A DNA stretch of 64,000 nt, taken from the NCBI RefSeq assembly GCF_000165425.1, contig NW_001798956.1, positions 1,373 to 65,372 of the forward strand. The letters run 5' to 3'. Shown in pieces: positions 1 through 64,000 of this stretch (position 1 is the stretch's first letter; each line of letters begins with the position of its first letter). A program made the translations under genes and the position numbers. Under the pieces are notes generated by a model that was not told where the DNA came from, made no database searches, and was given only the letters and a program-made list of their open reading frames with translations. The DNA comes from Paramecium tetraurelia (taxonomy: Eukaryota > Ciliophora > Oligohymenophorea > Peniculida > Parameciidae).

Positions 1-158
1 TTGACAATTACCTTTACCCCAACCCCAACCCCAACCCCTAACCCAACCCCAAACTTTACCCCAATCCCAACCCCAAACCCAAACCCAAGCCCAACCCCAA
101 ATTCAACCCTTATCCCAAACCCAGACCCAAATGCAAACCCAAACCCTGCCCCTAAATA
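1..158. repeat. Degenerate telomeric C-rich repeat array
   Basis: From about base 12 to 158 the strand is a run of CCCCAA and CCCAAA hexamers mixed with variants such as CCCTAA, CCCAAG, CAGACC and TTATCC. A random mixture of C4A2 and C3A3 is the known telomere signature of Paramecium. The first 11 bases are not telomeric, so the window may begin inside trimmed telomere or at a slightly internal telomere-like tract. The C-rich strand reading inward is the orientation expected for a left chromosome end. Confidence 0.85.
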
Positions 159-1503
159 AATAGTATTTGTATTCATTTTTAAGATTATTTAGAGAGCATT
201 AAATATTTTTAGTGTATGTAATTTCATTATCAGAATTGATATTTACTACTAAGTTATTTATTAAATTATTATTTGTTTTTCAATTATTATTGCTTTTTTG
301 TCTAATTACTATAAATTCAGTATTTTATATTAAATAATACTATTTTGCTGTGTTCATATTGAAGAATTTATTAAAACTCTAAATTATTAATTTTTGTTGC
401 ATTTCTAACCAAAAAGAAGCTCTAAAATGGACGACATACAAATATAAATATTCTTCAAAGCTACTCTTAACAAATTTATGTAAATAGAATTGAATTATAA
501 ATCTAATACCCTTTTAGTGTCAGTGCTGTCTAAAATGGTTTTAATGATCCTTACTATTTTATTTACTTTTTACTGATTTCCCTAAAATTAATAAAGAAGA
601 TTTGAAAAGTGTGACCTAGTGCTTAACTATATATATTTCTTGCTTATGCTTTTTTCAAAAAACAATTATTTATTGAAATTAGGAATTATATTTAAATATA
701 ATAATATTTGCACCTTTTTTATCCATCTATTGTAATAAACAAAAACTCTAGTTTCTTAATGTTTCTTTTTAATAGCTAGCATTTAGTTCTTCAAAACCTT
801 ATAATTCTTGAAGAGTGATTTTTGTTGCATTCATTATGAATATATTAGAGGATTCGAAAAGCAAACCACTAATAATTTTCAATTGTTAAATAAATAAAAG
901 ACTTGATACTATTATTGGATCATCCTATTAAATATGTGTTGGTCAATTTTAACAATTTTCTCAATTTTTCATAAATATGAAAAACAATAACAAACCTGGA
1001 ATACAAATAAGTGGAAATATAATGATCATCTTGATTAAAGCTTCAAATTTGCTTGTACTGTTTTATATTTCTAAGGAAGAGTTGAAAGAAGGATTGTTTA
1101 ATTATTTACTTTGTCACAAAGTTATCATATTTCCAAGTATTTCTGACCTAAATGCACACACTTGAAAATTAAGCATGATCTTGGGATTTAGTAAAGATAT
1201 AAAGCAATAACTGACAAAGAAATTTGAAGTCTACATTCAATTTTAAAAATCTTAGAAACGTCACATTTAAGATTAAGTACGGATCCTTCAAATAACAATA
1301 TTTTATCAAATATCCTACTGAATTTGTTAAGTTATATTTTCAGAATATTAATACTTTCATATAATATTTTCATATTTTGTTAATATCATGTGCCTTATTT
1401 TGGAATTCGTTCTTGATGAAGATTGTTTATCATTAACAATGAATTATGAAGATCATAATAAATTAAAATAGTTTCAATCAAATGTTCAATATATATATAA
1501 TTT
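159..1503. other. Subtelomeric gene-free region
   Basis: Very AT-rich sequence between the telomeric array and the stop codon of the RPA1 gene. Short open frames exist (for example 977-1165 on +) but they show no recognisable domain, sustained coding character or intron pattern. A short motif, TTTTTGTTGCATT, occurs twice (near 392 and 820). I see no gene here. Confidence 0.6.
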
Positions 1504-3481
1504 TCACAACACTAGTGATAAATTCAGTAGGTTATCTAATTCATCAAACATCTCGAATGCTTATGTCGCTAATTCTTTGTAATCGATATCTACTATATCC
1601 TAAACGTTATATTTTGGTTAAATTTATCCGTTATAATCTTGGAATTAAATTTAAACCTTCATTTTTTTTTGTTAAAATTCCTTTGATAAAAATATGTTCC
1701 TTTAATCCTCATGACTCATTGCTCTGAGTTAATCAGCTGTTATTCCAAGTAATTTAACAGCAATGTCATCAAAAATAACTGCCTTTATATTTGTAAATTC
1801 ATCCATGATTGTTACTCTCAAAACAAAGCTAAATTTTGGTGAAGGATTTTCGGTTAAACATTTTTTGCATCGATATGTTTTTCTACTAGGAATTTCTTCC
1901 ATTTTCGATTTGCATCGAAGACTTGGACAACAAGGATACATATTTCTATTTTCTTGGAGTTCAATTATGTAGCCAAAAATGTACTTATAAGAGGTTTATT
2001 AAGTCTTGCCTTCATTCAATAGTTTAATGACAAATTCATCTAACTATTGAAGATCGATGGTTGAGTTATCTGGATTTGGCTTCATAATTGTATCAATATT
2101 TTTACCCGCCAACCAACTTTTCAGCTGTTTGACTCTAAGATATTTAACAATTAATTTACTCGTTTAAGTCATGATTTTAAATAATCATTGTCTAATGGTC
2201 AGAGTTTAATGATTTAAAATTTGTATTGTAAAATTTTAATCCTTTAAACACCATAATTTCCCCTTTTTATAAATTGATATTAGCGTATTGAGCTCCCCAG
2301 AGTTTCACAGATAATCTTGTGGTCTAATCAAAGACAATAAATGATTTACAAGAATCAGAATCTTATTTTATTTCCTACTTTTAAATTGTTTAATTACTTA
2401 GATGACAGCAACAACATCAACGATGGAATTGTGTTGTAATGTCTCAATTTCTTAAAGTGTTGAAAAATTTAATTGCGGGGCTGATGGAATTGCAAAATTT
2501 TAGGATTCTGAAATAATCGAATACTCATTAAAAGTGATTTTCTTTGTACCATTTGCCTTATCTTAACCTATACATCCATTTTTAAATGTGTAAACCTTTC
2601 CTTATTACAAAACAGAAAAAAATTTACTCAAGGCCTTTTCATAAAATAAGCCTACAATGATTTCTTACTCGCAATCTAAAATTATTATTTTAAAATATCT
2701 TGAAATCATATCTGTTTTTTTACATCTGAAATCTAATTATTCTGATTTTAAGATAATTCTACCTTCCAGGACCCATTTCTTCATATTAGGATACATAACA
2801 GATATTTTTGTTAATTCTTATTATTATATTAGTTACTATTATTAATAGTCTTTAAACTAATTTGATTATTTATTATTTGCTGGGTTATCCAAAACCGAAA
2901 TATTTAGGAGATTATCATCAATTATAAATGATTCCTTTATAAATGATGAATTCTCTATTTTCACTTTTTTGATTGAATTCGTTATGTATGATTAGTGGCT
3001 TGTATTATTATTAGTAGTATTATGCTACTTGATTGTCACTCTAAGTTTTTTTTGACTTTAACAATTTTAATCTACATTGTATTAAGTGCATTCATGTTCC
3101 CCATCTAGGGATCCTATATATTGAAATTCATATATCACAATGGTGTAGGCTTTATTTTTTTCTAAATAGGCCACTTTCCATTGTAACAATTATATTACCA
3201 TAGAATTCACATTAATAAATTTCTCATCTTGATATTTTATATTTGTTACTTTAGTAGACTTTTATGAGTTCAGCGGCCTTTCCTATCAATATTGCAGTTT
3301 GGGAATATTATCCATCAATCAAACTTGTTTCAATAATAACCTAATCTTAACCCAATTTTTTCTCCTTATATCCATTGAGCTTAAATTATAGTCTTATGTA
3401 TTAATTTTTGCTCAAATTCTAATCTAAATTGTTAAATAGTTGATCTATTTTTGAAAGGGGACTATCAGAATGTATTTTCAT
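1504..3481 (-). CDS. RPA1: Replication protein A large subunit (RPA1)
   Basis: Large subunit of the single-stranded-DNA-binding RPA heterotrimer (nuclear; replication, repair, telomeres). The start is the first ATG after an upstream in-frame TGA. The translation is about 635 residues, close to the 616 of human RPA1. In order it shows an N-terminal OB fold (a TSLIDGQYSQ stretch, then INVNSMVIQLL), a linker, DBD-A (MKKWVLEGRIILKS; VYTFKNG), DBD-B (VKLWGAQYAN) and DBD-C with a Cys4 zinc ribbon (YPCCPSLRCK ... RCKKC), then the C-terminal trimerisation region. Three introns are inferred: 3228-3249 (22 nt, ends CAAG), 2375-2397 (23 nt) and 2135-2159 (25 nt); with these the frame is continuous to TGA at 1504-1506. 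It is the first gene after the telomere. The AAG acceptor of the first intron is unusual; without it there would be a frameshift. Confidence 0.88.
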
Positions 3482-3688
3482 ATTATATTTTATGTTAGAT
3501 TTATTTATAAAAACGAGGTAAATAAATTCAATTAAGACACAAATTTTCGTCAATCTTCATTTTCTGACTTTAATCTAATAGATTAATAATTATTAAATAT
3601 AAAAATGAATTATAGTGCTTATGTAGATGTATTCTTAAATAAAATGTAAAATTGTATTTATAACAAATAAAAATAATAATAATTTCTT

Positions 3689-4147
3689 ATGTTAGAAGAA
3701 AGGATAGCATTGGTAATGAGTTCAGATAACTAAGATAATGGAAATTTATATGTAGGAGGATATGATTCTTTGAAAATGGTATCATAAAAAAAAATTGGCG
3801 CTGTCTTATCAGCAGTTTGGACAGGAAATTTTAAACCAGATGAGAATTTGAAATATCTTCTTATTGAAGCAGATGATTCTCCAACATATGATATGAGCAA
3901 ACATTTTGAGAAGGCAGTGAAATTTATTCATGAAAGTCTTCAAACAACAAATGTTTTAGTTCATTGTGCTGCCGGAATATCTAGATCAGTTTGCTTGATA
4001 ATAGCATATATGATAAAAATCCACAAAATGAAGCCTTAGGAAGCTTTAACAAAAATTAAGCAGACAAGACCATATGCAGGACCAAATATGGGGTTTACAG
4101 AACAATTGGAAAAGTATTATAAAGAAGTCATGGAAGCAAAATAATGA
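3689..4147 (+). CDS. Small dual-specificity protein phosphatase
   Basis: Intronless 152-residue protein consisting almost entirely of an atypical dual-specificity phosphatase domain. It carries the P-loop HCAAGISRS at residues 92-100, with nucleophile Cys93 and Arg99, preceded by the VLVHC strand. The acidic stretch around residues 61-68 (ADDSPTYD) is the likely general-acid loop. The C-terminal helix contains the common AYMI...M.P.EAL...K..RP pattern of this family. It would dephosphorylate phosphotyrosine or phosphoserine/threonine, substrate unknown. It is divergent from RPA1 (207 bp apart) and convergent with the next gene (29 bp between stops). Its size fits DUSP22/DUSP3-like minimal enzymes, but the exact subfamily cannot be told by eye. 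Confidence 0.9.
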
Positions 4148-4176
4148 TGATGACATTATGATATTATGCATATATT

Positions 4177-4956
4177 TCATTCATTAGAGTCAGTTTAATC
4201 TAATTATGCAGGAGTGGAATAATCTGGTTGTTCAACTATTCCAAGGTAGAAATTATGGGATTTTTGGATATCTGCTTCAATTAATTTCTAATAATCTTCC
4301 TTAGCTATATTTATAACTTATTTTATATACATATGACATTTCCATCATTGTCATAATATTTTATTTATGGTGTTGCAAGTTCTCCGCTATCAAGAACAGC
4401 CTTTTCAGTTTCTTTAATTTCACCGAACCACTCATTGGGATGTTCTTCATAAATTTTAGGTTCAGGAATATGGATTCCTTCAGATATGCATTCGTGACTA
4501 TAAATCAAATTAAGTTTGTTTCCTTAGAGAGCATCTTTAATTTTGAGTGACATACTAAAATAAATGGTAAGTATACCCAATAGGAATATAAACGGAATGA
4601 ACAGGGATTTCAAATTTGATGTATTCTCCTGGTTAATCACAATATTTGAAAGAAGGTCCCTTATAATCGCATTCTCCATAAAGAATAATACAATCACCCT
4701 TAGCTGGCAAATTAGACTCATATTATTGGGAAATAAGAATTTATTATTATGCTTGGGCATTGATGTAGCTATCAAGTGTGGCTGTTAGGAGTGTTTCTGG
4801 AGCAGTGGCTGTTTCTAATTATTAAGTGGGATCTGTTAATTTCTCTAAGAATATATTAGTCATGGGGGCAAAGGATCTGTTTATTAAAGACTCTTCTAGG
4901 AACGAAGATTGAGTGGATGCAAGGACAATGAATGCCAATAGAAATTGAATTTTCAT
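4177..4956 (-). CDS. Secreted protein with crystallin-like fold
   Basis: About 243 residues after removing two inferred introns (22 nt and 26 nt, both GTA...TAG). The N-terminus MKIQFLLAFIVLASTQS is a typical signal peptide, so the product is secreted or enters vesicles. The middle segment (GDCIILYGECDYKGPSF ... YIKFEIPVHSVYIP) has the Y/F-G-C-xYxG pattern and strand spacing of a beta/gamma-crystallin Greek-key motif; this is a fold-level resemblance, not a firm family call. The C-terminal part is acidic and polar with no recognised domain. It is divergent from the Fused-type kinase gene (92 bp), so the two probably share a bidirectional promoter region. Function unknown. Confidence 0.75.
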
Positions 4957-5048
4957 TACTTATAAAAACGAATATTATTTGATTTATGATATCTATAGTA
5001 ATTAAGTTTGTATATTGTATTGACAAATTTATTATAAATTAAAATCAA

Positions 5049-8000
5049 ATGGAAAATTATCATGTGTTACATTTAATTGGTGAAGGCTCTTTTGGGAAGG
5101 TATATAAGGGAAGATGGAAGAAAAGTAACTAGATGGCTGCTTTGAAGTTCATAAGTAAGAGAGGAAAAACTGAAAAAGATTTAGCAAATTTGAGATAAGA
5201 AATTGAAATATTGAGGAGATTGAAGCATGAAAATATAATATTATTATTAGATGCATTTGAAACGCAAGGGGAATTTTGTTTAGTAACTGAAGTAATTTTA
5301 ATTGTTTCTATTTATTAGTTTGCATAAGGCGAATTATATGAAATTTTGGAGGATGATCATAATCTTCCTGAAAGTGAAGTCAGGAAAATTGCGTAATAAT
5401 TAGTTAGAGCACTTCATTATCTTCATTCTAACAGAATTATTCATAGAGACATGAAACCTTAAAATATTTTATTATCTGCTAATGGAGTTGTTAAATTATG
5501 CGATTTTGGATTTGCAAGAGCAATGTCAACAAATACACAAGTTTTGCATTCCATTAAAGGTACTCCGCTTTACATGGCGCCAGAGTTAGTTCAAGAACAG
5601 CCCTATAATCACACAGTCGATCTGTGGTCATTGGGGGTGATTTTGTATGAATTATTTGTTGGCTAACCTCCATTCTACACTAATCAAATTTATTCCTTAA
5701 TTCAACTTATTATTAAGGATCCTGTCAAGTATCCTGACAACATGAGTCCAGAATTCAAAAGTTTCTTAAAAGGACTCTTAAATAAAACTCCTTCTGATAG
5801 ATTAGGATGGCCAGATCTACTTAATCACCCTTTTATACAAGAGTCTGATTAAGAAAAATATGAAAGGAAAAAAAGATTAGAATAATATAGTTAATGGGCA
5901 GGAGTGGAAAATGAAGTGATTGATAAACGCAAAAGATCCTTAACGCCGACAAGGGATATCATAACTTATGATTAAAGTAAGGACACAAGAGATGTGTCGC
6001 CTAGAAGAATGCCTTGTAATGATGAATATTGGGTTAAATGTGAATAAATCGCTAATGATGTTCAAGGAGCCACTTAATTAAGATGTGACCCTGGATTCTT
6101 AGATAAGCTACTTCAAGTGTTGACTCCTCCAAAGAAACCATCATTGCATTGCGCTTTGAAAGTCTTTGGATAAGTTATAACTAAAGGAAATTAATAAGAG
6201 GGCTTGGATGTTGTGAAAAATTAATAAATCCCTATTTAATTAGTAACTCATGTGAAAAGTATTCTTAAATAAGGTAGTTCTGAGCTGCTATCTGAATTAA
6301 TTAAAACAATAGGTCTTTTAGCCAAAGCTACCTTTGATAAAAATATAGGAATCGATAATGTCTTTATCAAGTTTATTGGAATGACTGCCCAAATTTTAAA
6401 GATTGGATAAAATAATGAATTAATCAACACAATCAAAACTATTGGAATATTTGCTAATTAAGCTAGTCTAAATCCAGTAAGATCTGTGTTATTTTATAAA
6501 GAATTAGTTGAGCATAACTTAGCTTAAGAAACCGCCAAATTAACAAAAAATAATATTACTCTTCACAAATTTGCTACTTAAGTAATTGGTGTATTGATAC
6601 ATCCTATTCATGGGGAAATATTTAGTTTCCCATGGAAGAAAGGATATTCTATTTAAATTTAAAATTTTAATGAAGCTTTGCCATTGTTTGAGTCTTTGAA
6701 AAATCAAATTGTTACTGCATATGCTGATATTGATCATATGAAAATTTATAATGAATAAGATGAATAATAAAATTTAACAAGAATTTCTGTATTAAGAATC
6801 CTATTATAAATGATTAGAGTAAGTAAGGATGTTCACGTTCCTAAAGAGCTGATTAGTTAGGCCCTTAATTCTGATGAGGCATTATTTTAAGGCACTGCTT
6901 TGTTGATCTTAGTTCAATAATATAAAAATAAAAATTAGGAATATCAAGTGAATTTATCATAAGTGATCGAAATCTTTGAAAATAATATTTAGATTAATCC
7001 TATTGTTTCTTTATCTGCAATTTAATTGATTGCTGAATTATTATAATAGGAGACTAATTTTACAAATCAATTACTTAGCTATTTTAGTTAATAGCTTCCC
7101 TATAAATTGTTAAGTGACCTAGTCAATCCAAATAAAAAACAAAATAGAACAGAAGAAATCAGAAAACTAGAAGGTAGTAGTTTTGGATGTCCTAGTTATG
7201 GATTTGTCGATGGAGTCATTACATTATTACAAAAACTACTTTTTAGATATAATAAGGAATAAAAGAAATTAACTGATCTTTTTTAATTATTGGAAAAATA
7301 TGAAATTCATCAATTATTATTTTAGATACTACTAAATATCACAAGCAGGAATGACGTATCTCCAAAAGGATTCGTATCTTTATTGATATTGATTCATGAT
7401 TCAATATACTCTAATTTCAAAGCATTAGGATAATTAATATTTTAGGATAATTCAATTAGGATTTTATGTTCTTTTTTAAAAGAAGCTTAATTACAAAGCA
7501 TCTAAGAATGGCCATCTTCCAGTGGAGGAGGTATGGCTTGTGTAAATGTAATGAGCATTTAAATTATTCGAATCTTCATTTTGGCATTCTAAGAACAAAA
7601 TTGTGATAATGTATTTAAAGAATTGAGTAATTAAGAAATAGTTGCTTTGACATTAAATTTGATTAAATATCTATAGAAGGATCATATATAATTAGTTATT
7701 TCATTCATTTCAAGATTAGTAGGAAATAATGAAGAAGATAAACAGTTTGCATAAAGTTTTGTTTAAAATAATGGATTGGCAATCTTATAAAAATATTAAA
7801 TAATGAGTGTGGATTCAATAAACATCTTGTCTTAATTAGCTAGGATTAGTAAAGATTTTTATCCAAATATACATTCGATTAATTTATACAACGATTTGAA
7901 ATAGCAAATTTAATCTCCTGATTCAAATGTTAGAGCAAAAGTTTGCAATTTAATTGGCAATTTATGTAGACATTCTTCTTTTTTTTATGAACATTTACTC

Positions 8001-8523
8001 AAATTTGATTTAATTAATCTTTGCATCAAATGTTGTCAAGATCCAGATAAACATACTCGTAAATTTGCTTGTTTTGCAGTTGGAAATGCAGGCTTTCATA
8101 GTGATAGATTATATGAACAGCTAAGACCTGTAGTGCCAATGCTGGTTGACTTACTAAGAGATTAAGAAGTATCTTTTTCATTTAAATAAAGGAAAAAACT
8201 AGAGCAAATGCAGCAGGAGCATTAGGAAATTTTGTAAGAAATTCTAATGCCTTAACTAAGGATTTGATTAAACATGGAGCTTTGCATTAATTGCTAGAAT
8301 TAGTGAAAACAGACAAAGGATCTCAACCTACAAGAATATCCTTATTTTCTATAGGAAACCTTTGTGCATATCCTGAGTGCAGAAAAAAGTTTGAAGAATT
8401 ACAAATAAGATAGATAATTGAACTGACTTTAGTAAATTTAACATTAATTTTAAGGCTTAAACTAAGGATTAATAAATATTAAAATATGGTAAAAGAATAT
8501 TAATTAAACTTGATGAGAATTGA
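5049..8523 (+). CDS. STK36: Fused/STK36-type Ser/Thr kinase with ARM/HEAT-like tail
   Basis: About 1,133 residues. The N-terminal ~260 residues are a complete protein kinase: glycine loop [11 protein letters not shown], catalytic HRD at 123-125 in HRDMKPQNIL, DFG at 143-145, and APE in YMAPEL. The rest is a long alpha-helical region with Armadillo/HEAT-like repeats, clearest near the end ([30 protein letters not shown]). This architecture, kinase plus helical repeats, is that of Fused (STK36), which in ciliated organisms acts in central-pair/axoneme assembly. Three introns are inferred: 5292-5318 (27 nt, TAG), 8169-8191 and 8432-8454 (23 nt each, both ending AAG). The last two are needed to keep repeat continuity and reach the TGA at 8521-8523. 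An alternative label is a generic NEK/ULK-like kinase, but the tail favours Fused. Confidence 0.88.
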
Positions 8524-9291
8524 AAATTTGCATATGATAATTTATATAAATTATTTAGTTAAATAAATAATTCTTTAACTTATTACAGAAATACTTATTT
8601 TTAGTCAATTCTTAAGAGCTCTTTACATTTATCTTGTCTAGTAGATATGAATTTAAAATTTCCTTTTAAATTTATAAAAATGATCTTATTAATGTAAAAT
8701 ATTCTATAAAACATCTACATATTAAAATTATGAGATTTAAGAAAAATTATTAGCAAAATAGATATTTATAAATGTAGTTTAACTAATCAAGAAGGATATA
8801 TTTGAAAATTTATAGAATATTCTATTTGATCTTGATTTTCTGCATTGCACTCCATTTAATATTATAATTGAAATAATTAATTGATTATATTTATATATTG
8901 ATGCAATCAAACGAATAGGCATTAATTTATCATTTTCATAATAGATTTCCAGAGATGTCCTGAAGGAAGTACCAGAAATGCAAACCTTGATTATTATGAG
9001 GTTTATGTTTGTGTAAAAAAAGGTTTAAAATTAAAAAAATCCTATACATAAAACAAATAAATTCAAATTCTAGTTAGTTTGTTAGTTAGTTAGTTAGTTA
9101 GTTATTTAGTTTAGAAAAATATGAAATAGAAATTTTAGTTATAATTAAATTAATTTAATAAATTACTTCAAAGACTAGATCATCGAGTTAGGATGTGAAA
9201 TAGAAAATCGCAGGATTTGCGTATATATATTATATTTAATATTTGTCTAATATTTGAAAGAATAATTATTTTAAATAATTAAAAAATCTTA
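8524..9291. other. Intergenic, AT-rich, no gene seen
   Basis: About 770 bp between the kinase stop and the next start. Both strands carry frequent in-frame TGA codons and no recognisable protein. The only distinct element is the tetranucleotide microsatellite listed separately. It presumably holds the 3' end of the kinase transcript and the promoter of the DWNN-YTH gene. Confidence 0.6.
9071..9113. repeat. (GTTA)n microsatellite
   Basis: A short run of GTTA units (about eight to ten, with GTTT and ATTT interruptions) in the intergenic region. Units like TTAG resemble a telomeric half-repeat only by chance. No functional claim is made. Confidence 0.85.
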
Positions 9292-10936
9292 ATGATTGAG
9301 AACATCGTGTATTTTAAAATGAAACACGAGGCACAGACATATAAAATTCCAATATAAGGTGTGAATGTGCAATTGAAAGATTTACGTCAAAAAATAAAAG
9401 ATTTTCTTAGTAACAAATTTAAATATGAAAATCTAGAAATGCCATAAGCGTAAAAAGGATAGTCCAATTAAAATTTCGAAGAGCTAGTTATCTATGGAGA
9501 ATTGGAGTAGAACGGAGGATAAGAAAAAGCATTAGGATTGGCTGATAAAGTAGCATAATCAATGTAATATTTGATTAGGTGAGAAATAAATAAACCGTGA
9601 TAGTGGTAAGACAACCGTACCAGTAGGGCCAATCGTTGTGTGAGTCATGCCTATCTGCGAGAAGCACATCTTAGACCCCTTGTTGTTAGAGGAGGATATG
9701 CCAAGGATGTGAAGAACAATTTGTCAAAGTTACGAAGTGTTTCTTTAATGAGCTACAATAATGTCCATTTAAATATGTCAATTATCAAGTTTAGACTATC
9801 AAGTAATAAACTGAGATTTCCAACGCAGAGTTGGAATAATAAATTAAAAATGCTGTTTTTTTTATTGTTAAGAGTAACACCGAACAGAATGTGATTTTGG
9901 CCAAAACTCACGATGTTTGGGCTACTACTCGTCGTAACTTTGGGACTCTTATGGATTAATTTAATAACAAAAAAGTCATATTGATTTTTATTGCTAATCG
10001 TGTTGAAAAGTTTTTGGGTTGTGCTAAGATGAAGAATATACAAGTTCCTCGAGATCCTAAATGGTAATGGTGTGGTACATCTACTATTCAATTGGCTGAT
10101 AATTTTTCAGTTGAATGGTTAAGGAAGGGTACTGTTGATTTTGCCAAATTGTAAGATACGATTAATCCAAAAACAGGCGATCTAGTAATCAGGAGTAAAG
10201 ATTGTTAAGAAGTTCCAGCTGTAATGATCCTATTATTAATTTTATTTATCAGGATATTGGTCAACGTATATGTCTATTGTTTGAATAAATCAAATAAAAC
10301 GACGAAGAATAAGAACCGGTGCCCCAGCCTTAATAAGAGCCTACTCCCAAAAAGGAAGAGATCGAATGGGATTACAATCAAATAATTTGTATATTCAATT
10401 AATTACAATTAATTAAAGCTCCTGCTAATGCAAGTCCAGTTAGAGAACAAACACGGAAATCACCAAGTCGGTCCCCTAGCAACGAGAACATCCCTTCACA
10501 AAATATATAATTAAATGAGGCATAACATGCTTTATTAAATTAAACATTAGCATCGTGGGCATAATAATAATAGATGGAAAATAACTGGAATAAGATGAAT
10601 ATGGGTAAAATACCTGGATTGACAGGAAAGGTATAATATCCACATCCATTTCTATAAAAATATGGTTAAAAACATAACAAAATGGCAGAAGTTTTATTAT
10701 AAATGGTGTAAAAAGAATCTGAAAGAAAGGACAAAGAAAAGAAATCTTCAAGTCATTCTAAAAAGCATAAAAAGAAGAAAGATAGAGATCGTAGTTCCTC
10801 TGAGGAAAAAAGGAGATCAAGTATCATAATTTAAATAACAATAGGGAAAAAAAGGAAGGAACGAAAGGATAAAAAATCAAAGCATAAAAAGAGAAGTCGA
10901 AGCAGATCAAGAGATCATAAGAAAAAAGAGTATTGA
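9292..10936 (+). CDS. DWNN-RING-like-YTH fusion protein
   Basis: About 510-528 residues depending on optional introns. Residues 1-~98 resemble a DWNN ubiquitin-like domain (MIENIVYFKMKHEAQTYKIP ... TVIVVRQP) as found in RBBP6/Mpe1, a pre-mRNA 3'-end-processing factor. Next, C107-x2-C110 ... PCC ... C-x2-C ... CP (about 107-150) matches the RBBP6 RING, but the final Cys of the last CxxC pair is Phe-Lys-Tyr-like, so the finger is degenerate. Residues ~177-310 form a YTH domain with VILIF, FLGCAKM and two candidate aromatic-cage Trp (VWATT; VEWLRKG). The tail is basic, Lys/Arg/Ser-rich, nuclear and SR-like. Introns: 9550-9578 (29 nt, TAG) and 10221-10252 (32 nt, CAG) are required; a 24-nt and a 30-nt in-frame segment may also be spliced. 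The predicted role is coupling m6A recognition to cleavage/polyadenylation; this is inference. Confidence 0.85.
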
Positions 10937-10999
10937 TTATCAATTTCGCATTTATCATCAAAACATTTATTAAATTTTTTGTTTAATAATATGAAATCT

Positions 11000-13900
11000 T
11001 CAGAGTTTGTTTTGTTTAAATTTGTTTGCTATTTCTTCAAATAATTTCTCCGAATGTTTGTCATCATATTTCTTTTTCTATTTTAGATTATATTTATTTT
11101 TAGGAATAAAAAACTTTGATATCTATTCATTGCTGTACTATTAAACAATTTGTTCAATTTCCTTTTATATATATTAAGAAATAGGTAAACCTAATGCTAT
11201 AAAACTCAATTTAACATAATATTAAGAGAGTTTTAGCATTGTTATTTATAACTGTAATTTCCAATAATCCAGCTCATCATCAATTAAAATGCATAAGTTT
11301 ATCTTTTTCTATTTCAACTAAAACTTTTCTTAATTTTTTTAAAATAATTCAATAAGCGAAGTGAATCTCATTTCTTATTACTATCTTTGATTAAGAAAAT
11401 AAAATTCCTAATTCATTTATTGATTATTCTCATTCTTATTAACGTAAACCAATTCAATTCTCTTAGAACTTGAAATATCTTTAAAACCTTTCTGATAACT
11501 TTATGTTAAATTATCTATAACTAATTTCATAGCTTCAGTCAAATTAATCAATAATACAAAAATAGATTCATTATCCTCTTAATCATCGTTAGGACCTAAT
11601 TCTTTTAGAATAGGCAATTCTTTCAAATCTTTATAAAAAATAAAAACATCCTTAAATGATTAATTATTTGAATTTTGTTCTAATTTGATTAATTAACTTA
11701 AAGATTAAAGTAATTATTCATTATAACTTTCAATTGAAATCTACTTTAGCATTTTTAGAAGATTATTAAGCTTAAATAATTGTTACAACTATTCAAGGAA
11801 TTTTTCTGTATTATCCATAAATACTCTTGATGTGAAAATAGTTTCAAATTCTTATTATTGAAATGCAACAGACAACTAATTCTGAAGTATCATAACTAAC
11901 TTTTTAAGATGAGCTTTTTAATCCTGTAGAGATTTAATTTCAGTTGAAAACAATTATATATATAGCTTTAAAGTATCAATAATTATATTGTCCTATTTTA
12001 TAAGATAATCTAATTTTGAAATAGCATTTTTAGATAAATTGTCAAGTTTAGAAATCATTTATTCATCAATATTATGAATCTTTTAGACAGAACATTCACT
12101 TTAATTAATTAAAGATAATTATTCTAATTAAGTGACTTAAGCATTTGACACTGCTAAACATAAGTCATCAAATAAATGACAATCTATTGATTACCAATTG
12201 CAAGTGTTATTGATAATTGATGTGATTATTTTTAAAATTAATGAGATTGTATGAAATTCATCTGATCTATTATCATTATCAGTTTAACTTAATAATTAAT
12301 TGGTAACTCTTAGTATTTCTGAACATTCATTTTTCAAACCTGAAACTGTGAGTTCAGAAAATTTCTTGAGAGTAGCTAGGAATGATTTTTGTAAAATTTA
12401 TAAAATGTGACAAATTTAAGTTGTCTTATTAATTTTAACATTTTATGTACTAATTTCTATGCCTTTTTCAGCCAAAAACAAAGTCTTTGGAGCAACTTTA
12501 TCTGTTAGTTCTGATTGATTAATAATAGTGCTTACTTTTTGATCTAGAATATCTTGTTATTAATAAGATACTAATTATTACTTAATATTTGTAAAGGCTT
12601 CTCGAAAATCTTTCTAAATTTGGTAAATACTTTTCCTTGATGATCTTTTAATAATATATTCTGAATTAAAATTATTTTTTTCTGATTTAAACAAAGCATT
12701 CAAAGTTTCTAGAACTTTAATAGGTGTTGGCTATTCACTTATTACTATTGTGATAAATTAAATAAAATATTTGGATTTAACTTCTTAAATTAATTTTTCT
12801 AAGGATTCAGAATCCAATGGTTCTCCCCCATCTGTAATTAATATTATTGTGATGTATTATGGAAATTGAGCTGATAATAAATTTAGAAATATTTGATTGA
12901 GAGATTAGTTTAGATTTCCAAAATCAGCTCCGATAAATGGATTGATCTAACTTAAGCCTTTTGTCCATTAATATTGCTGTCTTTCTGTTTAACTAAAATC
13001 ATTAAAAACTTCATTGTATGTTGAAATGATTGAGTGATATTCTCTTTTCATTGAGTTTGTACCATCAAATAGGGTGGATATGAGTTGTTTTGGCAAAGGT
13101 GCTTAATAAAGATAATATGAACTCATATAATAATTATCAAAGGAATTAATTTGTTAAATTCTATTACTATATAAAATGAATCTCAATTGATCAAATTCTA
13201 GTATATTTATTATTCAAAGCACCCTAAGAGTGCATAAGCTTTAGATGAAAACTTTTTAAGGATTGATCCTGCAATAATGGGTTTTCTAAGAAGTTGGAAG
13301 GTTTAGAGAATTTGGTAACTTAAGTATCTTATGGTTCTCCTCCTCTCTCTTTTCTATATTACTTTAATTGCTATTTGAATGTGCTTGTGCTAAATGATTT
13401 ATCATTAACGAGATCATTAAGTCCAGGTTATGATTAATTTCTAGGGTATTGAGATCCAATATTACTAACATAAACCTTCATTCTCTCAAAAACATCTAAA
13501 TTATGATTATTAATCTTACTTGAATTTGGCTATTCAATACTGATCTATGATTTTGAAATAGATTCATTTCCTCCCAAACCTAATTTACCCATATAGCTAG
13601 CCAATTCTTCTCTTCTTTTATTTGATTTATTTTTATCTTTAATATCAATGTTAATATTCATTTGTTAATGTACCTTTGAATTGTATTAATTATCATTTCT
13701 CAAGGATGCAGGATTAAACCCTGGTGAAGCACTTCCTTATACAAATCCAAATTTTGAAGTTTGTTTATTACTACCTATATATTTACCTGATCCATTTCCA
13801 CTACCCGTTTCAACTAAGATATCTACTTTATTAGGTGTTTTAAATTGTTATAATAATTGATCCAAAGGTCTGTTACTTTCTTTTTACCTAAAATCATAAT

Positions 13901-14432
13901 TACTGCTCTCTTGAAATTCTTCATGTTCTCTAAAAGGAGATTTCTTATTGAATATATCAGTTAAACCACTTAACGTTGATATATTTTTTTTTCTATCCAC
14001 CATGCTATGATATTAATTTTAAGATCTTTAACTTATATTTAATCCAGGTTCTATTTTAGATTCTAAGGCATCCAAAATTTCCATCTTCTATTATGCTATT
14101 GCAACTTTATGTTGTGTTTCTAACACTTGCACATCAAGATTATTCCAACCCTGATTCCATTCTTATTGAGTTATTTTGCCATTATGATCAGCATCGAATC
14201 TCTTAAATATTTCAGATTTCTATTCTCCGCCTATTGTAAAATGACTTTCATCTATTGTTCCACTCTGATCAGCCATAGACTTAAATGCATCAAATTTATT
14301 TTAATGTGAATTTATTAGGTCCTTAGATGATTTCTCCCATGCACTAGTAACTTTAACATCTTAATTAGATTCTTCTGGTTATTTAGAGGATGAGGATTAC
14401 TATTAAGAATCTTGTTTGCCACTCTCAGACAT
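11000..14432 (-). CDS. EF-hand and von Willebrand A domain protein
   Basis: About 1,135 residues with one 25-nt intron (GTG...TAG, near 13.2 kb). The N-terminus is Ser/Gln-rich. A canonical EF-hand loop, DADHNGKITQQE, lies at residues 80-91, preceded by a degenerate partner (DQSGTIDESHF). After a long Asn/Ser/Lys-rich linker, a vWA-like fold begins around residue 420: LISTLFDGTNSM supplies a D-x-T-x-S MIDAS-like motif, and ITIILITDGGEP supplies the second metal-site strand. The C-terminal ~500 residues are helical or coiled-coil. There is no signal peptide or membrane segment, so it is probably a cytosolic calcium-responsive scaffold. Its stop is 63 bp from that of the convergent DWNN-YTH gene. 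I do not recognise a named orthologue. Confidence 0.8.
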
Positions 14433-14807
14433 TTTGATAAAATTAAATTTTATTTATTTTTAATTTAGATAATATCAATAATTTTCATTTATATAAACAT
14501 AGAAGAGTATGGATTAATAATTAATAAAAAATTATAATTCTTTAATTTCTGATAATTAGATTCTTATATAATAAGTTATAATTTATAGAGTATAACCTCA
14601 GTTAAATCTATTTTGATGAATGAGGTAAATAATCTAATATAATAATGTTATATAACAGGCATTTATAAAAATTAATATCTACTTAGATCTCTTAATTCAC
14701 CATATGCATTCAAATAAAACAAACTCTAATCTTTAGTTAAAGCGAGGAAATATTTAATAAAATAGAAAATGTATTTATTATGTTTTTAATATGAATAATC
14801 AAATCAT
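14433..14807. other. Intergenic, no gene seen
   Basis: About 375 bp of very AT-rich DNA between the start of the EF-hand/vWA gene and the stop of the giant gene. It should contain the promoter of the former and the 3' end of the latter. No open frame of note. Confidence 0.6.
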
Positions 14808-17800
14808 TCATTATGAAGCTCCTGATTTAGGTCCTGCGGCTTAATCACTTTAACCTGATTTAGGTCCATCTGCTGTATCTGTTTATCCAGATTTTGGTCC
14901 TTATGATTATTCAGCAATTCCTGACTTAGCTCCGGCTGTTTTATCTACAACTCCTGAAGCTGGTCCACCGCTAACTGTGAATTATCCAGAAGCAGGTCCT
15001 CCTTTAACATCAAATTATCCTGAAGCTGGTCCAGCTTATCTGTTCAATTTGATTGAGCTTAAGCCTTGGTTACCAAGTAGGACTGAGAGGACTTGATCTG
15101 CGGCCTGTTATTATGGTTCATAGGGCCATGAGGAAATGACTGATTTAGGTTTGTTTGTGAAGGCACCATCACCGAAATTGAGATTCCAATTGAACATTGT
15201 ACCTTCAAATTATTGATTGAATCCATCTCCTCCCAAGTAGAACCAGAACTTATTAGGAACAAAGTGTTTCAAATCGTTGTATTGATTTCCTAATTCTCTG
15301 TTCAAGAATAGAGAGTAAGCAAAGGCTTTTCTGATCTTGGAATTGTAACCGAAGTACAAGAAGATCCATTCTCCTCCATTTGCTTCAATCTTGGATGGCC
15401 ATTAGATATCGTTTTAGTCATCCTCATTGCTATCCAAATCTCCATAATCATAAGTAGAGAAAGTGAATGCATCCTTGAATAAGAAACATGCAAGTGTTCT
15501 ATCACCTGCCAATGATTTATCCTTTTGAATAGCTGGATCATTGATAGTCAATCTGAAGATCATTCTTGATAATTCATCAGCTTATCCTCTTCTAGTTTGT
15601 ACCCAACCAGAAACTGCATATTCAAGGACTCCTTAATATTGATCATATTAATTCTTAATGGGGATACCAGCATCACCCTTATTGATAACTTTCTCCTATT
15701 TCAAAACATTGATGTCTGTTCTAGCAGGAACTGTCAATTATGGTTTTGGTTAGACTGCTAAGACATCTTTCAAGAATTACTCCTTGGAACCAACAAATCC
15801 TTATCCGAAGAAGATTCTTAATCCAGTAATCATACCATTAAATGCTGGATATCCGAATTCATTATTGGCAACAACCACTCTAGCATAACCATTTAATGGA
15901 TTATGAGCAATATCTAATAATTCAACTCTAGCAACTGTTTATCCTGGTAAATCTCCAAAGTGAACAAAACCAACTGCTCTGGGTGTATCTTATGCAGTGA
16001 ATGAGTAATAGATATAGTTCCAATGTCCTTCAAGGTAGTCATCGTAATTTGAATTAGCAGATATGGATGCCTTGTTGGTCTTCTTGTCATATGTAGTGAA
16101 ATGATAGTATCCTTTACCAGCCCAAATTGCTAACACTCTGTTTCCAAGAGCAACATTATCTTCATATTTCTCAGTGTTGGTCAATCTGATTAATTGATGG
16201 AATGGAGATTTCTCAATAACTCTATCTGGGGTAGTCATCAACCATCTTGTCCATAATCCATAACCATATTCAGTGACACCACCTACTTCCTCTTTGAATG
16301 TCAAGTCATATCCTGGTCTATCTTTGATTGGAACAAGAATGATTTCCTCTTTGGCAGGTTTCCAATCTGATTTCTTAGCTTACAATCCCAACAAGTTTGG
16401 TAACATATTTTCATAATTTCCTTTATTGGGATCAATGTAAGCACCTTTTCCAAAGATTGCTCCTACTTTTCTCATTGGTCCTTCCCATCCACCTAAGAAT
16501 CCATCTGATCCTGCAAACAAGGCGAAATATTTAGGTATCATGTGTAAGACATTATCATAAGGAACAACAGCCTTATCTGATGGGAACTTCACAATACCTG
16601 AAGCAACCTTCTTTGGCCAACTGTATCCGAACCAAACGTAAGTCCAAACTCCGAAGTTGTTTCCAAGTGGAGTGGGTTTTCTAATATTAGCCACTTAACC
16701 ATCATCAATAGTACCAAGAGTGTATGTTGAGAAGACTACTTCATTTGGTTAGTACATAATCAAGAGTGTTCTATCTCCTACTATAGCTGCTTCTTTTCTG
16801 TAAGCTGGTTCATTGTTTGTCAATCTCAAAAGGACATTGTTATCTTTCTATAATTTAGGTTAGGCATATCTGAACCATCCGAAGATAGAGTATTCAAGAG
16901 ACTCTTGATATTGACTTGGCCATTCAGAGACTTATGGATTATCTCCAACTCTCTTTTAAACTTCATCTTCTTATACCTTTAGCACCTAAGTATCAGGAAT
17001 GTTGAGGTCTGGTTATGGGAATGTGGTCTTGATTAATTCTTCCAAAGATTCTACATCAGGGACATAGCCTTGTCCACCGAAGAGCAGTTACAATTATGAA
17101 ATCTTACCATTGAAACCTGGATAAGCGAATTCCTTTCCGATAATGACTTTACCATATCCTTCAATTGGTTTATGTGTGATTTCTGGGAAGGTCACTCTCT
17201 TGACATCTCCTGAACCACCGAATTTAATGTAACCAATAGCTTGTTGTTTTGAACTGGCGAAACAGAAGTAAATGAAGTTCCATTCTCCTTCTAATTTATC
17301 ATCATATTTGACATCTTAAGCAATAGTTGGAGTATTTGTAGCCAAATTGTATGTTCTGAATCCATAAAATCCTTTTCCTAACCATAATGCAAGGGTTCTG
17401 TCTCCAACCTTAGATTAATCTTAATAGTCTCTGTTGACTGTGAATCTAGCTATTGATACCCATGCTGGTTTATCTAAGACTCTCTTTGGAATTGCTGTTA
17501 AGTATCTGCTCCAGAATCCAATTGCATAAGCTGAATGTCCATCTATTGCTGCTGGGTCTAATTCTTATTACACGACTCCATCAAATGACAAGTCGAATTA
17601 TTCCTTCTTGTCTGCCCATTTGTATGGTTTAGCTTAGACTCCTAGTGCACCTGCAATGTATGGATCGAAACTCAAAATATCCTTTTCTCTATAGGCACCA
17701 TTTCCAGCCATCAAATACAATTATTAGTATTTGCCATTGTAAGGAGTGTGAATTCCATCCTTTCCAACATATAATCCTAAGTATCTTGGAACTCTATGAG

Positions 17801-20800
17801 AAGCAGCCAATTTCTTTTCACATTCAGTAGTTCTAGTCTTGTAGAAACTGTAAACACTGCTAGCCTTTTTACTGTAAGCATAGTAAGCATAAACCCAAGC
17901 AGTTTGATCAAGAGCTGGAGTTGGACATTCTGTGAAGATTTGTTAGAAAGCATCATCAACATCTGGGGTAGTGTATGTACTGAAGAATTGTCTGTGATCA
18001 GCATATTAGAATAATGATAACACTCTGTCTCCTGGTCTAACATGATTTCCTCTGATATTTTATTCGTTGTAGGAGAGAGTATACACATTTTCCCAAGTTG
18101 CTCTAGCTATTGTAGACCATTTGAACCATATTGACACTGAGTACTCAGACTATCCAGCAAACTTATCACTGAATTCAACAGGAGCTACTTAAGCCACTTC
18201 TCTCTTCATATCTCTTTATTCTTCAAAGATGACTTATTTGATTGGTGCTAATTCTGGGAATTTAGGCATTTCTGGTATTTATTTTCTGAGATCATCTGGG
18301 TTTTAGTAGAAAGCACCATCTCCTAATCTCAAAATAACATTTGAGATGTGTCCATTGAATGAATGATAGTTTGTTCTCAATTTGGCACCTGAACTACCGA
18401 CACAGAAGTACAAATAGTCGGATAATGGAGTATGATTAACAACCTCAGGGAAAGTAGTTGATCTAACAGCTGAACCTCCAAAGAACACATGTCCTACTAT
18501 CCTTCCTCCCTTGTCTAATTTCTTATATCCATAGTAGATGTAATTCCATGATCCATCCAATAAGTTATTGTAGTTTACATTGTTTACCAAATTAGCATTT
18601 CCTGGGAGAGAGGTAGTGAAATGATAGAAACCAGATCCTACCCAAATAGCCAACAATCTATCTCCGATTTAAGCAGCATCTCCTTAATAGTTTGGTCTGT
18701 ATGTCAATCTAGATAATGCCATCCATGCTGGTTTGTCAACTAGTTTTCTTTCTCCATTCCAAATAAATCTTGTCCACATTCCATATCCATATTCAGTCAA
18801 TCCATTAATGTAATCATCTGTTATTTCGACCTCCTTTCCTAATGATTGTTCAGAGGGTCCCCAATTATTTTAGAATAAGTCCTTTTATTCCCAATCCTTT
18901 GGCTTTGGAATGATTCTTCCGCCAAATCCATATGATAATTAATCTGATTCATCCACTCCATAATCTGCAGTCTTGTATGCTCCATTACCAGTATTGAAAT
19001 ACCAAGATTCAAGGAAACCATTCCATCCACCATGCCATTAATCTTTACCAAATTGAACATAAAATTGTGTTGGGACAAAGTGATTGGCTGGTACATCAAA
19101 GTGAATATCTCTTGATGGATATTTAATGTAAATGTGAACACTCTACTTTGATCTTGAATATCCTTAATAGAAGTAAACCCAATTCTTATGCATAACTTCA
19201 TCATATGGATTTGTTCTCTCGATGTTCCATGCTCCGCCATGACCTTAATCTACTGTATAAGTTGCAAAATAGAAAAATCCGAGACCTTTCCAGCATGATA
19301 ATGTTCTATCTCCTGGTCTATCAGCATTCTTCAATCCTTCAGTGTCTTTATTGAAAATCTAAACTCTATAAAGTAAATGCCATGCTTAAATTGATGCTGG
19401 ATCTACCCATCTTGCCCATCCTGAAATTGCATATTCATCTTTTCCTCTTGCTGCTTCTGGTTTGACTGTTACAAAAACTGGTTCACCATCTGCTCTAAAT
19501 TCTTTCTTTTCTTTCAAGATGCTCAAACTTACTCTAGATTAATCAACAAGAACTTCATCTGGTAATTTCCATGGGTCCTAAATGAATTTTAAGAGATCAT
19601 CTTTAGTTGCTATATGGGCTCCCTTAACCTAATCTTAATCCAATATTTAATAGATGACCATTGAAGTTATTGTATTTGAATGATTCAGTTTCTCCACCAC
19701 ATGTTAGTTCTCAAATATTCACTAACTAGTTCATGTTTAACATCGAATTTTAATTCAGCAATATCTTTATCATCAAAGTAAACATATGCTTTAACTACTC
19801 CCTTCTTATATGACATAGAGATGAATCTCCAGTAACCATCAACAATCTTGAATGGAGTTTGTTGGCCTACATCACTATTTCCTGTAGTGTAAGTAGCGAA
19901 ATAATAAGTTGGGAAATACTACCATGCTACTAGCACTCTGTCTCCTGGTTATTGAGTATTTTTGTTGACTCTTTAAGTTGAAAGTCTAGCAATAGAGTGA
20001 GTATGGGGTCTAAATGGCAAGTTCTTTGGTTCAGTTCTGGATGATCTAACCCATGCAACCCAACCATATTCATCTAATCCTCTGATGTTATCTTTAGCAT
20101 CTGTCAATTCAACATTATAGACTATTTCATTGCTATCAGAAATAGAGGGTATTTATTTATTCTTGTCACTCCAGATTTCTAATAATGAGAATGGTTGTCT
20201 GTATTTCTTCTCTCCTTCAGCAAATTAGAATAAGTCATTCTTTTTAGTGAATGGTTTCATGGTGAATGCACCTTCTCCATAATTCAAATTAACCATACTA
20301 GCAGTACCAGTGAATCCTCTATGTGATGGGAAGAACTTCTTGTAATCTTTACCAAATGACAAGTAGTGTTTATTTACTACAAGATGCTTCTATTTATCAA
20401 AGACCTTCTCGACATCAGATTCTTAGAATGAAATAAAATGATATTGAATTCCTTTGTCTCTTGAATATCCTGAATAGAAGAAGTGCCATACTGTGTGTTG
20501 ATCAGCATGAGGAATCACATGTTCAAATGTCCATGGTTGTCCTGGGTTATAGTTATAAGTGTGATATTGATAGTAAGTATTATGTTTGTACAATGCCAAG
20601 TCTCTATCACCAAATCTGTTTTCAGCATTCAAATCGCCATTATATAAACTTAATCTGAATACATTGTACCATGGGGCACCAAGAGCTGGATTATCCCATC
20701 TGAGCCATCCTGAAATTGAGTATTCTGTTGCAAATTTGCTGAAATCATTTGGTACTTCAACTATAACTTCATCTTAACTGTCTCCCTTGAATTGTTTCTA

Positions 20801-23800
20801 ACCTTCCACTACTTTGAATTATTTGAATTTGTTATCATCAACAGCAGGGTGAGGAATTCTATTGAGTAAATACTTCTTCTTTGATTCGTAATTCTTGACA
20901 AATGCACCAGGTCCTAATTTGACTGCATAGTTAGCAAACTAACCATTGAATCTTGGATAGAAGTGAGGAGGTGCAGATCCCAAAGTGAATTTCAAATAAT
21001 CAACTTTACCATGATTGCATTTCATTGGAATATGGAATACTTCTTCATTGTTATCGAATTTCAAAATACCAACTGCCAATTAATCTTCCAATGAATAACT
21101 GAAATATAAGAATGTCCATAATCCTTCCCTTTCAGCAACATTAATTCTACCTAACATATTTGGATCTCCTGGTAGATTGTTGGTAACAAACAAAATAGCA
21201 GCTTGTTCTTACCAAGTAGCCAATAATCTATCTCCCATTCTAATATTTCCTTCATCCTTATTCCATGACAATCTTGACATCATGTACCATGGTTCCAATC
21301 TACCATCTCTCATTTGTACTGGGTATTATTCAAGATGTCTATAATAGAATCCATAACCATATTCTTAAATACCAGCTAAATCTTCCTTCTTGAATTCAGT
21401 TGAATAAACTGGTTTATCTTGATTCCATGCTGAATCTAATACTTCTTATTATCTAAGTGGATCTACTTCAGGTTCTTTTTCTTTGACATTATCTTTTCCA
21501 ATATTGTATCCGAAGATATCTTATTTATTGTCACCATAAGTTTTAGGATCAAAAGCACCATCACCTCCATTCAATCTCAAATGTGCAATATTACCACTAT
21601 ATGCTGCATAAAACTTATCTTTAGCTGTATAAACTGAGAATTTATTTGGTAAGTATTAGAATGTGTTTTTGAATTGTAATTCAGCAACTCTGTCCTTAAA
21701 TTCTACTCTAGCATGTGCTAATCTTTATGTTCTTGAATATCCATAGTAAACGTAATACCATTTTGTATAATCTGTCTCATAATTCATATTCTAATATTAA
21801 TTAGCATTTCCTCCTGCATTGATATTGGCAGCATGATAACAAGTGAAATGGAAATATCCTTATCCAACCCATGCACTCAAGACTCTGTCTCCTAAGAATG
21901 ATAAATCTTCAGAATTTTGAAGACTTGACAATCTCACCATTAAATGCCATGCTTATTATACAGTTGGAGTCCATTTGAACCATCCTGACCATGAGTACTC
22001 TCCTGTCAAAGCAAATTCAGTGAAAACCTTTTCATCTTTAGCAGTATCCTTTCCGAACTCCTTTGGTGCATCAATAAGATTCTTGGTCACAAGATTTCTG
22101 TTGAAAGGATCTGGTGATTTGAGATCTTTGAAGAATTCATTGAATTCGGCCTCATCTCGTTTGAAGATTCCATCGCCCACTGACAATATTACATTTGAAA
22201 ATTGACCATTAAATGCTGGATAATTGACTTGAGATCCTCCCAAATAGAATTATAGGAAAGTAGGTGCTACATGTTCAGCTGCGAAGACAACCTTATTCAA
22301 TTTTTCTCCGTTATGCAAGAAACCTACTGACTACTTGCTTCCAAGACTGTGAGCAAAGTGCAAATAATACCAAACACCATCAATGTCATTTGGATTGGCA
22401 ATATTCTAATTCAAGTTTGGATTACCTTGATGATATGTAGTAAAGTGATAGAAATTGCCATGATTCAACCAAACAGCCAAGACTCTATCTCCAACAGTAA
22501 TATCCTATAATAATTGATTCTTAGTTAATCTAGCAACAAATGACCAACCCTTATCAGCTAATCCTCTTGGCATTTGAACTGGATAATGAGCCAAATGTCT
22601 CAACCACATGGAGTAACCATATTCATTAATATCATCCAAATCTGATCCAATCAATTTCTTTGTCCATACTGGATCCTTTCCATCCCATGGAGAGTCAGAA
22701 ACTCCCTTATTCTAGTCTCTATTGACATCCAAAGTGGGGGATGGTTTGACATAATCCTATTTGCCTAGATTATAAGCAAAGATGTCATTCTTGGCTTTCT
22801 CATAACCGCTTGTTCTGTAAGCACCTTCACCAACATTCAATCTGAAATAAGAAGCAATACCAGCAAATGGTTGGTAGAATTTGTCCCTAGCGACTTACAA
22901 TGAGAATTTATTTGGATAGTAGTGCTTGTGATCTTTGAAAGTGAATTATTCCATTCTTCCCTTAAATTCTACTCTGTAGTAGGCAGCCTTCTCAATCAAA
23001 GAATATCCAAAGTAAACATAATGCCATCTTACTAAATCTTATCCAGAGTTAATTCTATTCCAACTATCAGCATTTCCACCTCCAACTAAATTAGTATATG
23101 TATATGTGGAGAATTGCATCATATTGCCTGGTCCTGCCCATGCTGCTAATGTTCTATCTCCCAAATAAGACAAATCTGTTGGTCCTTAGTATAAACTCAA
23201 TCTAGCATACAAGAAGAAGGCACCTGCTGGAAGATTATCCCATTTGAACCATCCTGACCAAGCATATTCTGGTCTCAAAGCAACATCCTCTTCAAACATT
23301 TATTCTTTAACTTCTTATTTACCATCATAAGGTTATTCCTTTGGAATTACTTCGAATGTCCTCAAGTCATAATTGAATTAGGCTGGCATCTTGAATCCTG
23401 ACAAATGTTTAGTCAATGTAGCCTCGTCATCAATGAAGATTCCCTTGCTGGCTGATACCATAACATCACTGAATTGACCATTCCATGAACTATAGAAGTC
23501 TTTACCTCCCAAATAGAATTGTAAGAATGAGGGTGGTACATGAGTTGCAGCTTGTTAATATCTAACAGGCTTCTCATCACCATACTTCAAGAAGGCAACA
23601 CTTGATTTCTTCTCTAAATTATGACTGAAATGAATATAGATCCAAATTCCTTCGAAATCTGGTCTTGCAGCTGCATTTACAATTGAGTTTGGATTACCAG
23701 CATTGTAAGTTGTAATGTGGAATGCACTATTTCTATTCAAGAATATTGCCAAAGTTCTGTCTCCTAAAGTGATATCCTACAATTTCTAGTTCTTTGTTAA

Positions 23801-26800
23801 TCTAGAGACAAATGTCCATTCACCTTACATTCCTGATTTCTATGGAGTTGGATATTAAGTCAAATATCTTGCCCAGAATCCATAACCATACTCCTCACAA
23901 CTTGCTACTTCATCATCTGACAACACTTTTGTGAATGATGGCTTCTCTTGACTTGGGGCTGCACTAACTAAAAGATCAGTTGCTCTGTCCTTGATATCAA
24001 ATGGTTTCACTTTAGTCTAAACAAATGGAGCACCAAATCCAAAGAAGTCTTTTTCATGAGTGAAATCTTCTCCCTTTCTGAATGAACCAGCTCCAATGTT
24101 GAAATTAATAGCACCAATCTAACCATTGTATCCATTTATTGCATCCTTTCCTACATAAACATAGAATCTTGGAACGAAGTAATGGTTAACCTTATCCCAT
24201 GATAAAGATTCGGATCCCTTATAGTATTAAACAATAGCATATGACAATCTGTCATTTCTTGAATATCCATGATAGACAAAGAACCATCTCAAGTGTCTAT
24301 CTTTATGTTCAGCTTATTTCCAAATATTGTTATTTCCTGCTCCATTCATATTCACATATGTATATGTACTCTAATGAATATTACCAAATCCAATCCAACC
24401 TGCCAATGTTCTATCTCCCAATACTGCTGTATCTGTTGGCTCTTTCTTCAATAATACTCTGTATAAATTCTACCATTGATTTGCTGGAGTTCCTTCAATC
24501 CATTTATACCATCCACTGATTGAGTATTCAACTGGGAATCTTTAATTGTCTTCTCCGAATTCCCTCAAAAAGAAATCATTTTCTGGTTTTCTAGTAATTG
24601 GATCCTTAATCAACAAATAATTCTATGGAGTAGTATCTAATTTGGGATATGGATTAGCATTAACATATTTATTCAAAGCATCAATGCTGTCAACATAAGC
24701 TCCTATTGAAGATGAGAATGTAATTGATGTGAACAAACCATTGAATCCTGGGTATCTCTTTTCATCATTACCACCAACTATGAATCTCAAATATTTGGTT
24801 AATGGTTAGGTTGTTTAGTGTGTGATCTATTTGAAATTCTCCTCTCCGAACTTAATGAAACCTTGAGCTTTGTTCTCTTCAACACTGTATGAATAATAAA
24901 CATAAGTCCACAATCCTTCAATATCTTCTGGATAATTAACATTTTGAATAAGATTTGGAGTTTCCAGTCAAAACATTGGCTGCTGTGAAATGATAATATC
25001 CTTGTCCTTACCACAAGGCTAACATTCTGTCTCCCATTCTAATGTTATCATATTTCTCTTAATTAGCCAATCTAGCAACGAAATACCATGCTTCATTCTT
25101 ACCATTATTTAATCTCTATGGATAGGCAGTCAAGAATCTCATCCAAAATCCATAACCATACTCATCAAATGGATTCTCTGAATTAACATTCTTATCATGT
25201 ATTGGTTTATCCTAATTGAATGCATTTTCCTTAATTGCAGGATCTGAATCAGCTGGCTTAAATCCAGTGTCTGGTTTCTTCAATTTATCAACACCTGCTC
25301 CAATACCGAAAGCATCATTGGGATGAGTGAAATCTTTACCACTTCTGAATGCACCTTTACCCAAATTGAATTGAGCAAATGCAACCTTACCATGCCAACC
25401 TGTATAGAATTTATCTCTTCCGAAGAACACTTAGAAGTTTGGTGCATAGTAATGGTTTGTATTATCGTAATTCAAGAAGTCATCATCTGATTACCATTTG
25501 ATGTAAGAATATGCCTTAGCTTAAGGTTTTGAATATCCGAAATAAACGAAGAACCACTTGGTGTGTCTATCTTTGTGTAAGATATTCTTCCAAACATTTG
25601 CATTACCACCTCCATTCATGTTAGCATAAGTGTATGTTGGCATATGAATGATACCTCCTTCAGCTGTTCCGATCCAAGTAGATAATGTTCTATCTCCTAA
25701 GTATTGATCTGCTGGTTTTTCATTTAATGAAACTCTGAACAAGTTTTACCAAGCATCTTATGGAGCTTATTACCATTTGAACCAACCACTGATTGAATAT
25801 TCTAATGGGAATCTTTCATTGTCTTTTCCAATTACATTAAGGAGTGGTTCATTGGTCTTCTCTCTGTATTATTCATTAGTAACTAATCTATAGGTTTGTA
25901 AATCAACTTATCCAATTGTTGGGTTTTCCAATTTGTTCATGTATCCTTTTAATTAATCAGCTGTGTCTATGAAAACTCCTTTAACAGCATCGAATGTGAC
26001 TTAAGTGAAAAGACCATTGAAACCAGGGTATCTCTTAGCATCAGTACCTCCTAAAATGAATCTGACATATTTTGTATCTGGATGAGTAACATCATGTCTG
26101 ACGGCTTTGATTAGTATCTTCAGCTCCATATTTGATGAAACCGACAGCTCTTGATTTAGCTTCACTGTATGAATAGTAGATGTAGGTCCAAACACCTTCA
26201 ATATCAGCTGGATAATCCATATTTTTAAATAACGTTGGCATTTCCATTGACTGCATTACAAGTTGTGAAGTGATAATATCCTTATCCTTACCAAATTGCC
26301 AATAATCTATCACCCATTCTAATATTATCATAGTTTTCTTGATTAGCAATTCTAGCAACAAAGTACCATGGTTAGTTCTTACCACTAAGCATTCTTTCTG
26401 GGAAGGCTGTTAAAAATCTCAACCAGAAACCATAACCATACTCTTCCAAGTTATTATCTGATTTAACATTCTAATCAATTAATGGTTTATCTTAACTTGT
26501 TGGACTAATTAATAAATCTTTATTGATTTATCCTGGTTTAACTTCTTCTTGTTTTTCAAATAATTTAGCTTATCCAACATTGAATTTGAAGATATCTTAT
26601 GGATGGTCGAATTTATTGTTCTTGACATAAGCGCCACTACCTGCATTGAAGTTAACATAGGCTATTCTTCCATTTAATCCAACATATGCTTCATCTCTAC
26701 CAACCCAAACTTAGAATTCTGGTGTCAAATAATGATTTATTTTATCATAGGACATGCTATCTTCAGAATCGAACCATTTGACATAGATTGAAGTTGCAGC

Positions 26801-29800
26801 CTCTACCTTTGAATAACCATAGTAGATGTAGAACCATTCATTAATTCTATTCTTGTATTGAATGTTCTTATAGAAGTTGTTATTACCTCCACCATTCATA
26901 TTAGTATATGTGTATGTGGGGAAATGCAAGATACCTCCTTCAGCAGTACCAATCCAACAAGTGAGAGTTCTGTCTCCTAACCAACTATCAGTGAATGGAG
27001 CCTTCTTAATTTGGACTCTGAAAACATTATGCCATGGGGCTTATGCTGTAGGCTTCCATCTGAACCAACCACTCAAGGCATATTCTTATGGGAATTTGTT
27101 GTTGCTTCCGACTGATTGAATAATACTTGGTTTTTCATCCTTGTCTCTTGAGATTTGATCTTTAATCAATTCGGTTGTTTACAATGGAACTACAACACTT
27201 GGTGCTTGATTTTTGAGCACGTAAGCATTCAATTTATCAACATCTGATACAAATGCTGAATCAGTAGAGAATGTAATTGATGTGAAAAAACCATTGAATC
27301 CTGGGTATCTCTTAGCATCATTACCACCAACTATGAATCTCAAATATTTGGTTAATGAGTGGGTAGTCTCATGAACAATCTTCTAGAAATCAGCATTACC
27401 ATATTTGATGAAACCAATAGCCTTATTTTATTCAGAACTGTATGAGTAATAAACATATGTCCACAATCCTTCAATATCATCAGGGAAGTTATTATTAATA
27501 ATCATATTTGGATTGTTTGTAACTGAATTGCATGTAGTGAAGTGATAATATCCTTGTCCTTACCAGATAGCCAATACTCTATCTCCCATTCTGATGTTAT
27601 CATATTTCTCTTGATTAGTCAATCTGGATACAAAGTAAAATGGTTAGTTCTTTCCATTTGGTAATTAATCTGGATATTTAGATAAGAATCTCATCCAGTA
27701 ACCATAACCATATTATTCAAATGGTTTTTCAGAATTGGTTTCTTTATCAACAATTGGTTTGTCTTAACTTGAAGCATTTTCAAGGATATTCTTATCAGCA
27801 TCAGAAGGCTTGAATTCATCACTTGGTTTTTTAATGAATTTATCTGTACCAATCTTGAATCCAAAGATGTCCTTTTCATGTGAATAATCAGTTGGTTTTC
27901 TGAAGGCACCTTTACCGATATTGAAATTAACTTCGCCCAATTTTCCATTGAATCCTGGATAATGATCATCTCTTCCTGTGAATACGTAGAATTAGGTTGC
28001 TAAATAATGATTAGTTTTCTCATGTGATAATTGATCTTCTCCATCTGTCCATTTAATGTAAGCTTAAGCTAATTATTAATCTTTTGAATATCCGAAGTAA
28101 AGGAAGAACCAATTAGTGATTCTGTTCTTGTGTAAAATATTCTTCCAAACATTAGCATTACCACCACCATTCATATTAACATAAGTGTATGTTGGTAAAT
28201 GGATGATACCTCCATCAGCTGTTCCAACCCATGCTGACAATGTTCTATCACCTAAGACACTGTCTGTAGAGGGTGTCTTGAGTTGTACTCTGAAAATGTT
28301 ATGCCATGGTTATTAGGCAAGAGGTTACCACTTGAACCATCCACTGAATGAGTATTCAGCTGGGAATCTTTCTGTTTCCTTTCCAATAACCTTTGTGAGT
28401 GGTTTATCATCTGAAGTTCTTGTCAAACTATCTTCGATCAATTTGTAATTGGCTAAATCATTGAATCCTTAAGCAGGCTTAGTTAATTTACTAATGAATC
28501 CTTTTAAGAGATCAGCAGTATCAATGAATGCTCCTTCTTTGGTGCTGAATGTTATTTGTGAGAACACACCATTGAATCCTGGATATCTTCCCTCGTCATT
28601 ACCTCCCAATACGAATCTCACATATTTAGTTTCAGGGTGATTGACATCATGTCTAATTGATTGTATGTCATCATTTCCATATTTGATATGACCAACTGCT
28701 CTGTTCTTGTCATCACTATATGAATAGTAGAGATATGTCCATAAACCTTCAATGTCTTCTGGATAATTGATATTCTTAATGTAATTTGGATTGTTGTCTA
28801 CTTTGTTGCATGTAGTGAAATGATAGTATCCTTGTCCTTACCAAACAGCCAACATTCTGTCTCCCATTCTAATGTTATCATATTTCTCTTGATTAGCCAA
28901 TCTGACTACAAAATACCATGGTTAATTCTTTCCACTTGGTAATCTGACTGGATAATTGTGTAAGAATCTGAACCAAAATCCATAACCATATTCTTCAAGA
29001 TCTCTTTCAGCTGGTGCAGCCTTATCAATAACTGGGGTCTTTTGTTCGAATCCATTGCTTAATTCTTCAGTAATTGGTGTTCCTGGTTCAATTGCAGCTG
29101 CAGGTTTCTTAACTAAATTATCAATTCCTGATTTGAATCCAAAAGCGTCTTAAGGATGATCGAAATTTGGATCCTTTAAGAATGATCCATCTCCAAGATT
29201 GAATTTCACATAACCCATCTTACCACTATGTCCTGGATATTATTTATCTCTGCCAACATATACATAGAATTCTGGAGTCAAATAGTGTCTAACATTATCA
29301 TATGTAAGTGCGTCATCTGAAGATGCCCATTTAACATAAACTTAAGCCTTAGAGATTGTTCTAGAGTATCCATAGTAGACATAGAACCATTCAGTGTGTC
29401 TTCCCTTGTGTTGAATGTTTTTGTAGAGATTTGAATTTCCTCCACCAAACCATATTGTCATATGTGTATGTTGGGAAATGGAGAATACCTCCTTCAGGAG
29501 TACCAACCCACATTGTTAAGGTTCTATCTCCTAAGAATTAATCAGTTGATGGTTTCTTAATTTAGACTCTGAAAAGGTTATGCCATGCTGCTTAGGCTGT
29601 TGGCTTCCATTTGAACCAACCACTAATTGCATATTCTTATGGGAATTTCTAATCACCTCCTCCAACAGTGGCTTCCTTTGTAATGTCTGCTTCAGCACTT
29701 CTGCTGATTTAATCAACCAATCCTACAGTTGTCAATTATTTCAATCCAACTTATGGAACTCCAACCTTTGCAACGAATGCCTTGAATTCATCAACTGTAC

Positions 29801-32800
29801 CAATAAAAGTTTAATCAATTGAAACTCCTGTGAATTGACCATTGAATCCTGGGTATCTTCCCTCATCATTACCTCCCAAAATAAATCTGACAAATTTAGT
29901 ATCTTTGTGTTAAGTGGAATGAGTAGCTGTTTATGGAGCATCATTACCATATTAAATGAAGGCAACAGCTTATTTGTTGGCTCTGCTGTATGAATAATAG
30001 ACATATGTCCATAATCCTTCGATATCAGTTGGGAAATTGATATTTTAGATCATATTAGTATTTCCAGTGGCAATGTTGCATGTAGTGATGTGATAATATC
30101 CTGCTCCTTACCAGATGGCCAAGGTTCTGTCTCCCATAGCAATGTTGTCATATTTTTCATTCCATGTCAATCTGGAAACAAAGTACCATGGTTAATTCTT
30201 ACCATTGATTTATCTTTCTGGGTAAACTGTCAAATATCTCATCCAAAATCCATATCCATAACTTGTTAATTCCTTCTCATCTTTCAATTCTTTGGTCAAT
30301 GCTGGAACCTTTTAAGTTTCTGAATTGTCAAGTACTTTAGGATCTGGTTTAGTTTCTGGTTGTGGTTTTGGTTAATCTTTATGGTAGGTATCAACTCCAC
30401 TGCCGAATGAGAATGGATCTTTTGGTAAATTGAAGTTCTTGTCTGGAACAAATGATCCTTCACCAATATTGAATTTGGCTTAAGCAATGTTACCATTGAA
30501 ACCAGGATAATGTTTATCTCTTCCTGTGAAGATATAGAATTTTGATGCAAAGTAATGTCTGGTGTCAGGGTATTCAAGAGTGTCTTCTGATTATGTCCAT
30601 TTAATATAAGCTTAGGCTTTGTTTTAATCCTTTGAATATCCAAAGTATAGGAAATGCCATTCAGTATTTCTTCCTTTATGTTGAATGTTCTTGTAAAGAT
30701 TGGAATTACCACCACCATTCATATTAGTGTATGTGTATGTTGGTAAATGGATGATACCTCCTTCAGCTGTTCCAACCCATGCTGTTAATGTTCTGTCTCC
30801 TAAGACATTGTCTGTAGAAGGTGTCTTGAGTTAGACTCTGAAAATGTTATGCCAAGGCTCTTATGACATGGCACTCCATCTGAACCAACCACTGAATGCA
30901 TATTAATGAGGCAATTTCTTTTCTTCTACTTCTGTTACGACTGGTTCATCTTTTGGAGTTCTGGATGTCTCTTTATCAATCAAAGTAATAGTAGTCAAAT
31001 CAACCAATTTGATGCTTGGCTTTGGACCTTGACTATCCAATAACTTATTAAGGTTAGACAATGAATTGATGTAGGCTCCAACTTTGTTATTGAAATAAAC
31101 ATTAGTGAAAAGACCATTGAATGCTGGATATCTCTTTTCATCTGTACCTCCCAAAATGAATCTAACTTATTTAGCAGCTGGGTGTGTGACTTGATGAGTA
31201 ACTTATTAGAAATCACTATCTCCAAACTTAATAAATGCAACTGCATTATTCTCTTTTGTACTGTATGAATAGTAGATGTAAGTCCAAACACCTTCAATAT
31301 CAGCTGGATAATCAACATTCTTAATCACATTTGCATTGTTACTCTTTTGATCACAGGTAGTGATGTGATAGTATCCTTATCCTTACCAAATTGCCAAAGC
31401 TCTATCTCCCATTCTAATATTATCATATTGAACATTTGTAGTCAATCTGGATACGAAGTACCATGGTTAATTCTTTCCATTTGGTAATTATTCTGGGTAC
31501 TTTGTTAAGAATCTCAACCAATATCCATAACCATATTCAACTAAATTTTAGTCTCCTGCAACTGTCTATTTATCAACCTTTGGTGAATCAACGCTTGAAG
31601 CACTTGCAAATACTTATTTATCAGCTTCTGGAATTGCTTCTGGTTTTGCTGGTTCAACAGGTTTATTAATGGCCTTAGTTCCATCTGAAAATCCAAATCT
31701 GTCTGTTTCATCTGTGAAATCATTTCCTTTCTTGAAACTACCTTTACCAATGTTGAAATTAACAAATCCGATTTATCCATTGAATCCTTAGAAGTTAGGA
31801 TCTTTGCCTAAATAAACAAAGAATTTTGGAGCTAAATAGTGATTAATTTTATCGAATGTCAAAGTCTCAGAACTATCCTTGAATTTAATATAAGCATAAG
31901 CCTTTGATTCTTTCTTTGAATATCCATAATACAAGAAGAACCATTCTTAATGTCTGTCTTTGTGTTAGATGTTTTATACAACATTAGGATTTCCTGCTCC
32001 ATTCATATTATTGTATGTGTAAGTGGTATGATGTAAAATACCACCAGCAAGAGTACCAACCCAAACAGCCAATGTTCTGTCTCCTAAGAATCTATCAGAG
32101 AATGGTGAATTGATTGTAATTCTGAAGATGTTATGCCATACTTATTATCCTTATAATTTATCCCATCTGAACCATCCACTTAAAGCATATTCTTATGGTA
32201 ATTTAGATTATTCATCTCCAACAGTTTCACCAATATGAGCAACAGTTGGGGCTCTTTCGATTTATCCTGCAACAATCTTTTTGTTAAGAGCTGGAGTGTC
32301 AACATCTGGTACAATTCCTATTCTTGGTTTCAAGACATCTAAACTATCAATGAATGCTCCTTTTTCATGAGAATATGAGACTTTAGTGAAGATACCATTG
32401 AAGGCTGGATATCTGTTGTTATCCATACCACCAAGAATGAATCTAACTTATCTAGTTTCTGGATGTGTGATTGAATGAGTGATTGACTTGACTTCATCAT
32501 TTCCATACTTAATGAAACCTACTGCTTTCTTCTTTTCTGCACTGTATGAATAGTAGATGTATGTCCAAACTCCTTCAATATCAGCTGGATAATTGATATT
32601 TTGAATGACATTAACATTTCCATTTTATTTGTTACATGTTGTATAATGGTAGAATCCTTATCCTTACCAGATAGCCAAAGCTCTATCTCCCATTCTAATG
32701 TTGTCATATTGAACATTGGTTGACAATCTTGCAACAAAGTACCATGGTTGATTCTTTCCATTAATTAATCTGACTGGGTAGGCAGTTAAGAATCTAGCCC

Positions 32801-35800
32801 AGAATCCGTAACCATACTCAACCAATAGGTCATTTGATGTCAATGTTTTATCAACACTGGGTGCATTATTATTGAATTTGCTTCCATATTCAGTCTTATC
32901 ATCAACAACTGGTTTTGTTGGGTCGACTTTTGGAATCAATTGACTTCCCTTGTCAAATTTGAATGCATCAGTTGGATGTTTGAAATCATTTCCCTTTCTG
33001 AATGATCCATCTCCATGATTAAAGGCTGTGGATGCAATTCTTCCATTGAATCCTGGGAATTGAACATCTTTACCAACGAAAACAAAATATTTCTTAGCAA
33101 AGTAATGATTGATGTCTTTGTATTCTAAATTGTCTTCGCTATCTCTCCATTTAACATATGCATAAGCAGCTTTATCATTCTTGGAATAGCCCATGTAAAC
33201 AAAGAACCATTCGAAATGTCTATTTTTATGATTGATATTTTATGGTAGATTATTTGGACCAGCTCCATTCATATTCTTGTATGAGTATGTTGTCAAATGA
33301 ATGATACCACCTGCTCCACTTCCAACCCATCCTGCTAAAGTTCTATCACCATGACTGTTGTCTGTTGATGGTTAACTGATTTGGACTCTGAATAGATTGT
33401 GCCATGCCTATTAGGGTGTTGGTTATTCCCATTTGAACCAACCTGAAAATGCATATTCTTTAGGGAATGGGGCTTCGACAGTTTATGTATTTCCTGGAGT
33501 TCCTGGATTTCTTGTGATTTAACTATCAACTAATTGGGTTGTGGTCAAAGGAACTTTAGATCCCAAAGGATTTGGTTATTTATTAAGGAAAGCCTTGAAT
33601 TAATCAATGGATCCAATATAAGCTCCAGGAGAAGCAGAGTGAACAACTGATTAGAATTAACCATTGAATGCAGGATATCTATTGTTGTCTTTACCTCCCA
33701 AAATGAATTTGACATAAGTGTTATCTGGATGAGTGACTTAGTGAACAACATCAATTGGATCTGTGGCACCAAATTGAATGAATGCAACAGCCTTCTTCTC
33801 TTATTTGCTGTATGAATAGTAAACATATGTCCACAATCCTTCGATATCAGCTGGGTAATTGACATTCTTAATTACATTGACTTGTCCTGGTAAATTGCAT
33901 GTAGTGAAGTGATAATATCCTTGTCCTTACCAGATAGCCAAAGTTCTATCTCCCATAGCAATATTATCATAATTAGGTCTGTTAGCCAATCTTGAAACAA
34001 AGTACCATGGTGCATTCTTTCCATTTGGCAATTTGACTGGGAATGCTGTTAAGAATCTCATCCAAAATCCATAACCATATTCAGCAAGAGGTTATTCTGA
34101 TTTGAATTCCTTGGTTACTTTTGGTGTATTGTCTGAGACTGCATTTGGAATTTAGGTTTCTCCAGTTTCTTTATCAACTTCTGGTTACACTTTCTTTTAA
34201 TCTGGTTTTTTGAGGATGTTGATTTCACCTTTTTATAATCCGAAGATATCATCTGGATGTTTGAAATCTGGAGTCTTTCTGAATGTTCCATCTCCTAAAT
34301 TGAAGTTCACATATGCCAATTTGCCATTCAATCCTGGGAAGTGCAAGTCTTTACCAGCGAATGTGTAGAATTTAGGTGCATAATAATGATTGACATTGTT
34401 ATACTCTAAGGTTTCAATACCTGTAGCAAATCTAACTCCAACAAATGCCTTTTATTAATTCTTTGAATATCCAAAGTAAACAAAGAACCAATCGAAAATT
34501 CTATTCTTGTGTTGGATATTGCTGACCATATTTGGATTTCCTGCTCCATTCATATTAGTGTATGTGTAAGTTGGGAAATGTAAGATTCCACCTTAAGCAG
34601 TACCAATCCAACAAGATAATGTTCTATCTCCTAAGAATCTGTCAGTGGATGGCTTCTTGATTTGAACTCTGAAAACATTGTGCCAAACCTATTATTAAGT
34701 TTATTCCCATTTGAACCATCCTGAAATGGCATATTCATGTGGGAACATTTCTTGTCCACCACCAATTTCATCATAATCTGGAATGTCATTTGGTTTTCTA
34801 GAAATTATATCAGAAACTAATTCATGATTGTAGAATTAATCCAAATCTTATTTTGGTATGATTGTTCTCTTCAATTAGTCTGAAAAGTCTTCAATTGTAT
34901 CTAAGAATACTCCTGGTCTTGCTGAGAATGTGATTTAACTGAATAAACCATTGAATCCAGGGTATTATTTGTTATCCATACCACCCAAAATGAATTTGAC
35001 TTTCTTTGCAACTGGATGTTGAACTGAATGTAAGATTGTTCTTGGTTCTTAATCTGCGAACTTAATGAAGGCTATGGCTTTCTTAGCTTCAGAACTGTAT
35101 GAATAGTAAACATAGGTCCATAAACCTTCAATATCATTTGGATAATTGATATTTTGAATTACATTAGCTTAGTTCTTTGGTTAATCACAAGTAGTGAAAT
35201 GGTAATATCCTTAACCTTACCAGATGGCTAGTAATCTGTCACCCATTTCAATGTTCTTGTAATTCATATTTGAAGTTAATCTAGAAACAAAGTACCATGG
35301 TGCATTCTTTCCATTCAATAATCTATCAGGATAAGCTGTTAAGAATCTCATCCAGAATCCATAACCATATTCAACTAATTCATTATCTTCTTCTTAAGTT
35401 TCTTCAATTACTGGTTTGTTTTCTTCACTTGAACTTGGTCTAGTCAAACCATCAGTGTCTGCATCTTCAACTACTTTATATGGTTTCTTTTATTTTTCTG
35501 GATCTTCTTCAGTATCAATTTCTGGTTGAACTCCAATCAATTTCTTTTTACCACTGTCAAAGCTAAATGGATCTCCTTTTCCAGAAAAGTCATTGTTTGG
35601 TTTGAAGGATCCTTCTCCAACATTGAAAGCAACTAATGCAACCTTACCATTGAATCCTGGGAATTATTTGTCCTTTCCAACAAATATGTAGAATTTTGGA
35701 ACTTGGAAGTGTCTGATGTTGTCATATTCTTATTTATCAGTAGAGTCTTTCCATTGAATTGTAGCAACAGCTTTCTTCTAAGGTCTTGAATATCCAAAAT

Positions 35801-37697
35801 AAACGAAGAACCATTCTGTGTGTCTGTTTTTGTGTGGGATATTCTTAATGACATTTGGATTTCCAGCACCTTCCAAATTAGTGTATGTGTATGTTGGCAA
35901 GTGGATGATACCTCCATCTTGTTTACCAACCCAGGCAGACAATGTTCTATCTCCTAAGAATTTATCAGTTGATGGTTATTGGATTTGGACTCTGAAAATG
36001 TTATGCCATTCTTATTGTTGTTTTGGTGCTTCCCATTTGAACCAACCACTGAAGGCATACTCATGTGGGAATTTGGGATTCTTTGTTGTTCCAACAATAG
36101 AAAGAACTTCTTTGGTATCTGGATCTCTTTATGATGGATTTGAGACCACTTTATAAGTAATTAATTCAGGTAAGAAATCCTTTGGTTGTTTCTTTTAAGC
36201 TTACAATTTACCAATAACATCATCTTCAGAATCAAGGAATACTCCTGGCTTAGTACTGAAATAGATTTATTAGATCAGACCATTGAAACCAGGATATCTA
36301 TTTTAATCTTTACCTCCAACAGTGAATCTAACCCATTTAGTTGATGGATTCAAAACTTCATGAGTAACTTTCTTAAGATCATCATTTCCAAATTTGATAA
36401 AAGCAACAGCCTTCTTTTTCTCGGAACTGTATGAATAGTAAATGTAAGTCCAAACTCCATCAAAATCTTCAGGATAATTAACATTTTGAGCGACATTTGG
36501 TTAATTCTTTGGTTGATCACAAGTGGTGAAATGATAATATCCTTTACCTAACCAAACAGCCAATAATCTGTCTCCCATATTGATATTTTCATCTTTCTTA
36601 TTTGCACTCAATCTGGAAACAAAGTACCAAGGTGCATCTTTTCCATTAGGTAAGAATTTAGGATATGCTAAAGTGAATTTAGCCCAATATCCATAACCAT
36701 ATTCAGTGAGTGGTTCTTGACTTTCAACCTCTTTCTAATGAACAGGATCTGGGTTAGTATAGTCAGCTGGTTTCTTTTTGTTTGAGGAATCTTCATCATC
36801 TTCCTCGTCTGTTGTACTACTTGGTTCAGAAACACTTTATTCCTATTAATCATCTCCTTCTGGAACTCTATCAGCTGGAACTGGTTTGACTGGCTAGGTT
36901 GGTTAGATAGGCTTTTTGGTTTCATCCTATCCTTATTATTAACCATCAGGTCTTGCTGGGATGATTACTTGGTTATCATCCTCTTTTGGTTTAATTCTGA
37001 CGATGGTACCTTAGCCATCAGAACATTCTTTAGTGATTTCTCTCACTTCGTCAGCCTTAGAATTTATAATGTTGATTGTAATCTAATTGGATTTAATATA
37101 ATAATTACTTATGGTCCTTTCTGGCATTGATTTCTCACTTGTTCTCTCTCTTTCATTAATCTATTTATTAATTCTTCTATTTTATCACAACATTATTCTA
37201 AGTCTTTTTCATTCTCAGCAGTATCTAATAAACTTACAACTCCTTGTAATTCCATAGCACTATCTTTTCTCCATCTTTAATAAGGTGTGATTTATAAATG
37301 TTCTGCACTTATTTGACTCATAATATCTGAGAACGAATTTCTGAATTGCAACAATACTACAATTTTAAAATTATTTATTACCAGGTTCTGCATCATCATA
37401 GCCATTTCCACGAAAATCTTATAATGCCACCTTTAATTACTAAAGATTATGAGAATCTGTGTTTAGCTAGTCTTAATTCTCTAAGATTTCTGACCATGCA
37501 TCAATAGAAGTGCTCACTTCTCCCAACATCGGACTACATTCCAATTAATTAGTCTCCAATTGATGCAATTCACTTAAACTTTGCAATTTGAGATTGCTTC
37601 CCAATTAAATGAATTGTTGAGCTAAATTTAGCTATAAACTCATACCTCCTAGCGTACAAGCTAGTAATAACACTATAAGCAGCGTTTTATTATTCAT
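14808..37697 (-). CDS. Giant secreted tandem ConA/LamG-like repeat protein
   Basis: One minus-strand reading region of 22.9 kb, about 7,600 residues. It starts with a signal peptide (MNNKTLLIVLLLACTLGG), then a ~330-residue unique region with two short introns (25 and 26 nt) and an acidic/Pro linker. After that come about 17 copies of a ~425-residue unit. Each unit has two related beta-sandwich modules marked by GDR.LA.W.GKGYYHFTT, GVWTYIYYSYS, RYPGFNG and, in the partner, FSGWFKW, GDRTLSAW, HFPTYTY.NMNGGGN and FPGFNG. These fit the concanavalin-A-like lectin/LamG superfamily. The protein ends in 11-residue GPxSG repeats and TGA. Cysteines are few, unlike Paramecium surface antigens. It is probably an extracellular, surface or secretory-granule matrix protein. 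At least six net +1 frame changes interrupt it (29447-29450, 26227-26229, 26111-26112, near 24959, 19708-19709, 19621-19626), so it is either mis-sequenced or non-functional as shown. Confidence 0.8.
14811..15032 (-). repeat. 33-bp tandem repeat coding GPxSG units
   Basis: Six complete 33-bp units and a partial seventh form the C-terminus of the giant protein. The units begin GPASGQ, GPASGQ, GPASGV, GAKSGI, GPKSGQ, GPKSGQ and GPKSGA. Upstream units carry GPA and downstream units GPK. This is a low-complexity, flexible and probably disordered tail, suited to cross-linking, glycosylation or spacing; which of these applies is not shown by sequence. Confidence 0.85.
15150..36720 (-). repeat. ~17 tandem ~1.27-kb coding units
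   Basis: The segment encoding NMNGGGN (or its variants) recurs near 35870, 34540, 33270, 31995, 30710, 29445, 28165, 26890, 25615, 24345, 23090 and 21810, then in more diverged form about every 1.27 kb down to about 15.4 kb. The central copies (about 24-35 kb) are the most alike at DNA level. Those at the C-terminal end (15-21 kb) and the first unit are more diverged, as expected for expansion by unequal exchange in the middle. Confidence 0.85.
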
Positions 37698-38484
37698 AAA
37701 TAAAAAATAATAATGAATATTGTATTATCATATTCCTTATAATTACCAGAAAAATTCGTTTTTCCATTCTTCATCAGGAATTATAATTAATTAATATATA
37801 AATTTCTGTTAATATAATCAATCCTCATTCAAATTTGCTTGCGCCATGTAAATTAGTAGTTTTGAATATCCAATTGATCTTCAAGTACCATTTATATTTC
37901 TTTTCGAAGATTGTTATTATTTATTTTAATGTTGTATTATTTCGTTACATAATACCTAAAGTATTTTGTTAAATTAATATTTCTAACTAGCTTCATTTTT
38001 GTAATTTCCCCAAAATTTTATCAGAACACGCATTTTTTAAAAGAATTCGACTTGCAAATAAACTAAATTGTGAGGTAATCTTAATTTTTGCTACACTTTT
38101 AATATTAAATAATATTTAAAAACTATTGTTTGGCAAAACACTATTTCTTAAAGTAAATAAAAAATATAAATAATCTTTTGTCCTTTGAATCTTATTTATC
38201 TCCTTACATAAGTAACCATGTCTACACATAGAGGTCAACTAGTTAAATCAATAGAGATTTTACTATTCAACAGGCTTCTGCAAGAATTTTAATTTTCATT
38301 CGATTTAATAAGATTGGTTTGTATTTCTTGTACTATACGGAAATCCTTTCAACAGTACTCCACTATACATAACAGCTATAAGGTATAGGATATAATTATA
38401 TTAGGATGCTTGAATTGATGCAATTTCAAAGACAGGGAAGATTGGTGAAAACTTATTTTATATTTTTGTTTATATGTATAAATC
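37698..38484. other. Intergenic, no gene seen
   Basis: About 790 bp upstream of the giant gene and downstream of the small secreted-protein gene. It is AT-rich with scattered TGA in all frames. It is the likely promoter region for the giant gene. No recognisable protein or RNA. Confidence 0.55.
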
Positions 38485-38950
38485 TCATTGATTTTATGTT
38501 GTTGAATCCTAAATTTTAGAAGTCACTTCAAGATAGGCTGCATTCATTTTACTAGCCAAATCGTTTCCTGATTCAGATTAAAGAATATTTCCGTTAATAT
38601 CTGTGGCTGTATAGGAAATAACACCGGCATTATTTGAAAGATCCACTACTTCACCGACAATTCCTGGAACATATTCAGAATGAGTTTCTGTGAATGATGT
38701 GTGTTTTTTGGTTGAACTCTCTACGTCTGTTGTAATTTGGGCCCAATGTTCTAACGAAAACATAGAGAATTAAATAATTACAGGCTTCTTTTGCACTCAA
38801 ATGATAATCTTGATTGCCCAAATTCTAAAATTCAAAGAAAGCACTATTAAAGGTTCTAGCTTTTTTATTATGAACTGCTTTGTGTGTTTTTCTTACATGT
38901 CCTGCGGTAACTGATAATAATAAGACACAGATGAGAATTGCCTTAATCAT
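38485..38950 (-). CDS. Small secreted protein, unknown
   Basis: 144 residues after a 31-nt GTA...TAG intron. The N-terminus MIKAILICVLLLSVTAG is a clear signal peptide. The mature part starts basic (VRKTHKAVHNKKAR), then has a short mixed alpha/beta region rich in Thr, Ser, Glu and Asn, with no cysteines and no transmembrane segment. No family recognised. It lies just upstream of the giant secreted protein gene on the same strand, which suggests but does not show a shared extracellular or granule destination. Confidence 0.75.
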
Positions 38951-39018
38951 AATTTATATTATTATTAGAAATCGTTTTTACTTCTTTTTCGTTTTAAAAT
39001 TAATATTCAATAAATCTA

Positions 39019-39571
39019 TCATTCATTTTCCATTCTCTTCCATACTAATATCAATATCCAGGTGATCAATAGGAAAATAAACATCGGCCAAAATACAATG
39101 CAGCTATAATTGAGTAGCCAAATAACAGTCAATATAATCAAGCTCCATTTGCATGTCTGATAATTGATATCATTATTCAGATCGTGAAATCTCAATGATA
39201 AATGAAAACAACTAGTATTTTTGCAGGGTATTAAAATGCAGCAACCGTCTATGCATCTACAAAAAGCAGAAAGTGAAAACAAAATTAACAGAACTGTTAT
39301 AATTTATCCAATGAAGTCACAACCATCAGGTGTTTCATCAATTTTGTTTAAGAAGAGTTATTTAAACACAAATCCTAAAAAGATAAACAACCAATATGCA
39401 AAACAGCATTCAAAGCAATCAGGCTATTTTCTTGATTGTTTCACTCGTTTTTGCAAATCCTATAAATATTATTACCTCTACTCCTCATCATTATTATTTG
39501 CTCTTACTTAAATTACATATTTACGTATCATCCATTTATTGGGTCTGCTTCTCCTCTTCTCGATTATTCAT
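39019..39571 (-). CDS. Four-transmembrane Cys-rich protein, unknown
   Basis: About 176 residues after a 22-nt intron at 39503-39524 that ends AAG. The N-terminus is hydrophilic and Gln/Glu-rich. Four hydrophobic segments follow: CFAYWLFIFLGFVF, IITVLLILFSLSAF, WSLIILTVIWLLNYS and MFIFLLITWILILVW. A Cys-rich loop between TM2 and TM3 (CRCIDGCCILIPC) may bind metal, form disulfides or be palmitoylated. No named family recognised. Paramecium-type genomes carry many small multi-pass proteins of this kind. The gene is 141 bp downstream of LSM12 on the same strand. Confidence 0.7.
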
Positions 39572-39712
39572 AAAAATAAATATTGCAAAATTGCAATGTA
39601 AAAATATTATATTTATCTATATAATGTTTAACTATATTCAAAAATTTTTGGCATATTTATCAACCTACATAAAAAGTTCATTACTATATACTTTACAATT
39701 TTCCTTAGTCTT

Positions 39713-40231
39713 TCAACTCCCAACTTGTTTTCTCCTGATATATTGTCTAATAGATAGATCACTCACAATATTACTTGATTTATACGGCGGTGAAATTCGG
39801 ATTGAAATAGATGGAATAATGATCTCCTAGTCTTTCCAATCTACATCTCTGTACAACTTTTATAGATGATCAAATAATTGCTAATGGGGTTCCTTCATTT
39901 CCTTCTTTATCATCTCTTGAGCCATGGCTGCCAAATCGATAGCCAACAAATTCTATAATGTTTACTACGCTTAGTGGAACGCATACTTTAGGATCTTAAA
40001 TATCAATGGTTTATAGATCTTGTATTGATTGCTGATTAATTAAAAATAAGTCATCTTCATTTTCTATTTAATTGCAATTTCATTCATACTTAATATAATG
40101 ATTGATTCATCACAATAATATATGAGTCCTTGAAACACATCACCATAATTTGTCGTGACTCTGGCTTGCATACCAAATAATTATAGTTTTTAGGTGTCCG
40201 TAGTCAATAGTGTCCATTGCTATTTCGACAT
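39713..40231 (-). CDS. LSM12: LSM12 homolog
   Basis: 156 residues, against 195 in human LSM12. Two introns (26 nt and 22 nt, GTA...TAG) are required. The N-terminal half is an Sm-like fold (FGMQARVTTNYGDVFQG; DDLFLINQQSIQDLQ). The C-terminal half matches the LSM12 anticodon-binding-like domain, with a helix ending QQLFDHLQKLYRDVDW, then EIIIPSISIRISPPY. The ISPPY motif and the DW-(x)n-I pattern are characteristic. Known LSM12 proteins associate with ataxin-2/Pbp1 in mRNA regulation and act as NAADP-binding proteins in animals. The role here is inferred from homology only. Confidence 0.85.
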
Positions 40232-40290
40232 AAATTAATAATTAATTTAATATTATATGTTTCTAACAAAAATATCGAAGGAATCTATAC

Positions 40291-41114
40291 TCAAAGACAA
40301 TGTATCTGATTCATTCTCAAAAATTTGCTAGGGATTTGCCGTTTGCCATGTAAAGCTCTATTTGAGGGTTTATAATTCTGAAATTGCCAATTCTCAATCA
40401 TCTCCACTTTATGCGCTTGTATAACACTGAAACAGAGATTGACTGCTATCACAAGGAGTATCAAGCATATCACTACTACTATAGATATTGTAGATAATGA
40501 ATTGATTCCGAATCTTGAAATGATAGAAATTGAAGCATAAATACAAAGTGCTATAAACACTAGTTATATTATCCAGCAGCACTTAGTTGTCCTTTTTAGT
40601 TTCTTAAATTAACAAATATCAAATCGATCAACAAAGTTTACTCTGTAATCTAATTTATGTTTGCAAATTTCACAAATTAACTAAAATATATAATGAGTTA
40701 CATTTTTATTGTATATCTTATTTACACCGAATTATTCTAATATCCACATTTTTAAGCATTCCTCGTGTACAAATTAAGCGGAACCTTTGCATTTACATGG
40801 CGAAATGAATTGTGAAGATTCTTCATCCTAAATGCAGATTCTGCAATTTTTTTCTAATTTATTGATATCATACTAAGCTCTGATTGAATTGTTTCAACTA
40901 TCTCATTTGTATATATTCTACAACCAACAATTTTCTTTCTGATCAAATCCTCTAGTCTAATTCATAATATTACTCTAGAATAAACAGTCTTTAATATTTT
41001 TGATCTTGATTTCTATGTTTTCAATATAACATTTTCGCTAATTCCTTGATCAGAAGTATTCAAAACTACGAAATTTGTATTTGGAGTAGTTGCCTAATGT
41101 CTATCATCACTCAT
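40291..41114 (-). CDS. RING-CH (MARCH-like) membrane E3 ligase, copy 1
   Basis: 259 residues. A C4HC3 RING-CH finger (CRICIQDEE ... CKCKGS ... VHEECLKMW ... CEICKHKL) is followed by two transmembrane segments (VFIALCIYASISII; STISIVVVICLILLVIAV) and a short tail. This is the MARCH family layout for ubiquitinating membrane proteins. A TGA in the ATG frame at 40962-40964 is removed if a 24-nt segment (GTA...GAG) is an intron; the paralogue has an intron at the same place. A second 20-nt intron (GTA...TAG) directly precedes the RING. Tandem to the next gene with only 47 bp between them. Confidence 0.8.
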
Positions 41115-41161
41115 TAGTACGAAATATTACGATTTTAAGCAAATAAATAATTAAAATATTT

Positions 41162-42146
41162 TCATTGTTCTGATATGTTTGGACTAGAAATCAATTAGCT
41201 GATCTAAACAACCTATAAGACATTTGGTCCATTCGGATGAACTTACGCATTTTTCTTCTTAGCCAAAGGACTTTCATTTCCACTATTTCCCATTTAAGAT
41301 TATAATTAAAAGATGCTACCCTATCTTGTCTCTTTTCTTGCTCTGTAGTTACTTATAGTCCAATTCTCAATCATTTCTACTAAATGAAATTGAAACACGC
41401 CCATCCCAAATTTAATTATCACTATTAAGCACAATACAATCAAAATTGTCATGACCGCATCAACACCTATGCTAGAGAACCCTACAAATTTTAGTAACAC
41501 TTAATAGTATGAAGCAATACCAACTATAGAACAAATTATAGCACTTATCATGACTAGTTAAATAAGCCAACATATCTTTTATTGCTTTGGTACATCCCAA
41601 AATCTAGATTTGTCAAAATGATTTTGCAACTGCATTTTCATACTAAACTTTTATGAACATAATTCACATTTAATCTAATTACTCTTTTAAAACATACTCT
41701 GTCCTGAAATACATCATTTATCCCATTTTTCTAAAGGATCCAAAGTTTTAAGCACTCTTCATGTACGTATTGTAAGCTTCCCTTGCATGCACAAGGCATA
41801 ATAAATCTGGAAGTCTCTTCCTCACTCATACATATTCTACAAGCAACTTTTGTTATTGCAATAAAATATACTTCCTCTTTTAGATAATTATAATTACTAT
41901 TCATTCATTTGATTAACATATATGTTACATCCTATCAACTTCCTTCTTTTGATATCCTATGTCTATATCTCATAGTACCTAATAATAAAAGGTCTTCAAA
42001 ATTCCTTTTTTCATAATTTCCTTTTTTGGAGAAATTTAGTCCTCAGATTAGTTTTCAAAATTAATATCAGGTATGAATTACATAGAAGAATTCATGGGGT
42101 TAAAATTTCGATTAGGAGATTGCTATGTAAATCTTATATCACTCAT
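41162..42146 (-). CDS. RING-CH (MARCH-like) membrane E3 ligase, copy 2
   Basis: 304 residues, paralogue of the downstream copy. Both start MSD and share the order: polar N-terminus, RING-CH (CRICMSEEE ... CACKGS ... VHEECLKLW ... CELCSQKF), two TM segments (VMISAIICSIVGIASYY; VMTILIVLCLIVIIKF), then VEMIENW. Its tail is about 50 residues longer, with Ser/Asn/Gln-rich sequence. Three introns are inferred (22 nt TAG, 25 nt at 41847-41871 ending AAG, 23 nt TAG), two at positions shared with copy 1. The copies are well diverged, so the duplication is not recent. Confidence 0.82.
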
Positions 42147-42364
42147 ATTTTGATTGAATGATAGAAGGGTTTTAATATTATTATTATATATAATTCTGAT
42201 ATTTATTCATAAATTTATATCTTAGGATTTTAATATTCTTTTAATTTATTTAAAAAAGCAAATCTTTAATCTTTAGTTTTTCCATTTTTTTATATATTTT
42301 ATTTTAAAATTAATAGACAAAAAACTGAATAATATTATTAATGAATTTTATTTAAAATATTAAC

Positions 42365-45300
42365 TCATAACTCCCCTTAATAATAAAAATGGTCAGCACT
42401 AATTTGCAACAGTGCAAATCCTGTTTAATAGTTATTATAAACAATAACATCAGCTATTTCTTTAATTCTAATTTGACTTATCTCAAAATCTTTCCAATTT
42501 CCATTAAGAAGATTATAACTTTCATTTCTTATTGGATTTCCATTTCTTTTGTTAGAATACAATATCCTTTATGAATAATTTCCATGAGGCACTTAAATTT
42601 GAGTTAGCTTTCCACTTATCAAGCTGACATAAAATGATGAGGAATTGTGTTCCTCTAATGCATGCATGTTTAGGTTCCCATATTCAAAGTTTGAGCAATT
42701 CTTAAAGCAAAACACTTTTGAACATAAAACACAGACGAGTATATCATCTGAAAACTATTCATTATATGATTTACAATAATGACATAACTTTGGAAAGAAT
42801 GTGTCATGAAATTTTTAAAAATTGTCGCCCAAAACATTAATTATCTAATTTCTTAGTTGGTTTTACAATATTACATAATATTCAGCAAATTTATCCTATA
42901 ATTATAATTATTAATTATTGTTCTTCTCAATTTCAACTCCAAAGCATTAACATAAAATCTCCATTTATTATGAATAGCTATGTTAAAATTTGGTTGCTAG
43001 TTTTAGAACTTCAGCTTATAATAATGTCTTATTTGATGCTTTAAGAATATGTTTATCTATGGCATCTAATAGATTGATTAAAATAGACTTGTCAGATTAA
43101 AATTGATAATCTATATCATGAATGAATCCACAAACTTTAAAATTGTCTATTGTCAAACCTAAGAATACTATTAATTATTTCAGTATTAAATGCTATTATA
43201 ATCTCTAGAACTCTTAAACATTAATAAATAAATTTTAAATTAAATTAATTAGTATCTACATGTATATTTCTACTAACATGTAAAATTCATTTGATTAATA
43301 TTTTTAAACTATTGCTTATTATTCTCCTAATTATTTGACGATAAATAATAGAGATTAGTTGAATGATTGCAATTATGATGGACTGATATCTTCATTGATT
43401 GTTATTTAGACATTAAAGCAATGTAAACATATTGGACAAGCATATTTTTGCCATTCTGGAATACCTTAAGATTTATTATTTAGAATATCTTGAAATGCCT
43501 CTTCAAAACAATGTGCATGATATTTATGATAGCAATTTTAAATTGAGATTGTTGGAGAATAATTTGTCGTATTTTATGCTTCTTCGATTAGTTAGGGTAC
43601 GATTGAATAATTGATTGAATGTATTCTATTTGATAAGAAGATTAGTAAAACTTTGTTTGATTAAACTTCTTATAAACAAAAATCACATTGTTATAATTTT
43701 GAATCACTTGGGAAATGCTAATTCATTAAATTTAATAAAGATTTTGAGGTTTTCAATTTATCATACTTAAGTTTGTAATAAGATTTAGATTTTTATGCCT
43801 TTTGTTTAGATATATTAGAAAAAGAAAGATTAGGAATATCACCATTAAATGATTACTTCTACAATAATAAAATTAACTGCTCAAAGTGATGTTACAGCCC
43901 CTATAGTCTTTGATTCCCTTTTAAGTTGTGTAATTAATTAAGTATATTTTATGTCTAAGCTTTTAGTTCTTGATTATAGAAGTAATTTGCACACATAAGC
44001 TAATAGTAAATAAATTACAAGAAAGTTTCCGTTTCTATCAAACCTGAATTGATTAAATTAAAGCTTTAAAATAAGGATGGAACAGAACTTATTACTTAAA
44101 GAATAAGCTTTCTAAGATATTGATAATCTGGTTAATTAAATTGTTGGATGTCATATTCGAGGCCATTTCCGAATGTAAGCATTCTTTAAGTCGCCTAACT
44201 ATTCTGTAGCTTTTCTATTAAGACTGCTTTAAAATTTTTATCTAAAATTAATAAATTAGGATCATAAATCTATTAGTATGCTTTATTTAAAGTCAGTTTA
44301 TTTATTGAAGTGTCAAAATTGCAAATTTTTAAAATATGTTTTTCTAAATTGGATGTTACTTATATTCCGATGGATTAGAATTTATTTATTATTGTTGAGT
44401 AAAGATAGTAAGAGGAACTACATAAAATGTTTTATATTGTTTTCTATAACGCTTGTTATAAAATGTTTGGTAAAGAATCAGTTTTGTCAAAATAAGTAAT
44501 GCATATATTGAACACATCCATATCTGAAGTCATCATTCTCATAAAGTAATCACTAAAATAGAAATAAATAGATACTAAGTTATTTCGCATGTTTAAACCA
44601 TGGTTGGAAGCTAAATCACTTGAAATGCTTAATAGATATCTGTTAGTCCAATTTAATCGAATAGAAAGAGGTACAACTTACCATATGCTGTGTCAATTGA
44701 CTCAGATTTAAAACTGATGGAAGTTTCACTAAATCCATAATAATTATTGATAATTTCTGCATCTTAAGTGTAAAATACTGTTGTGAAGGTTTAAATGCAT
44801 CTTAATAAAATTTTTTGTAGATTATTTTTGATAATTTCTATTGGCTCCTCTAATAGCTCTGATAAATATTATCTAAAATCAGCTGGATTTTTATATTCCT
44901 TTTAACAAAAATGTACATATAAAAATATGATAAACATTTTATCCAATAGTGATGCATTCTTAAAGAGATGTAAGCACATTGAGATTATTATGATGCTCTT
45001 TTAATCATTTGTTTAATTCAAGTTATTCAAATACTAATTATAAAGTTTTTTGATTTCAAAATCAAAGGATGAAAAGATGTTTCGTTTGAGTTTGATAAAA
45101 TTATAACATTTCACTATCAACAAATCTATAAAATTCTTTTAAAATTGTTTTGTGCTTAGTTTAGATTGAAATAGATTCTGAATAGACAAATTTACAATAT
45201 CCAATGCATATCCTTAATAATTAATATAAATTTTCATATCTTCTTTAGTATAAGCATTGAGTGGAATGTTGTTCTCTTGTTTATAAGATTCATACACAGC

Positions 45301-46751
45301 TGGAAAGGCTTCACTTAAACTATTAATTAAAGTTGTTATGATGTGATCGTTCATTTGATAGTTTCTTAAAAATTTCTAATTGACATTCTGATTCAAAAAA
45401 TAATTAAAATCCTTTCCAAAGATTTATTATAGTTGGATCATGCAGAGTTCCCCAAAATCTTTTTATTATAATTAAGTATCGATAAATTCAAGAGGCTGAA
45501 CAGGAGCCGAAATAATATATTCATTTGCTTAATGGAAATATTAATACTGTTTCTAAATTGCTTTGAATAGTTCAAATGTATAATTTCCAAATATGAACTC
45601 CTCCAGAATCTATTTATCTTAAAATGAGGTAATCCAAGTAAGAAGTTAGGAGTCTCTTGCTTCAACACTTATTAATTTTGAAGTAAATAGAGCTTGAAAA
45701 TAATGTTCGGCTTAATTCATTATATCTTGAATTGTGTTATCATCTTGTATAATAAAATCTTCATCATCTTGAATTGAATTGTAGATATCATTAATTAATT
45801 CTCGAATTATGTCATTATTTGGGGTCACTATTACTTTATGATAGGAAACTAAGGATTGCTATTTTTTCAAACATAATTAAGTGAATAACTATTTAAACTA
45901 ATTTTTGAAAAGCCGATAGATCAGTTCTGTTAAATCAATAGAAAGATCAAAGAGTTGGAAAATGGGTTCAGATATTGCATAAGATTGAATTATGGATTCT
46001 AAGATGGTTTGTTATGAGTCAGGCTAGAGAGGTAATTGGAGTAAATAAGTAACAAAATGTTACAAAGTTGGGTTATCATTGATAAAATATTCTAAGGCAA
46101 GATAGAATACTTCAAATAAAAATTGACATTTGGATAATAGTGTAATGTATGTGGCAATCTGTAATTTTGATTCAATTAGCTTTTTGAGATTTGGCAAATC
46201 GAAATCCAAACTAAATCTATAGAGTTTAACTGCTGTCTCTGGAAATTAATTTTATTACTTGAGAATTTGTTTTGAATATTAATCATACAAGGTTGCACAA
46301 GCTCTAATAAAGTTTTCTAGATTTTAACATAAATCTTTGGGAATTTATAAATTTTGGTTGATTCCTTATTATTGTTCTTTATTATGAGTATTGCATAGAG
46401 ATTGCTGAAGCACATCAGAATTTCCACAATCACATTAACCTCCAGTGTTGGTGGTGGTGGGGACAAATTAATGGCCTAATTAAAATATATTTTGATACCT
46501 GTATGACTCTTAAAATCAAAACATTCTTGACAAATAACGTGATTTACATTTTGTGAACATGTAAAACATTGAAAGACTATCTAACCGTTTTCAAGTTTGT
46601 TCTGGCATTGATAATTAGGAACTTGAGATTCTTATATAAAATTCAGATGGGATTGCTATTTCGTAATAAATTTGGCTATGATGTCTTGCACTTCTAAGTC
46701 TTCATCATGGAGATTGCACCTTTGATCTATTTTTTCGATTAGGGACTTCAT
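42365..46751 (-). CDS. UBR-box N-recognin-type E3 ligase
   Basis: About 1,440 residues. Near the N-terminus is a UBR-box zinc finger: a first half VFQCFTCSQN ... CQECF, then after a 23-nt intron GGQCDCGNSD ... CNTH. This matches UBR1/UBR2 domains that read N-degrons. A long helical middle follows. Toward the C-terminus is a RING-like H-x-H-C ... CPIC segment (YHKYHAHCFEEAFQ ... YACPICLHC), then a Cys-rich UAIN-like domain (CHYCKSYNEQFSDDILVC; LCSKVFCF). The order UBR-helical-RING-UAIN is that of UBR1-family E3s. At least one more intron (35 nt, CAG) is needed near 44.7 kb; others are likely and exact exons in 42.8-44.7 kb are uncertain. It is shorter than animal UBR1 (~1,750). Confidence 0.8.
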
Positions 46752-47065
46752 AAAGATAAATATTTATTAATTATGGCCTATTCCTTATGGAGATAAAAAC
46801 ATTTGTAAAAGAATTCTAACAGAATTAATTTAAGTACATATAGATTAATGAACATAATCGTTTAATAATATGATAGCTCAAATATTGAAATTAATATGAA
46901 TTAATGTTTTATTAAGGTATTAAGATTTTGAATTTAGCTGTTAAAAAGCAAGTTCAATAATGTGAGAGATAGCGATAGGCTATCGGTGTAAGTGTTGGAA
47001 ACATATTTAGTTTTAAAAATGGTAAAGTATAATATTAATTAATTGGTTTCATTTTAATTTTCTTT
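46752..47065. other. Divergent promoter region
   Basis: 314 bp between the divergent starts of the UBR gene and the channel gene. It is AT-rich and without an open frame. It contains a small GC-richer palindrome listed separately. By position it should hold both promoters. Confidence 0.55.
46973..46985. promoter_or_regulatory. Perfect palindrome CGATAG-G-CTATCG
   Basis: A 6-bp perfect inverted repeat with a one-base spacer stands out in otherwise AT-rich DNA, about 80 bp upstream of the channel start and 220 bp upstream of the UBR start. The shape fits a dimeric transcription-factor site, but a palindrome this short can occur by chance. Confidence 0.25.
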
Positions 47066-50000
47066 ATGCATCTGGCATTAGAAACTGAATTTGGAGTTAA
47101 TAACTTCATCATCAACGATTTACCAAAGGATGAATATGCTGATTTCCTTAGTTAGAAATCATTATCGGAACATGGTTTTCCAGTTCCAGAAATAAAAAGA
47201 AAGCATGAAGATGCAATACCACCACCTAATTCTAAAGATTAATAACTTAGTTTTATGATGAGTCCTATAGTGTCACCTAGTTATGAAGGATGTAGAACAA
47301 ATGAAATATTAATTGTTAAACCCACACCTCATGCAGGCACACAGACATCGTTTTAAACTAATTATTCAAAATTGCGAAATTCATAATCAACTGTAGGAGA
47401 GGACATGATGAGATATTTCTAGATTAGAAGGTTTTTTAATAGGTTTATGCGTTCTATGCATCTTTTCAGTAGATTGCAAAAGCATCACTTAGATATTTTG
47501 AATGACTCTGCTTCTAGTTACGACCCTAAAATATTTGGTTAAAGGTAATTTAATTTCAGACCTTTGGGAATGATTAAAAATCTGAATCTACCAAAGGTAC
47601 CCTCATTTAGTTAGAAAATAGAAAAAATAATAAATAGAATAGGTTAAACGATTAAATAGAAAATTGAATATTGGGATCAAAATATCAGGATATTTCAGCC
47701 GGAAGAGAGAAAAAAGATTATATGGGATAGTTGTCTATCAATATCCAGATTATACTTCATTATTTTAATCCCAATGGATATAACTTTTGAACAAGAATTT
47801 TTATACTCACATTAATTATTTATCCTAACAGTTATTATGACAATTCTATTGATGCTGGATATTCTTCTCAATTTCAACACTGCCTATTATCAATTTGGAC
47901 TTATTGTAAATGAAAGATCTAAAATCTTTAATCATGTCATAAGTAAAGCATACGGTTGCGATGCCATATCAGTAATATACTTATTTGTATTAATATTTCT
48001 AAATTGGGATGAATATCGAGAAGAGAAGCAATACATTTTGGTTGGTTTGTTGACCTTTGTGGGTTAGTATTAAAACATTACAAAATTAATCAGATTAAGT
48101 GAGGAAGTGCTGAATTTGACTAAAGTTACTGCCTCGATTTTAGAACTAGTAAAATTGATAATATTCTTAATTTTCATCTCTACATGTTGCAACTTGCATT
48201 TGGTATGGAGTATGATATTAAATATATATTTAGGTAGGCAATTATGGTCTAAAATATCTAGGATCTAGTTGGATAGACAAATATCAATTAGACGATAATA
48301 ATTGGGCTGAAAGATATTTACGATCCTTCTACTTTTGTACTGTTACCATGTTTACTGTTGGATATGGTGATTTAACTCCTTAATGTAATAAAATCATTAT
48401 ATTTCAGCCAATTTAGAATATACTATTTGCATTATCTTTATAATGATATTTAGTATTCAGTTACCATATAGTGTAAATACTGTGGGAGCTATTATTGATG
48501 AGATCTCTAAATATAGTGAGCAGAAACTCTAGAAATTGAGGATTATTAACACTTACATGACAAAAAAGAAGATCAGCTTTTAATTACAATTTTAAATCAG
48601 AGAATACTTAAATTACTATTGGGAAATGGAGAATACGCAATAATCAAATGAGGAATAAGTCATCATAGAATAACTATCAGAATAATTGAGAGAAGAACTA
48701 ATGGTTGAGGCTAATTCGGTTGTTCTCAATAACTGCTCTCTCTTTTAGAAGAACTTTTCTTATGAATTCAAGAAGGCTCTAGTAAAAAAAATCAGAACGG
48801 TTTCAATCCAACCCGAAAATATTATCGATTATTCCACAGAACCAGATGCTTATCAAAATAATTATCTTACCTTTATAGAATCAGGAGAAGTTGAAGTTCA
48901 ATTATCTGATCAAATTTTCTCACCAGGAACGACATTTCATAAATTGACTCCTGGTTGTCTCTTTGGATTATATGAATTTATAACTGGATAAGAGTAGAAA
49001 GAGGTATATAAAAGTGTTGGATTTACTAAATTACTCATTTTACCTAGATCTGCTTTTTTAAAAATTCTTAAAGAGTTTCAGGAAGACAGAGAAAAGTTTT
49101 GTCAAATTAGAGATGATCTACTATATAATTTCTCAAAGCAATCTCTTAAGAATTTAGACATTTCTTGTTATGTATGTTAATCAAGAGAGCATTTATCAAA
49201 AGATTGTCCTCTACTTCACTTTTGTCCAGATAAAGAAAGAATTATTAAATCTTATAACTTTGTTAAAGAATAAGTAAGGGATAAGTCAATTAGAAAACAT
49301 GCGAATAAATATGATAATCGGTTCATATATAATAATGCTTTGCTAGATTTCAAAGTATTGAAAGAGACAGCTGAATATATTTAGGATGATTTTTGGTAAG
49401 AAACTTAAATTTATGACTTGGATTTAGAGAATGGCTAAACTAGTCCCAGCAATAATAATAATGTTTCAGGATCTCCATAACATTCATCTAGTTCGGATGA
49501 TGAAAAAGACGAAATTGTTTTAGAATTATCCAAACCATCACTTAGTTCTTCATAAAAATTTCCTAGACAAACTAGAACCACTAGATTATTAGAAATCAAT
49601 CAAATGAAAAAACTATAAGCTAGAAAATCTAGTATTTCCCCAATGATTCCCAGAACATCATCGTATATAATTGAAACTCAATAATAACCTAAATTATCTA
49701 TTTTTGCTTAATAGAATTCAATTAATGTCAATAATTAACACTCTGATGAAAAAGCCTAATCTCAAGATTCAGAATAAAAAAACGAGACTTCAATTTAATT
49801 ATCTAGTTAACAGCTTGATTCCATCAAGCCTGCAGTCAGTCCTATGAAATAGAACTTTATGAAATCAGCATTAAAAAAAGTGGCTGATAATATTCAGAGC
49901 AATCAAAGTGCTAATCATTAAGAAGAAGACAAGGCCAAAAAGGTTAAAGTGAAATTTTAATAAGCCTTCACCTTTATAAAGAGATTAAAATAATTGAAGT

Positions 50001-50485
50001 TTACTAAAGAAGTAGAAAAACCCAGAGTACAACCAAAATAATAGACAATGGTAGTTCAAAAATAAAATCTTAATTTGATTTAGTAGAGAATACAAAGGAA
50101 AAGCAACACATTAACCATGTAAGATCAAAATAAATTAGACTTATTAGTTTTAGAACTTAATAATTAATTAAACAATAATTTTTAGGAATTGGAAAATTTT
50201 GAAAATAAGAAAGATTTTAAATTCTACTAACCTCATAACAATTTAGCGAGTTTACAAATATCAACTAAGTATCATCCTAAATTTCTGAGCAATATGAATC
50301 TCTATATAAAATATTTTCTATATCCTGCAGAATTTATTAAAAGATACAAGAAAAAAGATCCCACTATATTAGAAGTTAAACCAGTGTCTTTTGCAACTCA
50401 GATCAATGCATACAAAGATGTATTAAAATTTAGAAAACAGGCCAGAAAGATTATAAACAAAAAGTAGATAGCACCAGAATAATGA
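47066..50485 (+). CDS. Cyclic-nucleotide-gated K+ channel with zinc knuckle
   Basis: 1,121 residues after two introns (31 nt ending TAG, 23 nt ending CAG); the frame then closes exactly. A cytoplasmic N-terminus with basic and Gln-rich stretches is followed by a six-TM core and the pore MFTVGYGDLTP, whose GYGD filter indicates K+ selectivity. Then come a C-linker and a cyclic-nucleotide-binding domain (FIESGEVEVQL ... GCLFGLYEF). Immediately after it is a CX2CX4HX4C zinc knuckle (CYVCQSREHLSKDC). The remaining ~400 residues are Ser/Asn/Gln-rich and disordered, ending in a basic helix. This is the EAG/CNG-HCN superfamily, which is expanded in ciliates and sets membrane potential for ciliary beating. 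The knuckle is an unusual addition. Confidence 0.9.
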
Positions 50486-50519
50486 CTATTGATTTTATAT
50501 TATGATTTATTAAAAAGAA

Positions 50520-51651
50520 TCACGCTAAATCATTAAATGGGGTTATTCCTTCTTACCCAAAATAATTGAATCTGCCTGTAGCAACATTCATAATTGCTGT
50601 GTAAAAGGTACCTTCATTATGAATTGGATAGAGTGTTTATAACACTATATGCTCCTAATTCATTTTGCATAGTGCTGGTTAAATTAGCCAATAAATTTTC
50701 TGCAATTGTTCTTCTTTAATCACCTTTTGGATCTTTTTTCCAATGATCATAATTAGTCTAAACCATATATTAGAATTGATCGTTTCCTAATCCAGTGTTA
50801 TTGAAGAACAATGTTGGGTAAGTTGAGATTGGATCTCTAGAAATGATTGCACCTTAATTGAATCCGGTACCTGCAACAATATTGTATTGTGAGCATGCTA
50901 CAATCACATTTTCTAAATAATTAACGGCTTAATCGAAATTATTAATGTCGGAATCAAGGATCTAAATAATTTTAAAAATATTTACATGTCTAAATGTCCA
51001 TCCTAATGATGTTGTTCCTGCTGCTATTTTTTTCAATAACATAAATAATGGCAAATAGTGTCCATATCTCCAATTTTCTTACAAGGAAACAACTCCATAT
51101 TTGAACATAGTGACAAAACCAGTCTTAAACCAATATTAATCAACAGCTTCACCAATGTATTGACCGTTTTTTATGAATTTGAAATGAACAACAAGTAATC
51201 TACCTGCATCTGGAGCTTGATCCATGTTTCTACCATGAATAATACCGTCTTTAGTTTATAATAACATAGCAGTGCATTCTCTAATATTGACTGATAAGGA
51301 GTGACCGATTTCATGGAAATAAGCCCATGCAGCCATATATTCAAATGTCACATCAGGTCTATTAAATGCTTCGACAACTCCTTCCAGTTCTTAAGCATAT
51401 TAAGGCCAATGAGTCCTTACGGAGGCAGCTAATACGTCATAGTCCTTTGATGTTAAATGTTTGAAGGTAGTTTCATTATGATACGAAAAGAAAGCACCAA
51501 ATGAAGCGTCAAATCCGTATGTATTTAATATTAAATAAACTGCTGGTTAGAATCTCTACTTAGCTGGTCCATCTAGATCTATATCTAAGGTTGGAACTAT
51601 TGTGTAAGCCAAGGTTGTGGCTAATATCACAAAGATAATGGCAAGCTTCAT
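50520..51651 (-). CDS. NAAA/acid-ceramidase-like amidase, copy 1
   Basis: About 368 residues with a signal peptide (MKLAIIFVILATTLAYT). The family is the Ntn-hydrolase group of N-acylethanolamine acid amidase and acid ceramidase: GHSLSVNIRECTAMLL places the nucleophile Cys126, where autoproteolysis would expose an N-terminal Cys, and IIHGRNMDQ is the conserved RNxD motif. C-terminal features (TNYDHW; QRRTIAENL; YPIHNEGT) also fit. It would cleave fatty-acid amides in lysosome-like or secretory compartments. One 24-nt intron (GTA...TAG) precedes ILDSD. A net +1 shift at about 50631 moves the last ~35 residues into another frame; comparison with copy 2 shows the intended frame. As written, the protein would end early at a TGA. 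Confidence 0.85.
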
Positions 51652-51733
51652 CTTATTATTATAAATAATATTTTAAATAAAAGTGATTTTATAATATTGT
51701 CTATGATGACTTCATCATTTTTATATTATTATA

Positions 51734-52838
51734 TCATTCATCATCAAATAATGTGATACTTGGTTATCCAAAAGCTATTAATCTGTTGTATTTAGCATTC
51801 ATGATGACTGTATAGAAAGTCCCTTCGTTATGGATAGGATAAGTGTCCATAACAGCATACACGCCAAATTCATTTAACAGATTATTTTACATTTTAGCTA
51901 ACAAGTCTTCTCCAATGGTTCTTCTTTGATCTTCTACAGGATCTGGTAGCCAATGATCATAATTTGTCTAAACCAAATACTTGTAACCATTCGATCCTTG
52001 ATTTGAACTACTCAAAGATATAGTTGGAAATTTCTCAAATGGATCTCTTGAAATGATCACTCCTTGATCCTTTCCTGTTCCTCCGATAATATTGTAAAGT
52101 GCACATGCCACATTGTTTTATTCAAGATATGATACTACCTTATCGAAGGTGTTCAGTTTTTCATTTACTAAAACTTCTCTATATGCCCATGCTAATGAGG
52201 GTACACCTTATTTAATGAAAGTCAAGAGTTAATCTTTGCTTAATGGATTACCAAACCTCCAATTCTCCTCAAGGGAAGCGACGTTGTATTTCAACAAAGT
52301 AACAAATCCAACTTTGAACCAATACCAATCAACTGATTCTCCTAAATATTTTCCATCTTTCTTAATTGTCAAGTGTAATACGATATTTCTTGCTTAACCT
52401 GGGTATTAATCCATATTTCTGCCATGAATTACTTGATCTCCAATTGATAATAACACTCCTGTGCATTCAGTAACATTGCTTGTAATGTGTCCGATTTCAT
52501 GGAAGTATGCCCAAGCAGCCATATACTCAAAGGTAACTTCTGGTCTATTGAATTTCTTCAACGATTCCTTCTATTTCTAACGAATATTCAGGGAAATTCT
52601 TTCTTATTGCAGTTGCCATTGTAATATAATCTTCAGGAGCCAAAATACTGAAGGTCTCTTCGTTATGAGCTTAGAAAACTGGGCCAAATGAATTCTCATA
52701 TCCGTATAAATCCAGTATAGTTCTGACAGACTCTTTCCATCTTTGTCTTGGAGGTGCACTCAAATCAATCTCTACTTCAGGAAGATAATTGAAACAACAG
52801 GCTGTTGCTAATAACACTAGTAGTATTTTGTATTACAT
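51734..52838 (-). CDS. NAAA/acid-ceramidase-like amidase, copy 2
   Basis: About 367 residues, tandem paralogue of the previous gene (82 bp apart, same strand). Signal peptide MQYKILLVLLATACC; likely nucleophile Cys125 in VTECTGVLL; RNMD motif in VIHGRNMDQ; QRRTIGEDLL and TYPIHNEGTFY near the end. It has no intron at the site used in copy 1. A net +1 shift occurs at a T/A homopolymer, 52552-52554, just before FNRPEVTFEY; without removing one base the frame meets a TGA about ten codons later. Role as for copy 1: hydrolysis of N-acyl amides or ceramide in an acidic compartment. Confidence 0.83.
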
Positions 52839-52919
52839 GAAATAATTTTATAATAATTGATTAACCTATTTTAAATTTATATTATATAATGATGACTTCA
52901 CTTAAATGAATTAATGACT

Positions 52920-54997
52920 TCACTACCTGGTCATACCTTCTTACTTTTTCTTGTTTCCACCCAATTTATTTTACTCATGGATATATCTACTATCTATTTT
53001 CAATATATTGGCACAATAATCAGGCAACTAGTCAAAAACGTTCTTCTGTAACAAGATTTCCTTTTATTAAAATATAAATTATACTTTTCCTGCATTTTTA
53101 CCAGCTCCATCATGAATGCTAATACCACAATGAAATGTTTCCTGCATTTACTTAACCACATATGCAAAACTATAAATGTCTTCGATCTTCCCTTAATGAT
53201 CAAATCCAAAATATTCCAAACCTACAACTCTATTTATTTATTGATTGTGTTATTTCTCAGCTATCAATTGTAACCCCTTGAATTCACCTTATTTAACTTC
53301 ACTTTAGTTTAATCTCAAATTTTTAATTCTGTAACTCCTCTACATAAGTTCTTCAATTCTCTTGTGTAGTCTTTCTAAAGTAATCTAATTTTATGGTTAT
53401 TTTTTTTTCTATTCCTTCTCCTTCTCTTTTTCCTTTTCTTTCTCCTTATCTTTCTCCTTATCTTATTCTTCTTATTCATCCTCACTTTCAGATTAATGTT
53501 CTTTTATTCCTAATTCATTAACCAAATCTTCTGTTAACACTATCATCTTTTTCTCCTATTTCAAATTCTTCTTTATGTATTAGTTCAATTGTGATATGTA
53601 TTATTCTCTTGTTAATGGTTCAACTTTTTAATTGTCTTCCCCTTCCTTAGCGAATAGTTTCACCAAAGGACCAACTGGTAAAAAGAGATCAGTGACCTCG
53701 ATATTCTATTTGTACTAAGCAACCTGATTCTTTTCTTCCTTCTCTTCATCACCTTTCTTTGCTGCCGTTAATACGGTTGGTTCCCAATCAGTAATTTATT
53801 CATGTTATCTATCAATTTTAGTTATTGAAGGTTATCCTCCCTTTTTGACTTCCTTGTATTCAATCAAACCCTCCTTTTACATTGTCTACAAAAATCTATC
53901 AAAATATACATAAGAATTTACTTTCCGATCTTTTAATATGATGAATTCTTTAGATCTAATTCAATTCCTGGTTTCTTAAATGCAAGCATATACTTTTCAT
54001 AGAATACTTATCCTTCTAATGGCAATTATTTATCATTAATTCCGATTTTACAAGCATTTAAAAATGATTCCTTTATGTATTCATCCATTACTTTTGTTGG
54101 AACACCTCCAACTTATTGTTATTGTTACTATTTCTATTATTATTACTTATTTTAAGCACCACCTTTTTTGTGTTTATTATCATCATCACTATCATCCGAG
54201 AATTATTATTTAACTTATTATTATTGCTATTACTGTTATTATTAAACTGGCTTAGCTTTGGCCGCCTTTTTCTATTCTTTTTTAGCTGCTGGTTTCTTAG
54301 CTCCAGGTGCAATCATATTCAAATCAATATCATCATCTGAGTATTCCTCATAGTTTTATGTTTTCATTTCTTAGACTTCATCAAAGTTTTCAGGTTCAAT
54401 TGGTTAACCCAATTCATTTGGACCATGCTCCCATAATTTATCCCCTTGTTTATGCAAAATATATCCAGCTATTCCCTTCTCCTATTCTTTCTTTAAATCT
54501 ATTGAATCACAACCAATTGGCTATAATTGCCAATAATCTAGATATTCTATTGTAATTACTTTTTTTCATGATTTACCAACTTCTTAATAGCATCCTTCTT
54601 GAATTCTCCCAATTTCTCTTAATTACTTATTTAAGTCCATAAAACCTTTCCTGCCTTGAGTACTGCTGCTTCATCAATACCATCTTTTAATATCAAAGTA
54701 CCAATTAATCTTGGATACTCAGCAACAACAAACACTAATGAATATCTCAATAAATATTTACATGATGGAACATAATCCTCCTTCCCTGTACCATCAACAA
54801 AGGCAGGATATTCATCTGTATGATAAATTATCATCTTTGATCCAATTCAGCTTCTCTTGCATACACGAATCAGAATCCTCAAAGATCTTTTTGACTGTTA
54901 GTGCATCGAATTATTTCCTAAGTGTAGTCTCAAAGTTATCCTTGTCCTTTCCCTTTAAAAGAACAGATCCCTAAATTTTAATTGTTTTGCCAAACAT
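52920..54997 (-). CDS. EIF2D: Translation factor eIF2D (ligatin)
   Basis: About 675 residues. The order is an MCT-1-like N-terminal domain starting MFGKTIKIQGSVLLKGKD, a PUA domain (VDGTGKEDYVPS ... GTLILKDGIDEAAVL), a poly-Gln/acidic linker coded mostly by TAA, TAG and CAA, a SWIB/MDM2-like domain (LDLKNSSYQKIGKFLQTMQ), a long charged Lys/Glu stretch, and a SUI1 domain (VKQGEFKGLQ ... CGISIHDGAGKNAGKVQ). eIF2D delivers tRNA to the ribosomal P site and acts in re-initiation and 40S recycling. Two introns are inferred (22 nt TAG, 26 nt TAG). Two net +1 shifts are needed: one between 54835 and 54850, one in a seven-T run at 54560-54566 beside the first intron. Confidence 0.85.
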
Positions 54998-55018
54998 TAA
55001 ATTTCTTTAATTAAAACA

Positions 55019-56466
55019 ATGGGATGTTGTCTCATTAAAAAAAAGAAGTCCCTAAAAACATATGGATATACTCTAAATAATTAGGTTGAAGAAAACAAAC
55101 AAGACATTAAACAATCCTTTATTCAAGATATTTAAGTTATAATATTGAATCATTCAGAAGATGAGTAAGATAAAGATTCCCTCCATTCAAATTTAGAGTA
55201 TATAAGTCATTATTTTTAGCGCTGACAGCTGGGTATAAGGGGAAGTTCTTGGATAAGGTGCATTTGGAAAAGTAGTAATGGGACTTCAAAAGAATGGTTA
55301 AATTATGGCAGTCAAATAGGTTTTCATACAGAATTTTAATGACCAAGTAAGAGTCACTTGCCTATTTTATAGAGAGTTATATAGTTACAGAAGGAAATCT
55401 AAATGCTTAGCAAATTACAACATCCAAACATAGTCAGATATTTAGGTTGTGAGCAAAAGAATTAATTTATTAATATTTTTCTTGAATATGTTAGTGGAGG
55501 TTCGGTGTAATCCATGCTTGAAAGGTTTGGTTGTTTTAAAGAAAGTCTAATTAAGACATATCTACGATAAATATTATTAGGTTTGAGTTATTTACATGCA
55601 AAAAATGTGATTCATCGAGATATTAAAGGAGGTAATATTTTGATTGACAATTCTGGGAAGTGCAAATTGGCTGGTAAAATAAGGTGTAATTCTTTATAGA
55701 CTTTGGAAGCAGTAAATAATTGAGTGATTTTGCTCATGATACTCTTGGTTCTATCTGTGGAACTCCCAATTACATGGCTCCTGAAGTTATCAATTAAGAA
55801 TAATATGGAAAAAAGGCAGATATTTGGAGTTTAGGATGTACCATTATTGAAATGGCCACAGGTCTACCTCCATTCTCAGAATTAAAGGATGCGATTGCAA
55901 TCATGGTCAGAATTGGAAAATCAACTAAACCTCCTTCTATTCCTCCATAGTTGATATCGGCTGAATCTAGGCACTTTGTATCACTTTGTTTATAAATTGA
56001 TCCCAAAAAAAGGGCGACAGTCGATGAATTACTCAATCATCCTTTTTTGAGAAAGTCCTAAATTAATACTATTTCCAAGAATACATAAAAGATTCCCAAA
56101 AAAGAATCTACCATGATTAAGCACACTTTTTTATTAGACAATGAAGTCGAAGCTGATTAAATTGAGCCAAATTCTCCTTAATTTTAAGGATTATAAGGTA
56201 AATCCTTGTCTAAAACTAATTAAATTAGTGTCAAAAAAAAAGTTGAGCCTCCGAACTATAACTTAATTGTTGAACCCGATTTGAGCGATTAAATTGATTT
56301 AGAATAAAGATAATAGGAGATTACAAACTGTGATAGCAATGGTTATATTAAATTCTCATAAGATGATAATTAAAAAAGTGTAAAAGCAAAGGAATCAAAT
56401 TAAAACAAATAAAATTTGTAAAATGACTTAGATAATGTTTTAAATTAGTACTCATAATAGAAGTGA
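55019..56466 (+). CDS. MAPKKK-like (STE11/MEKK) protein kinase
   Basis: 457 residues after three introns (22, 26, 26 nt, all TAG); frame closes exactly at TGA. The N-terminus [10 protein letters not shown] is a dual lipidation signal (N-myristoylation of Gly2, palmitoylation of Cys3/4, then a basic patch), so it likely sits at a membrane. The kinase domain has [30 protein letters not shown] (split by an intron), [10 protein letters not shown] and ADIWSLGC. The KGGN and NYMAPEV forms are typical of MEKK/STE11. The C-terminal ~140 residues are polar, Gln/Asn-rich. Divergent from eIF2D with only 21 bp between start codons. Confidence 0.88.
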
Positions 56467-56638
56467 TTCAATTGGACAATGTTTGATCAAATATAATTAA
56501 GAAAACAATAGATAATTCTTATTTTGAAATAATTTCAACTATCTATAAATTTTTAATTGAATAATGAAAATTCATAAGAAATATTAAATAATAATGTATA
56601 TGTGAAAAATGAATATATGTTTATGTCATTTATTAATC

Positions 56639-56965
56639 TCACTTATAAAATGAATTATAGACTTAATCATTTTTATCATTAACTTTGGTCATATCATCTA
56701 CAAATTATTTACGCACCTGAGTTCTAAATTATGCATACTCAAATGAACAGCTATCAATACAATTATCAAATTATTCAATCATTTTTTCCCTTTTGTTTTC
56801 TTCAATTTCAAATAATGAATTAATATTATAGTGATTTTTAATCTTTTATGAACATATTACAAAGCATTTTTTAGTCAAATTAAACAGTGAGCATTCTAAA
56901 GCTAATTAATCGACAATTTTATTTTATTGTTATTATGATTATGATTATGGTAAATTAAAATTCAT
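56639..56965 (-). CDS. Small twin-CX3C protein, Tim-like
   Basis: Intronless, 108 residues. A Gln-rich start is followed by two CX3C motifs: CFVIC at 34-38 and CIDSC at 69-73, plus Cys25. Twin CX3C helical hairpins are the hallmark of small Tim chaperones and FAM136A-like proteins of the mitochondrial intermembrane space, imported by the Mia40 disulfide relay. The spacing here (30 residues) is longer than the 11-17 of classic small Tims, so the exact family is open. Highly charged helices flank the motifs. Confidence 0.65.
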
Positions 56966-57132
56966 TTATCAAAATTTAATACTTAAATTATTTATTCTGA
57001 TTCTTTTCTTTATTAATATACCCCATTCTTTTTGTATATTAACAAAGAGTAAAAAGACTAATAAGTAACTACCTAAGAATCTATGAAAAGTATGATGGTT
57101 CAGAGAATCGAGTTATGATAATAAATCATTAT

Positions 57133-57393
57133 TCATTTTTTTTTATTTGTAATATCATTAATGAATTTTGCTGGCTCAAAAACTGGTACATGGCATTCCA
57201 TTATTGGAGTTGGTGTACCTATGACTGTCATTGATTCTTTCCTATCCTGCGTAAATTGGGAGTCATTTTAAGATTGTTACCAAATCTTGTTCGGTTATTG
57301 CTTCTCAAGATTATTTTGCCTTTCTACTGAATCTTGTTTTCTGTTTACAGCCTTTTATTGAAACCTGTTGTTATTTATTCCGAAGTCATTCAT
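57133..57393 (-). CDS. Small hydrophilic protein, unknown
   Basis: Intronless 86-residue frame, MNDFGINNNRFQQKAVNRK at the start, rich in Asn, Gln, Lys and Arg for 50 residues, then a Pro/Ile-rich conserved-looking end (VIGTPTPIMECHVPVFEP) and a Lys-rich tail. No signal peptide or membrane segment. No family recognised. The less random C-terminal half and placement in an otherwise empty interval support a real gene, but it could be chance. Confidence 0.5.
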
Positions 57394-57592
57394 TTATTTC
57401 AGTAGTTTATTTAAATTAAATATTAATTCTAAATTACCCTCCTTATAAAATGGATGGAATTACTATATGGAAGTTGGTTTTGGATGAATATGATAAATTG
57501 ATTTGTATATTCTATGAAATACAATTTTTGCTCCAAAACATTTGATTATAAGCTTTATATGAAAGTATATATAAAATATTAAAAATTTAAAT

Positions 57593-59637
57593 ATGAAAAT
57601 TAAGAAGAAGAATGAACAGTAGAGAGTTACAGAATTAGGGGAACACATTTTGAAAACTTAAAATACTATGTTGGCTGCTAAAATCGATTAATTAAAGAAG
57701 GAGATTTAAAATATGAAATCTGTATACAACAACCCAATATATCTAGTTTCTAGTTACCAGAATAGACAGAGCGAGAGCTAGTTTAATCGGAGGAACTGAT
57801 TCATTATAAAAAACTGAGTAATTAACTGTCTCGAAGAATACGAATCATTATGGCTTATAATGAGGAGGCAATTCAAAAAAAAGTGGCTTAAGAAGATATC
57901 TAACAAGAGAAATTTGAATGTCTATGTGGTGCTAATTAGATTGATTCTATTAAATATTTACTTGTAAATGGTCATCAATAAATATTGTAATAATAATAAT
58001 AAGAAATCCCACCACCAGAAGAAAATAATTAATAAACTCAATCTAATCAAAAGTAAAAAATACTTAAATAATTAGAGATTATATAAAGAAATTGATCTAG
58101 GAATCTTCGGAAGAGAAGGCTCAATTGCTCCATTAGATTGAGGAGTTGAAATTGCAGTAGAAGTTGCCTGAAGAACAATTCTTTCAAACTCAATTATTTG
58201 CAGAATTAGTATAATAAAATAACTATTTAACAACTACGCTATTCAACATCGAGGAGTAATTGATATAGGTAATTGTTCTCATAATCGTAGGCTTAATTAA
58301 TCAATAAAGAGTAACTTGAAAAAAACTAACAGTAATTACAATAGTATCAATTGGAGTGCGAATAAAAAATAAAAGATTTATTTTCATAGCAAGATACTAT
58401 AAAAATAGAGATCAAATAGAGTGATGATTAGATACAGAATACTTTGATTGAAGAATTGAAATCTTAAGTAGAACATTCATCCAAAATGATTGAGGATCTA
58501 AAGATTGAATTGTAATAATGCAGAGAACGTAATAAGGAAGCATAAAATCAATTGGTTGAATTAATTAATTTGAAACAGACATTATTGAATTAAAATAATG
58601 AATTGAAATAGTATATAAGTGTTCATAAGATACTATCTAAGGATGAGAAAATTGAATAAGTGACACTTAGATATGAAAAACATAAATAATTGTTGTATGA
58701 AATAGAATAAGAGTATGCAAATACTAAATCTAGTGAATTCATTCAAAGATTTCGAGAATTTGTTGGGTATGTCAAGATGAGAGATGAAAAAGTGAAGGGA
58801 TTGGAACAATAATTGGAGGCAAAGATAAATGATTGTAATAATATAAAGAAGGTAAATATGTAGTATTATAAAATTTCAGTAAATACAACAATTGATTGAC
58901 GAATTAGATTATAATTCAAATTCTTTTAATTCTATTAATGAGACTAATAAGAATCTAAGCAAACTTGTAAATGAAACCCAAAAGAATTTGAGCAGAGCTA
59001 TGTAAGAGAAGGTCGACGAACGTATAAAGTTCGAAACAGAAAGATAAGTATGATCATCAATCTATATATTAATAGTAATTTCAATAAAAATTACAAATTG
59101 CAGATGACACAATCAAATAATTACAATAATAGAATGATTAACAAAAAAAACTATTAAATCTAGTTGAAAGTGAAAAAATGAGTTACAAAGAAACAATTAG
59201 AACGTTACAAAAGTCAGATGGTGAAAGCTAACAGAAATTGCTATAAAAAGAATGGGATATTAGTAAAATTTTAGAAGAAAGCAAAATTATATAGGAAAGA
59301 GAGAAATTGAGTGAGTCAATCAATGTAAAATTCATAAAAAAGGCAGAGAAGTCGAAAAGCAAACTAAAATATTTGAAGTTGTAAATGAAATTGTAATTAT
59401 GATATTTTATATTATAGAGAATCTAAAGATACTGATAATGAACTATTGACATCTTTAAAAATGATGGTTGATTGTCAATAATGTAAAAAAAGAGCAAAAT
59501 AAGTTATTCTAATGAAATGCTTACATATGTTCTGTAAACCTTGCATTGATGACAATCAAAAAAATCGTAATAGAGCATGTCCAGTGTGCAGAGCTAAGTA
59601 TGGAATTGAAGAGGTGAAAGCTATAATATTAAATTGA
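57593..59637 (+). CDS. BRE1: BRE1-like coiled-coil RING E3 ligase
   Basis: About 620 residues, mostly long coiled coil (heptad Leu/Ile with many Gln from TAA/TAG), ending in a C3HC4 RING: CQQCKKRAKQVILMKCLHMF, then CKPC, CPVCRAKYG, and GIEEVKAIIL at the terminus. The order and the terminal RING with the I/V-x-x-I ending are those of BRE1/RNF20-RNF40, the E3 that monoubiquitinates histone H2B. Several short introns are needed: 25 nt after MKS, a ~19-nt one ending AAG near 57.82 kb, 23 nt near 58.06 kb, 22 nt near 58.27 kb, and others in 58.85-59.42 kb. Exact 5' exon borders are less certain than the 3' half. Nuclear chromatin role by homology. Confidence 0.82.
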
Positions 59638-59796
59638 GATAATAATATTTCATAAATCAATATAGATAATAATATTCATGATCCAATTTCTGATCATATC
59701 CATTTCTATTTTTGTAATTATAATTTAATAATTAATTGAAATTTTACTAGTATATATCCAATTATTAGCAAAAAATAATTTCTTTTATAAAAATTA

Positions 59797-61816
59797 ATGT
59801 ATATATTGTCTTTCCTGATTTTAGAAGTGCTCAGCTTTGCACAAGATAATACTTCAGTCTGCGTTCAAGAAATGAATAATTTACTATCCCTGCCAATTAA
59901 CTAACAATTGCAACTCGTATTACCATACTATTCAATCTCTGGAGACTGGATCGAGAAGTTTGGATATTATGACAGATGCTTAAGAGAAGATCAGACATAC
60001 ACTTCAGTCCAAATAGATTAAATCTTGTACAAATTGAATTATGGATTCTGCCATTCTAACATTTGCTCTGCGCATGATTTTAATTCTCAAGATGCACAAA
60101 TCATCATAAAGAACTTGCTTAACGTTAGTGGAATAGCCAATTTACTATAGGTATCAATTTGAAATTATAGTTAGATGAATTTAGAAACAACAACCTTAAG
60201 ATTCTATAATCCCTTAACATATTATCCTCATCTTGGATTAGGAACATATGTTACATCAGCTATAATTATCATATTGATTATCATGGCTTCAATAGATCCT
60301 ATATTGAGATTTATTAAGGCTTGCTAAAGTGCTCATACTCCTGATGATCGAGATGATGTTAAAGATGAATAAGCAAGTACTCCTGTTACTACTAAAAGTG
60401 AACCTTTGGAGAACTAAAACCTTATAGTTAAAGATTTCTCAATAATTCAAAATTATAAAAAGATTATGAATCTTAAGACAATTGATCCAAATTTGGCCAT
60501 GTTCAATGGTATTAGAGCTATATCATTTATGATGGTTGTATATGGACATGTGTGTGAAATGACAGCCACATCCACTTATATCTAAGAAGCGACCTTACAA
60601 TACAAGAAATGGAGTATCATATTGCTATATGATATGATGTATGCAGTTGACATCTTCTTTTGGGTAGGGGGATTCTTCTTAGGCTATGTAATGTGTGATG
60701 ATAAGAAAACATAATCTTTGTAGAAATATCCATTTTCTATTTTTATTTCGGTAGTTCATAGATTAATGAGAATTTGGCCATGTTATCTTTTATGTATTGC
60801 AATTAATTCATACATAATTCCATACTTAGGAAGTGGACCTAGATGGTTTTTAGAGGAAGGAGCCACACAATGTCCAGGAGGGGCATGGAAGAATGCATTC
60901 TTTATTGATAACTTTTATGAAGATTGGCAACTTTGTTTTGGATGGGGATGGTATTTAACATGCGACTTTCAATTATTCTTAACATGCCTAATCCCAATAA
61001 TGATTTATTGTCTAAATTATAAGACTGGATCGAAAATCTTAATTTTGTTGATGATTTTAGGTAGTTTAGGATGGGGATACTATTTAAGTATCCATTATAA
61101 TTTCTTGATTCCTGGTAAGAATACTTATAATCCTAATTATTACTATAAGTATTATGTAAGCACATATGCAAGGGCACCTCCTTACTTTTTGGGGTTACTT
61201 CTAGGTATTTTTTATAGGGAGTTAAAATAATCAAAGGGGAGTGGAAGTTTTAACATTCTCAATTATTGTAAATCCTTAATTTAAACGAGTGGAAGTAGAA
61301 TATTATTCTAGATTGTATGTTATGGAATAGGTTTTGGTTTGGTGCTCTTTTAATTTTTTGGATGGAAGAAAGAATTCAACAGTATGGAATTAATATGGCC
61401 TCAATGGTTTTAAAATTTCTATCACTCCATAAGCAAATGTCTATTTACATTCGCCATGACTTTGATTACATTACCCAATTTAGTTGGTGCATATGATATG
61501 TATTGATATATTATTAAAGCATAGATTTAATCGCAAGTTTATGAATAACACTCTGTTTAAATTTATGGCTAAGATATCATTTTCAATGTATTTGGTTCAT
61601 TTGATGATAATTGTAATAATTACTGAGACCTTTTATGAAACTCCATCTTTTTTCTAGTTAGATTTAGTTACAGGATTTGTTTGTGCAGTGTTTCTCTCGG
61701 TGATATTTGGATTGATGCTCTCACTCTTAGTAGAACTACCATTTGGTAATCTTGATACTCGTTTGACTAAGCTATTATCAGTCTCACCTAAAAAGATAGA
61801 ACCATTATTAAGTTGA
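59797..61816 (+). CDS. NRF-6-like acyltransferase 3 family membrane protein
   Basis: 664 residues with one 25-nt intron (GTA...TAG) near 61.5 kb; the frame closes exactly. A signal sequence (MYILSFLILEVLSFAQ) leads a Cys-containing lumenal domain like the NRF domain (GDWIEKFGYYDRCL). About ten hydrophobic segments follow, with the acyltransferase 3 signatures: FNGIRAISFMMVVYGHV, YAVDIFFWVGGFFLGY, RLMRIWPCYLL, WYLTCDFQLF and, near the end, SFSMYLVHLM. NRF-6/NDG-4 type proteins are integral-membrane acyl transferases involved in lipid handling in animals. Substrate unknown. Confidence 0.88.
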
Positions 61817-61941
61817 TGAATTTATAAACATAAATAAATTTTATAGTATTTTACATTTTCTAATAAATTCTGATTATAAAAATTGATTTAAATTTAATTA
61901 ACGCTATAAAGAATAGAAAATATCATTATCAACAATCCCAG

Positions 61942-62618
61942 ATGAATACCAATTATGAACAACTCCTTGAAGAAACCAAATCAAAAGTATTAGGACTATC
62001 AGAGTTAACGCCAGAGAATCAATGGGTTCAGGATTCGGTTAAAGATGGTTGCACTATCCATACAAAGATGAATCCATTAAACGAGTTAAAAATCAACAGA
62101 ATTGAAGCATAAGTTGATGTCGATCCAGAAGCCTTTATCAACTTGGTTACAAATATGACTAAAAAGAAGGAATATGATTCCAATTTCGAGGAGGTATTAT
62201 ATTGGAATATTCTTAAGGGAAGAGTTCTTGAGAAGCTCGATCAAAATACAACTATATATTATGCAAGAGGAAAACCACCTGTATTCATTGTCGATCCTAG
62301 AGACTTCTGTATTATTACAAGAAATTATAAATTGGGCGATGGTCATTATTTGGCTATTTGTAAGTTATTAATTAATATCTTGTAGCAAAATCAATTGAAC
62401 ATCCTTAAGCACCCTTAGTCAAAGGAATTTAAAGAGCCGAGATGATATTTGCTGGTTGGATAGTCAAAAAATTACCAAATGGAAAAACAAACATCATTAT
62501 GATAGGCCACATGAATCCAAAAGGGGATATTCCTAAAGCCATTGTTAATTAAGGAGCAAAGTTTTAAGTTGAAGGTTTAAATAAGGCGTTGAACTATTTA
62601 AATAAAAATAAATAGTGA
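61942..62618 (+). CDS. START-domain lipid-binding protein
   Basis: 216 residues after one 26-nt intron (GTA...TAG). The whole protein is one START-like helix-grip fold: N-terminal helix, IHTKMNPLNELKINR strand pair, VDVDPEAFINLV helix, KEYDSNFEEV, VDPRDFCIITRNYKL (the conserved DF...R region), GWIVKKLPNG and the C-terminal helix GAKFQVEGLNKALNYL. START domains bind sterols, phospholipids or ceramide in a hydrophobic pocket. No signal peptide or membrane anchor, so it is probably cytosolic, like StARD2/StARD10-type single-domain carriers. Confidence 0.87.
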
Positions 62619-63112
62619 TTTATTTATAATATACCATAAATAAGGGTAGATAAAATTATTATTAAAACAGATATCAAGCTATATAAACCTTATTCTAATA
62701 ATGAATATAAAGATCATTCTTAAGACTCTTTGAGTCTAATTAGAATAATTATTACTAATAATTCAACAAAATTTCTAATTTTTATGTTTGGATTTGCATA
62801 AATAATAAATTGATAATAATTGTATATCATTTTAAAATAGGTTTAGAAACTATATAATTAAAAAAGCAGTAAAATCTATTTACAATGGTAACTAAAATAA
62901 TAAAGAGACGATAAATTTATTCAACAATTTTTACTTTGATACAAATAAATTAAATTATAGATTTATTAAAAATATTTAATAATTTTGAACTAAAATTTAA
63001 TTAAACTATTATTAATATATTATAACTATTGTTTTGAACTAATATTTGGATAATAATTTTCTTAAGCTATAGAATAAATAATAATATCAATTTTAAACAA
63101 GTATGTCAAATA
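62619..63112. other. Intergenic between convergent genes, no gene seen
   Basis: About 490 bp of extremely AT-rich DNA between the stops of the START gene and the RING-PHD gene. No frame of note; long for a convergent gap in this window. Confidence 0.55.
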
Positions 63113-63816
63113 TCATTTAGGCTTGTGATAAACTAATTTAGATTTACGGCAATCAAGACAGTACCAATTTTTTTCAGGCACAAAAAACTCTAAAAAACCT
63201 GGATCACAGAATGTATGACACATTTATTCATTGCATTTATCACATATCAACATTAAATACTATGAGTGAGAACATCCACAAATTTAGCACATTTAATTTT
63301 CTTCTTGTTCTTCTTAAGAATTATAAAATTGATCTTGTTCTGGTTGCCATTTTGGTTATTTAAGATTTAATTTGATAGGAGAATTCTTTCTTTTGCCATT
63401 TTCAATTGGGTAGATTTTTTTGAATTTGGCTCTGCAATAAGGACATTATGTTTTATATTTCTCTGCCCATTCTTTTATACAAGTTAAACATATCTAATGC
63501 TTGCAGACATCAATCTCGCAGACATTTTATAAGTCATCTAAGTTCATCATACAAATTGGACATTCTTCTTGCAATTGTTATTTCAATCGAATTTTCTTTG
63601 GCACTTCTTTTGATTGGTTAATTTGTTGCTGTTTAGATAATGGTAAATTCTAAGAATTAAAGGATGAATAAAATGAGATTTTACCTCTTTCATTAAAATC
63701 ATGTCTTTGATGTCAGGGGTGTCTGTAATTAATTTTTTTGGTCTAAACTTTTTATTCTAATCATGGCGTTCCAACCAACGCTGTTCATAAGCTTCTAAAA
63801 TTCTTTGAAAGTGCAT
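63113..63816 (-). CDS. RING plus PHD finger protein
   Basis: 222 residues after a 35-nt intron (GTA...TAG). An N-terminal basic helix is followed by a C3HC4 RING (CPICMMNLDD ... CKHQICLTCI ... CPYCRAKF) and then a PHD finger (CQICGCSHS ... LICDKCNEQMCHTFC ... WYCLDC). RING immediately followed by PHD is the arrangement of PHRF1 and related nuclear E3 ligases that combine ubiquitination with histone-tail reading. The protein is much shorter than animal PHRF1. A chromatin-linked E3 role is inferred. Confidence 0.87.
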
Positions 63817-63877
63817 GCTGATATTATTTTGGTTTCGAACTAAAATTTTTTTTAATTTTATACAATTTTAACATAAA

Positions 63878-64000
63878 ATGGCAAATGCATTAGCAAATGA
63901 TGCTTTATTATAATAAGAAATTGATTAATAAGTTATTTAGAATCCCAATTTATCATTTGCTCAAAAGAAGTCACTAAGGAAATCAATACTAAAAGCTAGT
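63878..64000 (+). CDS. Start of an unknown gene (partial)
   Basis: An ATG opens a frame of 41 codons that runs off the window. The visible residues are Gln/Asn/Ala-rich and end in a basic stretch (QKKSLRKSILKAS). It is divergent from the RING-PHD gene (61 bp), as other start pairs here are. Nothing more can be said. Confidence 0.5.

Follow-up and report, generated by a model that had tools for sequence, protein, structure and literature searches.

A predicted Paramecium tetraurelia protein in which a probable DWNN domain and a RING-like finger precede a CPSF30-class YTH domain

The window, meaning the whole stretch of DNA that was analysed, comprises 64,000 nucleotides of Paramecium tetraurelia and corresponds to positions 1373-65372 of contig C3 in a genome of 69 Mb and 231 contigs. 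As displayed in Table 1, a gene at 9292-10936 starts with ATG, ends with TGA and encodes 510 residues under genetic code 6, in which TAA and TAG specify Gln and TGA is the stop. The original prediction of a single gene at this place was thereby upheld, as was the SR-like basic tail that it described, the C-terminus being rich in Lys, Ser and Arg. Another gene lies upstream (approximately 5049-8480) and begins as a protein kinase, presumably Fused/STK36-like, followed by repeats that appear armadillo-like by eye. Automated gene prediction wrongly merged this upstream gene into the gene under study.

Table 1. Positions of the gene and its features in the window
Feature	Position	Strand	Evidence or remark
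Gene CDS	9292-9409, 9437-9549, 9579-10220, 10253-10820, 10845-10936	+	510 aa, code 6, TGA stop
DWNN-like (ubiquitin-like) domain, residues 6-90	9307..9617	+	Pfam DWNN profile; split by introns 9410-9436 and 9550-9578
27-nt intron, GTA...TAG, multiple of three	9410..9436	+	Removal inferred
29-nt intron	9550..9578	+	Splice model; comparison with C63
RING-like finger, residues C98-C139	9639..9764	+	8 Cys invariant in 3/3 copies
YTH domain, residues 170-302	9855..10285	+	Pfam; split by intron 10221-10252
32-nt intron within YTH	10221..10252	+	Splice model; comparison with C63
30-nt stretch, GT..AAAG, open in frame; coding in the 510-aa model	10389..10418	+	Candidate intron
Lys/Ser/Arg-rich (SR-like) tail	10716..10933	+	Sequence; split by 24-nt intron 10821-10844
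24-nt intron in tail	10821..10844	+	Splice model

Three loci with this fusion were found by a genome search: the window copy on C3, a copy on C63 that is 93% identical, and a divergent copy on C53 (33%; L025). Near-identical pairs were also seen for several other genes examined in this genome. The C63 copy aligns across the full CDS and past both of its ends, and it served as a guide to the introns, which range from 24 to 32 nt. At the site of the first intron C63 has 26 nt, which would break the frame if retained; removal of the corresponding 27 nt from the C3 gene is therefore assumed, and it makes the DWNN match full length. Since this C3 intron is a multiple of three and contains no in-frame TGA, its retention would yield a second protein form in C3. 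The stretch at 10389-10418, with 30 of 30 bases the same in C63 and no TAG at its end, could be an intron rather than coding sequence. A second intron at 9579-9603 was rejected because its removal gave stops.

At the level of sequence, the identity of the YTH domain is certain, with a Pfam match of E 5.8e-29 and 101 bits compared to a cut-off of 22.1. The predicted YTH domain with both cage-like Trp residues was borne out, as W191 and W241 align with W377 and W428 of YTHDC1. All 8 of the YTHDC1 positions K361, S362, N363, N367, W377, W428, L439 and D476, which we take to be the m6A-contact residues (aromatic cage, KSN), are kept in C3 and C63. The C53 copy keeps 5 of the 8 and has lost the equivalents of W428, L439 and D476; therefore, it may no longer read m6A. 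The best PDB matches of the domain are Arabidopsis CPSF30 (72.5 bits) and Toxoplasma CPSF4 (67.3), followed by YTHDC1 (at most 56.8), YTHDC2 (at most 41.6) and human YTHDF1-3 (at most 27.8). Comparison with reference domains gave 76.6 bits for Arabidopsis CPSF30 and 33.5 for YTHDF1. Judged by these similarities, the YTH belongs to the CPSF30 class. No CCCH match was found in the fusion protein with Pfam, unlike the CPSF30-YTH proteins.

When 19 YTH loci of the genome were compared with four reference domains, only the three fusion copies (C3, C63 and C53) were assigned to Arabidopsis CPSF30 as the nearest; for those of C23 and C209 CPSF30 was likewise the top scorer, yet with YTHDC1 less than 3 bits behind, and they were left unclassed. 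These two loci (L024 and L026) each have a YTH-like domain with a very long, charged tail behind it that is rich in RE, KE and RD. The remaining 14 of the 19 are nearest to YTHDF1, a large set for a single unicellular genome.

The N-terminus is probably a DWNN domain of the RBBP6/Mpe1 kind, as judged by profile comparison. For all three N-termini the top Pfam family is DWNN, the next families having E values of at least 0.06. The isolated N-terminus of C3 matches the entire profile (1-74 of 74) with an E value of 3.9e-5 and 24.2 bits, and those of C63 and C53 match profile positions 1-74 with E values of 7.7e-5 and 5.6e-5. The original DWNN claim thus keeps its best-matching family, but all three copies score under the curated Pfam cut-off of 26 bits. 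Within the whole protein the match falls to E 0.0011 (19.6 bits), and with the 27 nt retained it becomes 8.3e-4 for the N-terminus alone (profile 1-57 only) and 0.032 for the whole protein. The yeast Mpe1 ubiquitin-like (DWNN) domain is described as binding the Ysh1 nuclease beside its active-site tunnel, with F9, D45, R76 and P78 as mutated interface residues (PMC6436931, PMC9380774). R76 and P78 are identical in all 3 ciliate copies; the F9 position is Met in C3 and C63 and Trp in C53, and D45 aligns to a gapped region where it cannot be placed.

A DWNN domain was not confirmed by PDB sequence matches or by structure prediction. Mpe1/RBBP6 was absent from the 44 PDB matches of a profile of the three N-termini (up to E 10), the best being Ran at 0.096. 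Structure prediction from a four-row alignment gave a mean pLDDT of 39 for the three domains together and 72 for the DWNN part alone, the latter with two strands and one long helix and with the other four models at 50-53; a full ubiquitin-like fold was not seen in either prediction, and models of this quality speak neither for nor against one. A Foldseek search with the three-domain model returned 282 matches up to E 10, all of them above 0.001 and with YTH domains at the top. These results, the sub-threshold DWNN score and the missing zinc knuckle would all suit another small domain, one that resembles DWNN and stands before a CPSF30-class YTH in the manner of Toxoplasma YTH2. We consider this reading unlikely in view of the top rank of DWNN over profile 1-74 in every copy, the position of the domain ahead of a Cys finger as in RBBP6, and the hhalign score with Mpe1/RBBP6 of 21.4 compared to a best of 16.6 in 100 column shuffles, though with a probability of 12.7% over 33 columns.

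The finger follows the pattern CxxC-x10-CC-x4-CxxC-x9-C-x7-C, with all eight Cys invariant among the three copies. The first six Cys have spacing near that of the RBBP6 RING, and the last pair is C-x7-C, not C-x2-C. In an hhalign comparison with the RBBP6 RING its score was 19.5, and 100 shuffles reached 18.6 at most (29 columns, probability 9.2%). No Pfam RING family matched the finger, the one sub-threshold match being Barwin (E 0.011), and RBBP6 was not among the 5 PDB sequences matched by the finger profile up to E 10. It is plausible from the Cys pattern that the finger is a RING; of the predicted RBBP6-type finger, the conserved Cys and a weak profile score remain, without a Pfam RING match.

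A ubiquitin-like domain, a RING-like finger and an m6A reader in one protein may also be read as a ubiquitin ligase, or an adaptor, that is guided by m6A and acts outside 3' end processing. The RING-like Cys pattern is in line with this, as is the weak similarity of the finger region to TRAF3 (E 0.71), TRIM5 (E 1.4) and TFIIH Tfb3 (E 4.4), and the RING of RBBP6 has led to the description of that protein, too, as an E3 ligase. This explanation is regarded as slightly less likely again than that of an unrelated N-terminal domain; DWNN is said to occur solely in the RBBP6 family (PMC1360078), so that the match of the N-terminus to DWNN suggests the cleavage machinery, as does the CPSF30 class of the YTH.

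According to the original prediction, DWNN, finger and YTH are encoded in one continuous frame. This does not hold for the window copy, where the four introns of Table 1 interrupt it, and it does hold for the old paralogue C53, in which the three domains lie in a single unbroken frame. C53 is a true fusion. That two adjacent genes were taken as one is therefore excluded for C53 and is very improbable for the window copy as well, which requires introns within the DWNN part and YTH but has one exon (9579-10220) that runs from the final DWNN strand through the finger into YTH, most of which it includes, in a domain order common to 3 of 3 copies.

Between C3 and C63, dN/dS is 0.043 for DWNN (residues 1-95), 0.022 for YTH and 0.178 for residues 303-511, which points to purifying selection on both DWNN and YTH between these copies; the value of 0.80 for the finger and linker derives from one synonymous and three non-synonymous changes and is uninformative. 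Synonymous divergence is 0.42 in DWNN, 0.02 in the finger, 0.14 in YTH and 0.36 in the C-terminal part. Because this divergence is uneven and the 32-nt intron is identical in C3 and C63, the region 9579-10285 of the window looks like a product of local gene conversion with L013.

Other components of the cleavage machinery were sought in the genome. A plant CPSF30 query pointed to four places (C18, C173, C166 and C181), of which C181 and C166 hold the CPSF30 homologues. For the C181 protein (two frame pieces joined with X), CPSF4/Yth1 chains make up 9 of the 15 PDB matches up to E 10, the best at 1.5e-11. Both homologues carry a CCHC-like motif (Pfam sub-threshold for C181, E 0.022), and the frame stops at TGA shortly past it. 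None of the 21 YTH matches of the genome lies on either contig. A yeast Yth1 query missed CPSF30 in this genome, and inspection of 20 stretches from among 38 CCCH matches gave no multi-finger model like CPSF30. The C18 locus was not taken for a CPSF30, as its three CCCH fingers presumably resemble those of ZC3H4/6.

A yeast Mpe1 query found no match in the genome up to E 10. The genome search with the DWNN family missed the three fusion copies themselves and is thus too insensitive, so that it leaves room for other DWNN domains and for a separate RBBP6. It gave two sub-threshold matches, at C124/C212 (E 0.57), which were discounted; the frame of the C124 match contains a TGA. Zinc knuckles were found at 7 places, and the 4 loci that were read all have two knuckles; these were dismissed as RBBP6 candidates since they are SR-protein-like, with an RRM-like stretch ahead in C200 and C189, the ones inspected for it. 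A scan of viral contigs for relatives gave 405 pattern matches, none of which was confirmed. The genome has 16 MT-A70 methylase matches, RNA and DNA writers not being separated in this count.

The reading we favor, to which we give moderate confidence on the basis of sequence, is that one protein combines an RBBP6/Mpe1-like N-terminus (DWNN and RING-like finger), a CPSF30-class YTH and a basic SR-like tail, and would be an RBBP6-like cleavage factor with its own m6A reader. Attachment of the reader to a different subunit of the complex, as the original prediction proposed, is in keeping with a CPSF30-class YTH behind an RBBP6-like N-terminus in all three copies, with the two CPSF30 homologues in which no YTH was detected and with the co-purification of YTH2 and an RBBP6 homologue in Toxoplasma. 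No zf-CCHC Pfam match was found in the protein, and the DWNN match and the finger are separated by residues 91-97 only. The CCHC zinc knuckle, one of the defining parts of RBBP6/Mpe1, and the PSR are absent from between them; the protein is therefore RBBP6-like rather than a textbook RBBP6. More tentatively, the fusion may be the sole RBBP6 counterpart in this ciliate lineage, with m6A read at the cleavage nuclease and not at CPSF30; an alveolate partnership of YTH and RBBP6 would then have become one chain, with CPSF30 homologues that lack YTH.

For such a cleavage factor, the following mode of action can be envisaged. In the nucleus, the DWNN domain would bind to CPSF73 (Ysh1), the endonuclease, in the manner of the Mpe1 ubiquitin-like domain, and the YTH would grip m6A near the future 3' end. 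This grip would hold, activate or license the nuclease there, and a single chain would carry out a task that in Toxoplasma may be shared by two co-purifying proteins, YTH2 and the RBBP6 homologue. Having lost three contact positions, the divergent C53 may retain a scaffold role only. In Mpe1 the zinc knuckle and PSR are linked to RNA contact (PMC9380774), and it may be speculated that m6A reading replaces the contact made by these missing parts.

If true, the link between m6A and poly(A) sites can run via either of two subunits of one machine, and the existence of two alternative subunits would suggest that the link itself is selected for. At least for this ciliate, it would also qualify a review that names Tetrahymena thermophila among the organisms whose poly(A) proteins show no homology to YTH (PMC9778586). 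Furthermore, m6A-guided cleavage would be testable via one gene pair in a laboratory ciliate.

No RBBP6-YTH fusion was found in the literature searched, preprints and most subscription journals being outside its scope. A YTH inside a cleavage and polyadenylation factor is described for the CPSF30-YTH proteins of plants and apicomplexans. In the ciliate, as in CPSF30-L and CPSF4-YTH, a CPSF30-class YTH would be built into a cleavage and polyadenylation factor. In CPSF30-L and CPSF4-YTH the domain comes after CCCH fingers, whereas in the ciliate protein DWNN and a RING-like finger precede it; no YTH was detected in the two ciliate CPSF30 homologues. The order DWNN, zinc knuckle and RING was reported in every eukaryotic genome then examined (PMC1360078). 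The ciliate copies share with RBBP6/Mpe1 a DWNN-like N-terminus followed by a Cys finger, with R76 and P78 kept, and differ in the lack of a zinc knuckle or PSR, the atypical finger and the added YTH.

The Toxoplasma YTH proteins offer a further comparison. The main complex was recovered with YTH1 (CPSF30) of Toxoplasma, while the YTH2 pull-down contained an RBBP6 homologue (6 and 8 peptides), CFIm25 (2 and 3) and an RRM protein, and the homology of YTH2 to CPSF30 is described as limited to YTH (PMC8354455). Against a role in cleavage stands the published association of PfYTH.2 of Plasmodium with translation factors (PMC8092261). Toxoplasma YTH2, here compared by description only, is like the ciliate protein in having a CPSF30-type YTH without CCCH fingers, and it co-purifies with the RBBP6 homologue TGGT1_268900; two proteins there would correspond to one chain here. 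The connection of an m6A reader to the machinery of cleavage is already known, and the novelty of the ciliate protein would lie in its different carrier.
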